From Microbacterium neungamense (GTDB lineage Bacteria; Actinomycetota; Actinomycetes; Actinomycetales; Microbacteriaceae): a stretch of DNA of 64,000 bases. The stretch spans positions 372,001 to 436,000 of the forward strand of contig NZ_CP069717.1 of NCBI RefSeq assembly GCF_024971095.1, written 5' to 3'. Below are positions 1-64,000 of the stretch, one piece after another (position 1 is the first letter of the stretch; each line of letters starts with the position of its first letter). Made by a program: the position numbers and the translations under genes. The notes under the pieces were generated by a model, which saw nothing but the letters and a program-made list of their open reading frames with translations, was not told the origin of the DNA and ran no database searches.

Positions 1-41
1 GTGAGCCGGAGACACGCAGAGCGGTCGGAAGGACCTTCACC

Positions 42-839
42 ATGGCGCTGAGGCGCAGCACCAAAACCAAGCTCTACCGGTACACCGTCTACGCGCTGCT
101 GATCGCGCTCCTGGTCTGGATCGTGTTCAGCACCAACTGGGCGAGGATCGGGCCGCTGTTCTTCAACCCGGCGGTGGCGGCGAAGCTGTTCCCCGGGATC
201 ATCACCACCGCGCTCGTGAACACGCTGTGGTTCACGGCGGTCGCCTTCCTCGGCGGCCTGCTGCTGGGCATCGTGCTGGCCCTGCTGAAGATGTCGAGCA
301 TCGGGCCGTTCCGGTGGATCGCGACGGCCTGGATCGAGCTGTTCCGCGGTCTTCCTGCGGTGCTCACGATCTTCGGCGTGGCCTTCATCGTGCCGATCGC
401 CACCGGCGTCCGCGGGCAGGCGCTCGGCGGTCCGGTGGTGCTCGGGCTGATCGGTCTCATCCTCGTCGCATCCGCGTACATGGCGGAGACGATCCGCGCC
501 GGCCTTCAGGCCGTGCCGAAGGGGCAGACCGAGGCGGCGCGTTCGCTCGGCATGTCGCCGATGAAGACGACCTTCTGGATCGTGGTGCCGCAGGGGTTCC
601 GGATCATCATCCCGCCGCTCACGAACGAGTTCGTGCTGCTGCTGAAGGACACGTCGCTGCTGTTCGTCGCGGGAACCTTCATCTGGTCGAAGGAGCTCAC
701 GACGTTCGCCCGCGACGCGACGACGCAGAACACGAACGCGACGCCGCTGATCATGGCGGCGATCCTGTACCTGATCGTGACGATCCCGCTCACGCGCTAC
801 ACCGCGTGGCTGGAGCGTCGGATGGCGAGGCAGCGATGA
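42..839 (+). CDS. Amino acid ABC transporter permease (HisM/GlnP type)
   Basis: Inner-membrane permease of a polar amino acid ABC importer, 265 aa. It has a short basic N-terminus, a first membrane helix at about residues 17-32 and further hydrophobic segments to about residue 255. The cytoplasmic coupling loop with the EAA signature is clear at about residues 155-185 ([20 protein letters not shown]), which docks on the ATPase. The ATG at 42 follows a GGAAGGA ribosome binding site. The stop overlaps the next gene, an ATPase of the matching family, by 4 bases, so the two are cotranslated. The binding-protein gene is not visible and may lie just upstream of the window. The substrate cannot be told from the sequence. 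Confidence 0.93.
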
Positions 840-1591
840 TCACCGATCTGATCGATGTCCATGCCCCGGCCATCGAGGTCCGGGGTCTGGTGAAGACGTA
901 CGGCGACAACGAGGTGCTCAAGGGCATCGACCTCACCGTCACCGCCGGCGAGGTGGTCTGCATCATCGGCCCGTCGGGCTCGGGGAAGTCGACGCTGCTG
1001 CGGTCGGTGAACCTGCTCGAGGAGCCGACGGACGGGAAGATCCTCATCGAGGGGATCGACATCACCGACCCGGAGACCGACATCGACCGGGTGCGCACGC
1101 GCATCGGCATGGTGTTCCAGAGCTTCAACCTGTTCCCGCACATGAGCGTGCTGGGCAACCTCACCATCGCGCAGCGCCGGGTCAAGAAGCGCTCCAAGGA
1201 GGAGTCCGAGCGGATCGCGCACGAGATGCTGGCACGGGTCGGCATGGCGCACAAGGCGGATGCCTATCCGGGGCACCTGTCCGGAGGTCAGCAGCAGCGC
1301 GTGGCGATCGCGCGGGCGCTGTGCATGAACCCCGACATGATGCTGTTCGACGAGCCGACCTCGGCGCTGGACCCGGAGCTGGTGGGCGAGGTGCTGCAGG
1401 TGATGCGGAAGCTCGCCGACGAGGGGATGACCATGCTGGTCGTCACGCACGAGATGGGCTTCGCCCGCGAAGTCGGGTCGCGCCTGATCTTCATGGACGG
1501 CGGGCACATCCTCGAGCAGGGCGACCCGCGCGAGGTGCTCGCCAACCCGCAGCACCAGCGCACGCAGGACTTCCTGTCCCGCGTGCTCTGA
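836..1591 (+). CDS. Amino acid ABC transporter ATP-binding protein (GlnQ/HisP type)
   Basis: Cytoplasmic ATPase driving the permease encoded just upstream, 251 aa. Walker A (GPSGSGKST), Q-loop ([15 protein letters not shown]), signature (LSGGQQQR), Walker B ([13 protein letters not shown]) and H-loop (VVTHEMGFA) are all intact. The phrase [12 protein letters not shown] and the ending [19 protein letters not shown] are typical of the polar amino acid subfamily. An ATG at 836 overlaps the permease stop (ATGA). The reading frame is open upstream to 227, but that part is a shadow of the permease gene, so 836 is preferred. Substrate is unknown; glutamate, glutamine, histidine or arginine would be usual. 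Confidence 0.95.
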
Positions 1592-1611
1592 CCCCGACAC
1601 CCGCTTCATCA

Positions 1612-1653
1612 CCGAGACCCCGTGCTGCCGACGCCGGCAGTACGGGGTCTCGG
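1612..1653. terminator. Strong hairpin terminator made of a repeat-family element
   Basis: A perfect long inverted repeat: arm CCGAGACCCCGT, an inner CTGCCG/CGGCAG stem, and arm ACGGGGTCTCGG. It lies 20 bases after the ATPase stop and before the next start. It probably ends the amino acid transporter transcript. Its outer arms recur near 13662-13723 inside the MMPL gene, so the hairpin belongs to a dispersed element and is not a unique terminator. Confidence 0.7.
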
Positions 1654-1738
1654 CATCTGCCCGGGGTCGCGCCATGGGGTGGGGCACAGGATCGTCGTCG
1701 TCGCGGATCGCACGTCGGCGTCTGGCATCCTTGAGGGG

Positions 1739-2563
1739 ATGGACATCGGCGCGCTCCTCGGTCTGGAACAGCTCACCTGGGGAACGCTCATCCTCATCGT
1801 CCTTGCCGCGTTCGCGGCCGGATGGATCGACGCCGTGGTCGGCGGCGGCGGCCTGCTGCAGCTGCCCGCCCTGCTCCTCATCCCGGGCATCGCGCCCGTG
1901 CAGGCGCTGGCCACCAACAAGCTCGCCTCGGTGTTCGGCACCGCGACCAGCAGCATCACCTACTACCGCCGTGCCAAGCCCGACATCCGTACCGCGCTGC
2001 CGATGGCGGGAATCGCGCTCGCCGGGTCCTTCGGCGGGGCGGCCGTGGCCACGCTGCTGCCCGCCGCCGCGTTCAAGCCGATCATCGTCGTCGCGCTCCT
2101 GGCCGTCGCCCTGTTCACCGCCTTCCGGCCCGAGATGGGAGCGGCCACGCGGCTGCGCTTCTCCGGGCGCCGGCACCACATCATGGCCGGGGCGGCCGGG
2201 CTCGTGATCGGCTTCTACGACGGGCTGATCGGACCGGGGACCGGCACGTTCCTGGTGATCGGCCTGGTGGCCCTGATGGGCTACGACTTTCTGCAGTCCA
2301 GCGCGAAGGCGAAGATCGTGAACTTCGCCACGAACACCGGGGCGCTGCTGCTGTTCATCCCGCACGGGGCGGTGCTCTGGCTGCTCGGCGGGATCCTCGC
2401 GGTGGCGAACGTCGCGGGCAGTTACCTGGGGTCGCGGATGGCGATCGCCCGGGGATCGACGTTCATCCGGGTGGTGTTCCTGGTGATCGTGATCGCCCTG
2501 ATCGGCAAGCTCGGCGTCGACGTCTGGGCCGAGAACGTGGTGCCGCTGTTCTCCGGACCCTGA
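1739..2563 (+). CDS. TauE/SafE family membrane permease
   Basis: Polytopic membrane protein of the sulfite exporter TauE/SafE family (DUF81), 274 aa. The family motif near the N-terminus, WIDAVVGGGGLLQLPALLL, is present at about residues 29-47. The internal repeat carries the second family motif GFYDGLIGPGTGTFLVIGL at about residues 159-177, so both halves of the pseudo-twofold fold are intact. Family members move sulfite, sulfoacetate or other organic anions; nothing here fixes the substrate. The ATG at 1739 begins MDIGALLG just before the first helix. The frame is open upstream to 1622, but that stretch crosses the hairpin and reads as non-protein. It stands alone, facing aspS tail to tail across a repeat array. 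Confidence 0.85.
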   Translation: MDIGALLGLEQLTWGTLILIVLAAFAAGWIDAVVGGGGLLQLPALLLIPGIAPVQALATNKLASVFGTATSSITYYRRAKPDIRTALPMAGIALAGSFGGAAVATLLPAAAFKPIIVVALLAVALFTAFRPEMGAATRLRFSGRRHHIMAGAAGLVIGFYDGLIGPGTGTFLVIGLVALMGYDFLQSSAKAKIVNFATNTGALLLFIPHGAVLWLLGGILAVANVAGSYLGSRMAIARGSTFIRVVFLVIVIALIGKLGVDVWAENVVPLFSGP

Positions 2564-2564
2564 G

Positions 2565-2656
2565 CCCGTCGGACCCTTCGACGGGCTCAGGGTCCGACGG
2601 GCTCAAGTCCGACCGGTTCAGGGTCCGACGGGCTCAGGAGCCTTCGACGAGGTCAG
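2565..2656. repeat. Clustered short repeats (family A, CTTCGACGGGCTCAGG)
   Basis: Four or more tandem or near-tandem copies of a GGACCCTTCGACGGGCTCAG-like word fill the gap between two convergent genes. The last copy runs into aspS and encodes its C-terminal residues VEGS. The same word, in either orientation, occurs at 6474, 34253, 35566-35700, 44971 and 59758. Placement between convergent ends fits a REP/bacterial interspersed mosaic type element, possibly with a transcript-end role. Confidence 0.75.
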
Positions 2657-4421
2657 GGGCCGGGGCGTCGACGCCCGCCTCGGCGCGCTGCTCCGGGGTG
2701 ATCGGGGCGGGCGCCTCGGTGAGCGGGTCGAAGCCGCCGCCAGACTTCGGGAAGGCGATGACCTCGCGGATCGAGTCCGTCTTCGTGAGGTGCTGCAGCA
2801 CGCGGTCCATGCCGAGCGCGATCCCGCCGTGCGGGGGAGCGCCGAACTTGAACGCCTCGAGCAGGAAGCCGAACTTCTCCTCGGCCTCCTCTTCGGTGAT
2901 CCCCATCACGGTGAAGACGCGCTTCTGGATGTCCTCGCGGTGGATGCGGATGGATCCGCCGCCGAGCTCCGACCCGTTGCAGACCAGATCGTACGCGTAA
3001 GCCAGCGCCGAGCCCGGGTCGGTGTCGAAGGTGTCCTCGAACTCCGGCTTGGGGCCGGTGAACGCGTGATGCACCGCGGTCCACGCACCCGCGCCGACCG
3101 CGACGTCGCCGGAGGCCACGGCATCCGACGCCGGCTCGAACATCGGCGCGTCCACGATCCAGGTGAAGGCGAACACGTCCGGGTCGAGCAGGCCCAGCCG
3201 GCGTCCGATCTCCACGCGGGCGGCGCCCAGCAGGGCGCGGCTGGCCCTCGTCTCGCCGGCGGCGAAGAACGCGCAGTCTCCCGGCTCCGCGCCGACGAGC
3301 TCGGCGAGGCCGGCCTGCTCCGCCTCGGACAGGTTCTTGGCGACCGGCCCGCCCAGCGTGCCGTCCTCGTTGAACAGGACGTACGCGAGGCCGCGGGCGC
3401 CGCGCTGCTTCGCCCAGTCCTGCCAGGCGTCCAGGGTCTTTCGCGGCTGCGAGGCGCCGCCGGGCATCCGCACCGCTCCCACGTACTCCGACTGGAACAC
3501 GCGGAACGGGGTGTCCTTGAAGTACTCGGTCGCCTCGACCAGCTCGAGGCCGAAGCGCAGGTCGGGCTTGTCGGAGCCGTACTTCGCCATGGCGTCGGCG
3601 TAGGTCATCCGCGGCAGCGGGGTGTCCACCTCGACGCCGATCGTCGCCCACATCGCCGTGACGACGTCCTCCATCATCTCGATGACGTCCTCCTGGTCCA
3701 CGAAGCTCATCTCGATGTCGAGCTGGGTGAACTCGGGCTGACGGTCGGCGCGGAAGTCCTCGTCGCGGTAGCAGCGCGCGATCTGGAAGTACTTCTCGAT
3801 GCCGCCCACCATCAGCAGCTGCTTGAACAGCTGCGGCGACTGCGGTAGCGCGTACCAGCTGCCGGGATGCAGGCGGGCAGGCACCAGGAAGTCACGGGCG
3901 CCCTCCGGCGTGGAGCGGGTGAGCGTCGGGGTCTCCACCTCGACGAAGTCGCGGGCATGCAGCACGTCGCGGATCGCCTTGTACACCTGCGAGCGCAGCC
4001 GCATGGCCGCCGCGGGACCGGGGCGGCGCAGGTCGAGGTAGCGGTGCTTCAGGCGCGCCTCCTCGCCGACCGGGTCGCTGTCGGCGAGTCCCGAGGAGAC
4101 CGGGAACGGCAGCGGAGCCGACTCGTTCAGCACCTCGACGTCGGCCGCGATGAGCTCGATCTCCCCGGTGGGCAGGTTCGGGTTCTCGTTGCCCGCGGGG
4201 CGGCGGGAGACCTCGCCGGTGACCTTGAGCACGAACTCGCTGCGCAGCGGGTGGGCCACCTCCTCGTCACGGATGACGACCTGCGCGATGCCCGACGCGT
4301 CCCGCAGGTCGATGAACGCGACGCCCCCGTGATCGCGGCGGCGGTCGACCCAGCCCGTGAGGGTGACGGTCTGACCGATGTGCGAGGCATCGAGCGAGCC
4401 TGCCGTGTGTGTGCGGAGCAC
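2634..4421 (-). CDS. aspS: Aspartate-tRNA ligase
   Basis: Class II aminoacyl-tRNA synthetase that charges tRNA-Asp, 595 aa, the usual bacterial length. The N-terminal OB-fold anticodon domain (about 1-110, [11 protein letters not shown]) is followed by motif 2 ([20 protein letters not shown], about residues 215-235), the bacterial GAD insertion (about 290-420) and motif 3 ([13 protein letters not shown], near residue 550). It starts with GTG preceded by AGAAGGA. Residue 31 is His, in RRRDHGG. In studied AspRS enzymes His here goes with the non-discriminating form that also makes Asp-tRNA-Asn, while Leu marks the discriminating form. This is an inference that would require gatCAB elsewhere in the genome. 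The last residues come from a repeat element. Confidence 0.97.
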
Positions 4422-4558
4422 GGAGGATTCCTTCTGATCGGGGGAAAGACGGACCCGGCCATTCTACGGGCGCACCTGCGGCGCCTCCGCCGCCGTCCTC
4501 GCGGCCCTCAGTAGACTCGCGATGGCCGCCCACAGACACGATCCCGGAAGGCATCCCG

Positions 4559-4954
4559 ATGAACACCGCACTCGTCCCCTCCGCGACCAACGGACTCGAA
4601 GACCTCTACCGGGGCCTCTTCACCGGCACCAGCGGTGTGATCGCCTTCCTCTTCTACGTGGTCGTCGCCATCGCGCTGTGGAAGGTGTTCACGAAGGCCG
4701 GGTACCCGGGCATCCTCGCGATCATCCCGATCGTGAACGTCGTCTTCCTGGTCAAGGTGGCCGGCATGACCGGGTGGGCCGCGCTGCTGTACCTCATCCC
4801 GATCATCAACATCGTGTTCTCGATCGTGGTCGCCTTCAAGCTCGGCGCCCGCTTCGGCAAGGGCGGCGTGTTCTCGTTCTTCCTGCTCTGGCTGCTGCCG
4901 TTCATCGGATACCTGATCCTCGGCTTCGGCGACGCCCGCTACCGTCAGGCCTGA
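4559..4954 (+). CDS. Small DUF5684-like membrane protein
   Basis: 131-residue membrane protein with four probable helices: about 25-45 (FLFYVVVAIALW), 50-70 (ILAIIPIVNVVFLV), 76-98 (LLYLIPIINIVFSIVVAF) and 107-126 (FFLLWLLPFIGYLILGFG). The recurring phrases YPGILAIIPIVNVV and GYLILGFGDARY match the DUF5684 family, which lacks a known function. The ATG at 4559 has GGAAGG about 8 bases upstream. A likely -10 TAGACT at 4512-4517 would give a leader of roughly 35 bases. Two bases separate it from the next gene, so they may share a transcript. It is divergent from aspS. Confidence 0.75.
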   Translation: MNTALVPSATNGLEDLYRGLFTGTSGVIAFLFYVVVAIALWKVFTKAGYPGILAIIPIVNVVFLVKVAGMTGWAALLYLIPIINIVFSIVVAFKLGARFGKGGVFSFFLLWLLPFIGYLILGFGDARYRQA

Positions 4955-4956
4955 GC

Positions 4957-5580
4957 GTGCCGGCATCCCGCCTGCATCTGGTCCGCCACGGCGAGGTGCA
5001 CAACCCCGACCGGGTGCTCTACGGCCGCCTGCCGGACTACCACCTCAGCGCCGCCGGGCAGCTGATGGCGAAGGCCGCGGCGGAGTACGTGCTCGGGCTC
5101 GGCCGGCCGATCGCCGAGCTGCGCACCTCCCCGCTGGAGCGCACCCGCGAATCGGTGCAGCCGTTCATGGATGCGCTGCACATGGAGGCGGTGCTCGACC
5201 CGCGTCTGCTTGAGCCCACGAACGTGTTCGAGGGCACGCGGATGCGGCGCGCGCTGCGCGATCCGCGGAACTGGCGCCACCTGCGGCGCCCGTCGATCCC
5301 CAGCTGGGGCGAGCCGTACGCGTCGATCGTGGCGCGGATGCGGGCGGTGATGGACGAGCGGTGGGATGCCGTGCCCTCGGGCGATCTGGTCTTCGTGTCC
5401 CACCAGGCGCCGATCTGGATCACCCACCTGGCGGTCGCCGGTCTGCCGCTGCGGCACGACCCCCGCACCCGGCGCTGCGCGCTCTCCAGCGTCACCTCGT
5501 TCGTGCGCGACGACGACGGCTGGCACGAGGTCGGCTACGCGGAGCCCGCCGCCGGGGGCGTCGACCTCGGCGCGGTGTGA
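4957..5580 (+). CDS. Histidine phosphatase family protein
   Basis: Branch-1 histidine phosphatase (phosphoglycerate mutase-like), 207 aa. The catalytic RHG motif is at about residues 10-12 (LHLVRHGEVHNPDRVLYG) and the second catalytic His is in VFVSHQAPIWITH at about residue 147. TSPLERTRES provides the conserved phosphate-pocket Arg. The GTG at 4957 lies two bases after the previous stop. Placement just before tlpA, ccdA, resB and ccsB matches the gpm-like gene heading this cluster in other actinobacteria such as Mycobacterium. The substrate is unknown; a direct role in cytochrome assembly has not been shown. Confidence 0.9.
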   Translation: MPASRLHLVRHGEVHNPDRVLYGRLPDYHLSAAGQLMAKAAAEYVLGLGRPIAELRTSPLERTRESVQPFMDALHMEAVLDPRLLEPTNVFEGTRMRRALRDPRNWRHLRRPSIPSWGEPYASIVARMRAVMDERWDAVPSGDLVFVSHQAPIWITHLAVAGLPLRHDPRTRRCALSSVTSFVRDDDGWHEVGYAEPAAGGVDLGAV

Positions 5581-5671
5581 CGATCGCCGCCCGGTGGATG
5601 CCGGATCCGCTGCATCGGCCGGGCGGCATCTTCCGGCGGACGCATAGGAACCCGGACGTACACTGGCAACC

Positions 5672-6322
5672 GTGCCTCTCGCGTCGACGGTTCGCCCTGT
5701 CCGCAGCGGGCGCCCCCGACGCCGCATCCGCTCTCTGCGTGCGGCCGGAGCCGCGCTCGCCGCGGTGCTCGCCGTCGGCCTCGCCGCCTGCGCACCCGAC
5801 CCGCTCACCGAGTCGTACCGCAACGGCGAGCAGAAGGCGTACACGGCCGACGACTTCCGGGTGACGGAGATCCCCGCCGACGAGCGCGGCGAGCCGGTCG
5901 AGTTCGGCGGCGTCACCGAGGACGGCGCGCAGTTCTCCAGCGACGACGTCCGCGGCAAGGTGACCGTGGTCAACTTCTGGTACGCGGCGTGCGGACCGTG
6001 CCGCATCGAGGCGGAGGACCTCGAGGCGGTCTGGCAGGAGCACCAGGACGACGAGGTCGCCTTCATCGGCGTGAACATCTACGACCAGGCCGACACCGCC
6101 AAGGCGTTCGCCGAGCGCTACGGGGTCACCTATCCCAGCCTGATCGACGCGAACAGCGGCGAGGCCAAGCTCGCCTTCGCGAAGGTCACCCCCATCCAGG
6201 CGCCTCCGGTCACCCTGGTGCTCGACCGCGACGGCCGCGTCGCCGCGCGCATCATCGGCCCGATCGACGGGACGTCGATCCTCTCCACGCTCGTCCGGGA
6301 CGCGCTCGCGGAGAGCGCGTGA
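5672..6322 (+). CDS. TlpA/ResA-like thioredoxin-fold lipoprotein
   Basis: Extracytoplasmic thiol-disulfide oxidoreductase, 216 aa. It has a lipoprotein signal with twin-Arg-rich n-region and lipobox GLAAC (Cys40), then a thioredoxin fold with active site CGPC at about residues 107-110 (FWYAACGPC) and a cis-Pro loop IQAPPVTLV. Such proteins reduce apocytochrome c cysteines before haem attachment. CcdA, ResB and CcsB follow immediately, the complete system II set. The GTG start is 7 bases after TACACT (5659-5664), so the message may be leaderless. The stop overlaps the ccdA start by four bases (GTGA). Confidence 0.92.
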   Translation: MPLASTVRPVRSGRPRRRIRSLRAAGAALAAVLAVGLAACAPDPLTESYRNGEQKAYTADDFRVTEIPADERGEPVEFGGVTEDGAQFSSDDVRGKVTVVNFWYAACGPCRIEAEDLEAVWQEHQDDEVAFIGVNIYDQADTAKAFAERYGVTYPSLIDANSGEAKLAFAKVTPIQAPPVTLVLDRDGRVAARIIGPIDGTSILSTLVRDALAESA

Positions 6323-7119
6323 GCCCCCAGGACGTCATCGGCTTCGGGGCTCTCTGGGTCGCGATCCCGCTGGCGATGCTGGCGGGCCTGGTCTCCTTCC
6401 TGTCCCCGTGCGTGCTGCCCCTCGTGCCGGGGTACCTCGGCTTCATCGGGGGAGCGGTGGCGCCGAAGGCGGGCGCTTCGACGGGCTCAGCGTCCGGAAC
6501 GGCGGGCGCTTCGGCGGGCTCAGCGCCCGTGGCCACGGCGACCCGCGGCCGACTGGTGCTCGGGGTGCTGCTGTTCATCGCCGGGTTCACCGTGGTGTTC
6601 GTGGCGTACACGGTGATCGGCGGCGCGGCATCCGTCTTCTTCCTCGAATGGGGCGACCTGATCACCCGCGTCCTCGGTCTCGTCATCATCGCGATGGGGC
6701 TCGTGTTCCTGGGCCTGTTCGGCTTCGCGCAGCGCGAGATGCGGATGCACGTGAACTCGGCCACCGGCCTGATCGGCGCGCCCCTGCTCGGATTCGCCCT
6801 CGGCATCGGCTGGGCGCCGTGCATCGGCCCGACCCTGGCCGCGATCACGGCGGTGAGCTGGACGCTCGGCGACCCGTGGCGCGCCGGTCTGCTCGGCGTG
6901 GCGTACTCGCTCGGGCTCGGCATCCCGTTCCTGCTCGTCGCGCTCGGCTTCGGCTGGGCCTCGCGCGCGATCGCGTTCCTGCGCCGGCACATCCGGGTGG
7001 TGAACATCGTCGGCGGGGCGCTGCTGATCCTGCTCGGCGTGCTCATGGTCACGGGCCTGTGGACGCAGCTCATGTCGACGGTGGGGGCGGTGATGCAGAG
7101 TGTCGAACTCCCGCTCTGA
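6319..7119 (+). CDS. ccdA: Cytochrome c biogenesis protein CcdA
   Basis: Membrane thiol-disulfide transporter that passes electrons from cytoplasmic thioredoxin to the TlpA-like lipoprotein, 266 aa with six predicted helices. The two redox Cys motifs are present: SPCVLPLVPGYLGF at about residues 29-42 and GWAPCIGPTLAAI in the second half. Between helices 1 and 2 there is an Ala/Gly/Ser-rich insert of about 22 residues (from AGASTGSASG) encoded by two copies of repeat family A at 6474-6527. The insert seems tolerated as a linker loop. GTG start overlaps the previous stop; its 3' end overlaps the next gene by 20 bases. Confidence 0.93.
   Translation: MSPQDVIGFGALWVAIPLAMLAGLVSFLSPCVLPLVPGYLGFIGGAVAPKAGASTGSASGTAGASAGSAPVATATRGRLVLGVLLFIAGFTVVFVAYTVIGGAASVFFLEWGDLITRVLGLVIIAMGLVFLGLFGFAQREMRMHVNSATGLIGAPLLGFALGIGWAPCIGPTLAAITAVSWTLGDPWRAGLLGVAYSLGLGIPFLLVALGFGWASRAIAFLRRHIRVVNIVGGALLILLGVLMVTGLWTQLMSTVGAVMQSVELPL
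6474..6527 (+). repeat. Family A repeats inside ccdA
   Basis: Two copies of the GCTTCGACGGGCTCAGCG word in direct order, in frame and translated as an Ala-Gly-Ser linker. The bases match the intergenic family A repeats at 2565, 35566 and 34253. Confidence 0.75.
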
Positions 7120-8821
7120 TCTCTCGGCGACCGACCCGCTCCGCCCCTCCGACCACGTCGACGCGGCCGACGACCTCGAGCCGAACCAGCCGAAGCTCGG
7201 GTTCGCCGGGTGGCTGCGCTGGGGCTGGCGACAGCTGACCTCGATGCGGGTGGCGCTGATCCTGCTGCTCGTGCTCGCCATCGCGGCGATCCCGGGCTCG
7301 ATCTTCCCGCAGCGGATGGCGGACCCGAACGGCGTCACCCAGTTCAAGGCCGACAACCCCGACCTGTTCCCGGCGCTCGACGCGCTGAGCATGTTCGACG
7401 TGTACCTGTCGCCGTGGTTCTCGGCGGTGTACCTGCTGCTGTTCGTGTCGCTGATCGGCTGCATCGTCCCGCGGATCCGGCACCACCTGAAGGCGCTGCG
7501 CGCCCAGCCGCCGCGGACGCCGGCCCGGCTGTCGCGGCTGGAGGACCACCGCGAGCTGGTGCGGCCGCTGACGGACGCTGCTTCGACGGATGCTGCGGCC
7601 GAAGCCGCGCAGGCCGTCGACGTCGCGGAGAAGCAGCTCAAGGCGCTCGGCTACCGGGTCGCCCGCTACGACCGCGGCCGCACCTGGTCGGTGTCGGCCG
7701 AGCGCGGCTACTGGCGCGAGACCGGCAACCTCCTCTTCCACATCGCGCTCGTCGGCGTGCTCGTCACCGTCGGCGTCGGCGGGGGCTTCGCCTACACCGG
7801 GCAGAAGGTCGTGGTCGAGGGCTCGACCTTCGTGAACACGCTGATCGACTACAACTCGATCAACCGGGGCCGCTTCGTCTCCGACACGGCCCTGGCCCCC
7901 TACGCGCTCACCCTGGACTCCTTCGACGTCACCTACGAGGACATCGGCAGCGCCGGCGCCGGGCAGGCCGGGAACTTCTCCGCGAACGTCACCGTCCGCG
8001 ACGTCGACGGCTCCGAGTGGGAGGGCGCCGTGCGGGTGAACCACCCGCTGCGCGTCGGCGGCGACCAGATCTACCTGCTCGGCAACGGCTACGCCCCGAC
8101 CATCACGGTGCGCAACCCCGACGGCGAGGTCGTCTTCCGGCAGCCGGTGGAGTTCCTGCCGCAGGACAACAACATGACCTCGCTCGGCGTGGTGAAGATC
8201 ACCGACGGGATGCCGGAGCAGCTCGGCCTCACCGGCTTCTTCTACCCGACGGCGGCGCAGCTGGAATCCGGCGCCTACACCTCCGCCTACGGCGACCTGT
8301 ACGGCCCGCTGCTCACCCTGGACGTGTACGAGGGCGACCTCGGGATCGACGACGGCACGCCCCGGTCGGTCTACGTGCTCGACACCGGATCGCTGACGAA
8401 GCTCACCGGCCGTGGCACCGAGGTGGACTCCCTCGAACTGGAGCCGGGGGAGACCGCAGAGCTGCCGGGCGGCCGCGGCACGGTCACCTTCGAGGACGAG
8501 TCGCCCGAGGGCGCCACCGATCTGCGGCAGTCCGTGAAGCGCTACGTGTCGCTGCAGATCCACCACGACGCCTCCGCCCCGTGGGTGCTCGGCTTCGCGC
8601 TGCTCGCGCTCGCCGGGCTGGGGCTGGCGCTGTTCGTGCCCCGTCGCCGGATGTGGGTGAAGGCCACGGCATCCGACGACGGCATCCGCCTGGAGTACGC
8701 CGGCCTCGCGCGCGGCGAGGACCCGACCCTGGCCGCCGCCGTGGACGATCTCGTCCGCGGGCACGAGCGGCTGCTCGACGGGGTGGCGCCGCGCCGCGAC
8801 ACCCCCGCGAAGGGAGCATGA
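7100..8821 (+). CDS. resB: Cytochrome c biogenesis protein ResB
   Basis: ResB/Ccs1 subunit of the system II cytochrome c synthetase, 573 aa. Helices lie at about residues 50-70 (VALILLLVLAIAAIPG), 105-125, 213-233 (LLFHIALVGVLVTVGVGGG) and 495-515 (GFALLALAGLGLALFV). A large extracytoplasmic domain of about 260 residues lies between the last two. The SxxxxPQR motif (SIFPQR) that follows the first helix in ResB proteins is present. With CcsB it exports haem and attaches it to apocytochromes outside the membrane. The GTG at 7100 is inside the ccdA tail; ccsB starts one base after this stop. Strong operon. Confidence 0.94.
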   Translation: MSNSRSDLSATDPLRPSDHVDAADDLEPNQPKLGFAGWLRWGWRQLTSMRVALILLLVLAIAAIPGSIFPQRMADPNGVTQFKADNPDLFPALDALSMFDVYLSPWFSAVYLLLFVSLIGCIVPRIRHHLKALRAQPPRTPARLSRLEDHRELVRPLTDAASTDAAAEAAQAVDVAEKQLKALGYRVARYDRGRTWSVSAERGYWRETGNLLFHIALVGVLVTVGVGGGFAYTGQKVVVEGSTFVNTLIDYNSINRGRFVSDTALAPYALTLDSFDVTYEDIGSAGAGQAGNFSANVTVRDVDGSEWEGAVRVNHPLRVGGDQIYLLGNGYAPTITVRNPDGEVVFRQPVEFLPQDNNMTSLGVVKITDGMPEQLGLTGFFYPTAAQLESGAYTSAYGDLYGPLLTLDVYEGDLGIDDGTPRSVYVLDTGSLTKLTGRGTEVDSLELEPGETAELPGGRGTVTFEDESPEGATDLRQSVKRYVSLQIHHDASAPWVLGFALLALAGLGLALFVPRRRMWVKATASDDGIRLEYAGLARGEDPTLAAAVDDLVRGHERLLDGVAPRRDTPAKGA

Positions 8822-8822
8822 C

Positions 8823-9812
8823 ATGCCCGAACTCGACTCTCTCTCCGTCCTGCTGCTGTGGACGGCGATCGCGATCTACGCCGCCGCGTTCGTCGCCTTC
8901 GCCTTCGACCTGGCCTCTCGCTCCGCCGCGCAGACCGCGCGCGCGGACGCGCTCGTGGGCGCCGGGGTCGCCGCGGGTGCGACGGCCGCGAGCGGTGGCG
9001 CGGAGGCCGGTGGCGACGCCCCGGCATCCGGAGACCAGCCCAGGCCGCGCCTCGTGATGGCGCGCATCGGCACCTCGCTCACCGTGCTCGGGTTCCTGTT
9101 CCACCTGGGAGCGACCGTGACCCGCGGGATCGCGGCCGGCCGGGTGCCGTGGGCGAACCTGTACGAGTTCGCGATGATCGGCACGCTGCTGGTCGTCGCG
9201 GTGTTCCTCGCCGTGCTGACCCGCCTCGACCTGCGCTACCTCGGCACCTTCATCGTCGGGCTCATCGTCGTGCTGCTGGGCCTGTCGTCCACCAACTTCT
9301 ACGTGCCGATCGTGCCGCTGATGGACCCGCTGAAGTCGGTGTGGCTGATCATCCACGTCTTCGTCGCCTCGCTGTCGACGGCGCTGCTCGCCCTGGCGTT
9401 CGCGCTGTCGGTGATGCAGCTCATGCAGACCCGGCGCGAGCGGCTGATCGCCGAGGGCGCCGCGAAGACCGGGCCCGGATTCCTGCGGACGATCCCGGAT
9501 GCCGCCCGGCTGGAGAACCTCGCCTACCGGTTCACCGTGGTCGGGTTCATCTTCTGGACCTTCACCCTCATCGCCGGCGCGATCTGGGCGCAGGACGCGT
9601 GGGGCCGGTACTGGGGCTTCGACGTCAAGGAGACCTGGACGTTCATCATCTGGGTGCTCTACGCCGGCTACATCCACGCGCGCGCCACGCGCGGCTGGCG
9701 CGGCACCCCGTCGGCCTGGCTGTCGATCACCGGATTCGCGGCCGTGCTGTTCAACTTCACGATCGTCAACGTCTTCTTCAAGGGCCTGCACGCGTACTCC
9801 GGCCTGAGCTGA
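8823..9812 (+). CDS. ccsB: Cytochrome c biogenesis protein CcsB
   Basis: CcsA/CcsB haem-handling subunit of the system II synthetase, 329 aa, about eight helices. The signature Trp-rich haem-binding segment WGRYWGFDVKETWTF is at about residues 260-274, with conserved membrane-flanking His residues in HLGATVTRG and IIHVFVASLS. Residues 38-75 are an Ala/Gly-rich loop. ATG start directly follows resB. It ends the forward operon; about 90 bases later the convergent YhgE/Pip gene ends. The gap holds GC-rich inverted bits but no convincing terminator. Confidence 0.95.
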   Translation: MPELDSLSVLLLWTAIAIYAAAFVAFAFDLASRSAAQTARADALVGAGVAAGATAASGGAEAGGDAPASGDQPRPRLVMARIGTSLTVLGFLFHLGATVTRGIAAGRVPWANLYEFAMIGTLLVVAVFLAVLTRLDLRYLGTFIVGLIVVLLGLSSTNFYVPIVPLMDPLKSVWLIIHVFVASLSTALLALAFALSVMQLMQTRRERLIAEGAAKTGPGFLRTIPDAARLENLAYRFTVVGFIFWTFTLIAGAIWAQDAWGRYWGFDVKETWTFIIWVLYAGYIHARATRGWRGTPSAWLSITGFAAVLFNFTIVNVFFKGLHAYSGLS

Positions 9813-9900
9813 CCCCCACCGCGCGGCGCGCACGACCGCCACGGCTGTCTCCGGGGAACAGGAGATTCCTCCGGCGCGCGCGACGGATGCCGCCCGGCGG

Positions 9901-11874
9901 TCACGCCGCGGCGAGCACCGCCCGGACCGACGTGGTCCGCCGCCGCGCCACCGCGACCGTCGTGACCCCCAGCGACAGCACCGTCCAGACCACCAGCCCG
10001 GCGACGGCGGCGCCGCTCGGCGCGATCAGTCCGCTGAGCGCCGGGGCGGTCGGCATCGCCGCGCCGAGACCGGCCAGCCAGCCCGGCACCGTGGAGATGA
10101 CACCCGTCGCGAGCGCCAACACGCCGACCAGGGCGCTCACCCAGCGACCGGCGCCGCCCAGTGCCGCGACGAGCGTCTGGTTCACCGCGGCGAAGGCGAT
10201 CCCGGCCAGGGCGGCGACGCCGGCGAAGCCCCACCATGCGGCCGCGTCGTAGCCGGCGACGAGCTGCACCACCAGCGCGACGAGAAGCCCCTGCCCGGCA
10301 CCGAGCACCGCGCCCGGCCAGAACGCCCGGACCGCGAGACCGGCCGCCGACCTCCGGGATGTGAGCACCGACCCCGGCATCGCGCGGCGCGTGAGGAACG
10401 TGGCCAGCGCGCCGAACCAGAGCACGACGGCGGCCAGCAGCGGGATGGCGGTGGGCCCGAAGAGGGTCGCCGGCCCGGCATCCGCCGCCACGGGATCCGC
10501 GATGACCGACGCGAGCGAGGTGGACTCCTCGTCGCTGAACGACGGCAGCGAGGTGGCCGCCGTGTCGAGGCCGGAGGCGAGCTCGTCCGCGCCCGTCGCG
10601 AGGCCGTCGAGGCCGTCGGCGAGAGCGGATGCCCCGTCGCCGAGCTCGGCGGCGCCGTCCGCGAGACGGCCCGCCCCGCCGGACAGCTCGCGCGCACCGG
10701 TGGCGGACTGGTCCACGCCGTCGGCCAGCTGTCCGAGCCCGGCGCCGAGCTGATGCGCGGCGTCCGCGGCCGTCCGCATCTGCCCGGCGATCCGACCCGG
10801 CGCGGCCTGGTCGAACCGGGTCAGGCCGTCCGACGTGCCTGCGGCGGCCTGTGCCGCCAGATCTGCGCCGGCGCGAAGGTCGGGCAGTCCCTGCTGCAGC
10901 CCCCCGAGGCCTGCGCAGACCTGGTCGCCAGTGGGGTCGACACCGGGCGTGCGGGTCTGGCAGAGCGCCACCAGCCCGTCGACGCCGGTGGCCAGCTCTC
11001 CCACGCCGGACGCCACGCCGCTCGTGGCGTCCGCCGCTCCGCGGGCGGCGGCGAACAGCTCCTCGGGCACCAGCCCGTCCTGCTCCAGGGTGGCGGCCCC
11101 GCCGCTCAGTCCGTCGCCGAGCGCGCCGGCTCCGCCGGAGGCCTCGCGCGCCTTGCCCGCGATCGTGTCCAGCCCGCCGGCGAGCTGTCCGCCGCCGTCG
11201 CGGAGCGAAGCGGCGCCCTCGGCGAGCTGCGCCGCGCCGTCGGGGATCTCACCCGCCCCGGCCGCGGCCTCATCCGCGCCGTCCGCGAGCCGGGCGGCGC
11301 CGTCCGCCGCCGCGCCGATCTGATCGCCGATCGTCGCGAAGCCGACGAGCACGTTGTCGACGGTCGCCTCCGACACGGCGGTGCCCAGAGCGGATGCCGC
11401 CGCCGACGCGATCTGCTGCGTGATGAGGTCGTCCGCCACGCGTCCGTCCGGCGGCGTGGTCACCGTGATCTCCGCGCGCTCGGCGTCGTCGGCGTCGCCG
11501 CCGGTGAGCGCCGTGCCGGCCGAGGTCGCGGCGGCGGAGAAGTCCGCCGGGATCGTCACGATCGCCTGGTAGGTGCCGTCGGCGAGCCCCTCGCGGGCGT
11601 CGTCCTCGTTCGAGATCACCCAGGTGAGGTTGGAGTCGAGCTCGTCGGCGCCCTCGACCAGCCCGGCGGCGAGCTGCCGGCCGAGCGGAGTGTACTGTCC
11701 GTCGATCGTGACCGGCTCGTCCAGGTTGACGACGGCCGCGGTCATCGCGTCCAGCCGCTGGGTCGGGTTCTGCAGCGCCGCGACCAGGATGCCGCCGATC
11801 ACCGCGGGCAGGAGCAGTACGCCCAGGATCGACAGCAGGCGGCGCGATCGGCGGGGTTCGATGGGGAGGGTCAT
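9901..11874 (-). CDS. YhgE/Pip domain exporter-like membrane protein
   Basis: 657-residue ABC-2-permease-like protein. One N-terminal helix (about 13-35) is followed by a large extracytoplasmic region with repeated GA-rich heptad-like blocks (many DGAxxLADGA and SGGAxxLxDG repeats, about 195-445). A C-terminal bundle of six helices (about 470-650) completes the YhgE/Pip architecture. The family includes phage-infection protein and the ESX-linked EsaA; actinobacterial members often sit beside MMPL exporters. It overlaps the upstream MMPL gene by four bases (ATGA), so the pair is one TetR-controlled transcript. The exported substrate is unknown. Confidence 0.85.
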   Translation of the reverse strand: MTLPIEPRRSRRLLSILGVLLLPAVIGGILVAALQNPTQRLDAMTAAVVNLDEPVTIDGQYTPLGRQLAAGLVEGADELDSNLTWVISNEDDAREGLADGTYQAIVTIPADFSAAATSAGTALTGGDADDAERAEITVTTPPDGRVADDLITQQIASAAASALGTAVSEATVDNVLVGFATIGDQIGAAADGAARLADGADEAAAGAGEIPDGAAQLAEGAASLRDGGGQLAGGLDTIAGKAREASGGAGALGDGLSGGAATLEQDGLVPEELFAAARGAADATSGVASGVGELATGVDGLVALCQTRTPGVDPTGDQVCAGLGGLQQGLPDLRAGADLAAQAAAGTSDGLTRFDQAAPGRIAGQMRTAADAAHQLGAGLGQLADGVDQSATGARELSGGAGRLADGAAELGDGASALADGLDGLATGADELASGLDTAATSLPSFSDEESTSLASVIADPVAADAGPATLFGPTAIPLLAAVVLWFGALATFLTRRAMPGSVLTSRRSAAGLAVRAFWPGAVLGAGQGLLVALVVQLVAGYDAAAWWGFAGVAALAGIAFAAVNQTLVAALGGAGRWVSALVGVLALATGVISTVPGWLAGLGAAMPTAPALSGLIAPSGAAVAGLVVWTVLSLGVTTVAVARRRTTSVRAVLAAA

Positions 11875-14783
11875 GCGTTCACCTCGGCGGGTTCGGCGGG
11901 GAGGGTGGCGGGGGAGTCGTCGGGCTGAGATCCCGGGTCGGCGTCGACACCCCGGGCTGCGGGCGTCGATTCAGCGGGGTATGGACGGGAGGGCGGGGCG
12001 TCGGCGAGGTCGAGGACGGATGCCGCGTACCCGGCATCCGTGAGCACCGCCTCCGCGGCGCCCGCGTCCGCGGCCGTCGCGAACACCGCGACGGGGGCGT
12101 CGCCGCGCCGCTCCCTGTCGTTGCGGAGCCGCGCGAGGACCGCCTCGCGTCCCGGTCCGGACAGCCGGTCGACGCCGTCGATCACGACGAGCTGCGGAGC
12201 GCCGCGCAGAGCCTCGGCGAGCTCCGCGTCCAGGCCGTCCGCGGACACGGCTTCCGCCCGCACCACCCCGACGTGTCCTCGCACCCACGCGGCACGACCG
12301 GGCAGCAGGTGCCCGGCGACGCGCAGGCGCCCGGCATCCGGGGTCAGACGGCCGGCGATCGCGAGGGCCAGGGCGCGGAGCGCGCCCGACGCCGCCCCGG
12401 TGGCGATCACCGCCGCACCGGGCGCCACCCGCAGCCGGAGGTCGTGGATGCCGGCATCCGTCAGTGCCAGCCCGTCGGCCGCGACGACGCTTCCGTCACC
12501 AGGCCACTCGGCCAGTGCCCGCTCCCGCTCGACCGCTTCACCCTCGATATCGACGTGCGGCAGCTTCCGCTCCAGCCCGCGGGGGATCCGCCACGCGCGC
12601 TCGCCGAGGATCGCCATCACGGCCGGGATCAGCGTCATCCGCACCAGGAACGCGTCGATCGCGATGCCCGCCGCCAGCCCCAGCGCGATCGGCTTGAGCG
12701 AGGAGTCGCCCTCCGGCACGAACGCGACGAACACCGCGAACATGATCAGCGCGGCGGCCGTCACCACGCGCGCGGTGCCGGCGAAACCGGTGCGCACCGC
12801 GCGGACCGCGGCCTCCCGGCCGGATGCCGGGTCGTGGACGTAGTCCTCCCGCATCCGCGAGACGAGGAAGACCTGGTAGTCCATCGCCAGGCCGAACAGC
12901 ACCCCCATCAGCACGATCGGCATGAAGCTGATCACCGGGCCGGTGCGGGCGACGTGCAGGGCGTCCGCGAACCATCCCCACTCGAAGACCGCGGCGACCA
13001 CGCCGAAGGCGGCGACGATCGACAGCAGGTAGCCGACCGCAGCGGTCACCGGCACCCAGACCGAGCGGAACACGATCGTGAGCAGGATCAGCGACAGGCC
13101 GATCACGAAGATCCCGAACGGCAGCAGCGCGGCGCCGAGACGGTCGGAGATGTCGATCGCGACCGCGGTGAAGCCGGTCACGCGGAGGTCGATGCCGTAC
13201 TCCTCCTGCCACTCGTCGTGGTGGGCGCGCAGCTCGCGGACCAGGTCCGCGGTGGCGGGGTCGTCCGGCGCGGTCTCCGGGATGATCTGCACGATCCCGG
13301 TGTCGGCGGCCTCGTTCGGCGTGGCCAGGGCGACCTCCCGGACGCCCGGGAGCGCCTCCACCTCCTCGCCGAGGTCCTGCATCAGGGCGAGCGGGTCGGT
13401 CGAGGTGACGATGGTGCCGGTGAGGATGAGCGGTCCGTTGAAGCCGGGACCGAAGTGCTCGGCGGTGAGGTCGTAACCCTGCCGCGCCTCGCTGCCCTTC
13501 GGCAGCACGCCGGCGTTCGGCAGAGCGAGGTCGAGGCTGAGCGCCGGGATCGCGGTGACGCCGAGGCCGAGCACGACGGCGACGGTCGCCAGCACCGGGC
13601 GCCGCGTGACGCCGTCGACCCAGCGCCGCGCGAACCCCGGTCGCCGAGCCGGCGCGGTGCGTCGAGACCCCGTGCTGTCGCCGACACCCCGTGGTGCGGG
13701 CGTCGCTGAGACGGGGTCTCGGTGAGGGCTCGGGGTCTCGGCGCGGGAGGGGAGGCGGACGCGACCCGCGACCCGGCCCTTCACGAACCCGAGCAGCGCG
13801 GGGGTGAGCGTCACGGCGACCGCCACCGCGATCGCCACGGCCACGGAGGCGGCGATGCCCATCGTGGTCAGGAACGGGATGCCGGCGAAGCCGAGCCCGA
13901 TCAGCGCGATCAGCACGGTGACCCCGGCGAACACGACCGCCGACCCGGCGGTGCCGACCGCACGGGCGGCGGACTCCTCGGGGTCGACGCCGTCGCGCAC
14001 CTGATCCTGGTGGCGGGCGACGATGAAGAGCGCGTAGTCGATACCCACCGCGAGGCCGAGCATGAGGGCGAGCAGCGGCGTGGTGGATGACACGGTGGCG
14101 ACGGCCGTGGCGGCGAAGATCCCGGCCATCGAGATCCCGACGCCGAGCACCGCCGTGAGCAGCGGCAGCCCCGCCACGACGAAGGAGCGGAAGGTGACGA
14201 TCAGCACGAGCAGCGCGATCGCGAGGCCCACCGCCTCGGTGGGGGTCACCGTCGGGATCGACATCGCGAACAGGTCGCCGCCCAGCGCGGTCTGCGCGCC
14301 CTCGGGGAGCGCCGCGGCGAGGTCGTCCACGGTGTCCTGCAGCTGCTCCTTCACCGCGTCCGGCACGTCGCTGGCCTGCCCGTCGAACTGCATCTGGACG
14401 ATGGCGGCGGTGGCGTCATCGTTCACCATCCCGTCCACGCTCTCGTCGAACGGGGAGGTCACCGCGAGCACGCCGTCGAGTCGGCCGAGCGCGTCCACGG
14501 CGTCCTCGATCTCGTCGCGGTAGGCGGCGTCGGAGACCTCCGCGCCGGAGGCGGCCACGACGATGAACTGCGCGCTGGTCCCGCTCACCTGCGGGAAGGT
14601 GCGCGACAGCTGCTCGAGCCCGGCTTCGGACTCGGTGCCGGGGATCGAGAAGGTGTTGTCCGTGCCGGTGCCGAGCAGCACGGCCCCGCTGCCGGCGATC
14701 CCGAGCACGAGCAGCCAGGAGACGAGCACGCGCCACGGATGCCGGAAGGACCAGCGCCCGAGCGACGAGAGCAGAGTGGACAC
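11871..14783 (-). CDS. MMPL family transporter with a degenerate ABC-ATPase-like C-terminal domain
   Basis: RND-type MMPL exporter, 970 aa. Helix 1 is at about 11-33 and an extracytoplasmic domain follows (about 40-175). Helices 2-6 come next, with the membrane DY motif in GLAVGIDYALFIV. A second half repeats this with FGLAMDYQVFLVSRM. Residues about 767-930 look like an ABC nucleotide-binding domain that lost its key residues: TGAASGALRALALAIAG where Walker A should be (no Lys), AGRLRVAGHLLPG, and a Walker B-like QLVVIDGVD. No LSGGQ is seen. A repeat element inserts about 25 residues in the central cytoplasmic loop. GTG at 14783 is chosen for its GGGGAGG site and helix position; the frame is open to 14852 across the operator. 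Confidence 0.88.
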   Translation of the reverse strand: MSTLLSSLGRWSFRHPWRVLVSWLLVLGIAGSGAVLLGTGTDNTFSIPGTESEAGLEQLSRTFPQVSGTSAQFIVVAASGAEVSDAAYRDEIEDAVDALGRLDGVLAVTSPFDESVDGMVNDDATAAIVQMQFDGQASDVPDAVKEQLQDTVDDLAAALPEGAQTALGGDLFAMSIPTVTPTEAVGLAIALLVLIVTFRSFVVAGLPLLTAVLGVGISMAGIFAATAVATVSSTTPLLALMLGLAVGIDYALFIVARHQDQVRDGVDPEESAARAVGTAGSAVVFAGVTVLIALIGLGFAGIPFLTTMGIAASVAVAIAVAVAVTLTPALLGFVKGRVAGRVRLPSRAETPSPHRDPVSATPAPRGVGDSTGSRRTAPARRPGFARRWVDGVTRRPVLATVAVVLGLGVTAIPALSLDLALPNAGVLPKGSEARQGYDLTAEHFGPGFNGPLILTGTIVTSTDPLALMQDLGEEVEALPGVREVALATPNEAADTGIVQIIPETAPDDPATADLVRELRAHHDEWQEEYGIDLRVTGFTAVAIDISDRLGAALLPFGIFVIGLSLILLTIVFRSVWVPVTAAVGYLLSIVAAFGVVAAVFEWGWFADALHVARTGPVISFMPIVLMGVLFGLAMDYQVFLVSRMREDYVHDPASGREAAVRAVRTGFAGTARVVTAAALIMFAVFVAFVPEGDSSLKPIALGLAAGIAIDAFLVRMTLIPAVMAILGERAWRIPRGLERKLPHVDIEGEAVERERALAEWPGDGSVVAADGLALTDAGIHDLRLRVAPGAAVIATGAASGALRALALAIAGRLTPDAGRLRVAGHLLPGRAAWVRGHVGVVRAEAVSADGLDAELAEALRGAPQLVVIDGVDRLSGPGREAVLARLRNDRERRGDAPVAVFATAADAGAAEAVLTDAGYAASVLDLADAPPSRPYPAESTPAARGVDADPGSQPDDSPATLPAEPAEVNA
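13660..13742. repeat. Family C repeat (GAGACCCCGT ... ACGGGGTCTC) inside the MMPL gene
   Basis: The arms GAGACCCCGTGCTG and GACGGGGTCTCGG also form the hairpin at 1612-1653, and a partial copy (ACACCCCGGGCTGCGGGCGTCG) is at 11949-11970 near the 3' end of the same gene. Here the element is in frame and codes for a polar stretch between membrane helices. Confidence 0.6.
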
Positions 14784-14799
14784 GCGGCCTCCCCATTTG

Positions 14800-14832
14800 G
14801 ATACACAGATGTATCGGATACGTAGATGTATC
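14800..14832. promoter_or_regulatory. Tandem palindromic operator, probably for the TetR regulator
   Basis: Two 16-base palindromes side by side: GATACACAGATGTATC (14800-14815) and GATACGTAGATGTATC (14817-14832), centres 17 bases apart. They lie between the MMPL start (14783, reverse) and the TetR start (14977, forward). This is much more AT-rich than its surroundings. The position and symmetry suggest two TetR dimers that repress the exporter operon and perhaps the regulator itself. Confidence 0.75.
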
Positions 14833-14976
14833 GTAATCGGACGGCACCGCACGGATGCTGTGTGCTTGGTGGGAACCGGCGGTCACCGCATCCGCACGGA
14901 CAGTACGGCGGGCACCCGATCGGGTCGGGAGGAGCGGCCCGGCATCCGATCTGGAAGAGTGGAGGAGGAGGCTTCG

Positions 14977-15618
14977 ATGACGACACCCGCGACCCGGCGC
15001 CGGGAGAACACGCGCACGCGGCTGCTGGACGCCGCCGCGCAGGTGTTCGCCGAGCTCGGCCTGGAGGGGGCGACCGTCGAGGCGGTGTGCGAGCGGGCCG
15101 GCTTCACGCGCGGCGCGTTCTACTCCAACTTCGACTCCAAGGACGAGCTGTTCCTCATGCTGGCCGCGCGGGTCGGCTCGGCACGCGTGGCCGCGGTGCG
15201 CGAGCGGGTGCATCAGATGGTCGGCGACGGCGCCCTCGAGGACTGCGATCCGGTCGACCTCGTGCAGCAGGTGATGGACTCGGCGGGGGACGACCGACTG
15301 GGCGTCCTGCTGATGAGCGAGATCCGCATCCGGGCGCTCCGCGACCCCGCGTTCGGGGCCGCGTATCTCGCCCAGGAGCGTGAGATGGTGGCGAGCATCG
15401 CCGAGATCATCTCCGACATCGTCGCCTCGGGGCAGCTCTCCCTGCGCCTGGACCCGGAGACCGCCGCGCGCACGCTCATGATCGTGTGGGAGGGGATGAC
15501 CGTGCGCGGCGCGATGGCGGGGATGGATGCCGACGCGCTGCGGCGCTCCGGCAGCGAGGAGCTCGGCCGGATGGTCGAGCTCATGGTCGCCGAGGGCCCG
15601 GCGACGTCCCGCCCGTAG
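14977..15618 (+). CDS. TetR/AcrR family transcriptional regulator
   Basis: 213-residue one-component repressor. An N-terminal helix-turn-helix (about 8-55) contains the family phrase GATVEAVCERAGFTRGAFYSNF, where GFTRGAFYSNFDSKDELF is the recognition region. The remaining 150 residues are the helical ligand-binding and dimer domain. The ATG at 14977 follows GGAGGAGG. It is divergent from the MMPL-YhgE exporter genes across a tandem palindrome, so it most likely senses a toxic or lipophilic ligand and derepresses export. The ligand is unknown. Its transcript runs toward menC, which ends two bases away on the other strand. Confidence 0.9.
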   Translation: MTTPATRRRENTRTRLLDAAAQVFAELGLEGATVEAVCERAGFTRGAFYSNFDSKDELFLMLAARVGSARVAAVRERVHQMVGDGALEDCDPVDLVQQVMDSAGDDRLGVLLMSEIRIRALRDPAFGAAYLAQEREMVASIAEIISDIVASGQLSLRLDPETAARTLMIVWEGMTVRGAMAGMDADALRRSGSEELGRMVELMVAEGPATSRP

Positions 15619-15620
15619 TC

Positions 15621-16601
15621 TCAGCCGGCCGCGGTGAGCGCGGCGTGGCAGCGGCGCAGGCGGCCCAGCCACCAGTCCCGGCGGTCGTCCGTCGCGGCCA
15701 GGCGGTCGAGCGCCGCGGCATCCGGGACCACCCGCTGCACGGGGATCGCGCCGGCGACCGCGTGCGCATCGGCGACATCGTCCGCGAAGAGGGAGGCCGT
15801 GCCGAGCCCACAGTCGTACTCGAGCTCGGGCAGTGCGGCGGCCAGGGCCGCACCCTGCGCCAGGCCGACCGCGGTGTCCAGCGCGCTGGAGACGACCGCC
15901 GGCAGACCCGCGGCGGAGACGATCTCCAGGGCCCGGCGGGCGCCGCCCAGCGGCTGCGCCTTGACGACGAGCAGGTCGGCGGCATCCGCATCCGCCACCG
16001 CGAGCGGGTCGGTCGCCTTGCGCACGCTCTCGTCGGCGGCGACCGGGATGCCCATGTAGCGGATGCGGGCGCGCAGCTCGGCGAGTTCGGGCACCGTCGC
16101 GCACGGCTGCTCCAGGTATTCCAGGTCGAACTCGGCGAGGGCGTGCGTGGCGTGCTCGGCCTCGTCGACGTTCCACGCGCCGTTCGCGTCGAGGCGGATG
16201 CGGCCCTCCGGGCCCATCGCGGCGCGCACGGCGCGCACCCGGGTGATGTCGTCGGCGAGCGTCTGGCCGCGCTCGGCGACCTTGACCTTGGCGGTGCGGC
16301 ATCCCTCGAAGCGGGCGAGCACCTCGGGTACGCGCGACGCGTCGACGGCCGGGACCGTGGCGTTCACCGGGATGCGGTCGCGCAGCGGCGCCGGCTGCGG
16401 GTTCCAGGCGAAGTCGATCGCCGCCGCCAGCCAGGTCGCCGCCTCGGCGTCCTCGTACTCGGGGAACGGCGAGAACTCCGCCCAGCCCTGCGGGCCCTCG
16501 AACAGCAGCGCCTCGCGGACGTCGACGCCGCGGAACCGGGTGTGCAGCGGGAGCGCGACGACGTGCGCCGTGGCGAGGAGGTCGGCGAGCGGGGGCGTCA
16601 T
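15621..16601 (-). CDS. menC: o-Succinylbenzoate synthase
   Basis: Enolase-superfamily enzyme that dehydrates SHCHC to o-succinylbenzoate in menaquinone synthesis, 326 aa. Catalytic residues can be read in order: KVKVAERG (Lys pair), RLDANGAW (metal Asp), LEYLEQPC (metal Glu), VAADESVR (metal Asp/Glu) and LLVVKAQPLGG (second catalytic Lys). The ATG at 16601 begins MTPPLADLL; the frame is open to 16769, but that would cross the PadR operator. A possible -10 (CATGAT) six bases upstream suggests a leaderless message. menB and menE lie 1.5 kb away on the other strand, beyond the PadR pair. Confidence 0.93.
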   Translation of the reverse strand: MTPPLADLLATAHVVALPLHTRFRGVDVREALLFEGPQGWAEFSPFPEYEDAEAATWLAAAIDFAWNPQPAPLRDRIPVNATVPAVDASRVPEVLARFEGCRTAKVKVAERGQTLADDITRVRAVRAAMGPEGRIRLDANGAWNVDEAEHATHALAEFDLEYLEQPCATVPELAELRARIRYMGIPVAADESVRKATDPLAVADADAADLLVVKAQPLGGARRALEIVSAAGLPAVVSSALDTAVGLAQGAALAAALPELEYDCGLGTASLFADDVADAHAVAGAIPVQRVVPDAAALDRLAATDDRRDWWLGRLRRCHAALTAAG

Positions 16602-16705
16602 GCGTCCATCATGCCCCGCCGTGTGCGCTCCCCCGGGAGCCAGCCGCGTCTGGAGTCCTGCGCGTCGCCCGACCGGGCCCGCCGATACCCCGGTCGCATG
16701 CGTCG

Positions 16706-16735
16706 TTGACAATAGTGTGTGACGCACACTATAGT
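16706..16735 (+). promoter_or_regulatory. PadR promoter with embedded palindromic operator
   Basis: -35 TTGACA (16706-16711), 18-base spacer, -10 TATAGT (16730-16735). The spacer is filled by a perfect inverted repeat ATAGTGTG-TGACG-CACACTAT (16712-16732). Transcription would begin at or next to the ATG at 16743, giving a leaderless message. An operator in this place would block RNA polymerase, which fits autoregulation by the PadR protein. Confidence 0.75.
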
Positions 16736-16742
16736 GACGAAC

Positions 16743-17147
16743 ATGGAAGAGGCGGATTTCGACGGACACCTGCAGGAGCTGCGGCGGGGCACGATCGTGC
16801 TGGCCAGCCTCCAGCTGCTGCGCGAGCCGGGGTACGGCTACGGGCTGCTGGAGCAGCTCAGCGCGGCGGGTTTCCCCACCGACGCGAACACGCTCTACCC
16901 GCTGCTGCGCCGGCTCGAGAAGCAGGGGTACCTCGACAGCGCCTGGAACACGGACGAGGCGAGACCCCGCAAGTTCTACCGCACCTCGGCGTCCGGAATC
17001 CGCCTCGCCGAGACCCTGACCCGGGAGCTTGCGGCCATCGCATCGGCATCCGCCGCGCTCGCCGAGACGACCCGCCGCCGGGGTGCCGACAACACCGGTG
17101 CCGACGCGATCGGCGCCGAGAAGACCCGCGCCGAGAAGGAGAAGTGA
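16743..17147 (+). CDS. PadR family transcriptional regulator
   Basis: 134-residue PadR protein with a winged helix at about residues 8-85. The family phrase GYGYGLLEQLSAAGFPTDANTLYPLLRRLEKQGYL, seen in part at residues 35-68, is followed by RKFYRTSASG of the wing. The C-terminus is short, so it is of the PadR-s2 group that dimerises through a single helix. The ATG at 16743 fits a leaderless transcript. Two bases separate it from the following membrane-protein gene. PadR plus a DUF1700/HAAS-type membrane protein is a common actinobacterial and firmicute pair controlling membrane or transport functions. The inducer is unknown. Confidence 0.9.
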   Translation: MEEADFDGHLQELRRGTIVLASLQLLREPGYGYGLLEQLSAAGFPTDANTLYPLLRRLEKQGYLDSAWNTDEARPRKFYRTSASGIRLAETLTRELAAIASASAALAETTRRRGADNTGADAIGAEKTRAEKEK

Positions 17148-17149
17148 TC

Positions 17150-18154
17150 ATGCCCACGACCCTCACCGAGCGGTACATCGCCGCCACCATCCGCAGCCTG
17201 CCGCCGTCCGCCCAGGACGACGTGCGCGCCGAGCTCGAGGCGTCCATCGCCGACGCCGTGGAGGCGCGTGTGGAGCAGGGGGAGAGCCCCGCCGACGCCG
17301 AGCGCGCGGTGCTGAGCGGACTCGGCGACCCGGCCGTCCTCGCCGCCGGCTACGCCGACCGGCCGCTGCACCTCATCGGACCCCGGTACTACCTGGTGTG
17401 GTGGCGTCTGCTGAGGCTGCTGCTGTGGATCGTCACCCCGCTGGCGATGGGCGCCGTGCTGCTGGCGCGGCTGCTCACCGACGCCACCGCGGGGGAGGCC
17501 ATCGCCGCCTCGGTGACGACCGGCATCGGCGTCATCGTGCACATCGCCTTCTGGACGACGCTGGTGTTCGTCCTCCTGGAACGCCGCGGCGCGGAGACGG
17601 GCGTCACGTGGGACATCGACCGGCTGCCGGAGCCGCCGCAGAACGCGAGCGGCCGGACGGACCTGATCGGCTCGCTGGTGTTCCTCGCCATCGCCGCCGG
17701 CGCGGTGCTGTGGGACGCGGTCCGCGGCTTCGTGCGCGTCGACGGCGAGGCGATGCCGATCCTCGACCCGGCGCTGTGGCCGTGGGGCGTGACGGCTCTG
17801 CTCGTGTTGCTCGTGGCGGAGGCCGCACTCGCGGTCCGCGTGTATCTCGCCGGTCGCTGGACGGTTCCGCTGGCCGTGGTCAACACGGTCCTGGCGGTCG
17901 CCTTCGCTGTCCCCGTGATGGTGCTGCTGCTGCAGGGCCGGATCGTGAACCCGGAGTTCGTCCGGTACCTCGTCGAGAGCGGTGCGGAGGATGCCGGAGC
18001 GTCCGCCGGCGGGATCGTCGCGACGGTCGCCGTCATCGTCGGCGTCGTGATCGTCGGCGGTGCGCTGTGGGACATCGTGGACGGGTGGCGGAAGGCGCTG
18101 TCCGCCCGGTCGCCGGCGCCGGCGGCTCCCCGCCGCGAGGCCGTGCCGAACTAG
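17150..18154 (+). CDS. HAAS/permease-prefix-domain membrane protein
   Basis: 334-residue membrane protein. Residues 1-75 form the soluble helical HAAS/DUF1700-like domain (LTERYIAATIRSLPPSAQDD, then ADAERAVLSGLGDPAVLAAGY). About seven helices follow (80-105, 118-145, 168-190, 210-232, 236-260, 283-310). This N-terminal domain is seen in proteins encoded next to PadR regulators and is thought to help recognise partners at the membrane. No transport motif is evident. It starts 2 bases after padR and ends 11 bases before menB, but menB has its own apparent promoter. Confidence 0.78.
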   Translation: MPTTLTERYIAATIRSLPPSAQDDVRAELEASIADAVEARVEQGESPADAERAVLSGLGDPAVLAAGYADRPLHLIGPRYYLVWWRLLRLLLWIVTPLAMGAVLLARLLTDATAGEAIAASVTTGIGVIVHIAFWTTLVFVLLERRGAETGVTWDIDRLPEPPQNASGRTDLIGSLVFLAIAAGAVLWDAVRGFVRVDGEAMPILDPALWPWGVTALLVLLVAEAALAVRVYLAGRWTVPLAVVNTVLAVAFAVPVMVLLLQGRIVNPEFVRYLVESGAEDAGASAGGIVATVAVIVGVVIVGGALWDIVDGWRKALSARSPAPAAPRREAVPN

Positions 18155-18164
18155 GCTGGACGCC

Positions 18165-19082
18165 GTGACCGACGCCTTCGTCTCCGACCTGTTCGACCCG
18201 GCCGAGTGGGTGCTCGCCCCCGGTGCGGAGGACTACACCGACATCACCGCGCACGTCTCGCGCGACGGCGGCGTCGCGCGGATCGCGTTCGACCGCCCGG
18301 AGGTGCGGAACGCGTTCCGGCCGCACACGGTCGACGAGCTGTACCGGGCGCTCGACATCGCCCGCCAGGATCCGCGGATCGGCGCCGTGCTGCTCACCGG
18401 CAACGGCCCCAGTCCGAAGGACGGCGGGTGGGCGTTCTGCTCCGGCGGCGACCAGCGCATCCGCGGCCGGGACGGGTACAAGTACTCCGACGACGAGACC
18501 GCCGTTCCCGCCGAGGCGCAGGCCAGGGCGGGCCGGCTGCACATCCTCGAGGTGCAGCGGCTGATCCGGTTCATGCCGAAGGTGGTCATCGCCGTCGTCC
18601 CGGGCTGGGCGGCCGGCGGCGGGCATTCCCTGCACGTGGTGTGCGACCTGACGATCGCCTCGGCCGAGCACGGCCGGTTCAAGCAGACGGATGCCGACGT
18701 CGGCAGCTTCGACGCCGGATACGGATCCGCGTACATGGCGCGCCAGACCGGGCAGAAGATCGCCCGCGAGGTGTTCTTCCTCGCCGAGGAGTACTCGGCT
18801 CAGCGGGCGTACGAGATGGGCGCCGTCAACCGGGTCGTCCCGCACGCCGACCTCGAACGCGAGGCGCTGAGGATGGCGCGGACGGTGCTGACGAAGTCGC
18901 CCACCGCGATCCGGATGCTGAAGTTCGCCTTCAACGCCGTCGACGACGGACTGGTCGGCCAGCAGGTGTTCGCCGGGGAGGCCACGCGCCTCGCGTACGG
19001 CACCGACGAAGCCCTCGAGGGGCGCGACGCCTTCCTCGAGAAGCGCGCGCCGGACTGGTCGCCGTTCCCCTGGCACTTCTGA
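18165..19082 (+). CDS. menB: 1,4-Dihydroxy-2-naphthoyl-CoA synthase
   Basis: Crotonase-fold enzyme that closes the second ring of the menaquinone head group from o-succinylbenzoyl-CoA, 305 aa. Oxyanion-hole segments CSGGDQRIRG (about 88-97) and VPGWAAGGGHSLHVVCDL are present, as are the MenB-specific phrases RFKQTDADVGSFDAGYGSA and the ending PDWSPFPWHF. GTG at 18165 follows TAGGCT (18152-18157) by seven bases, so a leaderless transcript is likely. The frame is open upstream to 18060, but this is a shadow of the preceding gene. menE begins 22 bases downstream. Confidence 0.96.
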   Translation: MTDAFVSDLFDPAEWVLAPGAEDYTDITAHVSRDGGVARIAFDRPEVRNAFRPHTVDELYRALDIARQDPRIGAVLLTGNGPSPKDGGWAFCSGGDQRIRGRDGYKYSDDETAVPAEAQARAGRLHILEVQRLIRFMPKVVIAVVPGWAAGGGHSLHVVCDLTIASAEHGRFKQTDADVGSFDAGYGSAYMARQTGQKIAREVFFLAEEYSAQRAYEMGAVNRVVPHADLEREALRMARTVLTKSPTAIRMLKFAFNAVDDGLVGQQVFAGEATRLAYGTDEALEGRDAFLEKRAPDWSPFPWHF

Positions 19083-19104
19083 GCCGCACCCGAGGGAGGA
19101 ACGG

Positions 19105-20256
19105 ATGCCGCGGCTGATCGGGCTCTCCGGGGACGACCCGAGGGCGGTGCTCGACGGCATCCGTCACGCCCTCGACGGCGGACCTGCCCTCGGGCTGGGC
19201 ATGCTCGACGACGTGCGGGCGGAGGCGCCGGACGGAACCGCCGCGGTGATCGCGACGTCCGGGTCGAGCGGCATCCCCAAGCGCGTCGTCCTCAGCGCCG
19301 GTGCGCTGCGGGCCAGTGCGCGCGCCACGGCCGCCCGGATCGGGCAGGGACGCTGGCTGCTCGCGCTGCCGGCCGGCTACGTCGCCGGCCTCCAGGTGCT
19401 CGTCCGCTCCCTCCTCGCCGGCACCGACCCGGTGATGCTGGAGGGCAGGTTCCGCCCCGAGGCGTTCGCCGAGGCCACCCGGGCCGCGGCCGGCGGGGGC
19501 GACGGGCTCTACACCTCCCTGGTCCCGGCGCAGCTGGCGACGCTGCTCGACGCGGCGGATGAGGATACCGGCGTCCTCGACGCCCTGCGGGCGTACCGGG
19601 CCGTGCTCGTCGGCGGGCAGGCGCTGCCGGAGCCGTTGCGCGATCGGGCGGCGGACGCCGGCATCCGCCTGGTGCGCACGTACGGGTCGAGCGAGACGAG
19701 CGGCGGATGCGTGTACGACGGCCTCCCGCTGGACGGCGTCACCGTGCGGGCGGTCGACGGCGAACTGCGGATCAGCGGGCCGATGCTCGCGGACGGATAC
19801 CTCGGCGACGAGGAGCTGACCGCGCGCGTCTTCCTCCGCGACGCGGACGGCACCCGGTGGTACCGCACCGGCGACCTCGGACTCGTCGAGGACGGCGTCG
19901 TCCGTGTACACGGCCGCGCCGACAACGTCATCGTCTCCGGTGGCATCAACGTCTCCCTCGACCGGGTGGAGCGGATCGTCCGGCGCATCCCCGGGTTCGC
20001 CGGCGCGGTCGTCGTCGGCATCCCGGATCCGCGGTGGGGCGAGGCGTCCGTGATCGTCGCCGCGCGCGGCGAGGAGCTCCGGCGCAGCGAGGCCGAGCAG
20101 CTCGAACGCGCCCGCGACGCCGTGGCGGCCGAGATCGGCCGGCACGCCCGGCCCGCCCGGCTCATCCTCGTCGACGAGCTGGCGGCCCTGCCCTCCGGCA
20201 AGCCCGACCGGGAGGCCGTCCGCCGGCTGGTGTCGGAGCTGCGCCGGACGGACTGA
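19105..20256 (+). CDS. menE: o-Succinylbenzoate-CoA ligase
   Basis: Adenylate-forming ligase giving o-succinylbenzoyl-CoA, the substrate of MenB, 383 aa. This is the short form typical of actinobacteria. The P-loop TSGSSGIPKRV is at about residues 50-60, the core motif RTYGSSETSGG at about 190-200, the hinge YRTGDLG near 252-258, and the C-terminal lysine motif PSGKPDREAV near 369-378. ATG at 19105 is preceded by GAGGGAGGAACGG. It clearly shares a transcript with menB. The N-terminal region is reduced compared with the roughly 460-residue Escherichia and Bacillus enzymes. Confidence 0.92.
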   Translation: MPRLIGLSGDDPRAVLDGIRHALDGGPALGLGMLDDVRAEAPDGTAAVIATSGSSGIPKRVVLSAGALRASARATAARIGQGRWLLALPAGYVAGLQVLVRSLLAGTDPVMLEGRFRPEAFAEATRAAAGGGDGLYTSLVPAQLATLLDAADEDTGVLDALRAYRAVLVGGQALPEPLRDRAADAGIRLVRTYGSSETSGGCVYDGLPLDGVTVRAVDGELRISGPMLADGYLGDEELTARVFLRDADGTRWYRTGDLGLVEDGVVRVHGRADNVIVSGGINVSLDRVERIVRRIPGFAGAVVVGIPDPRWGEASVIVAARGEELRRSEAEQLERARDAVAAEIGRHARPARLILVDELAALPSGKPDREAVRRLVSELRRTD

Positions 20257-20306
20257 ACCGCTGCCCGTCCGCATCCGCAGGCCACGCCGCCTGACAGACT
20301 GGCCGC

Positions 20307-21098
20307 ATGGCCGTCTACACCCACGGACACCACGACTCGGTGCTCCGCTCGCACAGCAATCGGACGATCGCGAACTCCGCGGCCTATCTCGCGCCGCACC
20401 TCGCCCCCGACCAGCGGCTGCTCGACGTCGGCGCCGGTCCCGGCACGATCACGATCGACTTCGCCTCCCGCGTGGCGCACGTCACCGCGACCGAGATCGA
20501 CGCCCAGGCGCTGTCGCTGTCGCAGGCGCTCGCCGCCCGGACCGGCACGACCAACATCGCGTTCGCCGTGGCGGACGTGCACGCGCTCGGCTTCCCCGAT
20601 GACGCCTTCGACATCGCCCACGCGCACCAGGTGCTGCAGCACGTCGGCGATCCGGTGCAGGCGCTGCGGGAGATGGCCCGCGTCGTCCGCCCCGGCGGGC
20701 TCGTCGCCGCGCGCGACGCCGACTACGCCGGCTTCCTCTGGTACCCGCTGCTGCCCGAACTCGACGAGTGGATGCGGCTCTACCAGGCGGCGGCACGCGC
20801 CAACGGCGGGGAGCCGGATGCCGGGCGCCGGCTGCTCTCCCCGGCGCACGCCGCCGGGCTCGCCGACGTCACGGCATCCGCCTCCACCTGGCTGTACGCC
20901 ACGCCGGAGGAGCGGGCGTGGTGGGGCGGGATGTGGGCCGACCGCATCCTGGAGTCGGCGCTGGCGCGGCAGCTGGTCGACACCGGACTGGCCGGCACCG
21001 CCGATCTGCGGCGGATCAGCGCCGGCTGGCGCGCCTGGGCGGGGCACGACGACGGCTGGTTCCTGCTGCCGCACGGGGAGATCCTCGCCCGGGTCTGA
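20307..21098 (+). CDS. Class I SAM-dependent methyltransferase
   Basis: 263-residue methyltransferase with motif I LLDVGAGPGTITIDFA at about residues 39-54, the acidic end of motif II VTATEIDAQ, motif IV DDAFDIAHAHQVLQHV at about 97-112 and the motif VI region REMARVVRPGGLVAARD. It belongs to the Methyltransf_11/UbiE-like superfamily. It follows menE, but sequence details (GHHDSVLRSHSNRTIANSAAYL at the start) fit a generic small-molecule methyltransferase better than MenG. The substrate is not known. A weak CAGACT six bases upstream of the ATG may be its -10. Confidence 0.85.
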   Translation: MAVYTHGHHDSVLRSHSNRTIANSAAYLAPHLAPDQRLLDVGAGPGTITIDFASRVAHVTATEIDAQALSLSQALAARTGTTNIAFAVADVHALGFPDDAFDIAHAHQVLQHVGDPVQALREMARVVRPGGLVAARDADYAGFLWYPLLPELDEWMRLYQAAARANGGEPDAGRRLLSPAHAAGLADVTASASTWLYATPEERAWWGGMWADRILESALARQLVDTGLAGTADLRRISAGWRAWAGHDDGWFLLPHGEILARV

Positions 21099-21204
21099 AT
21101 CGCCGGGGCTGATCCGCTCGGGCCCGCCGCGGGTGCGGATCCGCGGACCGGGATACATCTCGCGACGGATGCCGGGCCGCGCGACGCTCCCGTAGCGTGG
21201 GGGA

Positions 21205-22398
21205 GTGATCCGCTCCGTCCCCCGCGTCTGGCTCGTGCTCGACATCGTCGGCAGCGTGCTCGGCTTCGCGATCACGATGCCGCTGTCGTTCGCCTTCGCC
21301 GTCGGCTCGCCCAGCGCATGGGTCGCGCCGGAGAGCGTCGCGATCGCCCTGTTCGTGCTCGTCGGCGCTGTGATGTGGGGCGCCGCGGCGATCAGCCGGA
21401 CCTCGCCGAGCCTGGCGCTGCTCATCGCCTGGGGTGCGGCGATCGTGCAGATGGCCTGCGGTTTCCCCGCCGCCGTGTTCGACATCGCCGTGTTCGGCGT
21501 GCTCTTCGCCACGGCCGCCTGGGGCAGCCGCACGCTGATGTGGGTCGGTGCCGGGTCGGCGGTCGCCGGCGGCGTGATCGCCGGCTTCTACATCGCGCTG
21601 CTGCAGTTCGGGCCGACGGTGGTCGACACCACGACCGGGCTGCGCCTGGTGACCGTCGGCGGGCTGATCGGCACCAGCGCCGTCCTCGCACTGGTGCTGT
21701 CCTGGGGAGCCGGCGTGCTCTGGCGCGTCGTGCTGCGCGGCCGCGCCACCCGCGAGGCCCAGCTGCGCGCGGAGACGGTCGCCGCCGAGGAGCAGGAGCG
21801 GGTGCGCATCGCCCGCGACATGCACGACGTCGTGGCGCACTCGCTCGCCGCCGTGATCGCCCAGGCCGACGGGGCGCGGTACGCCGCGGCATCCGACCCC
21901 GCCGTCGCGTCCGAAGCGCTCGGCACCATCGCACAGACGGCGCGCGGGGCGCTGTCGGACGTGCGGATGCTGCTCACCCAGCTCCGCCACCGCCAGGGCG
22001 ACGGCCCGCAGCCGACGCTGGCCGACCTCGAGGCGCTGTTCGCGCAGGTGCGGCAAGCCGGCGTCGAGCCGCGGGTCACGGTCGCCCCGACCCCTCCCGG
22101 CGAGCCGCCCGGGGCGATCCAGCTGGCGGTGTACCGCATCCTGCAGGAGGCGCTGACGAACGCCCTCCGGCACGGGACCGGCGACGTCGACGTGCGACTG
22201 TCGTGGTGGCCGGACCGGGTGGACCTGGAGGTGGCGAACGGGGTGGCCGGATCCGCCGCGCCGGCGCCGGGCGGCCACGGGCTGATCGGCATGCGGGAAC
22301 GCGCGCAGCTCGTGGGCGGTACGCTGACGGCGGGGAGGGATGCCGGGCGGTTCATCGTCCGCGCCACGCTACCCATCGTGCCGCCGGTCGGGCCATGA
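21205..22398 (+). CDS. Sensor histidine kinase (NarL/DesK group)
   Basis: 397-residue membrane kinase. Five or six N-terminal helices (about 8-175) have no large extracytoplasmic domain, so sensing is probably in the membrane. The dimerisation box RVRIARDMHDVVAHSLAAVI is at about residues 199-218 (HisKA_3, phosphoacceptor His209). A HATPase_c domain follows with N-box ILQEALTNALRHG and G-box GHGLIGMRERAQLVGG. GTG at 21205 is six bases after TAGCGT (21193-21198), probably leaderless. It is paired with the response regulator downstream and a MacB-like exporter after that, an order common in cell-envelope or antimicrobial stress systems. Confidence 0.92.
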   Translation: MIRSVPRVWLVLDIVGSVLGFAITMPLSFAFAVGSPSAWVAPESVAIALFVLVGAVMWGAAAISRTSPSLALLIAWGAAIVQMACGFPAAVFDIAVFGVLFATAAWGSRTLMWVGAGSAVAGGVIAGFYIALLQFGPTVVDTTTGLRLVTVGGLIGTSAVLALVLSWGAGVLWRVVLRGRATREAQLRAETVAAEEQERVRIARDMHDVVAHSLAAVIAQADGARYAAASDPAVASEALGTIAQTARGALSDVRMLLTQLRHRQGDGPQPTLADLEALFAQVRQAGVEPRVTVAPTPPGEPPGAIQLAVYRILQEALTNALRHGTGDVDVRLSWWPDRVDLEVANGVAGSAAPAPGGHGLIGMRERAQLVGGTLTAGRDAGRFIVRATLPIVPPVGP

Positions 22399-22501
22399 CC
22401 GCGGCCGTCGACCGTCCGCGGCGCCGTCGAGCCGCACCGCGCGCACTGTCGCGCCGGGATACACCATCGAGGGCGCTGCCGCGCCGCAGCAGGAGGAACG
22501 C

Positions 22502-23137
22502 ATGATCAGGGTCGTGCTCGTGGACGACCAGGCGCTGTTCCGTGCCGGCGTCCGGATGCTCGTGGCGTCCCAACCCGACATGGACGTCGTCGGCGAGGCC
22601 GGGGACGGGCAGGAGGCGCTCGGCGTGGTCGCGGCGACCCGGCCGGATGTGGTGCTCATGGACATCCGGATGCCGGTGATGGACGGCCTCACCGCGACCT
22701 CCCGCATCCTCGCCGCCCCCGATGCGCCCCGGATCGTGATGCTCACGACCTTCGACCTCGACGAGTCGGCGGCGCGGGCGATCCAGCAGGGTGCGAGCGG
22801 CTTCCTGCTCAAGGACGCCGACCCGGAGTTCCTGCTCGCCGCGATCCGCACGGTGCACGCCGGATCGAGCGTGATCGCGGCATCCGCCACCCGCGAGCTG
22901 TTCGCGCACTTCACGGCGCAGACGACGCCGGTTCCGCCGGAGTACGCCGACCTCACCGATCGGGAGCGCGAGATCTTCGCCCTCGCGGCGCGCGGCCTGT
23001 CGAACGCCGAGATCGCGGCGCGCGAGTTCCTCAGCGAGGCGACCGTGAAGACCCACATCTCCCGCATCCTCACCAAGCTGGCACTGCGCGACCGCGTGCA
23101 GCTGGTCGTCTTCGCCTTCGAGCACGGACTGGCCTGA
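22502..23137 (+). CDS. LuxR/NarL-type response regulator
   Basis: 211-residue response regulator. The receiver domain (1-120) has the acidic pair VDDQ, phosphoacceptor Asp in VVLMDIRMPVMDG (about residue 53), Thr in VMLTTFD and Lys in FLLKDAD. The C-terminal GerE/LuxR helix-turn-helix (about 145-205) reads LTDREREIFALAARGLSNAEIA then TVKTHISRILTKL. ATG at 22502 has AGGAGGAACGC upstream. The gene lies 100 bases after the kinase and partners it. Targets are likely to include the ABC exporter genes downstream, but no operator is proven. Confidence 0.93.
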   Translation: MIRVVLVDDQALFRAGVRMLVASQPDMDVVGEAGDGQEALGVVAATRPDVVLMDIRMPVMDGLTATSRILAAPDAPRIVMLTTFDLDESAARAIQQGASGFLLKDADPEFLLAAIRTVHAGSSVIAASATRELFAHFTAQTTPVPPEYADLTDREREIFALAARGLSNAEIAAREFLSEATVKTHISRILTKLALRDRVQLVVFAFEHGLA

Positions 23138-23149
23138 CCCCCCAGACAC

Positions 23150-23315
23150 GACACATTGTGTCCCTTCCTGCTGGTTGTCACGCCCGGCACCCGCCGATCG
23201 GGACACAATGTGTCGCTTCGGGTGGGTTGCGAAGGTCACCCGCCGATCGGGACACAATGTGTCCGTTCGGGTGGGTTGCCGTGGCGGGCACCTGCGGAAC
23301 GCGACACGATGTGGC
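23150..23315. repeat. Four spaced copies of the palindrome GACACAwTGTGTC (family D)
   Basis: Palindromic 13-mers at 23150-23162 (GACACATTGTGTC), 23202-23214 and 23251-23263 (GACACAATGTGTC) and a degraded copy at 23303-23315 (GACACGATGTGGC). Their spacing is 52, 49 and 52 bases. Between them is a partly conserved spacer with GGGTGGGTTGC and CACCCGCCGATCGG that can itself pair. The array fills most of the 290-base gap between the response regulator and the ABC exporter gene. Two more members occur at 26959-27024. Confidence 0.8.
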
Positions 23316-23429
23316 TGTTCATGTGGATGCGGGGCGGCGTCACGAGGGGGATGATCATCCTGCGGATGTACGACGGATGCATCCCCGGGGCGATGTGTCG
23401 GGCGGGGCCTGGAAAATAGCGTCGGAGGC

Positions 23430-24191
23430 ATGGAGATCACGACCTCGGGCCTCGGGCTCGCCGCCCGCGTCCAGCACCTCACCAAGACCTACGGCACCGG
23501 CGATGCGGGGGTGCGGGCGCTCGACGACGTCAGCGTCGGCATCCGCCGGGGCCAGTTCACCGCGATCATGGGGCCGTCCGGTTCGGGCAAGTCCACGCTC
23601 ATGCACATCATGGCCGGGCTCGACGCCCCCACCGAGGGGCGGGTGTGGATCGGCGACACCGAGATCACCGGCCTCGGCGACCTGGACATGACGATCCTTC
23701 GCCGCCGCCGCGTGGGGTTCATCTTCCAGGCCTTCAACCTCGTGCCGACCCTCGACGTGCTGGGGAACATCCTGCTGCCGTTCGAGCTCGACGGCCGCCG
23801 ACCGAGCGCGATCGAGCGGGCGCGGATCGACGACCTCGTCGATACGCTCGGCCTGGGCGCCCGGCTGAGGCACCGCCCGCACCAGCTGTCCGGCGGGCAG
23901 CAGCAGCGGGTCGCGATCGCCCGCGCCCTCGCCACCGCGCCCGACCTCGTCTTCGCCGACGAGCCCACCGGCAACCTCGACTCCGCGACCGGACGCGAGG
24001 TGCTGAAGCTCCTCGCCGCGGCCAGCCGTGACCACGGGCAGTCGATCGCGATGGTCACCCACGACGCCATCGCCGCGAGTCACGCGGACCGCGTGCTGTT
24101 CCTCGGCGACGGCCGGATCGTGGCCGACCACCCGCGGCAGACCGCGGAGCAGATCGCCTCGTACATGCTCGCGGCGGAGGTGGCGGCGTGA
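23430..24191 (+). CDS. MacB-type ABC transporter ATP-binding protein
   Basis: 253-residue ATPase of the MacB/LolD group. Walker [10 protein letters not shown] (about 49-57), Q-loop FIFQAFNLVPTLDVLGN, signature LSGGQQQR, Walker B LVFADEPTGNLDS and H-loop MVTHD are present. The segment DEPTGNLDSATG is characteristic of this group, which works with FtsX-like permeases in mechanotransmission export. ATG at 23430 is seven bases after TAGCGT (23417-23422), suggesting a leaderless transcript starting after the family D repeats. The stop overlaps the permease start (GTGA). The two-component genes upstream may regulate it. Confidence 0.94.
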   Translation: MEITTSGLGLAARVQHLTKTYGTGDAGVRALDDVSVGIRRGQFTAIMGPSGSGKSTLMHIMAGLDAPTEGRVWIGDTEITGLGDLDMTILRRRRVGFIFQAFNLVPTLDVLGNILLPFELDGRRPSAIERARIDDLVDTLGLGARLRHRPHQLSGGQQQRVAIARALATAPDLVFADEPTGNLDSATGREVLKLLAAASRDHGQSIAMVTHDAIAASHADRVLFLGDGRIVADHPRQTAEQIASYMLAAEVAA

Positions 24192-25663
24192 CCGCGCTGG
24201 TGGCCGAGGCGATCCTCGAGCGCCCCCGGCCGGCGCGGCTGGCGTGGCTGCGTGATCGCGGCATGGGTGCCAGCATCCTCGTCGCCGCGCTGGCCTCCGC
24301 GTTCGGCGTGTTCCTCGTCGAGGTCACCGTCTACACGGGCGACCTGCTGAAGTCCGACCCGTTCATCGGCGACAGCGGGACGCTCGCCGCGGTCGTCGCG
24401 ATCCTGTCCGTGCTGCTCACCGGAGTCGCGATGTACGTCGCGGCGATCGTCACCGCGAACACCTTCTCCACGATCATCGCCGGACGGACGCGCCGCATCG
24501 CGCTGATGCGCCTGATCGGGGCATCCGCACGGTCGCAGCGCAGCGAGGTCGCCGGGCAGGGCTTCGTCGTCGGGATCATCGGCGCAGCCGTCGGGCTGGC
24601 ATCCGGTCTCGGCCTCTCGGCCCTCGGGGTGCTCGTGGGGGAGCGGCTGCTCGAGCGGACCCCGGATACGTTCACCCTCGCCCAGCCGGCGCTCGTGCTG
24701 CCCGTCGTCGGCGTCGCCGTCACCACCTGGCTGGCGGCCTGGGTCGGGTCGCGCCGCGTGCTGACGGTCACGCCGCTGCAGGCGCTGGGCGGCTCGGTGG
24801 AGCGCTCGCACGAGGAGGTCGCCACCCGCCCGGCCCGTCACGTCGGTGCCCTCATCCTGCTGCTGCTGGGCATCGGCCTGCTCGCGGCGGGGATGGCGCT
24901 CGGCCTTGTGACGCCGCTCGGCGTCGTGGTCGCGTTCTTCGGCGGCATCCTGTCGTTCACCGGCCTGGCGACCGGCGCGGTGCTCGTGATGCCGCCGGTG
25001 CTGCGCCTGGTCGGACGGATGCTCGGCGACAGCGCGACCGCGCGCCTGGCTGCCGAGAACGCCCTGCGTCACCCCGAGCGCTCGAGCCGGATGGCCATCG
25101 GCGTCGTGATGGGCGTCACGCTCGTCACGATGTTCGCGGTGGCGCTGGAGACGACGAAGGCGCTGATGATGGGGCAGATGGAGGGGCAGATGTCGTCCGA
25201 CGAGATGGCACAGGCGTTCATCGCGCCGATGGACGGGTTCGCCTCGGTGATGATGGTGCTCGTCGCGGTGTCGGCCGTGATCGCCTCGGTCGGGCTGGTG
25301 AACCTGCTCACCATCGGGGTGGTGCAGCGCAAGCGGGAGCTCGGGCTGCTGCGGGCGATCGGCCTCACCGCGGGGCAGGTGCGCCGGATGGTGCTGCTCG
25401 AGGCGCTGCACATCACCCTGGCGTCGACCCTCACCGGGCTCGTGCTCGGAATCGCGTACGGCTGGATCGCGGCGCAGTCGCTGCTCGGGTCGGTGCCGAC
25501 GCTGCCGGAGTTCCAGCCCGCCGGACTCGTGCTGCCGGCGGTGCCCTGGATTCCGGTGGCGGTGATCGTCGCCGCGACCGCCGTGCTCACCGTGGTCGCC
25601 GCGGTCACCCCGACCCGCCTCGCCACGCGGGTATCGCCGGTGGAGGCGCTCGCCGCGGACTGA
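24188..25663 (+). CDS. FtsX-like ABC transporter permease
   Basis: 491-residue permease with about eight predicted helices in two halves. Each half has a FtsX-type core: FSTIIAGRTRRIALMRLIGASARSQ near residues 93-117 and VGLVNLLTIGVVQRKRELGLLRAIGL near 366-391. Both carry the RRxExALxRxxGA-like signature at helix ends. There is no large periplasmic MacB domain, so this resembles a BceB-like or short exporter. GTG at 24188 overlaps the ATPase stop by four bases. Together with the neighbouring LiaS/DesK-like system, a role in resistance to membrane-active compounds is plausible but inferred. Confidence 0.9.
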   Translation: MTALVAEAILERPRPARLAWLRDRGMGASILVAALASAFGVFLVEVTVYTGDLLKSDPFIGDSGTLAAVVAILSVLLTGVAMYVAAIVTANTFSTIIAGRTRRIALMRLIGASARSQRSEVAGQGFVVGIIGAAVGLASGLGLSALGVLVGERLLERTPDTFTLAQPALVLPVVGVAVTTWLAAWVGSRRVLTVTPLQALGGSVERSHEEVATRPARHVGALILLLLGIGLLAAGMALGLVTPLGVVVAFFGGILSFTGLATGAVLVMPPVLRLVGRMLGDSATARLAAENALRHPERSSRMAIGVVMGVTLVTMFAVALETTKALMMGQMEGQMSSDEMAQAFIAPMDGFASVMMVLVAVSAVIASVGLVNLLTIGVVQRKRELGLLRAIGLTAGQVRRMVLLEALHITLASTLTGLVLGIAYGWIAAQSLLGSVPTLPEFQPAGLVLPAVPWIPVAVIVAATAVLTVVAAVTPTRLATRVSPVEALAAD

Positions 25664-25697
25664 GGCGGGTGGGCCGCGGGCGGGGCCGGGTTCCCTC

Positions 25698-25845
25698 GTC
25701 GCGGGGAGGTTCCCGCACCTGCGGATGCCCGGCGGGGTGCGTTCTTCTCCCTGCGGCGGGGGACGTCCTGGTCGCGGGGAGATTCCCGCATCCGCCCCGA
25801 CGCGCATGCCCGGGCGGGTTCCCTTCCTCGCGGGGATCCGCGCAT
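25698..25845. repeat. Family E repeats, TCGCGGGGAgatTCCCGC, 73-base period
   Basis: Copies begin at 25698 (GTCGCGGGGAGGTTCCCGCA), 25771 (GTCGCGGGGAGATTCCCGCA) and a shortened one near 25827 (CTCGCGGGGATCCGCGCA). Each core is a small inverted repeat. The first two are 73 bases apart. They fill the gap between the FtsX-like permease and the ComB-like gene. A related pair, again 73 bases apart, is found at 27662-27795. Confidence 0.65.
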
Positions 25846-25856
25846 AGGCTGGACGG

Positions 25857-26513
25857 ATGCCGTCCCCGTTCGACCAGTCCACGTATCAGGTGCGCTTCGA
25901 ATGGGGCGCCGAGGGCCTCGCCCGGCTCGCTCCGGCCGACGTCGTCGTGGTCGTCGACGTGCTGCGGTTCTCGTCGACGGTCGCCGACCTCGTCGCCGCA
26001 GGCGGCACCGTCGAGCTCGAGGCTGCGATCCCGTGGTCGATCAACGGTGCCGCCGTCGCGGCCGCAGCGGATGCCGGGACGGTGCTGCTCGGCTCGCTCC
26101 GCAACGCGGCGGCGACGGCTCGCGCGGTGATGGCCGAGCAGGAGCGCCGCGGTGCCCGCACATCGGTCGCCGTCATCGCGGCCGGAGAACGCGCACCGGA
26201 CGACACGCTCCGCTTCGCGGTGGAGGACCAGCTCGGCGCTGGAGCGGTGATCGCCGCGCTGTCGGATCTCGGCATCGACCACAGCTCGCCGGAGGCCGCC
26301 GCCGCATCCGAGTCGTTCCGGGCACTGCGGCGCGCGCTGCGGCACCTGCTGTCAGCCGGCGGCTCCGGCAGGGAGCTCGCCGAGGGCGTTCCGTCCACGG
26401 AGCGGATGGCGGACGCCGGCATCCATCCCGTCACCGTCGCGCAGGCGGCGGAACTGGACGCGGTCGACGCGGTACCCGTGCTGCGGGACGGCGTCTTCGT
26501 CGCTTTCGCCTGA
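25857..26513 (+). CDS. 2-Phosphosulfolactate phosphatase (ComB) family protein
   Basis: 218-residue ComB-fold protein. Conserved blocks can be read: VVVVVDVLRFSSTVADLVAAGG (about 25-46), LLGSLRNAAATA (about 77-88) and VIAAGERAPDDTLRFAVEDQLGAGAVI (about 103-129). Characterised members are Mg-dependent phosphatases in coenzyme M synthesis in methanogens. Actinobacteria make no coenzyme M, so the real substrate here is open. ATG at 25857 sits six bases after TAGGCT (25845-25850), a leaderless layout. The downstream DUF3054 gene has its own similar promoter. Confidence 0.82.
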   Translation: MPSPFDQSTYQVRFEWGAEGLARLAPADVVVVVDVLRFSSTVADLVAAGGTVELEAAIPWSINGAAVAAAADAGTVLLGSLRNAAATARAVMAEQERRGARTSVAVIAAGERAPDDTLRFAVEDQLGAGAVIAALSDLGIDHSSPEAAAASESFRALRRALRHLLSAGGSGRELAEGVPSTERMADAGIHPVTVAQAAELDAVDAVPVLRDGVFVAFA

Positions 26514-26564
26514 TCGCTCGCGCGCCGCCGACGTTCCCGGATGCCGCGGCGTAGGGTCAGCGCT

Positions 26565-26939
26565 ATGAGGTACCTCCCCGCGCTCATCGTCGACGCCGCC
26601 CTCGTCCTCGTGTTCGCCGTGATCGGGCGAGCATCTCACGCCGAGGATCCGTCGGGATTCCTCCTCACCGCCTGGCCGTTCCTGGCCGCGCTCGCCGCGG
26701 GGCACCTCCTGGCCGCGCTCCTGCCGGGGCGCCCGCGCCGACCCTGGTCGTTGAGGTGGGGCGCCGTCGTGTGGGTCGTCACCGTCGTCGGCGGGATGCT
26801 GCTGCGGCTGGCATCCGGCGCCACGGCGCAGTTGCCGTTCGTCATCGTGGCGACGCTCACGCTCGCGGTGCTCCTGCTCGGGTGGCGGGCCCTGGCATCC
26901 GTCGTCCGCCGCAGGTCGGCCACCGCTCCCACGCCCTGA
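26565..26939 (+). CDS. DUF3054 family membrane protein
   Basis: 124-residue protein with four helices at about 5-22, 35-57, 66-86 and 90-110. The phrase RASHAEDPSGFLLTAWPFLA matches the DUF3054 family, which is found mainly in actinobacteria and has no known function. ATG at 26565 follows TAGGGT (26552-26557) by seven bases, fitting a leaderless message. It is convergent with the SprT-like gene, and the 120 bases between hold two family D palindromes. Confidence 0.8.
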   Translation: MRYLPALIVDAALVLVFAVIGRASHAEDPSGFLLTAWPFLAALAAGHLLAALLPGRPRRPWSLRWGAVVWVVTVVGGMLLRLASGATAQLPFVIVATLTLAVLLLGWRALASVVRRRSATAPTP

Positions 26940-26958
26940 CGGCGCGCGGCCGGTTCCC

Positions 26959-27024
26959 CGCCACATTGTGGCGCCATCGGTCGGTTTCGGCTGTCCGCAG
27001 TGGTCGGACGTGACACATTGTGGC
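26959..27024. repeat. Two family D palindromes between convergent genes
   Basis: CGCCACATTGTGGCG at 26959-26973 is a perfect 15-base palindrome, and GACACATTGTGGC is at 27012-27024. They share the core CACATTGTG with the array at 23150-23315 and are about 52 bases apart, the same spacing as there. Confidence 0.75.
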
Positions 27025-27059
27025 TGCGGGCGGGCGGCGGTGCCGCCTCGGGGAGAAGG

Positions 27060-27548
27060 TCAGCGTGGACGCATGGCGGCGAGTCGGTCGGCCGGCGTGA
27101 TCTCGCGGCGGGTCCACTCGAACAGGTAGCGCTGGTCGAAGCGCCGCGAGCACTTGGCGCACGACGTGGCACGCGTGGGACGGCGATGCCGGTACGCGAT
27201 GTGGCCCGCCGGGCAGCGACCGATCCACGGCGCGAGCTCCACCGCCGTCTCCCCGGTGTGGGTCGTTCCGCCGACGTAGCCCAGCTCGCGGGCCACCCGC
27301 CTCCACGCGGGACCGTGTGCGGCGGCATGACCGGCGAGCGCATGGGCGACCTCGTGCAGCAGCACCTGGTGGATCTCGTCGTCGTCGAACCGGGCGGCGA
27401 GGTAGCGGGAGACGGTGATCGTCTTGGTCTGGTAGTGGCAGGCACCGGCCCGGCGCTTGGCGTGGTCGAAGCCGAACGACCAGGACTCGTCGAGGTGGAG
27501 CCTGATCAGTGCCTCGCCCCAGACGCGCACCCGGTCCAGATCTGCCAT
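27060..27548 (-). CDS. SprT-like zinc metallopeptidase domain protein
   Basis: 162-residue SprT-like protein. The zinc-protease helix motif HEVAH is in QVLLHEVAHALAGH at about residues 61-74, and a C-terminal zinc ribbon is visible as CPAGH...CAKC (about 112-136). Human SPRTN cuts DNA-protein crosslinks; bacterial SprT proteins are little studied, so a similar role is only a possibility. The start at 27548 is six bases from a TAGTCT (27555-27560 read in reverse), a leaderless layout. It stands alone between repeat clusters. Confidence 0.88.
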   Translation of the reverse strand: MADLDRVRVWGEALIRLHLDESWSFGFDHAKRRAGACHYQTKTITVSRYLAARFDDDEIHQVLLHEVAHALAGHAAAHGPAWRRVARELGYVGGTTHTGETAVELAPWIGRCPAGHIAYRHRRPTRATSCAKCSRRFDQRYLFEWTRREITPADRLAAMRPR

Positions 27549-27579
27549 GCGCTCAGACTAGAACGGATCTCCGACATCG

Positions 27580-27848
27580 GGCGCGTTTCGTCTCGCTCCG
27601 CCTGCGGCGCGCTTGCTCAACGACGGCGAGGAGAGGCCCGGGTGCGCGGCGGAGCGGATGCCGCCGGGAGGAAACCGCACGGCGGAGGGGGCTGTGGGGC
27701 GCAGGATTCTCCTGGCGGTGATCGCGCTCGGCGTCGCGAGGAGGAAATCGCACCGCGGAGGGTGCTGGGGAATGCGGGATTCTCCCGGCGGCGGTGCTCG
27801 CTCAACGACCGGGAAACGCTGCTCGCTCGGCGACCGGGGAAGCGAGCG
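27580..27848. repeat. Mixed family B and family E repeats in a 313-base gap
   Basis: No gene is seen between 27549 and 27861. The gap starts with a family B copy (GCGTTTCGTCTCGCTCCGCC, then GCTCAACGACGG). A 73-base duplication follows: GAGGAAACCGCAC at 27668 and GAGGAAATCGCAC at 27741, each followed by an AGGATTCTCC or GGGATTCTCCC hairpin-like motif (family E). The gap ends with two more family B pieces (GCTCGCTCAACGACCGGGAAA and GCTCGCTCGGCGACCGGGGAA). Confidence 0.7.
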
Positions 27849-27861
27849 GGGGCAAAGGGTG

Positions 27862-28389
27862 TCAGACGCTGACGGGCTCGGACGTGCGGCGCCGCTCCAC
27901 GGCCTCGATCGCGAGCAGCGCGGTCTCCAGCTCGCTGTCGTCCGCACCGGACTCGCGGCGCAGGAACAGCCAGCGCTTGAAGCTCTCGCGCGCCTGCTCG
28001 TAGTCGCCGGCGTCGTACGCGTTCTTGCCATGGTGCTGGTGGGCGAACGCGGCGATGCCGGCCCAGCGCTGTCCCTCGGCCTCGTTCGCGCACGTCGCCA
28101 GCTCCTGCTCGGCGGCGGCGTGGGCGCCGCGGTACTGCAGCACGGTCGCGTGCAGCACCCTGGCCCGGAGCACATCCTTCCGGGTGCCGGCCATGCGCGC
28201 CTGCCGCACGGTCTCCTCGGCCAGCACGAGCGCGTCGTCCAGGCGGCCGAGCACCTTCAGCAGCCAGACGCGCTCCAGCAGGGCGGGGATGCTGCGCTGC
28301 TGCTCGATCTCGGCCAGCCGGTCGGCGCACTCCCGGGGGTCCACCAGTTCACGAAGCGTCTCGGGGTCGTAACCCTTGATGAAACCCAT
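27862..28389 (-). CDS. TPR-like helical protein of unknown function
   Basis: 175-residue soluble protein. It is nearly all helical with degenerate tetratricopeptide-like units: ALLERVWLLKVLGRLDDALVLAEE (about 36-59), RARVLHATVLQYRGAHAAAEQEL (about 75-97) and AAFAHQHHGKNAYDAGDYEQARESF (about 112-136). The last fits a TPR consensus well. There is no signal peptide. It is likely a protein-interaction module, but no partner can be named. ATG at 28389 is preceded by GAGGAG. A spermidine-synthase-like gene on the same strand ends 128 bases upstream of this start. Confidence 0.75.
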   Translation of the reverse strand: MGFIKGYDPETLRELVDPRECADRLAEIEQQRSIPALLERVWLLKVLGRLDDALVLAEETVRQARMAGTRKDVLRARVLHATVLQYRGAHAAAEQELATCANEAEGQRWAGIAAFAHQHHGKNAYDAGDYEQARESFKRWLFLRRESGADDSELETALLAIEAVERRRTSEPVSV

Positions 28390-28517
28390 GACCGGTGGCT
28401 CCTCTCTCCGCGACGTCCTTTCCAGTCTGCCTGGCCGACCCGGGAACCCTCTGAGGCACGCCCGGCGCGTGCCGCATCCGCCGTCTCCCGCGTCACGCCC
28501 CCGGGCGCTCCGGCGGC

Positions 28518-29384
28518 TCAGCGCAGGAACACCGAGGCGTCCGGTCGCGGCGAGTCCACGGCATCCGCATCCGTGACGATGCGCGCTCCCTCGGCGAACG
28601 CCGCGATCTCGTCACCCTGCGCGATCTTCGCCGGGTGCGGCCCGGCGGCGAGCATCCGCGGCAGCCACGCGGTCGGCAGCGATGTGGCGGATGCCGCGAT
28701 GACGAGGTTCCCGAACCGACGCCCCTTGAGGACCTGGGTGTCGGCGAGCAGCGCCACGTCGGAGAACACCGCCGCCACGGTCGCGACCTGGCGGCGCGCG
28801 AAGGCGAGGCCGGGTCCGTCGGCGACGTTCACGAGCAGCACGCCGGGCGGCGCGAGGAGCGCGGACAGCTCGCGGTAGAACTCGACGCTGGTCAGGTGCG
28901 CGGGTGTCCGCGCCCCGGAGTAGACGTCCGAGACGACGAGATCGCACCGCCCCTTCAGCGCGGGCGGCAGGCGCTTCAAACCCTCGCGGGCGTCGCCGAT
29001 GCGGGTGCGGATGGCCGCGCCCCGCGGCAGGGGGAGCTCCTCGCGCACCAGCTGCACGAGCGGGGCCTCGAGCTCGATCACCTGCTGCCGCGAACCGGGG
29101 CGGGTCGCCTCGATGTAACGGGGGAGCGTGAGCGCTCCGGCGCCGAGGTGCACCGCGGTGAGCGGTTGCCCGGGCTCGCCGAGCTGGTCGATCACCGCGC
29201 CCATCCGGACGATGTACTCGAAATGCAGGTGCGTCGGGTCGTCGAGGTCGACGTGCGACTGGGGCGTGCCGTCGACGATCAGCTCGAAGCCGCGGGTGAA
29301 CTCGGACGGGGCGATCTCGACGACGCCGCCATGATCGAGGCGGATGCGGGGGTGCTCGGCGTCCCGGCCGCGTGCTCGTCCCAT
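28518..29384 (-). CDS. Spermidine synthase-like (PABS domain) protein
   Basis: 288-residue protein with a Rossmann fold like spermidine synthases. LTAVHLGAGALTLPRYIEA (about 78-96) corresponds to the SAM-binding GGGxG region, here GAGA. QVIELEAPLVQLVREEL gives the acidic residue of motif II, and RIGDAREGLKRL plus CDLVVSDVYSGARTPAHLTS matches the PABS active-site region. Many actinobacteria carry such paralogues without known polyamine activity. ATG at 29384 follows TACCCT (29391-29396 in reverse) by six bases, a leaderless layout. The frame is open upstream to 29528 through a family B repeat. Confidence 0.82.
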   Translation of the reverse strand: MGRARGRDAEHPRIRLDHGGVVEIAPSEFTRGFELIVDGTPQSHVDLDDPTHLHFEYIVRMGAVIDQLGEPGQPLTAVHLGAGALTLPRYIEATRPGSRQQVIELEAPLVQLVREELPLPRGAAIRTRIGDAREGLKRLPPALKGRCDLVVSDVYSGARTPAHLTSVEFYRELSALLAPPGVLLVNVADGPGLAFARRQVATVAAVFSDVALLADTQVLKGRRFGNLVIAASATSLPTAWLPRMLAAGPHPAKIAQGDEIAAFAEGARIVTDADAVDSPRPDASVFLR

Positions 29385-29425
29385 GAGATGAGGGTACGCG
29401 GAAGGGCGGGGTCGGCGGGGGCGGG

Positions 29426-29473
29426 GCGTTTCGTCTCGGTCGGCTTCGCCGTCCTCGCTCAACGACCGGGAGT
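29426..29473. repeat. Family B repeat
   Basis: GCGTTTCGTCTCGGTCGG then CTCGCTCAACGACCGGGA, the two halves of the family B element found also at 27580, 45004, 62192-62472 and 62900-63007. It lies upstream of two divergent genes. Confidence 0.7.
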
Positions 29474-29538
29474 GCCCGGGACGGCCGGGGAGGGACCGGG
29501 GAGCGCGGAAGCCGATACCGGATCGCAACCGTGGTGAG

Positions 29539-29567
29539 TTGGAATGTCACGCGGTCGTGGGTAGCGT
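29539..29567 (+). promoter_or_regulatory. Predicted sigma-70-type promoter for the peptide ABC importer
   Basis: -35 TTGGAA (29539-29544), 17-base spacer, -10 TAGCGT (29562-29567), about 66 bases before the predicted transcript's first gene start. A GGGAAGG ribosome binding site precedes the ATG. Confidence 0.5.
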
Positions 29568-29639
29568 CGATTTCATCACGTGTGCGGATGCGACGCCGCA
29601 TCCGATGCGCGCAATGAAGCGTTCAAGGGAAGGCACACC

Positions 29640-31319
29640 ATGCACTACTCACCCACGCGTCGGGGACGGCTGATCGCCGTCGCCGGAGCCGCCGTCGCGG
29701 CGATGCTGCTGTCCGGATGCGTCGCGAGCCAGCGCGACGACGACAACGGCGACGAGGGCGCCGCCGAGGTCGACACGACCTTCGTGTTCGCGGCATCCGC
29801 GGACCCGGCCAGCCTCGACCCCGCCATCGCCCAGGACGGCGAGACGTTCCGCGTCTCCCGCCAGATCTTCGAGGGCCTGGTCGGCACCAAGCCCGGCACG
29901 GCCGACCCGGCCCCGCTGCTCGCCGAGGAGTGGGAGTCGTCCGAGGACGGCATGACCCACACCTTCACCCTGAAAGAGGGCGTCACCTTCCACGACGGCA
30001 CCCCGTTCAACGCCGAGGCCGTCTGCTACAACTTCGACCGCTGGTACAACTGGACCGGGCTGCTGGCCTCCGAGGCGCTCGGCTACTACTACAACAAGCT
30101 GTTCAAGGGCTACGCCTCCAACCCGGCCGACGCCGTCTACAAGTCCTGTACGCCCGACGGCGAGCACTCGGTGACGATCGAGCTGAACAAGCCGTTCGCG
30201 GGGTTCGTGGCCTCCCTGTCGCTGCCGGCGTTCGGCATGCAGAGCCCGTCCGCGCTGAAGGAGTTCGGCGCCGACGAGGTGGGCGGCACCGCCGAGGCGC
30301 CCGTGCTCTCCGAGTACGCCAAGGCGCACCCGGTCGGCACCGGCCCGTTCAAGTTCGAGTCGTGGAGCACGGGCGAGAACGTCACGCTGACCGCCTACGA
30401 GGACTACTGGGGCGAGCAGGGCCAGATCGAGGAGATCATCTTCCGGGTGATCGGCGAGCCCACCGCCCGCCGGCAGGCGCTCGAGGCCGGCGACATCGAC
30501 GGCTACGACCTGGTCGGCCCGGCCGACACCAAGGCGCTCGAGGAGGCCGGGTTCACGATGGTGTCCCGCCCGCCGTTCACGATCCTGTACCTCGGCTTCA
30601 ACCAGGCCGTCCCGGAGCTGCAGGACATCCGCGTCCGGCAGGCGCTGTCGCACGCGATCGACAAGGACGCGCTGATCAAGCAGGTGCTCCCTGAGGGCAC
30701 GCAGAAGGCGACGCAGTTCGTCCCCGAGGTCGTCAACGGCTACAACCCCGACGTGACCACGTACGAGTACGACCCGGAGAAGGCCAAGGCTCTCCTCGCG
30801 GAGGCCGGCTTCACCGCCGAGAACCCGCTCAGCCTGACCTTCAACTACCCGGTCAACGTGTCGCGTCCGTACATGCCGAACCCGGAGCAGATCTTCACCG
30901 TCCTCTCGAAGCAGCTCGAGGAGGTCGGGGTGCAGATCACGCCGGAGACGGATGCCTGGAGCCCGGACTACCTGGACAAGATCACCGGCACCCCCGACCA
31001 CGGCATCCACCTGCTCGGCTGGACCGGCGACTACAACGACACCGACAACTTCGTCGGCGTCTTCTTCGGGCAGCCCAGCTCCGAGTGGGGCTTCGACAAC
31101 CCGGAGCTGTTCCAGAAGCTGACCGAGGCCCGGGGCATCTCGAGCCTGGAGGAGCAGACCCCGCTGTACGAGGAGATCAACGAGGACGTCGCGCAGTTCA
31201 TCCCGGGCGTTCCGCTCGCCCACCCGGCTCCGACCCTGGCGTTCTCGCCGCGGGTGAAGAGCTACCCGGCGAGCCCGGTGAACGACGAGGTGTTCACGGA
31301 CATCGTCCTGACCGAGTGA
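29640..31319 (+). CDS. Peptide/nickel ABC transporter substrate-binding lipoprotein
   Basis: Family 5 solute-binding protein, 559 aa. A lipoprotein signal (about 1-25) ends in the lipobox LLSGC (Cys26). The family signature region EGLVGTKPGTADPAPLLAEEW and LKEGVTFHDGTPFNAEAV follows at about 80-140, with the conserved end region RVRQALSHAIDKDALI at about 335-350. It captures peptides or similar ligands outside the cell for the two permeases and fused ATPase that follow. ATG at 29640 has GGGAAGG upstream. A GC-rich hairpin follows the stop, as is usual after a binding-protein gene. The exact ligand is unknown. Confidence 0.94.
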   Translation: MHYSPTRRGRLIAVAGAAVAAMLLSGCVASQRDDDNGDEGAAEVDTTFVFAASADPASLDPAIAQDGETFRVSRQIFEGLVGTKPGTADPAPLLAEEWESSEDGMTHTFTLKEGVTFHDGTPFNAEAVCYNFDRWYNWTGLLASEALGYYYNKLFKGYASNPADAVYKSCTPDGEHSVTIELNKPFAGFVASLSLPAFGMQSPSALKEFGADEVGGTAEAPVLSEYAKAHPVGTGPFKFESWSTGENVTLTAYEDYWGEQGQIEEIIFRVIGEPTARRQALEAGDIDGYDLVGPADTKALEEAGFTMVSRPPFTILYLGFNQAVPELQDIRVRQALSHAIDKDALIKQVLPEGTQKATQFVPEVVNGYNPDVTTYEYDPEKAKALLAEAGFTAENPLSLTFNYPVNVSRPYMPNPEQIFTVLSKQLEEVGVQITPETDAWSPDYLDKITGTPDHGIHLLGWTGDYNDTDNFVGVFFGQPSSEWGFDNPELFQKLTEARGISSLEEQTPLYEEINEDVAQFIPGVPLAHPAPTLAFSPRVKSYPASPVNDEVFTDIVLTE

Positions 31320-31330
31320 TGCCCGGCCGC

Positions 31331-31368
31331 GTCCCTCTCCCGGTCGCCTTCCGGCCGGGAGAGGGGAC
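31331..31368 (+). terminator. Intercistronic hairpin after the binding-protein gene
   Basis: GTCCCTCTCCCGG pairs with CCGGGAGAGGGGAC across an 11-base loop, with one bulge. There is no T-run. In operons of this kind such a hairpin usually gives partial termination or protects the 3' end of the binding-protein message, making it more abundant than the permeases. Confidence 0.6.
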
Positions 31369-31392
31369 CGTGGCGACGATCGGAGATACTTC

Positions 31393-32397
31393 GTGCTGCG
31401 CACCATCGGCAGGCGACTGCTGTTCCTCATCCCCACCCTCTTCGGCCTGAGCATCCTCCTGTTCGCGTGGGTCAGGGCCCTGCCCGGCGGCCCCGCGGTC
31501 GCGCTTCTCGGCGAGAAGGCGACGCCGGATGCCGTGGAGCGGGTCAATCGGCTCTACGGCTTCGACCGGCCCCTGATCGAGCAGTACGTCACGTGGATCG
31601 GACGGCTGCTGCAGGGCGACTTCGGCGCGTCGATCGTGACCTCGCGCCCCGTCGTGGAGGAGTTCTTCCGCCGCTTCCCGGCGACGATCGAGCTCAGCGT
31701 GCTCGCGCTGATCTTCGCCGTCGGCGTGGGCATCCCCCTCGGATACTGGGCCGCGCGCCGGCACGGCAGGTTCAGCGACCACTCCGCGGTGGTGCTGAGC
31801 CTGGTCGGCATCACGATCCCGGTGTTCTTCCTGGCGTTCATCCTGAAGTACGTGTTCGCGGTGGAGCTGGGCTGGCTGCCGTCGGACGGCCGGCAGAACC
31901 CGCGCATCGACGCCACGCACGTCACCGGGTTCTACGTCTGGGACGGCATCATCACCGGAGAGTTCGACGCCGCGTGGGACGCGATCCTGCACCTCGTCCT
32001 GCCGGCGCTCGCCCTCGGCACCATCCCGCTGGCGATCATCGTGCGGATCACGCGCGCCAGCGTGCTGGAGGTGCAGAACGCCGACTACGTCCGCACCGGC
32101 AAGGCCAAGGGCGTGACCCAGAGCACCCTGCGCAGCCGGTTCATCCTGCGCAACGCCATGCTGCCGGTGATCACCACGATCGGCCTGCAGACCGGCCTGC
32201 TGATCTCGGGGGCGGTGCTCACCGAGACGGTGTTCGCCTTCCCCGGCATCGGATCGTTCCTGGCGCGGGCGATCTTCGCGCGCGACTTCCCGGTGCTGCA
32301 GGGCTTCATCATCTTCATCGCGATCGCGTACGCGCTGATCAACCTCGCGGTGGACATCTCGTACAGCCTGATCGACCCGAGAGTGAGGGTGCAGTGA
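31393..32397 (+). CDS. Peptide ABC transporter permease (DppB type)
   Basis: 334-residue permease with the classic N-terminus RRLLFLIPTLFGLSILLFAWVRALPGGPA, whose first helix spans about 9-28, and five further helices. The coupling-loop signature is at about 215-240 (YVRTGKAKGVTQSTLRSRFILRNA). TETVFAFPGIGSFL near residue 280 is typical of DppB/OppB. GTG at 31393 follows the hairpin by 24 bases. The stop overlaps the next start (TGATG). It forms the membrane channel with the following DppC-type gene. Confidence 0.94.
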   Translation: MLRTIGRRLLFLIPTLFGLSILLFAWVRALPGGPAVALLGEKATPDAVERVNRLYGFDRPLIEQYVTWIGRLLQGDFGASIVTSRPVVEEFFRRFPATIELSVLALIFAVGVGIPLGYWAARRHGRFSDHSAVVLSLVGITIPVFFLAFILKYVFAVELGWLPSDGRQNPRIDATHVTGFYVWDGIITGEFDAAWDAILHLVLPALALGTIPLAIIVRITRASVLEVQNADYVRTGKAKGVTQSTLRSRFILRNAMLPVITTIGLQTGLLISGAVLTETVFAFPGIGSFLARAIFARDFPVLQGFIIFIAIAYALINLAVDISYSLIDPRVRVQ

Positions 32398-33359
32398 TGA
32401 GCGCAGTCCTCCCACCGGCCCAGGGGCCCATGGCCGAGGGCGAGGTCGTCGACACCGTCGCGGTGGCGCAGGCCGGCCTGAAGAAGGGACCGGGCGGCTT
32501 CTGGCGGGACGTGTTCCGCCGCATCCGCCGCAACCCCACCGCGTGGATCGGAGCCGCCATCGTCGGCGTGTTCCTGCTGGTCGCGGCGCTCGCGCCGCTG
32601 ATCGCCCCGTACCCGGAGACCGCGCTGCCCGGCGCCAGCGACATCACCCCGACGCACATCCCCGGGCCCGGGGAGCTGCCGGAGTTCCCCCTCGGCCTCG
32701 ACCGCTTCGGCGGCGACGTGCTCTCCAAGCTCATCTGGGGCGCGCAGGCGTCGCTCATGGTCGGCGTCGTCTCGACCGCCTTCGGCCTCGTCGGCGGGAT
32801 GCTGCTGGGCCTGCTCGCCGGCACGTTCGGCGGCTGGGTGGACACCCTCATCATGCGCCTCGTGGACATCATCCTGTCGGTGCCGAACCTGCTGCTCGCG
32901 GTGTCGATCGCGGCGATCCTCGGCCAGACGCCGTCCGCGGTGATGATCGCGATCGGCGCCTCGCAGGTGCCGATCTTCGCCCGCCTGCTGCGCGCGTCGA
33001 TGCTGCAGCAGCGCACCTCCGAGTACGTGCTGTCGGCGCAGACCCTGGGTCTCGGCCGCGGCGCGATCACGATGACGCACGTGCTGCCGAACGCGATCGG
33101 CCCGGTCATCGTGCAGGGCACGCTGACCCTCGCCACCGCGGTCATCGACGCGGCGGCGCTGTCGTTCCTCGGTCTCGGCGGCGGGCGTCCCGAGACGGCG
33201 GAGTGGGGACGGATGCTGACCTACGCCCAGAGCGAGCTGGCGATCGCCCCGTGGCTGGCGTTCCTGCCCGGCATCTGCATCGCGGTCACCGCCCTGGGCT
33301 TCACCCTGTTCGGCGAGGCGCTGCGCGAGGCGATGGACCCGCGGACGAGGGCGCGATGA
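32397..33359 (+). CDS. Peptide ABC transporter permease (DppC type)
   Basis: 320-residue permease partner. A cytoplasmic N-terminal stretch (about 1-40) leads to the first helix (about 52-73). The DppC hallmark LGLDRFGGDVLSKLIWGAQASL is near 100-122, the coupling loop EYVLSAQTLGLGRGAITMTHVLPNA near 204-228, and the family end phrase LSFLGLGGGRPETAEWGRML near 255-275. ATG at 32397 shares a base with the previous stop. The next gene overlaps this stop by four bases or starts 24 bases after it. Confidence 0.94.
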   Translation: MSAVLPPAQGPMAEGEVVDTVAVAQAGLKKGPGGFWRDVFRRIRRNPTAWIGAAIVGVFLLVAALAPLIAPYPETALPGASDITPTHIPGPGELPEFPLGLDRFGGDVLSKLIWGAQASLMVGVVSTAFGLVGGMLLGLLAGTFGGWVDTLIMRLVDIILSVPNLLLAVSIAAILGQTPSAVMIAIGASQVPIFARLLRASMLQQRTSEYVLSAQTLGLGRGAITMTHVLPNAIGPVIVQGTLTLATAVIDAAALSFLGLGGGRPETAEWGRMLTYAQSELAIAPWLAFLPGICIAVTALGFTLFGEALREAMDPRTRAR

Positions 33360-33382
33360 GCGCGCGAGGAGGAGGCGCAGAG

Positions 33383-35104
33383 ATGAGCGAGCGCGACACC
33401 GTGACCGCGCAGCCGCTGCTGCAGGTGAGCGATCTGGCCGTGGACTTCACCACGATCGACGGCGTGGTGCACGCCGTCGAGGGCGTCGATCTGGAGATCG
33501 CCCCCGGCGAGACGGTCGCGATCGTGGGCGAGTCCGGGTCGGGCAAGTCCACCACCGCGATGGCCGTGATCGGACTGCTCGCCTCGGGCGGGCGGGTCGC
33601 CGGCGGCAGCATCCGTCTGGACGGGCGCGAGCTCGTCGGCATTCCGGAGAGCGAGCTGCGCAGCATCCGCGGCCGCGACATCGGGATGGTCCCGCAGGAC
33701 CCGATGTCGAACCTCAACCCGGTGGCGAAGATCGGCACGCAGGTCGCCGAGACGCTGCTGGCGCACGGCCTCGCGAACCGGCAGAACGTGCACGAGAAGG
33801 TGATCGAGGCGCTCGCCGCCGCGGGCCTGCCCGACCCGGAGCGGCGGGCGAAGCAGTACCCGCACGAGCTGTCCGGCGGTCTGCGGCAGCGGGCGCTGAT
33901 CGCGATCGGCCTGGCCTGCCGGCCGCGGCTGCTCATCGCCGACGAGCCGACCAGCGCCCTGGACGTCACCGTGCAGCGCACCATCCTCGACCAGCTCGCG
34001 ACGATGACCCGCGACCTCGGCACGGCGGTGCTGCTGATCACGCACGACCTCGGCCTCGCCGCCGAACGCGCCCAGCGCGTGGTGGTGATGCACCGCGGCC
34101 GCGTGGTCGAGCAGGGCCCGGCGCGGCGGATCCTCGACGACCCGCAGCATCCGTACACCCAGAGCCTGGTGAAGGCCGCCCCGTCGATCGCCGCCGTGCG
34201 CCTGCGGCCGGAGGCGTACCGGCGCCCCGCAGACGCGGGGGACGCTTCGACGGGCTCAGCGTCCGACGGCACAGCGTCCGGCGGCTCGGCGTCCGGCGGC
34301 TCGGCGTCCGGCAGTTCGGACAACATCGTCGAGATCGAGAACCTCCGCAAGGTGTACCCGGTCCGCGGCCGCGGCGAGGACTTCGTGGCCGTCGACGACG
34401 TCTCGCTCGCGATCCCGCGCGGCGAGACGGTGGCGATCGTGGGGGAGTCCGGCTCCGGGAAGACCACCACGGCACGGATGCTGCTGAAGCTGATCGAGCC
34501 GACCGCCGGCAGCATCCGTTTCGAGGGCCGCGACATCTTCGCCCTCGACCGGGCGCAGACCCGCGACTTCCGCCAGCGCGTGCAGCCGGTGTTCCAGGAC
34601 CCGTACTCCAGCCTGAACCCGATGTTCACGATCGAGCGGCTGATCGCCGAGCCGCTGGAGTTCTACAAGCGGGGCAGCCGGGCCGAGCGGCGTGCGCGCG
34701 TGCGGCAGCTGCTCGACGACGTCGCGCTGCCGCAGTCGATGCTGCAGCGGTACCCGTCCGAGCTGTCCGGCGGGCAGCGTCAGCGGGTGGCGATCGCCCG
34801 GGCGCTGGCGCTCTCGCCCGACCTGGTGGTCTGCGACGAGCCGGTGTCGGCGCTGGACGTGCTGGTGCAGGCGCAGATCCTCACCCTCCTCGGCGACCTC
34901 CAGCGCGAGTACGGGCTGAGCTACCTGTTCATCTCGCACGACCTCGCCGTGGTGCGTCTGATCAGCGACTACGTCTGCGTGATGAAGGACGGCGCGCTGG
35001 TGGAGGCGGCGAGCTCTGAGGAGATCTTCACGAACCCCCGCGACCCGTACACGCGCCGGCTCCTCGCGTCCATCCCCGGCAACGAACTCGGCATCGCGTC
35101 CTGA
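33383..35104 (+). CDS. Fused dual ATPase of a peptide ABC transporter (DppD-DppF type)
   Basis: 573-residue protein with two complete ABC ATPase domains in one chain. Domain 1 (about 8-265) has [18 protein letters not shown] and [12 protein letters not shown]. Domain 2 (about 310-565) has GESGSGKTT, LSGGQRQRV and LVVCDEPVSALD. Both carry the C-terminal DPxHPYTxxL-type oligopeptide tail (DPQHPYTQSL and NPRDPYTRRL). The linker, rich in Gly-Ser-Ala (about 285-310), is encoded by family A repeats. ATG at 33383 is preferred for its AGGAGGAGG site; an ATG at 33356 overlapping the permease stop is the alternative. It powers the importer encoded upstream. Confidence 0.94.
   Translation: MSERDTVTAQPLLQVSDLAVDFTTIDGVVHAVEGVDLEIAPGETVAIVGESGSGKSTTAMAVIGLLASGGRVAGGSIRLDGRELVGIPESELRSIRGRDIGMVPQDPMSNLNPVAKIGTQVAETLLAHGLANRQNVHEKVIEALAAAGLPDPERRAKQYPHELSGGLRQRALIAIGLACRPRLLIADEPTSALDVTVQRTILDQLATMTRDLGTAVLLITHDLGLAAERAQRVVVMHRGRVVEQGPARRILDDPQHPYTQSLVKAAPSIAAVRLRPEAYRRPADAGDASTGSASDGTASGGSASGGSASGSSDNIVEIENLRKVYPVRGRGEDFVAVDDVSLAIPRGETVAIVGESGSGKTTTARMLLKLIEPTAGSIRFEGRDIFALDRAQTRDFRQRVQPVFQDPYSSLNPMFTIERLIAEPLEFYKRGSRAERRARVRQLLDDVALPQSMLQRYPSELSGGQRQRVAIARALALSPDLVVCDEPVSALDVLVQAQILTLLGDLQREYGLSYLFISHDLAVVRLISDYVCVMKDGALVEAASSEEIFTNPRDPYTRRLLASIPGNELGIAS
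34253..34320 (+). repeat. Family A repeat expanded into a linker within the dual ATPase gene
   Basis: One CGCTTCGACGGGCTCAGCGT copy followed by three short units (GCGTCCGGCGGCTCG) encoding repeated ASGGS between the two ATPase domains. It looks like a mobile repeat that became a flexible linker. Confidence 0.65.
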
Positions 35105-35254
35105 CGGCGTCGACGGGCCCAGCGGCCGGCACGGCCGGGATCGGGAAGCCCTTGTGCCTGGGCATCCGCAGGTCTAGAACGGTGCTGTGCGGCAATCGGC
35201 CGCGCGCGGGCGCCGTGGGACGCGCCCGGGATTCCTCTGGGGATGGGAAGCGAC

Positions 35255-35557
35255 ATGAACAAGACAGCGATCGGTGCTGCGCTCGCGCTGGTGTTCGTGC
35301 TCGGCAGCAGCGGCACGGCGATGGCGGGGGAGTACACCGGGCAGGGCGGCGACGTCCGCGGCGGGGACAAGGCGCACTCGGCGTGCCACTTCTCCGGTCA
35401 GGACGTGCCGGACGACGTGGAGATGAACCCGCCGGGATTCGACGACGACATGATCACCGAGGGTCACGTGCAGAGCTACGGACAGTACGTGCGGGCCGGC
35501 ATGAAGGCCGTGATGCCGAGCCCCGGCGACGCCTGCCGCGGCAACGTGATGCACTGA
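35255..35557 (+). CDS. Small secreted protein of unknown function
   Basis: 100-residue protein with a clear Sec signal peptide: MNKTAIGAALALVFVLGSSG then TAMA, cleavage after about residue 24. The mature part of about 76 residues is Gly- and Asp-rich and holds two Cys (SACHFSG and GDACRGN) that could form a disulfide outside the cell. No family is recognised. ATG at 35255 has GGGAAG upstream. The frame also opens at 35243, but 35255 gives the better signal n-region. A large family A array follows. Confidence 0.72.
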   Translation: MNKTAIGAALALVFVLGSSGTAMAGEYTGQGGDVRGGDKAHSACHFSGQDVPDDVEMNPPGFDDDMITEGHVQSYGQYVRAGMKAVMPSPGDACRGNVMH

Positions 35558-35565
35558 GGGGTCCG

Positions 35566-35700
35566 ATCGGACGCTGAGCCCGTCGAAGCGTCGCCCCGCC
35601 CGGACACTGAGCCTGTCGAAGCGTCGCCCCGCCCGGACGCTGAGCCTGTCGAAGCGTCGGACCCTTCGACGGGCTCAGGGTCTTTCGATGGGCTGAGGGC
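35566..35700. repeat. Family A repeat array, 33-base period, upstream of rpoB
   Basis: Three direct copies of GGACnCTGAGCCnGTCGAAG begin at 35569, 35602 and 35635, each 33 bases apart. Two inverted copies follow (GGACCCTTCGACGGGCTCAG at 35659 and a degraded TTTCGATGGGCTGAGGG at 35684). The inverted ends can fold with the direct copies into long hairpins, just upstream of the rpoB promoter, so the array may insulate rpoB from upstream transcription. Confidence 0.75.
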
Positions 35701-35738
35701 CCGTTACCGCAACCTGGCGTCGGCGTCAAGAACCCAGG

Positions 35739-35767
35739 TGGACATGGCGCGTCGGAGCGTCTATAGT
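35739..35767 (+). promoter_or_regulatory. Predicted rpoB promoter
   Basis: -35 TGGACA (35739-35744), 17-base spacer, -10 TATAGT (35762-35767). A transcript starting near 35774 would have a leader of about 155 bases before the TTG start. The leader contains no gene; whether it folds into a control element cannot be judged by eye. Confidence 0.65.
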
Positions 35768-35927
35768 GATACTTTGCGTTCGTTTCTCCCTGCCCTCATA
35801 TGGTGGTCGGCAGTCGTCGTGTGCCCCGCTCTCCGAGCGATGCGTGCATGCGAGGTGGATTCGAGCGCGCGCTCCACCGACGACACGGAATCGAAGAGCC
35901 CCGCCCGGGCTCACGGAGGTTATTCCC

Positions 35928-39431
<3,504 letters not shown>

Positions 39432-39469
39432 CCCTCGGCCTCAAGAGAACTTTCTACCCAGGAGAACCA

Positions 39470-43345
<3,876 letters not shown>

Positions 43346-43360
43346 CGCGCCTTCGGTGAG

Positions 43361-43396
43361 GTGAGGCCCCGGATTCTTCGGAATCCGGGGCCTCAC
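43361..43396. terminator. Bidirectional terminator with a 16-bp stem and TTCG loop
   Basis: GTGAGGCCCCGGATTC pairs perfectly with GAATCCGGGGCCTCAC across a TTCG tetraloop. It lies between the convergent ends of rpoC (43345) and the monooxygenase gene (43403), so it can serve both strands. Confidence 0.88.
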
Positions 43397-43402
43397 CCTG
43401 TT

Positions 43403-43711
43403 CTACGGCTCGGCGGTGCGGGACAGGAAGGTCAGCTGCGAGGCATCCTCCATGATGAGCTCCTGCAGCCGCTTGTTGAACGGGACGCCGTACGGTGCCG
43501 CGAGGTGCTCCTCGAACGCGGCGCGATCGCGGTACACCTCGAACACGAAGAACCTGTCCGGCTCCTCGGTGCGGCGGTAGGCGTCGAACACCAGGTTGCC
43601 CGGCTCCTGCCGCACATCGGCGACGAGGCCTCTCAGCAGTGCGTCGACCTCCTCGGTGCAGCCGCGCAGAGCCGTGAACTCGGCGAAGAGGGTGACTGCT
43701 TCGTCGGACAT
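43403..43711 (-). CDS. Antibiotic biosynthesis monooxygenase (ABM) domain protein
   Basis: 102-residue dimeric ferredoxin-like fold protein of the ABM family, often called putative quinol monooxygenase. Typical features are VTLFAEFTALRGCTEEVDAL near the start, EPGNLVFDAYRR in the middle and RFFVFEVYRDRAAFEEHLAA at about 53-72, where the Phe/Tyr-Glu-x-Tyr strand and the following helix define the fold. Members act on quinols, haem or aldehydes, often without cofactor. No substrate can be assigned. ATG at 43711 is preceded by GGGAGGGACC. It is convergent with rpoC across a terminator. Confidence 0.85.
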   Translation of the reverse strand: MSDEAVTLFAEFTALRGCTEEVDALLRGLVADVRQEPGNLVFDAYRRTEEPDRFFVFEVYRDRAAFEEHLAAPYGVPFNKRLQELIMEDASQLTFLSRTAEP

Positions 43712-43809
43712 GGGTCCCTCCCGTCATCAGAGTGGGAACAGGATAGCGAGGGCGGCGGCCGCCGTGTCATCCGTTATGCGCAGGTCGGATGCTGCGCGAG
43801 AATGGGCGA

Positions 43810-44733
43810 ATGACCGCTGAGAAGCCGAAGAGCGCCGTCGTGATCGGCGACGCCCTGATCGACGAGATCCGCGACGCGACGGGCATCCGGGAGCTGGTGG
43901 GCGGTGCGGCGCTGAACGTCGCCGTCGGCCTGCGCCGGCTCGGGGTCCCGACGACCCTCATCGCCATGGTCGGCGACGACGAGCCGGGCGCGCACATCCG
44001 CGAGTACCTGAAGGACCACGGCGTCGCGCTGATCTCGAGCCCGGCGCCGCACGGGTCGTCGCGCGCGATCGTCACGCGATCGGCGAGCGGCGAACCGGAG
44101 TACGTCTTCAACGAGGCGGCGCAGCGGCGCAGCATCCGGTACGACGACGAGGCGCGTGCCGCGATCGCGGATGCCGGTGTGGTCGCGATCAGCTGCTTCC
44201 CGTTCGACGTCCCGGCCGAGGTGGACGCCCTGGCGGACGCCCTCGGCGAGGCGCGCGTCGCGATCGACTCGAACCCGCGCTCGGGCATGCTCAGCGACCG
44301 GGACGAGTTCGTCCGCGGCTTCGAGCGGCTCGCCGCCCGGGCCGCGCTGGTGAAGGTCGGCGCCGACGACGCGTCGCTGCTCTACGACGGCGACCTGGAC
44401 GCCCTGCGGCAGCGGCTGCGGGGTCTCGGGGTTTCGGCGGTGCTGGCGACCGCCGGCTCGCGGGGTGCGGTGCTGGAGTCGGATGCCGGCGTCTTCACGG
44501 CGCCGATCGCGGAGCTCCCGGGGTCGATCGTGGACACCGTCGGGGCCGGGGATGCGACGCTCGCCGCTGTCGCTGCGGGGCTCGCGGAAGGGGATCCCGG
44601 ATCGGATGCCGAGTGGCAGGCGCTGCTGGATCGCGCCATGGCGATCGCCGCCGCGACATGCCGTGCGGAGGGCGGTCTGCTGCGCACGCCGGAGTCGCTG
44701 GTGGATGCGGATCGCGGCGTCCGTGGCAGCTGA
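43810..44733 (+). CDS. PfkB family carbohydrate kinase
   Basis: 307-residue ribokinase-fold sugar kinase. The N-terminal glycine signature is GGAALNVAVGLRRLGVPTTL at about 33-52, and the catalytic anion-hole motif DTVGAGDATLAAV at about 244-256 contains the base Asp. The family includes fructokinase, ribokinase and related enzymes; the substrate is not evident and there are no sugar genes alongside. ATG at 43810 lies six bases after GAGAAT, a possible weak -10. The gene ends 86 bases before tRNA-Tyr. Confidence 0.9.
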   Translation: MTAEKPKSAVVIGDALIDEIRDATGIRELVGGAALNVAVGLRRLGVPTTLIAMVGDDEPGAHIREYLKDHGVALISSPAPHGSSRAIVTRSASGEPEYVFNEAAQRRSIRYDDEARAAIADAGVVAISCFPFDVPAEVDALADALGEARVAIDSNPRSGMLSDRDEFVRGFERLAARAALVKVGADDASLLYDGDLDALRQRLRGLGVSAVLATAGSRGAVLESDAGVFTAPIAELPGSIVDTVGAGDATLAAVAAGLAEGDPGSDAEWQALLDRAMAIAAATCRAEGGLLRTPESLVDADRGVRGS

Positions 44734-44819
44734 CCGCCGATTTCTCGCGCCCCGGTCGCGGAGGGTATGCTTGTACTTCGCGCCCCCGGTTGGCTGAACA
44801 AGCTGGACGGGTGTGCACT

Positions 44820-44900
44820 GGCGAGTTGCCCGAGCGGCCAAAGGGAGCTGACTGTAAATCAGCCGCGTAAGCTTCGGGGGTTCGAATCCCTCACTCGCCA
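44820..44900 (+). tRNA. tRNA-Tyr (GTA)
   Basis: 81-base tRNA. Acceptor arms GGCGAGT and ACTCGCC pair perfectly, the T-loop is GGTTCGAATCC, and the anticodon loop CTGTAAA (44852-44858) is closed by GCTGA/TCAGC, giving anticodon GTA at 44854-44856. The long variable arm fits bacterial tRNA-Tyr. CCA is not encoded. TATGCT at 44766-44771 may be its -10. Confidence 0.95.
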
Positions 44901-44908
44901 CCGAATGT

Positions 44909-44939
44909 CTGAAGGCCTCCGCCCAGCGGGGGCCTTCAG
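44909..44939 (+). terminator. tRNA-Tyr terminator hairpin
   Basis: CTGAAGGCCTCCG pairs with CGGGGGCCTTCAG across CCCAG, directly after the tRNA. Confidence 0.8.
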
Positions 44940-44970
44940 CCGTTCCCGCCCCTCTTTCCGGTCGTCGAGC

Positions 44971-45067
44971 GCCCTTCGACAGGCTCAGGAACCGCACCGC
45001 CGGAGCGAGACGAAACGCCCTCCGCCGGGGCGTTTCGTCTCGCTGCGCTCGCTCAACGACCGGGGAG
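44971..45067. repeat. Composite of family A and family B repeats
   Basis: A family A copy (GCCCTTCGACAGGCTCAGG) is followed by a head-to-head pair of family B halves: AGCGAGACGAAACGCC (45004-45019) and its exact complement GGCGTTTCGTCTCGCT (45029-45044), which form a 16-bp hairpin. GCTCGCTCAACGACCGGGG then closes the unit. It is the only place in the window where both families join. Confidence 0.75.
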
Positions 45068-45117
45068 GGAGTGGGCGTTCTCGCGTAATGAACGGGCGCC
45101 TGCCGCGTCTCACAGGT

Positions 45118-45567
45118 ATGACGGCCAGCGACAGGCTCGAGAACGAGCGTGCGTCCACGCGCGCCCCGCAGGCACACAGCCGGCTCGAGCGGCGCGTGGC
45201 TCTGGATCTCAGCATCGACGAGGAGCTCGGTCGCGGCGAGGCGCGGGCCGCCGAGCTCCCGGAGGCGCTCAGCGACGTGCTCTCCGTGCTGGTCGATCAC
45301 GAGCTGGCCCGCCTCGAGCCGCTCACCACGGAGGCGCTCCTCGCCGAGGAGCCCCTGATCGGCCCGTTCCGGATGCGGCGGCTGCGCCACCGGCTGGACG
45401 CCCTCGCCGACATGAACCTGGTCCGGTTCGAGGGCGAGTTCGTCCGACCGACCATCGCCGGGATCGGCGCGATCGGACGCTTCTCCACGATCCCTGGCCG
45501 CCACCGTCCGCCGGCGGAGCAGCTGCGCGCTCTGCGGCAGGCCGAGCTCCGCGGCATCCGGTCCTGA
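45118..45567 (+). CDS. Unknown small soluble protein
   Basis: 149-residue acidic, Ala/Glu/Arg-rich, mostly helical protein; no signal peptide or membrane helix. Residues about 45-110 (LPEALSDVLSVLVDHELARL, then EPLIGPFRMRRLRHRLDALA) suggest a small helical bundle, and RRLRHRLDALADMNLVRFEGEF looks a little like a winged-helix end. I do not recognise the family. An ATG at 45088 in the same frame is an alternative start; neither has a clear ribosome binding site. It ends 8 bases from the convergent sugar dehydrogenase gene. Confidence 0.6.
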   Translation: MTASDRLENERASTRAPQAHSRLERRVALDLSIDEELGRGEARAAELPEALSDVLSVLVDHELARLEPLTTEALLAEEPLIGPFRMRRLRHRLDALADMNLVRFEGEFVRPTIAGIGAIGRFSTIPGRHRPPAEQLRALRQAELRGIRS

Positions 45568-45574
45568 CCGCCGC

Positions 45575-46693
45575 TCACCCGAGCGGAAGCCGCAGCAGGC
45601 GGTCGTCGCCCTCCCGCGGGTCGCCCCGCCCGTCGGTGTTGTTCGTGAGGATCCACAGCGACCCGTCCGGCGCCGGGACCACGTCGCGCAGCCGGCCGTG
45701 CTCGCCCACCAGGTGCTCGGTCGCGGTCGACAGATCCGCCAGAGGCACCTGCCGCAGCCGCTCGCCGCGCAGGTTGGCGATGTAGATCGCGCCGCCCGCG
45801 ACGGCGATCCCGCTCGGGCTGGCATCCGACGGCGTCCACTGCTGCACCGGGTCGATGAAGCCGTCCCGGCCGGCGATGCCCTCGACCTCCGGCCAGCCGT
45901 AGTTCCCGCCCGCCTCGATCACGTTGAGCTCGTCCCAGGTGTTCTGGCCGAACTCGCTCGCGTACATCGTGCCGTCCGCGCTCCACGCGATGCCCTGCGC
46001 GTTCCGGTGCCCGTAGCTGAACACCGGTGACCCGGGGAACGGGTTGTCCTCGGGGATGCCGCCATCCGCCCGCAGCCGCAGGATCTTCCCGGCGACGCTG
46101 TCGAGGTCCTGCGCGTTGCCGGTGTCGCCCGCATCGCCGGTGGTCGCGTACAGCATCCCGTCGGGACCGAACGCGATGCGCCCGCCGTTGTGGATGCCCG
46201 CCGACGGGATGCCGTCGATGAGCGTCTCCGCCGGTCCGAGCGCCAGCGCGCCCGGCGCGCCCCGGATCTCGAACCGCTGCACGCGGTTGCCGTCCTCGCC
46301 GGTGGAGTACACGTACAGCCGGCCCTCGTGCGCGGCGATGCCGAGCAGTCCGCCCTCGCCCCGCGGCGCGACGCCGTCGATCACGGCGACCTCGCGGACC
46401 GCGCCGTCGCCGCCGAGCTCCAGGATCCGCGCCGTGTCGCGTTCGCTGATCAGCGCCGTCCCGTCGTGGAACGCGATCGACCACGGCGCGTCCAGCCCCT
46501 CCGCGATCACCGTCGCCGGGCCGGTGGGGCCGGTGGGGCCGGGCGGCGCCGGCTCCGCGCTCGCGCTCGGAACGGCCGGCCGCGAGGGGCTCGGCGGCCG
46601 GGCATCCGTCGCGGCCGTGCATCCGGCGAGCACCACCAGCGCCGCGACGAGGGCGACGGATGCCGCGGCGCGGCCGACCCGGAACAGTGCCAT
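45575..46693 (-). CDS. PQQ-dependent sugar dehydrogenase-like lipoprotein
   Basis: 372-residue secreted beta-propeller of the glucose/sorbosone dehydrogenase (GSDH) family. A lipoprotein signal (about 1-29) ends in VLAGC, followed by a Pro/Ser-rich spacer to about 60. Family features include LDAPWSIAFHDG, GEGGLLGIAAH, the SAGIHNGGRIAFGPDGMLY catalytic His region, and GHRNAQGIAW. Members oxidise aldoses with PQQ, though PQQ or Ca binding is unproven here. ATG at 46693 is six bases from TACCGT (46700-46705 in reverse), so it may be leaderless. The frame is open to 46729. Confidence 0.88.
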   Translation of the reverse strand: MALFRVGRAAASVALVAALVVLAGCTAATDARPPSPSRPAVPSASAEPAPPGPTGPTGPATVIAEGLDAPWSIAFHDGTALISERDTARILELGGDGAVREVAVIDGVAPRGEGGLLGIAAHEGRLYVYSTGEDGNRVQRFEIRGAPGALALGPAETLIDGIPSAGIHNGGRIAFGPDGMLYATTGDAGDTGNAQDLDSVAGKILRLRADGGIPEDNPFPGSPVFSYGHRNAQGIAWSADGTMYASEFGQNTWDELNVIEAGGNYGWPEVEGIAGRDGFIDPVQQWTPSDASPSGIAVAGGAIYIANLRGERLRQVPLADLSTATEHLVGEHGRLRDVVPAPDGSLWILTNNTDGRGDPREGDDRLLRLPLG

Positions 46694-46739
46694 GCGACCA
46701 CGGTAGGCTCCGCGCACCCGCCGCGGCACCCCTTGCTCG

Positions 46740-46920
46740 CCGCGGCACCCCTCACCTCCAGCCGCCCGCGCCCCTGACAGCCCTCACCTCCCGCCGCCGC
46801 GCCCCGACAGCCCGCGCCGCCCCGCGGCCCCGCCCGTGACAGCCCGCGCCGCCCGTCGCCGCACGCCCGAGCGCCGGCACCGCGGCCCCCGCAGCGCCGG
46901 CGCCCGGCCGGGCATCCGTC
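46740..46920. other. GC-rich gap with imperfect CnGACAGCCC repeats
   Basis: About 180 bases of extreme GC content with three imperfect repeats around TGACAGCCC (near 46776, 46804 and 46839), two followed by GCGCCGCC. No gene is supported, although reading frames are open on both strands because of composition. Confidence 0.45.
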
Positions 46921-47284
46921 CTACTTGATCGAGCCGCGCGTAACGCCGGAGATCACCCAGCGCTGCGAGAAGATGTACACGATCAGCAGCGGGGCCATCG
47001 CCATCAGATGCGAGGCGAACGCGACCGTGTAATCGGTGTTGTACTGCCCCTGCAGCACGTACTGCGCGAGCGGCAGCGTGCGCGCACCGGGATCGGTGAG
47101 CACCACCAGCGGCAGGATGAAGTCGTTCCACGCCCACACGCAGGTGAGGATGCCGACCGTCGCGTTCATCGGCGCCAGCAGCGGGAAGATGATCTGCCAG
47201 AACACCCGCCATGTGGACGCCCCGTCCACGCGCGCCGCCTCCTCGAGCTCCAGCGGGATCGAGCGGATGTACGCGGAGTAGAGA
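46921..47284 (-). pseudogene. Truncated sugar ABC transporter permease (MalG type), 3' part only
   Basis: The C-terminal roughly 121 residues of a MalG-like permease. In frame are LYSAYIRSIPLELEEAARVD, the complete EAA coupling motif, then GASTWRVFWQIIFPLLAP, two helices (about MNATVGILTCVWAWNDFILP and LMAMAPLLIVYIFSQRWVI) and the usual end GVTRGSIK. About 150-170 N-terminal residues are missing. The homology stops at about 47284, right where the ribosome binding site of the divergent deaminase gene begins. No partner permease, binding protein or ATPase is nearby. This is a remnant left by a deletion. Confidence 0.82.
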
Positions 47285-47294
47285 GGAGCCCGTC

Positions 47295-47804
47295 ATGGCC
47301 GATGCACCCGCGCCCGTCACCGATCCCGAGGACCTGCTGCGCCTGCGCCGCTGCCTGGAGCTCGCCCGCGAGGCGCTGGAGGCCGGTGACGAACCGTTCG
47401 GATCGCTGCTCGTCGACGCGGACGGCACGGTCCGCTTCGAGGATCGGAACCGGGTCGCCGGCGGCGACCGCACCCGGCATCCGGAGTTCGAGATCGCGCG
47501 CTGGGCCGCCGCGCACCTGACGCCCGAGGAGCGGCGAGACGCCACCGTCTACACCTCCGGCGAGCACTGTCCGATGTGCAGCGCGGCGCACGCCTGGGTC
47601 GGGCTCGGCCGGATCGTGTACGCGGCGAGTTCGGCGCAGCTCGCGGAATGGCACGCCGCGTGGGGCGTGGCTCCCGGGCCGGTCGCGGGGCTGCCGATCG
47701 GCGTCATCGCTCCCGGGATCGCTGTCACCGGACCCGCCCTCGAGCTCGCCGACGAGATCGAAGCGCTGCACCGTGCGTTCATCGACCGTCAGCGAGCGCG
47801 ATGA
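47295..47804 (+). CDS. Nucleoside deaminase (cytidine/guanine deaminase superfamily)
   Basis: 169-residue zinc deaminase. The first zinc motif is RHPEFEIARWAA at about residues 60-71 (HPE variant of HAE, with catalytic Glu) and the second is SGEHCPMCSAAHAW at about 86-99 (CxxC). The fold resembles guanine deaminase and tRNA adenosine deaminase. The HPE form occurs in actinobacterial paralogues of unknown substrate. ATG at 47295 has GAGAGGAGCCC upstream. The start region abuts the truncated permease, so the present promoter may have been acquired by the deletion. Confidence 0.88.
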   Translation: MADAPAPVTDPEDLLRLRRCLELAREALEAGDEPFGSLLVDADGTVRFEDRNRVAGGDRTRHPEFEIARWAAAHLTPEERRDATVYTSGEHCPMCSAAHAWVGLGRIVYAASSAQLAEWHAAWGVAPGPVAGLPIGVIAPGIAVTGPALELADEIEALHRAFIDRQRAR

Positions 47805-47838
47805 ACCCGCGCCGGCCGCGCCTTCCTAGACTGGGACG

Positions 47839-48330
47839 ATGCGACCGCTCACCGAGGCCGACGTCCGCGCGTCGATCGTCAACGCCGAGCCGGAGGAGAT
47901 CGCCCAGCTCGGGATGCCGCACGACTTCCTCCTGATCGACTGGGACTACCTCGACTTCCTCGCCTGGCGCGACACCGTCTCCAGCCGCCGCGGGTGCGTG
48001 GTCGTGCAGCACGAGGGGCATCCCGTGGGCATCCTGCTGCGCTCCACCGACCCTGGCCGTGCCCGCTCCGGCATGTGCAACATCTGCCACACGCTGCAGC
48101 CGGGCAACCAGGTGGCGCTCTTCACCGCGCGCCGCACCGGAGCCCGCGGGGCCCGCGGCGACAGCGCAGGCACCTACATCTGCGCCGATCTGTCCTGCCA
48201 CGAGAACGTGCGCCTCGCGCACCCGCTCGCCCCGAACGAGGTGCGCGCCCCGGGGCAGGCCGACATGCGGCTGGACGGCACCCGTCGGCGCATGGAGGCG
48301 TTCGTGGCGCGGGTCGTCGGGGAGTCCTGA
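47839..48330 (+). CDS. FBP (treble-clef zinc finger) domain protein
   Basis: 163-residue protein with the FBP C-terminal zinc-finger domain, related to the EF-G-binding protein FusB. The zinc ligands are GMCNICHTLQPG at about 79-90 and TYICADLSCHENVR at about 112-125, and the RLDGTRRRMEAFVARV helix ends the domain. FusB-type proteins bind EF-G and free stalled ribosomes, in some hosts giving fusidic acid resistance; this role is only inferred here. ATG at 47839 is six bases after TAGACT (47827-47832), a leaderless layout. Confidence 0.85.
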   Translation: MRPLTEADVRASIVNAEPEEIAQLGMPHDFLLIDWDYLDFLAWRDTVSSRRGCVVVQHEGHPVGILLRSTDPGRARSGMCNICHTLQPGNQVALFTARRTGARGARGDSAGTYICADLSCHENVRLAHPLAPNEVRAPGQADMRLDGTRRRMEAFVARVVGES

Positions 48331-48419
48331 GCCACGTCGCGCTCGGTTAGGATGGATTCACCGAAGCGCGCGAGCCCGTCGCGCGGCGGCATTCGAGCAT
48401 CCGGCATCGAGGGAGAGCC

Positions 48420-49217
48420 ATGAGCGACGCCATCCTGTTCACGGTCGACGAGGGACTGGCGCGGCTCACGCTGAACCGTCCGGCACGGCTGAACGCGTTC
48501 AACGCCGAGCTCGCGCACGCGTGGCGGGACGTCACCACCGAGGCCGTCGCCCGCGCGGACGTGAAGGCCATCCTGCTCGACGCTGCGGGCCCGGCCTTCT
48601 GCGCCGGCGGCGACGTCATCGACATGGCGCGCACGATGGGCTCGGGGGAGGAGATCACGGCCTTCGCCCGCGTGATCAACGAGGGCATCCTCGCGCTGAC
48701 GTCGTCGGCGATCCCCGTCGTCGCGGCCGCCCACGGTACGACCGCCGGGGGAGGGCTGGGCATCCTGCTCTGCAGCGACTACGCCGTCGTGGGCGCCCGC
48801 TCGCGGCTGGGCAGCCTCTACGCGAACATCGGGCTCACCCCCGACCTGTCCGTCTCGGCGCAGCTCGCCCGCGCGATCGGGGAGCGCCGCGCGCTGCAGC
48901 TCGTGCTGCAGGACCGGCTGCTCACCGCCGCCGAGGCCCGCGAGTGGGGGCTCGTCGCCGAGGTCGTGGAGGGAGCGGATGCCGCGGCCGAGGCGGATGC
49001 GGTGCGCGCACGTGCCGAGGAGATCGCCCGGTTCTGGCTCGCCGGGGCGACGGATGCCTACGGCCAGGCGAAGCGTCTGGTGCGGTCGCAGCCGGCGCGC
49101 GGCTTCGCCGAGCAGCTGGAGGAGGAGGCCCGCACGATCGGCGCCGCCTTCGACACCGAGGACGCCAAGGCGGGCATCGCCGCGTTCGCCGCGGCCTCGG
49201 AGCGCGCCGCGCGCTGA
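48420..49217 (+). CDS. Enoyl-CoA hydratase/isomerase family protein
   Basis: 265-residue crotonase-fold enzyme. Oxyanion-hole segments are AFCAGGDVIDMA at about residues 59-70 and AAHGTTAGGGLGILLCSDYA at about 101-120. The residue after GL is not the Glu of classical hydratases, so isomerase or hydrolase activity is possible. ATG at 48420 is preceded by GAGGGAGAGCC, and TAGGAT near 48348 may be the -10. There are no fatty-acid or amino-acid catabolism neighbours, so the pathway is open. Confidence 0.87.
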   Translation: MSDAILFTVDEGLARLTLNRPARLNAFNAELAHAWRDVTTEAVARADVKAILLDAAGPAFCAGGDVIDMARTMGSGEEITAFARVINEGILALTSSAIPVVAAAHGTTAGGGLGILLCSDYAVVGARSRLGSLYANIGLTPDLSVSAQLARAIGERRALQLVLQDRLLTAAEAREWGLVAEVVEGADAAAEADAVRARAEEIARFWLAGATDAYGQAKRLVRSQPARGFAEQLEEEARTIGAAFDTEDAKAGIAAFAAASERAAR

Positions 49218-49332
49218 CTCGCTCTCCCTAGCCGACGCCCTCCGCGGAGTTGTCCACCGCTCCCGGGCCCCGAGCGGGCGGCGGATGCGGCGCATGGCAG
49301 GATGAGACCACGACGCCGACGAGAGGATCATC

Positions 49333-50454
49333 ATGTCTGACGCCCCCACCACTGCGCCGAATCGGCCGAACACCTCGCTGCTGCTTCGCGGCGCGATCTG
49401 GATCGCCATCGGCGCCCTCATCGCGGCCGCGTTCGTGTGCGTGGTGTGGGTGCTCATCGGCGACCAGGACGGCCTGGTCGGCCGGGCGTTCCTCACCATC
49501 TTCCTGCTCGCGGCGTTCGCCGGTGTCGCAATCGCCGAGACCGGTCTGGCGCCCAACCGGCCGGACTGGCTGGCGCTGACCAGCATGATCACCTGGATCA
49601 TCGCGCTCCTCGTCGGGGCGGTGAAGATCTGGCTTCCGGAGTCGGAGGAGGAGTACTACGGGCTGGAGGCCGCGCGCTTCCTGCAGTTCCTGCTCGTGGT
49701 CGGCATCCTGCAGCTGGCGCTGCTGCACGTGCGCCTCTACCTCAAGGCCGCGCGGCGGCATGTGACCGCGTTCACGCGCGGGATCGTCATCGGCACCCTG
49801 GTGCTGCTGGGCGTGCTGGTGGCGCTGCTGGTGTTCGCCCTGACCTTCCCGCACACCTTCGAGTACGGCGAGTTCTACTGGCGCATCGTCGTCGCCGTGA
49901 CGATCCTCGTCGCGGTCGGCACGACGCTGATCCCGCTGCTGAACGCGCTGTTCGCCCCCAAGCGGCAGCCCGCGCCGGCCGCGGCACCCACGGTGGCCGC
50001 CTGGCCCACATATGCCGACGGTCGGACGCCGCTTCCGGTGATGCCGGACGGGTCGCCGGACTGGAACGCCTACTACACCGGCTACCCCACCTACCCGGCT
50101 GTGCAGCAGCCGCTGCAGTCGCCCGCCCCGGCGGCGACGCCGGCGGCCGAGACCGCGGGGCACCCGCAAGCGCAGACCTTCGCCGGTGCCTCGTCGGCGT
50201 ACGCCGGGCCGCCGTCGCCCGGATTCCCGCCGCCCCCGCCCGCGGCGCCGCAGTCCCCGCCCGCTGCGGCGCCGGAGCCGCCCGCCGCACCGCAGGATCC
50301 CTTGACCGCGCCGCAGACGCCACAGCCGCCTCAAGCGCCGCAGGATCCCTTGACCGCGCCGCAGGATCCGTCGACCGCGCCGCAGGCGCCACAGCCGCCT
50401 CAACCGCCGCAGGATCCGTCGACCGCGCCGCAGGCCCCGCAGGCTCCGCGATGA
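49333..50454 (+). CDS. Membrane protein with Pro/Gln-rich C-terminal repeats
   Basis: 373-residue protein. Six helices lie at about 20-42, 50-70, 78-98, 112-135, 148-170 and 182-206. A proline-rich tail (about 210-373) contains imperfect 8-12-residue repeats of APQDPxTAPQ and APQPPQ. The tail DNA (50285-50450) is itself a degenerate tandem repeat. I do not recognise a family. ATG at 49333 has GAGAGGATC upstream. The stop overlaps the next gene by four bases, so it is cotranslated with the inositol phosphatase-like gene. The tail likely lies in the cytoplasm or wall, but topology is uncertain. Confidence 0.72.
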   Translation: MSDAPTTAPNRPNTSLLLRGAIWIAIGALIAAAFVCVVWVLIGDQDGLVGRAFLTIFLLAAFAGVAIAETGLAPNRPDWLALTSMITWIIALLVGAVKIWLPESEEEYYGLEAARFLQFLLVVGILQLALLHVRLYLKAARRHVTAFTRGIVIGTLVLLGVLVALLVFALTFPHTFEYGEFYWRIVVAVTILVAVGTTLIPLLNALFAPKRQPAPAAAPTVAAWPTYADGRTPLPVMPDGSPDWNAYYTGYPTYPAVQQPLQSPAPAATPAAETAGHPQAQTFAGASSAYAGPPSPGFPPPPPAAPQSPPAAAPEPPAAPQDPLTAPQTPQPPQAPQDPLTAPQDPSTAPQAPQPPQPPQDPSTAPQAPQAPR

Positions 50455-51263
50455 CCACGGCTGCAGAGCTCGGCGCGCTCGCCGCGGACATCGCCGCTGA
50501 AGCGGGCGACCTCGCCCGCCGCCGACGCGAGGCCGGCGTCCCCCTCGCCGCGACGAAGTCCACCCTGGCCGACATCGTCACCGAAGCCGACCGCGAGGTG
50601 GAGGAGCTGATCCGCGGACGCCTGCGCCGGGAGCGCCCCGGCGACGGGTTCCTCGGCGAGGAGTCCGGAGCGGAGCGCGGCGCCACGGAGTACACCTGGG
50701 TCGTCGACCCCATCGACGGCACGGTCAACTACGCGTACGGCATCCCCGGTTACTCGGTGAGCATCGCGGTCGTCGCCGGCGAGCCGACGCCCGAGCAGTG
50801 GCGCGGTGTCGCCGCGGCCGTCTGCGCTCCCCGCCTGGACGAGCTTTTCACCGCCGTCGCCGGCGAGGGTGCGTGGCTCGACGGCATCCGTCTCGCCGTC
50901 ACCACCGAGCAGCCCGCCGGCGCCCTCCTCGGCACCGGATTCGGCTACGACCCGGCCACCCACGACGGCGACCTGCGGACCGTGCGCCGCGCGATGACGA
51001 TGGCTCGGGACCTGCGCCGGATGGGGTCGGCGGCCATCGACCTCGCCTACGTCGCCGCCGGACGCCTGGACGGCTTCTTCGAGCGCGGTCTGCAGCCCTG
51101 GGATTTCGCCGCCGGGGCGCTGCTCATCGAGGAGGCGGGCGGCGTCGTCAGCCGCTTCGACACCGACTCCCGGCGGCCCCTGTTCGTCGCGGGCGGCCGC
51201 GCCGTGCACGACCGGCTGCGCGAACTCGTCGCCGGCGACCCTCCTCCGGATGACGGAGGGTGA
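50451..51263 (+). CDS. Inositol monophosphatase family protein
   Basis: 270-residue Mg/Li-sensitive phosphatase fold. Metal-binding and catalytic motifs are GFLGEESG (about 67-74), WVVDPIDGTVNYAYG (about 84-98) and LQPWDFAAGALLIEEAGGVV near residue 210-229. This superfamily includes inositol monophosphatase, histidinol phosphatase HisN and fructose bisphosphatase. The IMPase-like end suggests inositol-1-phosphate or histidinol phosphate, and the choice cannot be made from sequence alone. ATG at 50451 overlaps the previous stop (ATGA). Confidence 0.9.
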   Translation: MTTAAELGALAADIAAEAGDLARRRREAGVPLAATKSTLADIVTEADREVEELIRGRLRRERPGDGFLGEESGAERGATEYTWVVDPIDGTVNYAYGIPGYSVSIAVVAGEPTPEQWRGVAAAVCAPRLDELFTAVAGEGAWLDGIRLAVTTEQPAGALLGTGFGYDPATHDGDLRTVRRAMTMARDLRRMGSAAIDLAYVAAGRLDGFFERGLQPWDFAAGALLIEEAGGVVSRFDTDSRRPLFVAGGRAVHDRLRELVAGDPPPDDGG

Positions 51264-51382
51264 CCGGTTCATGGCATTCCCAGGTCTGAACCGGTAGTGT
51301 TTACCCGATCGTTACTTTCGTTGCCCGAACAACCGAAGTGACCAAGCCCTCCCCAGCTTGAACAACCCGAGAGAACCCCGAC

Positions 51383-53131
51383 TTGCCCGCTGAACTCCCC
51401 CCGGTTGCGCCCGCGCTCACGCGACGCTCCAACCGTCTCCGCACCGCGCCCGCGGTCGGGGGCACGTCGACGCCCGTCACCGACGCCGACCCGCGTCAGA
51501 CCCCCTCCGGCTCCTCGTTCTTCGTCACGAACGACGCCGGGGCGACGACTTCCGCACCGTCTTCTGCAGCCGACTCGCCCTCCGCCTCGGCTCCGGCACC
51601 GTCCGCCTCGGCACCGTCCGCCTCGGCTCCGGCACCGTCTTCCACTTCGGCACGGTCTGCTGCTCCGGCGTCCGCCGCGACGGCCTCCGCCCCCGCGCCG
51701 GCCCCGCTCACCCGCCGCGCCCGCCGCCAGTCGGCCCAGTCTGCGCCGTCCCGTCACGACGCCCCCGCGCCCGGTCGCACCGAGGCTCGCGTCGAGACCC
51801 GCCGGCACGAAGCGCACCTGCCGACCCCTGTCGAAGCCCGCCGTCACGACGGTCACGCCCCCGCTCGTCACGACGCGCACGCCCCGGCCGGCGTCGAGTC
51901 GGTCGACGCCGACCCGACCCGCCCCGCGGCCGAGGCCTCCCTGGCCGAGATGTTCGCCGAGCCGGCCGGCGACGCAGACGACGCGCTCCGCACGGTGATG
52001 TCCTCCCGCCTCCCGGACCTTGAGGACACGATCCCGGTGTCCCGCGTCGCGGCATCCGCGGTGGAGGAATCCCACGGGGTCGACGACCCGATGCCCTCGT
52101 GCGACACCGCCGCACCGCACGACCTCCCCCGCGCGAGCGAGCTTCCCCGCGCGGCCGAGCGTCTTTCCCGCGTGAACGACGACGCAACGGTCGTCCTCGA
52201 GGGCGACGCCTTCACCGCGGCCGCCCAGGCCTTCGGCTTCGACGCCGACGCGGACTCCGAGACGGCGACCGGCGCAGCGCGGGAGACCGGCGCAGCGCGG
52301 CAGACCGTCACGGCCGCACCTGCCGCCGCCACATCCGCCGCGTCGACCCCCGCCGCTTCCCGTCGGCCGCGCGTGCTGCGCAACATCCTCGCCGGCGGCG
52401 CAAGCGTCGGCGTGATGGGCGTCGCCTGCCTCCTCACCGTCTCGATGACGCTGCCGGCCGGCGCCGTCGCCGCGGCGCAGGGCCCGGGTGCCCAGACGGT
52501 CACCAGCCTGGTCGCCCCGCAGAAGGAGGGCACCGGCGCGAACGCCGTCGACGAGGACGAGATCCAGGCGTTCGTGGCCTCCTCCGACGTGCAGACCGAG
52601 CAGCTGGCGCGGTCCGAGAACTACTCGACCGTCTCGCTCGCCGAGGTGGCCGCCCAGGAGGGCATCAACTACTCCACCGACGTCTTCACCAACGACCCGG
52701 ACGCCGCGATCCAGTGGCCGTTCATCGTCGGCACGTCGATGAGCTACGGCTACGGCATGCGCGACGGCCGCCTGCACGAGGGCATCGACTTCACCCCCGG
52801 CTCCGGCGCCCCGATCCAGGCGATCGCCGACGGCACGGTCCGCACCGCGACGGAGTCCGACGGCGCGTACGGCGTCAGCGTGTACATCGACCACGTCATC
52901 GACGGCCAGGTGATCACCAGCCACTACGCGCACATGCAGTACGGCTCGCTGCGCGTCCAGGCCGGCGACAAGGTCAAGGTCGGCGACACCGTCGGACTGG
53001 TCGGGAACACCGGCCGCTCGTTCGGCGCCCACCTGCACTTCGAGCTCATCGTCAACGGAAGCACCATCGACCCGATGCCGTGGCTCAAGGAGAACGCCGG
53101 TCGTTACGACGGGGTCGCCCCGGTTTCGTAA
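51383..53131 (+). CDS. M23 family (LytM) peptidoglycan endopeptidase-like membrane protein
   Basis: 582-residue protein. A long disordered, Ala/Pro/Ser/His-rich N-terminus (1-330) holds repeated PSASAP and RHDAHAP units and probably lies in the cytoplasm. One membrane helix follows (about 336-358), then an outer spacer and a C-terminal M23/LytM domain (about 450-570). Its zinc residues are visible: HEGID at 465-469 and HLHFE from 550. It should cut or regulate cell-wall cross-links. TTG at 51383 is the first start after a 120-base gap that includes GGTTCA...TGAACC arms (51269-51289). Two tRNAs follow. Confidence 0.88.
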   Translation: MPAELPPVAPALTRRSNRLRTAPAVGGTSTPVTDADPRQTPSGSSFFVTNDAGATTSAPSSAADSPSASAPAPSASAPSASAPAPSSTSARSAAPASAATASAPAPAPLTRRARRQSAQSAPSRHDAPAPGRTEARVETRRHEAHLPTPVEARRHDGHAPARHDAHAPAGVESVDADPTRPAAEASLAEMFAEPAGDADDALRTVMSSRLPDLEDTIPVSRVAASAVEESHGVDDPMPSCDTAAPHDLPRASELPRAAERLSRVNDDATVVLEGDAFTAAAQAFGFDADADSETATGAARETGAARQTVTAAPAAATSAASTPAASRRPRVLRNILAGGASVGVMGVACLLTVSMTLPAGAVAAAQGPGAQTVTSLVAPQKEGTGANAVDEDEIQAFVASSDVQTEQLARSENYSTVSLAEVAAQEGINYSTDVFTNDPDAAIQWPFIVGTSMSYGYGMRDGRLHEGIDFTPGSGAPIQAIADGTVRTATESDGAYGVSVYIDHVIDGQVITSHYAHMQYGSLRVQAGDKVKVGDTVGLVGNTGRSFGAHLHFELIVNGSTIDPMPWLKENAGRYDGVAPVS

Positions 53132-53148
53132 CTCGGCCGTCGAGATGC

Positions 53149-53154
53149 TATTCT
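53149..53154 (+). promoter_or_regulatory. Possible -10 box for the tRNA-Thr/tRNA-Met transcript
   Basis: TATTCT at 53149-53154 with a weak TCGTAA 17 bases upstream (53126-53131), overlapping the end of the peptidase gene, 29 bases before tRNA-Thr. Confidence 0.4.
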
Positions 53155-53182
53155 CGACTGGTTGCCCGGACAGGGCAGCAAC

Positions 53183-53254
53183 GCCCCGATAGCTCAGTGG
53201 CAGAGCACTTCCATGGTAAGGAAGGGGTCGTCAGTTCAATCCTGACTCGGGGCT
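53183..53254 (+). tRNA. tRNA-Thr (GGT)
   Basis: 72-base tRNA. Acceptor GCCCCGA pairs with TCGGGGC, D-arm AGCTC...GAGC, T-loop AGTTCAATCCT. The anticodon loop ATGGTAA is closed by CTTCC/GGAAG, anticodon GGT at 53215-53217. CCA is not encoded. Confidence 0.95.
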
Positions 53255-53287
53255 CTGGCATCCGCTCTCGCGAGCCGGTTGCATCGC

Positions 53288-53361
53288 GGCGGAGTAGCTC
53301 AGTTGGTGAGAGCGCACGACTCATAATCGTGAGGTCGCGGGTTCGAGTCCCGCCTCCGCTA
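53288..53361 (+). tRNA. tRNA-Met (CAT)
   Basis: 74-base tRNA. Acceptor GGCGGAG pairs with CTCCGCT with one G-T pair at the end, T-loop GGTTCGAGTCC, anticodon loop CTCATAA closed by CACGA/TCGTG, anticodon CAT at 53322-53324. The paired first base suggests elongator rather than initiator; CAT could also be a lysidine-modified Ile tRNA, less likely from the overall sequence. Confidence 0.9.
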
Positions 53362-53369
53362 CGCAGATC

Positions 53370-53393
53370 AAGCCCTCGGTTCGCCGGGGGCTT
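53370..53393 (+). terminator. Terminator after the tRNA pair
   Basis: AAGCCCTCGG pairs with CCGGGGGCTT (one G-T) across a TTCG loop. Confidence 0.8.
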
Positions 53394-53480
53394 CGTCGTT
53401 CCCGGGTCGATCCCGTGTCACATCCCCGGACCCCGTCGAACCGCCCGATAGGCTGCCGGAGCCCGACCCGAAGGAACCCG

Positions 53481-54476
53481 ATGCCCGCCCGTCACGACCT
53501 GATCCAGCACCTGGCGAACGGGAACGAGATCTTCCTCGACGGCGCTCTTGCCACCGAGCTGGAGCGTCGCGGCTGCGACCTCGCCGACCCGCTCTGGTCC
53601 GCCAAGGTGCTCGTCGAGTAGCCCGAGGTCATCGCGGAGGTGCACCGCGACTACTTCGAGGTCGGCGCCCAGTGCGCCACCACCGCCAGCTACCAGGCCA
53701 GCGTGGAGGGATTCTCGGCTCGCGGCATCGACGGCCAGACCGCGCTCGACCTCATCGCGCGCAGCGTGCTCCTCGCGGAGGCGGCGCGTGAGGCGGCCCT
53801 CGACGCGAACCCCGACGGCCCGCCGCTGTTCGTCGCCGGGTCCGTCGGCCCGTACGGCGCCTACCGGGCGGACGGCTCGGAGTACCGCGGCGACTACGAC
53901 CTGACCCGGGACGAGTTCATCGCGTTCCACCGTCCGCGCGCGACCGCGCTGGCAGAGGCCGGCGCCGACGTCCTCGCCGTGGAGACGCTGCCGAAGCTGA
54001 CCGAGGCGCTCGCCGTGGCCACGCTCGCCGACGAACTCGGCATCCCCGCCTGGTACTCGTTCTCCCTGCGCGACGCGCGTCACCTCAGCGACGGCACGCC
54101 CCTCGCCGACGTCGCGCGCGCCTTCGAGGGCCGCCCCAGCGTGGTCGCGATCGGGGTGAACTGCGTCCCCGCCGACCTCGTCACTCCCGCGCTCGAGGAG
54201 CTCGCCGGGCACACCTGGCTGCCGCTGATCGTCTACCCGAACTCCGGGGAGAGCTACGACCCCGTCGCCAAACGCTGGGCCGGTGGCGGTGCATCCGCCT
54301 CGCTCGCCGACCTCGCACCGCAGTGGCGCGAGCGCGGCGCGAAACTCATCGGCGGATGCTGCCGCACCACGCCCGCCGACATCGCTGCACTGGCGGCGGC
54401 CCTGCGTTCCGGCTCCGGCAGGAGCGCTGCAGGGCTAAACTCGGGCCATGGGACTGCAGGTCGACCTGGATCGTGA
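53481..54476 (+). pseudogene. mmuM: Homocysteine S-methyltransferase gene with an in-frame amber codon
   Basis: MmuM-like gene interrupted by TAG at 53619-53621, after residue 46 (KVLVE-stop-PEVIAEVHRDYF). Both sides are in the same frame and otherwise normal. [16 protein letters not shown] is upstream; GVNC and GGCCRTTP, which carry the three zinc-binding Cys, are intact downstream. One substitution such as CAG or GAG to TAG explains it. The enzyme would move a methyl from S-methylmethionine to homocysteine. The 3' end is also altered: after AALAAA the frame runs into foreign sequence (54403-54476), while the apparent original tail now lies at 55749-55777. An ATG or GTG restart around 53640 could give a shortened protein lacking the N-terminal strand. 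Confidence 0.85.
54372..54402 (+). repeat. Left 31-bp direct repeat bounding the MNT-HEPN insert
   Basis: An exact 31-base match to 55718-55748. It is part of the mmuM 3' coding region (PADIAALAAA). It marks the left edge of the lower-GC insert. Confidence 0.9.
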
Positions 54477-54750
54477 AGTGATCGCGCGTATCGCGCGTTC
54501 GCACGCTGTTCAACGCTTGCACGTCTTCGGATCCGCGACCACGTCACGGTTCCGCGAGGAGAGCGATGTGGATGTCCTCGTTGAGTTCCACGCCGGCGTC
54601 CAGGATCCGTTCGACGCCTACTTCGGCTTGAAGGAAGACCTTGAGAAGGTGCTCGGAAGGCCTGTCGACCTCGTGATGGCGAGTGCTGTCCGGAATCCGT
54701 ATTTCCGCGCCCGAGCGGCGGGCGAAGCTCAGGAGATCTATGCGGCCTGA
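54448..54750 (+). CDS. MNT-domain nucleotidyltransferase antitoxin (MntA type)
   Basis: 100-residue minimal nucleotidyltransferase. The signature GSx10DxD is exact: GS at 28-29 and Asp at 40 and 42 (HVFGSATTSRFREESDVDVLV), with a later Asp in RPVDLVM (74). In studied systems MntA attaches AMP to a Tyr in the RX4HXY motif of HepT and so silences it. The following gene has that motif. ATG at 54448 is six bases after TAAACT (54436-54441), suggesting a leaderless message. It overlaps the altered mmuM tail by 29 bases and the HepT start by 11 bases. The GC content is lower than in neighbouring genes. Confidence 0.9.
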   Translation: MGLQVDLDREVIARIARSHAVQRLHVFGSATTSRFREESDVDVLVEFHAGVQDPFDAYFGLKEDLEKVLGRPVDLVMASAVRNPYFRARAAGEAQEIYAA

Positions 54751-55777
54751 CTTGCTCGCGCTGCTGTGGGATGTGCGGGCGGCGTCTGAGCAGATCGCGG
54801 AGTTCATCGAAGGGCTTGATCAGGTCGCATACCTCGCGGATGGCCTCCGGCGGTCGGCCGTGGAACGCCAGCTCGAGATCATCGGGGAAGCTTTGAACCG
54901 TCTTCGAAGACTCGATCCCGAGATGGCTGACCAGATTCCGGAGATCAATCGCATCATCGGACTCCGCAACATTCTCGCCCATGGATACGCGACGGTCGAC
55001 GATGACGTCGTCTGGACAGCGGCATCAACCCGTGTTCCGGAACTTCGTGCGATCGTGCGATTCTTGATCACCGCGGAGCAACGCCGAAGGGACGGCTCTG
55101 TCCTGGGCGACACTGTAGAGGTTCGGGTCTGGTTCGACGGCGACACGGGTACGGAGGACGGGGTTGAACCTCGCGAAGCGCTCATCGCGGGTGAACCCAC
55201 CGAGGCGCTGATACACGCGTTGACAAGGACGTTCGGTCCGCTGTCTCAGAGTCCGTCGGTGGTCGTCCGGGAAGGCCGCGCGACGCGCTATTGGGTGGGA
55301 GTGATCACGGACGATGTGACGCTCGCAGATGCAGCCCGGCTGGCCGACGGTGAGGTCCTGCAGGTCGATGTGCATGGCCGCGGCGGTGACTTCATTCCGC
55401 TGGTGTGGGACGTGGTGCAGGCGGGTCTGACAATCGCGACACTCGTACAGGGCGGGCGTGCAGTCACGCGCGCACTTGATCGCGCGCGCACAAAGAGGCA
55501 GCGTCTCGCTGCCCAGGCATGGGTAGATGGCGGAGCCGACGATCAGCCCCCGATGGAACTTCGGCAAGCCGTCTGCTCTGAGCGAGAGTGGACGCGTGCG
55601 GAGTTCGACCGGTTTTTGGTCTGGATCGAGCCACTGGATCTCGGTTGCTACGGACTCTGGGCTTCGAGAAGATCTCCAGTAACCCCGAAACGTGGAGCGA
55701 CTCACGCAGCAACTGACCCCGCCGACATCGCTGCACTGGCGGCGGCCCGGCGCGAAGGGGCCGCGCCGATAGGCTGA
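54740..55777 (+). CDS. HepT-like HEPN ribonuclease toxin fused to an unknown C-terminal region
   Basis: 345-residue protein. Residues 1-116 are a full-length HepT/DUF86 HEPN domain with the RX4HXY motif RNILAHGY at 76-83 (catalytic Arg76 and His81, AMP-acceptor candidate Tyr83). HepT proteins normally end there. Here the frame continues for about 210 residues of unknown type: VEVRVWFDGDTG (126-137), a mixed strand/helix part to 215, a weakly hydrophobic helix (218-236), a basic stretch RARTKRQR (248-255), and EREWTRAEFDRFLVWIEPLD (281-300). The last 19 residues (327-345) are the displaced mmuM tail. ATG at 54740 overlaps the antitoxin gene; the frame opens at 54683. Toxin identity is firm, the fusion's function unknown. 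Confidence 0.85.
   Translation: MRPDLLALLWDVRAASEQIAEFIEGLDQVAYLADGLRRSAVERQLEIIGEALNRLRRLDPEMADQIPEINRIIGLRNILAHGYATVDDDVVWTAASTRVPELRAIVRFLITAEQRRRDGSVLGDTVEVRVWFDGDTGTEDGVEPREALIAGEPTEALIHALTRTFGPLSQSPSVVVREGRATRYWVGVITDDVTLADAARLADGEVLQVDVHGRGGDFIPLVWDVVQAGLTIATLVQGGRAVTRALDRARTKRQRLAAQAWVDGGADDQPPMELRQAVCSEREWTRAEFDRFLVWIEPLDLGCYGLWASRRSPVTPKRGATHAATDPADIAALAAARREGAAPIG
55718..55748 (+). repeat. Right 31-bp direct repeat bounding the MNT-HEPN insert
   Basis: Exact copy of 54372-54402. What follows it (to the stop at 55775-55777) reads AALAAARREGAAPIG and looks like the original mmuM C-terminus. Confidence 0.9.
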
Positions 55778-55781
55778 ATCC

Positions 55782-56660
55782 GTGCGCATTCGGTTGGACA
55801 TCGCCTACGACGGCACGCACTTCCGCGGCTGGGCGAAGCAGCCGGGCCTGCGCACCGTGCAGGGGGTGCTCGAGGCGGCGCTGGCCCGCATCGTCGGCTC
55901 CGAGGTGCAGTTCGTCGTCGCCGGGCGCACGGATGCCGGGGTGCACGCCACCGGGCAGGTCGCGCACGTCGACCTCGACGACGCGCAGTGGGCCCGCGTG
56001 GAATCGCGGCACGGTCGCGCCGCGCACGATCCCGCCGGATCGATCGCGGGACGGATGCGGGGTGTGCTCGGCGCCTACGCGGACGCCACCGTCACCGCGA
56101 GCTCCCTCGCCCCGGAGGGGTTCGACGCCCGCTTCTCCGCCGTCTGGCGGCGGTACCGGTACCGGCTCGCCGACGCCGTGAGCGGCTACGACCCGCTGCG
56201 CCGGAACGACACCACCAGCATCCGTGGCGAACTCGACGTCGACGCGATGGACGCCGCCGCCCGCACGCTCATCGGCCTGCACGATTTCGCCGCCTACTGC
56301 AAGGGGCGCGAGGGCGCCACCACGATCCGCACGCTGCTCGACTACCGCTGGCACCGCGACGAGGAGGGCGTGCTCGTCGCCGAGGTCAAGGCCGACGCGT
56401 TCTGCCACAGCATGGTCCGCGCCCTCGTCGGCGCGTGCGCGGCGGTGGGGGAGGGGCGCCTCGACGTCGACGACCTGGTGACCCTGCGCGACGCGCTCAC
56501 CCGCACCAGCGAGTTCAAGGTGCTCGCCGCCCGCGGCCTCACCCTGACCGAGGTCGGCTACCCGGCCGACGAGCTGCTCTCCGCCCGCGCCGAGCAGACC
56601 AGGGCCCGCCGCGACCGCGACGGCTCGGTGCCCGGGATGGACCCCGTCGACGACGAGTGA
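55782..56660 (+). CDS. truA: tRNA pseudouridine(38-40) synthase
   Basis: Modifies uridines 38-40 in the anticodon arm of many tRNAs, 292 aa. The catalytic Asp is in VAGRTDAGVHATGQVAH at about residues 46-62. AYDGTHFRGWAKQPGLRTVQ at the start and FCHSMVRALVGACAAVGEGR near 207-226 are family hallmarks. GTG at 55782 is six bases after TAGGCT (55770-55775), so the transcript is probably leaderless; this promoter lies just right of the insert's repeat. In many genomes truA follows rplQ; here it does not. Confidence 0.95.
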   Translation: MRIRLDIAYDGTHFRGWAKQPGLRTVQGVLEAALARIVGSEVQFVVAGRTDAGVHATGQVAHVDLDDAQWARVESRHGRAAHDPAGSIAGRMRGVLGAYADATVTASSLAPEGFDARFSAVWRRYRYRLADAVSGYDPLRRNDTTSIRGELDVDAMDAAARTLIGLHDFAAYCKGREGATTIRTLLDYRWHRDEEGVLVAEVKADAFCHSMVRALVGACAAVGEGRLDVDDLVTLRDALTRTSEFKVLAARGLTLTEVGYPADELLSARAEQTRARRDRDGSVPGMDPVDDE

Positions 56661-56670
56661 CCGGCACTCC

Positions 56671-56757
56671 CCGGCATCCGGAACCCCTGCCCGCCCGGCA
56701 TCCGGAACCTGTGCCCGCCCGGCATCCGGAACCCCTGCCCGCCCGGCATCCGGAAAA
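56671..56757. repeat. Four-copy 24-bp tandem repeat
   Basis: CCGGCATCCGGAAC plus CCCTGCCCGC, copies starting at 56671, 56695, 56719 and 56743, with only a few differences. It follows truA directly. The gap to 56916 contains nothing else recognisable. Confidence 0.8.
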
Positions 56758-56915
56758 CGGAGATCAGTCGGTGTGCCGCCGGCGTGTCGGGCCGGGACAC
56801 GCCGGGCGGGCGCCGGTTCGTCCGGATTTTCCGAAGCAACTCGCCGGTGGTGATTCGTCGTAACACCGTCCAGCCCCTTGCGTCATCCGCGGGACGGGCT
56901 ACTAGCGTGGGCGCC

Positions 56916-57584
56916 ATGAGGGTCATCTCGTACAACCTGCGTAAGCACCGGGCCGCGAGCGAACTCGCGCAGCTGGTCGCCGCGCAGGCCCCCGACATCC
57001 TCTGCCTGCAGGAATGCGACACCACCGCCCTCCCGGACGCCGTCGACGGCCTCACGCTCGTGCGCGCCACCGCCGGCAACCGCCTGGGGCTGGCGATGTA
57101 CGCCCGCGCCAACACCTTCCGCATCGACGACGTGCGCACCATCGGCCTGAAGAAGTCGCTGCACGACCGGATGCTGAAACCCGCCCATGAACGCGTCCTC
57201 GGCGCCCGGATGCACGAGATCGACAGCGGGCGCGGGCTGATCGTGGCCTCCTTTCACGCCGCGCCGCTCACCGCGCTGAACTCCCTGCGCCGCAACCAGA
57301 TCCGGGCCGCCCTGAACGAGCTCGAGGCGATGGGCCCGGGGCTCCCGGTGCTCATGGTCGGCGACTACAACTACCCCGTCTTCAAGGAGAACCTCGGGCA
57401 GACCGTGCGCGAGCACGGCTACGCGCTCACGCTCAGCGACGACCACACCTACACGCGCTACCGGGTGTTCCGCGGTCACTACGACTTCGCGACTTCGGTC
57501 GGGTTCCACATCGACAGCATCCGCACCCTGCCGCAGGGCACCAGCGACCACCGGCCGATCCTCGTGACGGCGGAGGCGGCGTAG
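56916..57584 (+). CDS. Endonuclease/exonuclease/phosphatase (EEP) family protein
   Basis: 222-residue EEP-fold hydrolase. MRVISYNLRKH at the start gives the conserved Asn, DILCLQECD (about 28-36) the metal-binding Glu, VGDYNYP (about 149-155) the Asp-x-Asn pair, and TSDHRPIL near the end the catalytic Asp-His. Substrates in this superfamily range from DNA to phospholipids and inositol phosphates. ATG at 56916 is six bases after TAGCGT (56904-56909), fitting a leaderless message. The frame is open to 56784, but that extension reads as intergenic. Confidence 0.88.
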   Translation: MRVISYNLRKHRAASELAQLVAAQAPDILCLQECDTTALPDAVDGLTLVRATAGNRLGLAMYARANTFRIDDVRTIGLKKSLHDRMLKPAHERVLGARMHEIDSGRGLIVASFHAAPLTALNSLRRNQIRAALNELEAMGPGLPVLMVGDYNYPVFKENLGQTVREHGYALTLSDDHTYTRYRVFRGHYDFATSVGFHIDSIRTLPQGTSDHRPILVTAEAA

Positions 57585-57587
57585 CCG

Positions 57588-57690
57588 CGGCGCACCTCGA
57601 TGCGGACCAGGCCGTCCAGACCCGTGAACGCCTCCCGGTCCCGCGTGACGAAGTTCGCGATCAGCCATAGGACGCGAGCACGCCCGGCAG
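57588..57690 (-). pseudogene. Possible remnant of a PIN-domain (VapC-like) gene
   Basis: Read in reverse, ANFVTRDREAFTGLDGLVRI resembles the C-terminal strand of PIN toxins (the usual TRDxxxF...GL pattern). There is no start, no acidic active site and no normal stop, because the frame runs on antisense to the EEP gene. It could be chance similarity. Confidence 0.25.
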
Positions 57691-57729
57691 TATCCTTGTG
57701 CGAACAGTCCAGCGTCGGGGGAGGATGCC

Positions 57730-59655
57730 ATGGGTGTGCGGTCCGCATCTCGTAGGGGCGATGACGACGGACGCGCGGACGGGGTCGACGATGTCGAGCA
57801 GCTGTTCGCCGCCGACTCCGGCGACGAGAGCCCGCCGCGCCGTAAGCGCCGGCATCCGGTGCGCGCCGCGATCCTGTGGACCCTCCTCGTCCTGATCCTG
57901 CTCGCCATCGCCGCCGCGATCGCGGGTGCGGTCTTCGTCAACCAGGCGATGCAGGTGCGCGACGATCTGCAGGCGGCGAAGTCGAAGATGTCCCAGCTGG
58001 TGCCGCTCGTGCGCGCCGGCGACACCGCGAAGATCGACCAGGTCTCCGCGGAGGTGCTCGAGCTGACGGCATCCGCCGACCGCACCGCGAGCAACGATCT
58101 GTGGACGTTCGCCAGCCGGGTGCCCTGGGTGGGCGCGAACGTCACCGCCGTCAGCGAGACGACCCAGGCCACGCACATCCTGGTGCGCGACGCCATGCCG
58201 ATCATGCTCGACCTGATGAAGGTCGCCGACATCGGCAACATCAAGGTCGAGGGCGGCGGCATCAACCTCGAGCCGTTCCGTGCCGCGCAACCGCAGATCC
58301 CGGCACTGCGCGCGGTGTTCGACGAGGCGAAGTCGCACGTCGACCGGATCGACCGGGACGCCATCCACCCGATGATCGAGGAGAACATCGGGCAGATCGT
58401 CGACGTGATCGACGATGCGGCGCCCGCTCTCGCCTTCGCGGAGAAGCACCTGCCCCTCGTCCTGTCCGTGCTCGGCGCGGACGGCCCCCGCACGTACGCC
58501 CTGCTGTTCCAGAACAACGCCGAGATCCGCGCCACCGGCGGCAACCCGGGCGCGGGCACCATCCTGCTCGTCGACAACGGCAGGGTGACGATGCGCGACG
58601 ACCCGCAGGCGCGCATCTTCGTCAACGAGGGCCCGACCGGGCGCTACCGGGTGGGGCTGGACTCCCCGGAGAAGATGGCGCTGTTCGAGGAGGACACCTG
58701 GTTCTACTCGCAGAACTACACCCGGCCCCCGGACTTCGCGGATGCCGCGACGATGGTGAACGGTCTGTGGGCGCAGACCATCGGCGGCCGCCCCGACGGC
58801 ATCATCGCACTCGACCCCGTCGTGCTGTCGTACATGCTCAGCGTCGCCGGTCCGGTGACCGTACCGGGGGAGGCGACGCCCGTGACCGCCGACAATGCGG
58901 TCAAGCTGCTGTTGAGTGACACCTACGAGCGCTTCGGGAACGACGGTCCGGCCGCGGACGCGTACTTCGCGAAGGTGTCGTCGGCGGTTTTCTCCACCGT
59001 GATGAGCGGCGGCTGGGATCCGCTGGCGATGCTCGAGCAGCTGAAGAAGGCGGCGTCCGAGCAGCGCATCTACGCGTGGTTCGCGGACCCCGCCCAGCAG
59101 GCGATGGCGGTCGAACTCGGCATCGACGGGCACGTCGCCTCGACGAACGCGGAGGAGACGCAGGTGGGCGTCTACCTCAACGACTCGTCGTACTCGAAGC
59201 TCGAGTACTACCTGTCCAACGCCGTCACCGTGACGTGTTCCGCCGAGAACCGGACCGTCACCACCGCCCTCACCATGCAGAACTCCGTGCCCACCGGCGA
59301 CCTGAGCACCTACACCCTCGGCCACCGGAACCCGAGCTGGGGCTTCCCGCGCACGACGATGCTGCTCGATGTGATCGGCATGGCGCTGCCGGGCGGGCAG
59401 CTCGTCGGTGTCGATCCGGCCAGCGGCGACCGCGACGGGTGGGACCGCAGCGGCGTGTACAACGGCCGCGAGACCCGCAGCCTGTTCATCGCCGTGCCCA
59501 AGGGCGAGTCGCGCACGGTCTCGTTCACCTCGACCGTGCCGGCCGACGCCGCCGCTCCGCTCGCAGTGCGGTACACGCCCACCGTCACTCAGACTCCGGT
59601 GACGATCGATCCGTCGTGCGACGCGCTGTTCCCGCGGGCGGACGCCGCGCAGTGA
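57730..59655 (+). CDS. DUF4012 domain membrane-anchored protein
   Basis: 641-residue protein. A charged cytoplasmic N-terminus (1-45) with PPRRKRRHPV before the membrane leads to one helix (about 48-70), then a large extracytoplasmic region with DUF4012 (about 200-600). The family phrase TYALLFQNNAEIRATGGNPG is at about 257-276, and YSQNYTRPPDFADAATMVNGLW near 323-344. DUF4012 proteins often occur near exopolysaccharide or cell-surface genes in actinobacteria, but their function is unknown. ATG at 57730 follows GGGGGAGGATGCC. A family A repeat and rplM come next. Confidence 0.85.
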   Translation: MGVRSASRRGDDDGRADGVDDVEQLFAADSGDESPPRRKRRHPVRAAILWTLLVLILLAIAAAIAGAVFVNQAMQVRDDLQAAKSKMSQLVPLVRAGDTAKIDQVSAEVLELTASADRTASNDLWTFASRVPWVGANVTAVSETTQATHILVRDAMPIMLDLMKVADIGNIKVEGGGINLEPFRAAQPQIPALRAVFDEAKSHVDRIDRDAIHPMIEENIGQIVDVIDDAAPALAFAEKHLPLVLSVLGADGPRTYALLFQNNAEIRATGGNPGAGTILLVDNGRVTMRDDPQARIFVNEGPTGRYRVGLDSPEKMALFEEDTWFYSQNYTRPPDFADAATMVNGLWAQTIGGRPDGIIALDPVVLSYMLSVAGPVTVPGEATPVTADNAVKLLLSDTYERFGNDGPAADAYFAKVSSAVFSTVMSGGWDPLAMLEQLKKAASEQRIYAWFADPAQQAMAVELGIDGHVASTNAEETQVGVYLNDSSYSKLEYYLSNAVTVTCSAENRTVTTALTMQNSVPTGDLSTYTLGHRNPSWGFPRTTMLLDVIGMALPGGQLVGVDPASGDRDGWDRSGVYNGRETRSLFIAVPKGESRTVSFTSTVPADAAAPLAVRYTPTVTQTPVTIDPSCDALFPRADAAQ

Positions 59656-59757
59656 CCCTCGCTTTGCGCCGCGGATGCCGGATGCCGTAAGCTTGACCTT
59701 TGGTGCCCGGCTGCCGGGTGCCGCGAACGTGAGCCCTCCACTGGCGCTGTTCCCGCT

Positions 59758-59782
59758 CGGACCCTGAGCTTGTCGAAGGGTC
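59758..59782. repeat. Single family A repeat in the rplM leader
   Basis: CGGACCCTGAGCTTGTCGAA then GGGTC: one copy, reverse orientation, between the DUF4012 gene and rplM, inside the probable rplM leader. Confidence 0.7.
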
Positions 59783-59848
59783 ATGATCGGGAACCACCCC
59801 GGAGTGGGATTCACGAACACCTCCGTTCGACAAGAAAGCAGCACTATC

Positions 59849-60295
59849 GTGACGCGCACTTACACCCCGAAGGCCGGGCAGGTCCAGCGTGACTGGGTCG
59901 TCATCGACGCCACTGACGTCGTCCTCGGCCGTCTGGCTTCGCACGCCGCCGCACTCCTGCGCGGCAAGCACAAGCCGACCTTCGCCAACCACATCGACAC
60001 CGGTGACTTCGTCATCATCGTGAACGCCGACAAGGTCGCGCTCACCGGTCAGAAGCTCCAGAAGAAGCTGGCCTACCGCCACTCCGGCTACCCGGGCGGC
60101 CTCAAGTCGGTGAACTACGCCGAGCTCCTCGAGAAGAACCCGGTCCGCGCCGTGGAGAAGGCCGTCCGCGGCATGCTCCCGAAGAACAGCCTGGGCCGCC
60201 AGCAGCTGTCGAAGCTGAAGGTGTACGCCGGTGCCGAGCACCCGCACGCCGCTCAGCAGCCCACGCCGTACACGCTCGACCAGGTCGCCCAGTAA
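59849..60295 (+). CDS. rplM: 50S ribosomal protein L13
   Basis: Large-subunit ribosomal protein, 148 aa. [19 protein letters not shown] at about 17-35 and the family signature in [22 protein letters not shown] near 112-133 are clear. GTG at 59849 starts [15 protein letters not shown] at 59688-59693 with TTGCGC 18 bases before could be the promoter, giving a leader of about 150 bases. rpsI follows 26 bases downstream, the universal bacterial order. Confidence 0.97.
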
Positions 60296-60321
60296 GCGCC
60301 GCTCAGACTAAGGACATACTC

Positions 60322-60807
60322 GTGGCCGACATCCAGGACACCACCGAATTCCCGCAGAACTACTCCACCGCGACCCCTGAGGCAGAGGTCGTGGAGAACG
60401 CTCCCCGCCCCGTGCTGAGCGTTCCCGGCGCCGCCGTGGGCCGTCGCAAGCAGGCCATCGCCCGCGTGCGTCTGATCCCCGGCTCGGGCGTCATCACGGT
60501 CAACGGCCGTACCCTCGAGGACTACTTCCCGAACAAGCTGCACCAGCAGCTGATCACCGACCCGTTCACCGCGCTGAACCTCGTCGGCGCGTACGACGTC
60601 ATCGCCCGCATCTCGGGCGGCGGCGACTCGGGCCAGGCAGGCGCTCTGCGCCTCGGCATCGCCCGCGCGCTGAACAACATCGACGCCGAGAACAACCGCC
60701 CGACCCTGAAGAAGGCCGGCTTCCTCTCCCGTGACGCTCGCGTCAGGGAGCGCAAGAAGGCCGGTCTCAAGAAGGCCCGCAAGGCCCCGCAGTACTCGAA
60801 GCGCTGA
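60322..60807 (+). CDS. rpsI: 30S ribosomal protein S9
   Basis: Small-subunit protein, 161 aa, whose C-terminal tail reaches the P-site tRNA. An acidic N-terminal extension of about 38 residues is typical of actinobacteria. The core starts with [17 protein letters not shown] and the signature [19 protein letters not shown] is near 95-113. The end [12 protein letters not shown] is the conserved basic tail. GTG at 60322. Cotranscribed with rplM; glmM begins 17 bases after. Confidence 0.97.
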
Positions 60808-60824
60808 TCGACGCCGTTCCATAC

Positions 60825-62180
60825 ATGGCACTGTTCGGTACGGACGGGGTGCGGGGGCTGGCGAACGGCACCCTCACCGCCGAGCTTGCGCTCAACCTGG
60901 CCCAGGCGACTGCTGTCGTCCTGGGCCAGGGCCGTATCGCCGAGGCGCGTCGCGCCGCCGGCAAGCGGCTCACCGCGGTCGTCGCTCGCGACCCGCGGAT
61001 CTCCGGTCACTTCCTCAGCGCGGCCGTCGAGGCGGGTCTCGCATCGTCGGGAGTGGACGTGCTGGATGCCGGTACGCTGCCGACCCCCGCGGCGGCGTTC
61101 CTCATCTCGGACATCGACGCCGACTTCGGCGTGATGATCTCGGCGTCCCACAACCCCGCGCCCGACAACGGGATCAAGATCTTCGCCCGCGGCGGCGTGA
61201 AGCTGCCCGACATCGTCGAGCAGCGCATCGAGCAGGCGATGTCCGGCCCGAAGCTGCAGCCCACCGGCGGTGACGTCGGCCGCGTGCAGCGCTTCTCGGA
61301 TGCCGAGGACCGCTACGTCATGCACCTGCTGGCCTCGCTGCCGCACCGGCTGGAGGGCATCCACGTGGTGCTCGACTGCGCCAACGGCGCGGCATCCGGA
61401 GCGTCCCCCGAGGTGTTCCGCAACGCGGGCGCGAAGGTGACCGTCATCGGCGCCGATCCGGACGGCCTGAACATCAACGACGGCGTCGGTTCGACCCACC
61501 TCGACAAGCTCGCGGCCGAGGTCGTGCGCGTAGGCGCTGACGTCGGCATCGCCCACGACGGCGACGCGGACCGCTGCCTCGCGGTGGATGCCGATGGCAA
61601 CGTCGTCGACGGCGACCAGATCATGGCGATCCTCGCGGTCGCGATGAAGGAGCGCGGCAAGCTCAAGCACGACACCCTCGTGGCGACCGTGATGAGCAAC
61701 CTGGGCCTGCACGTCGCGATGCGCGAGCACGGCATCACTGTGCGCCAGACCGCGGTCGGCGACCGGTACGTGCTCGAGGACATGAACGCCGGCGGATACT
61801 CGCTCGGCGGCGAGCAGTCCGGGCACGTGATCATGAGCGACTACGCGACCACCGGTGACGGGCTGCTGACCGGCCTGCACCTGGTCGCCGAGATGGCGCG
61901 GCAAAAGAAGACGCTCGCCGAGCTCGCGTCGATCATGACCGTGTACCCGCAGCTGCTGGTGAACGTGAAGGACGTCGACAAGACCCGCGTGAACGACGAG
62001 TTCGTCATGGCGGCCGTGCGGGAGTGCGAGCAGGAGCTCGGCGAGACCGGCCGGGTGCTGCTGCGCGCGTCGGGCACGGAGTCGCTCGTGCGCGTCATGG
62101 TCGAGGCAGCGGATGCCGAGACCGCACAGCTGCACGTCGACCGGCTGGCCACGATCGTCAAGGAACGCCTCGCCCTCTGA
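60825..62180 (+). CDS. glmM: Phosphoglucosamine mutase
   Basis: Interconverts glucosamine-6-P and glucosamine-1-P for peptidoglycan and UDP-GlcNAc synthesis, 451 aa. The active phosphoserine loop is [15 protein letters not shown] at about residues 104-118, Mg-binding DGDADRC near 245-251, the sugar-binding GGEQSGHVI near 327-335, and the C-terminal phosphate loop [17 protein letters not shown] at 60825 starts [11 protein letters not shown]. The rpsI-glmM order is common in actinobacteria. A 59-base tandem array begins shortly after the stop. Confidence 0.97.
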
Positions 62181-62191
62181 CCCTCGCCCGC

Positions 62192-62472
62192 CGGTCGTAG
62201 AGCGAGCACCGCCGCAGGCGGAGCGAGACGAAACGCGCGCTCCTCCCGGGTCGGCCCCTTCCCGGTCGTTGAGCGAGCGGAGCGAGACGAAACGCGCGCT
62301 CCTCCCGGGTCGGCCCCTTCCCGGTCGTTGAGCGAGCGAAGCGAGACGAAACGCGCGCTCCTCCCGGGTCGGCCCCTTCCCGGTCGTTGAGCGAGCGGAG
62401 CGAGACGAAACGCGCGCTCCTCCCGGGTCGGCCCCTTCCCGGTCGTTGAGCGAGCGAAGCGAGACGAAACGA
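62192..62472. repeat. Tandem array of family B repeats, 59-base period
   Basis: Nearly the whole glmM-downstream gap. Five repeats of GGTCGTTGAGCGAGCG(G/A)A then GCGAGACGAAACGC, joined by CGCTCCTCCCGGGTCGGCCC. The base after GCGAGCG alternates G, A, G, A in the last four copies, so the larger unit is 118 bases. The first copy differs (GAGCACCGCCGCAGGCGG) and the last is cut short at the end of the next gene. No gene or spacer is inside. Confidence 0.9.
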
Positions 62473-62482
62473 GCTCGCCGGT

Positions 62483-62770
62483 TCAGCGCGCCGTGATCAG
62501 ATGTCGCGGCGGCCCTTCGATGCGCGCCACGGCGATCTTCACCTCGGTGAGTTCGTCCTTCACTGCGTCGAAGCGTCCGGTGAACTTCTCGTCGAGTGCC
62601 CGGATCTCTCCGGTGAGCTTCTCGTCGACGGACTTGATCTCGGCAGTGAACTTGTCATTGAACGACGCGAACCTGGCGTCCATCCGGTGGATCACCCATG
62701 CGAAGCCCGCGAACATACCGACTCCGAGTGTCACGAGCGCGCTGATGATCGTGACGAGCTCCTCGGACAT
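62483..62770 (-). CDS. Small membrane protein with a coiled coil
   Basis: 95-residue protein. One helix at about 5-27 (VTIISALVTLGVGMFAGFAW) is followed by a heptad-rich coiled coil from about 32-85 (repeats of KFTAEIKSVDEKLTGEIRAL). Such short anchored coiled coils are seen in phage XhlA-like and DUF1640-like proteins, but no family is secure. The start at 62770 (MSEELV) is seven bases from GGAGG; an ATG six bases upstream (62776) is too close to it. The frame is open to 62968. The gene lies between two family B repeat clusters. Confidence 0.65.
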   Translation of the reverse strand: MSEELVTIISALVTLGVGMFAGFAWVIHRMDARFASFNDKFTAEIKSVDEKLTGEIRALDEKFTGRFDAVKDELTEVKIAVARIEGPPRHLITAR

Positions 62771-62899
62771 GTACATGCCTCCATTGTGACGCGGCCTGAT
62801 CGGGGTTGTCAGCCCACGGTAACGCCCGTGCCGAGGCGCGTCGGCCTCTCCGCTGGCCGCTGTGGAGGACTCGCCACAGCGGCTCTGTGTGGAGGAGAG

Positions 62900-63007
62900 G
62901 CGTTTCGTCTCGTTTCGCCTGCGGCTGCGCTCGCTCAACGACCGGGAGGGGCGGCTGCGCTCACTCAACGACCGGGAGGGCGCTCCGCTCGCTCAACGAC
63001 CGGGAGG
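62900..63007. repeat. Family B cluster, three copies
   Basis: GCGTTTCGTCTCGTTTCGCC, then three copies of GCTCGCTCAACGACCGGGAG (the second has CTCACTC) about 28-30 bases apart, ending near the stop of the next gene. Confidence 0.8.
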
Positions 63008-63018
63008 TGACGGGCGGT

Positions 63019-63775
63019 TCAGGGACCGGGAGGGGCGGCGCAGACGCGGAAGACGGGCCCGTCGACGAGGATCTCGGTGGTGCAGGGGTCGTGCGTCAGG
63101 CGCGGCGTCTCGGCCATACCGGGGGCGTCGAACAGGCCGATGTGCGCGCCAGACAGGAACACGGCCGACACCGGCGCGCCCCAGGGCTGTGCCGCCAGCC
63201 ACTCGGTGTCGGACTCCTCGACCCACTCGCGGATCGGCTCCACCACCGCGCGCTGCGCCGCCAGCGTCTCCTGCGGCATGAACGGGCGCTGCGCGTGCAG
63301 TACGTCGCCCGCCGCGGCGGTCAGCCCGATCACGCCGACCGCGACGGCGACACCGCCGCGCACCGCCGCCCCGGCCGGCCGCAGGTCGGCGCGCCACAGC
63401 ATCCGTGCCCCCCACACCGCGACCGCCGCGAGGATCGGGACGAACGCGAAGATCCCCGGTGCCGGATGCCGCACCCAGAGCGGCAGATCGGACGACAGGG
63501 ACCACCAGCCCAGGTAGTTCGCCAGGCCCGCCACCGTCGCCGCGGTCGTCGCCCGCACCCGCACCGGAATGCCGGCGCCGTTGCGCCGCCCGGCCCAGAA
63601 TCCGCCGACGATCAGCAGCAGCGCCGCCAGCACGGCGAGCAGCGGCATCCACCACGGCAGGAACCACGCGTCGAGCATGGTGCGGAACTTCTCGATCGGC
63701 GTGTTCGGCGGGTACGTGTACGTGTTCCCGAACATGAAGTTCTTGATGTCGCGCAGGTGGACGTAGTAGCCGGCC
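63019..63775 (-). pseudogene. C-terminal part of a polytopic membrane (mannosyltransferase-like) protein
   Basis: About 250 C-terminal residues in one frame. YYVHLRDIKNFMFGNTYTYP is near the upstream edge, followed by about five helices (for example WWMPLLAVLAALLLIVGGFW and GIFAFVPILAAVAVWGARML) and a soluble end with CTTEILVDGPVFRVC. Its first residues come from inside a longer protein (a lumenal loop followed by helices), which resembles ArnT/PMT-type glycosyltransferases only loosely. It has no start of its own; the sequence upstream of 63775 belongs to a tyrosine phosphatase in another frame. An internal ATG at 63735 could start a short product. Confidence 0.6.
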
Positions 63776-64000
63776 GGGCGAGCGGTGCTCGCGCGTCATC
63801 GTCAGCACCAGGTCGCTCTCGCCGAGGATGCCCTCGGTGAGCAGCCGGGCGGCGTGGCCCGCGGCATCCGTCTCGAGCGCGCCGAAGCGCGTGGCCAGCG
63901 CGGCCGCCGGCTCGGTCATGCCGTGGCCGACGAGCGCGTGCGTGCCGGCGCTGTGCACGCGCACGCCCAGCCCCTGCAGGCGGGCGCGCAGCAGGACCTC
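63776..64000 (-). pseudogene. Low-molecular-weight protein-tyrosine phosphatase, broken gene (partial)
   Basis: About 75 residues from the middle of a LMW-PTP: EVLLRARLQGLGVRVHSAGT, then AAGHAARLLTEGILGESDLVLTMTREHR. This matches the family region after the catalytic Cys loop (beyond the window edge), including the SAGT strand and the conserved LVLTMTREHR. The match ends abruptly after EHR (63782), before the region holding the general-acid Asp, and the sequence changes to the membrane-protein fragment in another frame. The gene therefore lacks its C-terminal half. Confidence 0.75.

Follow-up and report, generated by a model that had tools for sequence, protein, structure and literature searches.

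A foreign 1.3-kb segment carrying an MNT-HEPN toxin-antitoxin (TA) pair sits at the 3′ end of mmuM in Microbacterium neungamense, between two exact copies of a 31-bp sequence. We read it as an attachment-site-like insertion without a recombinase of its own, and we tentatively put the probability of this reading at just under one half. The window, the whole 64,000-nucleotide stretch that was analyzed, is C1:372001-436000 of a genome of 2,546,128 bp in one contig and contains the following features.

53183-53255, + strand: tRNA-Thr(ggt) (ARAGORN)
53288-53362, + strand: tRNA-Met(cat) (ARAGORN)
53481-54476, + strand: mmuM, homocysteine S-methyltransferase (PF02574, 1.2e-66, on the part 3′ of the stop)
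54372-54402, + strand: repeat copy 1, within the mmuM 3′ end (sequence comparison)
54403-55717, + strand: foreign insert, GC 63.0% (composition)
54436-54441, + strand: TAAACT, −10-like box, 6 bp upstream of the MNT start (alignment by eye)
54448-54750, + strand: MNT, MntA-like antitoxin (PF01909, 7.6e-12; PADLOC PDC-S09, 1.6e-35; GSX10DXD)
54740-55777, + strand: HEPN (HepT-like toxin) fused to domain X, protein P0001 (PF01934, 1.6e-19, residues 15 to 107; RX4HXY)
55070-55716, + strand: domain X, C-terminal part frame-shifted (alignment of relatives)
55718-55748, + strand: repeat copy 2, 1 base past the other-frame stop of X (sequence comparison)
55782-56660, + strand: truA (PF01416, 1.2e-31)

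Repeats and composition of the insert

As the initial annotation had stated, the 31-base sequences at 54372-54402 and 55718-55748 are identical; they are direct repeats spaced 1346 bp apart, and an extended comparison agrees at 34 of 35 positions. When the window was simulated 20 times with a fifth-order Markov model, the longest exact repeat arising by chance measured 17 to 20 bp, and given this maximum of 20 bp (n = 20), we ruled out a chance origin. Any other exact repeat of ≥31 bp found in the window is of the close tandem kind, with partners ≤180 bp apart. The bracketing score of the insert was 65, against ≤64 for 381 other placements in the window. Allowing ≤3 mismatches, we located the 31-mer at 2 places in its own genome and at none in the 365 other genus genomes searched; a proposed search for other cassettes ending in the same 31-mer therefore yielded no sister cassette in those genomes. 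Tandem repeats of 24 bp (CCCGGCATCCGGAACC type) were also seen directly 3′ of truA at 56670-56755, with inverted partners at 56801-56819, and at 62218-62430 long exact repeats are arrayed in tandem (period, ∼59 to 63 bp).

The lower GC content first noticed inside the repeats was borne out, at 63.0% for the insert versus 73.3% for mmuM, 74.4% for truA, and 71.2% for the window, and no 1,315-bp window sampled every 50 bp along the stretch fell below the insert. Third-position GC was 0.73 for MNT, 0.70 for HEPN, and 0.70 for X, compared with 0.93 for mmuM and 0.96 for truA. The open reading frames of the insert are MNT and HEPN-X, and no transposase match was found among the frames scanned. An insertion sequence or transposon was rejected, as 0 of 23 inverted-repeat pairs join both ends of the insert.

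The mmuM and truA sides of the insert

Repeat copy 1 does lie within the mmuM 3′ end, as annotated at the outset. Codon 47 of the gene is an in-frame TAG (53619-53621), where the protein of relatives reads on, and the mmuM frame continues past copy 1 into the insert; with this stop and the insertion at its end, mmuM looks like a pseudogene. Some match to mmuM was found in 171 of 366 genus genomes, with identity of ≥70% in just 4 genomes other than its own.

What follows copy 2 had been taken for the original mmuM C terminus (REGAAPIG), which we could not uphold: REGAAPIG* extends into the truA promoter, and the mmuM tails of the four closest relatives read ALGL, ALRG, ALRA, and ALRSRAPRGR. With both copies scored alike, the tail in genome G349 scored 47 on copy 1 versus 35 on copy 2, the tail in G014 did not discriminate between them (35 versus 34), and the remaining two gave no gene-end match or equal scores. 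Pointing the other way, toward copy 2, the box GATAGGCT comes after the G349 mmuM tail and likewise after copy 2; it is also present upstream of truA in many relatives, and is probably a promoter. The truA upstream region is variable among relatives except for a TAGGCT-like box.

Genome G014, the one relative in which mmuM and truA were mapped together, keeps the order peptidase, tRNA-Thr, tRNA-Met, and mmuM, and lacks the cassette. Its truA lies 22 kb beyond mmuM (C1:1516471-1540033; L087 and L088), compared with 1.4 kb in the window, a difference that marks the two species as separated by a large deletion or some other large rearrangement. No second mmuM end was found in G014, and around the four closest mmuM genes, flanks of 1.5 kb gave no match to truA. 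At the truA loci of 29 relatives, mmuM gave no blastn match and the 31-mer nothing closer than 7 mismatches. The empty site anticipated by the initial annotation, with one 31-bp copy joined to REGAAPIG, was not found among the genus genomes compared, nor was a genome in which mmuM adjoins truA and the cassette is missing; both repeats with the TA genes absent, held there to speak against an insertion, were also not encountered.

The MNT-HEPN pair

Pfam matches confirmed that the repeats enclose an MNT gene and a HEPN gene. The GSX10DXD motif of MNT and the RX4HXY motif of the adjoining HEPN are both intact, and MNT leads, the arrangement that defines MntA/HepT; the HEPN frame overlaps the MNT gene (54740 versus 54750). 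Both proteins scored below the NCBIfam equivalog cutoff of 60 bits (NF047752 and NF047751; 47.6 and 33.5 bits), so we class the pair as MntA/HepT-like and not as an equivalog. Functional roles of the two motifs in MntA/HepT are described in the cited part of PMC7641770. Judged from its motifs, and in line with that system, the HEPN protein should be an RNase silenced by MNT through AMP transfer. MNT-like proteins are common (1,618 at E ≤0.001), and named relatives at 59 to 67% among the best 120 of the 1,618 include Microbacterium and Agromyces. Four related loci (L126 to L129) have a TACACT box at the position equivalent to the TAAACT box of the window (alignment by eye).

Domain X

Beyond about residue 107, the HEPN frame continues into X, whose relatives are stand-alone proteins. 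A profile search that scored 8,000 candidates recovered at least 7 X proteins including our own; with the copy from strain Gd 4-13, there are at least 7 distinct relatives, of 209 to 211 residues, the one from M. enclense being listed as 179 residues. They are present in genus genomes G050 and G058 and in Microbacterium records. Among the X proteins found, only our own is fused to HEPN, and no MNT or HEPN domain was found near X in loci L003 and L004 or, by tblastn, in the 10-kb loci L085 and L086. Direct repeats of ≥20 bp were absent from L085, L086, L005, and L006. Beside the stand-alone X gene of M. enclense (L086, 5799-8212), we observed two long open reading frames on the opposite strand, which could, as an impression only, be accessory or defense genes.

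X had no match in Pfam, NCBIfam, or PHROGs, and comparison with solved structures gave five weak matches (best E, 0.03). One phage record matched residues 2 to 117; 81 plasmid records matched, the best 30 of the 81 extending to residue 175 at most. A structure model of the relative P0005 (9 sequences; mean pLDDT, 87.2; pTM, 0.82) has the order strand-strand-helix-strand-strand-helix-strand, then helices, then helix-strand-helix-helix-strand-strand. Judged from element order alone, a ubiquitin-like fold may come first, with a winged helix behind it. X is a rare protein family without an earlier description.

The X of the window is frame-shifted in the winged-helix part, and the residues matching the end of the family are read in another frame, whose stop at 55714-55716 comes 1 base before repeat 2; the HEPN frame itself passes through repeat 2 and ends at 55777. 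This X is probably damaged. A single assembly error is an unlikely cause, because the same 341-residue protein is counted on 2 contigs, the longest of which (2,551,932 bp) differs from our genome (2,546,128 bp).

Related MNT loci at RNA gene ends

We compiled 47 related loci, made up of 19 MNT hits from other genomes of the genus (E ≤4.2e-9) and 28 family loci. In the genus scan, 70 of 366 genomes had some MNT match at 1e-3, and hits with E >5e-7 were left out; in the family scan, 28 of 398 genomes, our own included, matched MNT at 1e-8, and one family row (G579:C36) has no locus. With MNT starts extrapolated from alignments, 8 of the 47 loci have MNT starting ≤260 bp past the 3′ end of a same-strand tRNA or tmRNA gene, compared with 6 of 3,577 control positions on the same stretches. 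The Fisher value of 1.2e-12 overstates this enrichment, because control positions overlap, the 260-bp cutoff was post hoc, the starts are extrapolated, and some loci are near-identical. The MNTs of L128 and L129 and of L173 and L174 are near-identical, leaving ∼6 independent cases. The other 39 loci do not begin within 260 bp past an RNA gene end.

Three of the eight (in G310, G350, and G115) lie 59 to 60 bp past a tRNA-Met that follows tRNA-Thr, the same pair as in the window. The others follow tRNA-Ser (G689 and G571, at 250 and 119 bp), tmRNA (G579, 77 bp), tRNA-Lys (G724, 30 bp), and another tRNA-Met (G473, 5 bp). Farther tRNAs stand 547 bp (G410), 663 bp (G750), and 867 bp (G459) upstream of MNT, and in G718 the same tRNA-Met/Thr pair lies ∼500 bp downstream, facing the cassette. 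A tRNA-Arg call in L131 was discarded as spurious because it overlaps MNT. A search for the empty site of the G350 tRNA-Met cassette gave short, scattered matches in addition to the tRNA.

In the window, MNT starts 1,086 bp past the tRNA-Thr/tRNA-Met pair, with mmuM in between. By path length in the MNT tree, the nearest to the window's are L126 (0.74) and L127 (0.76), then L128, L176, and L129 (0.88); the tree is weak in its deeper branching, and L142 to L144 sit on a very long branch. Since cassettes at the tRNA-Met site are thus among the closest MNTs, and the pair of G310, G350, and G115 stands directly behind the same tRNAs, the window's pair could have resided first at the tRNA-Met site, until a rearrangement interposed mmuM and left the end of that gene behind in a second copy. 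We consider this very unlikely: G014 has tRNA-Met followed by mmuM and no cassette, there is no clear tRNA-Met copy after the window cassette (best score, 25), and the second mmuM end stays unaccounted for.

Duplicated ends around related cassettes

Using a fixed span, a bracketing direct repeat with a score of ≥50 was found at 5 of 46 loci, compared with 27 of 3,542 control placements (P = 4e-5); L147 was left out for insufficient flank, and this cutoff and the RNA-distance cutoff were both set after inspection of the data. The 27 control hits are spread over six loci, and L142, L136, L144, and L143 among these carry such repeats of their own. With measured HEPN ends, the counts were 5 of 19 loci versus 9 of 1,051 controls for the genus and 1 of 27 scored loci for the family. 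One of at least 81 control placements in the family test scored 690, and tandem duplications can therefore yield false positives. The bracketing repeat is absent from the other 41 of the 46 loci, and 4 of the 5 bracketed under the fixed span are copies of a gene or RNA end. The repeats were as follows; helicase-like, glycosylase-like, and REP-like are our presumptive labels, given from the appearance of the sequence.

L128: tRNA-Met 3′ half copied, 73 bp, 78%
L150/L177: tmRNA 3′ end copied, 42/46
L136: 3′ end of a helicase-like gene copied, 198 bp, 80%
L142: 3′ end of the neighboring HepT-like gene copied, 135/155 (155 bp, 87%)
L144: 5′ end of a glycosylase-like gene copied, 111 bp, 81% (measured-end test only)
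L138: REP-like sequence, 60 bp

L144 is bracketed with measured ends and not under the fixed span, and the second copy in L143 lies >1 kb off. The score of L142 varies with the HEPN end chosen (210 versus 27), because the copied end is itself the end of a HepT-like gene. In the same genome (G208; L142, 4898-6874, MNT-forward), we observed two different MNT-HEPN pairs in tandem, the second sitting between the 3′ end of the first HEPN and the copy of that end.

The tRNA-Met copy of L126 and that of L128 start within the HEPN-side reading frame, to which they supply the last residues and the stop, the HEPN proteins ending in THDSSS* and AHDS*, respectively. Several cassettes have decayed, as the L128 HEPN is split across two frames and no HEPN was matched in L129. 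In L126, the tRNA-Met 3′ half at the HEPN gene end (∼1690-1735, MNT-forward) has no tRNA-Met match on the left side; it is a displaced or half-deleted site.

The copies in L136 (198 bp, 80%) and L142 (155 bp, 87%) are long and diverged, exceeding a typical att core. Such copies would fit a single crossover, in which a circle carrying the cassette and the end of its target gene recombines by homology to give gene, cassette, and orphan gene end. For the window this seems improbable, as 31 bp is a short homology for RecA recombination, and single crossovers by themselves leave the RNA gene ends unexplained.

A recombinase-free alternative is illegitimate repair, with a TA fragment captured at a break past mmuM by end joining or template switching and 31 bp of the mmuM end copied to the far side in the process. 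The genome has a Ku gene, the 31-mer occurs nowhere else in the genus set, and the insert ends 1 base past the other-frame stop of X, all of which suit such a capture. We nevertheless think it rather unlikely, for it leaves unexplained why related pairs lie past the ends of tRNA and tmRNA genes and are flanked by duplicated ends.

Recombinases and mode of entry

The window contains no PF00589 (tyrosine recombinase) match; in this family, the genome has four, at 752, 1111, 1180, and 1712 kb of C1, the nearest >300 kb away. Among the matches listed for the 32 cassette-bearing genomes, only G384 has PF00589 within 10 kb of MNT (8 kb). A tblastn search near the cassettes with the four recombinases of our genome as queries, two of which were wrong-frame reading frames, found nothing.

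The cited part of PMC5704250 describes att direct repeats of 8 to 60 bp for tyrosine-recombinase elements, which insert at the 3′ ends of tRNA and housekeeping genes and more rarely at 5′ ends. The window layout matches this description; the exceptions are L136 and L142, whose copies are long and diverged. In the attachment-site-like reading, a foreign MNT-HEPN(-X) element would have entered at the mmuM 3′ end, next to the tRNA-Thr/tRNA-Met insertion hotspot, and 31 bp from the end of mmuM, present in duplicate, would bound it in the manner of attL and attR. The element may have lost its recombinase, as a CIME-like remnant, or may have been moved by a tyrosine recombinase in trans. Because no empty site was found, the mechanism could only be inferred, and the cause that we infer is site-specific recombination. 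Entry of this kind without an integrase of the cassette's own, as put forward in the initial annotation, fits the placements of the related loci; the empty-site comparison that was to accompany it gave no empty site. Against the attachment-site-like reading are also the lack of a second 31-mer site in the 365 other genus genomes, a copy 2 flank that is not clearly mmuM, and the REP-like nature of the L138 repeat.

The gene-end placement of related pairs suggests a small mobile unit that borrows an integration enzyme. A broader proposal is doubtful: that MNT-HEPN pairs of Microbacteriaceae are minimal mobile cassettes (0.7 to 1.3 kb) without their own integrase that use tRNA, tmRNA, and protein-gene ends as attachment sites for different recombinases in trans. 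The copied end would sometimes provide the toxin C terminus and stop, and the window copy would also have captured a ubiquitin-like and winged-helix partner.

Relation to known systems and significance

TA pairs are known cargo of integrase-encoding islands. A CIME, as described in the cited part of PMC5704250, has lost integration and transfer genes and retains attL and attR. The window element resembles one in its short direct repeats at a gene 3′ end, with one copy within the target gene end, in accretion at a tRNA hotspot, and in having no integration genes of its own (PF00589 search of the window; MNT and HEPN-X the only insert frames). It differs in being just 1.3 kb with one TA operon and putative att ends, and our searches turned up no parent element that shares its ends. 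TA-carrying integrative elements such as SGI1 at trmE and IMESag-rpsI likewise combine a gene 3′ end target with TA cargo, but in the cited part of PMC5704250 this type encodes a tyrosine integrase, and none was found for the window element. The pair shares the MNT-then-HEPN order, Pfam families, GSX10DXD, and RX4HXY with the MntA/HepT (type VII) system in the cited part of PMC7641770, and differs in the fusion of HEPN to X and in both scores under the NCBIfam cutoffs. HEPN fused to other conflict-system domains is described in the survey PMC3710099, and the window HEPN likewise bears an accessory domain, but no X-like partner appears in the cited part of that survey. Integrase-less MNT-HEPN cassettes at gene ends were not described in the literature titles and abstract openings searched. 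The placement of related MNT genes at RNA gene ends and between duplicated ends is new.

The HEPN-X fusion is a pointer to an undescribed protein family. The TA pair is seemingly the whole element, with ∼6 independent placements at RNA gene ends, several with duplicated ends, and hardly any integrase nearby among the matches listed. If they are moved in trans, such TA pairs are satellites of integrative elements, and this movement, if true, would account for the spread of very small TA modules between chromosomes.
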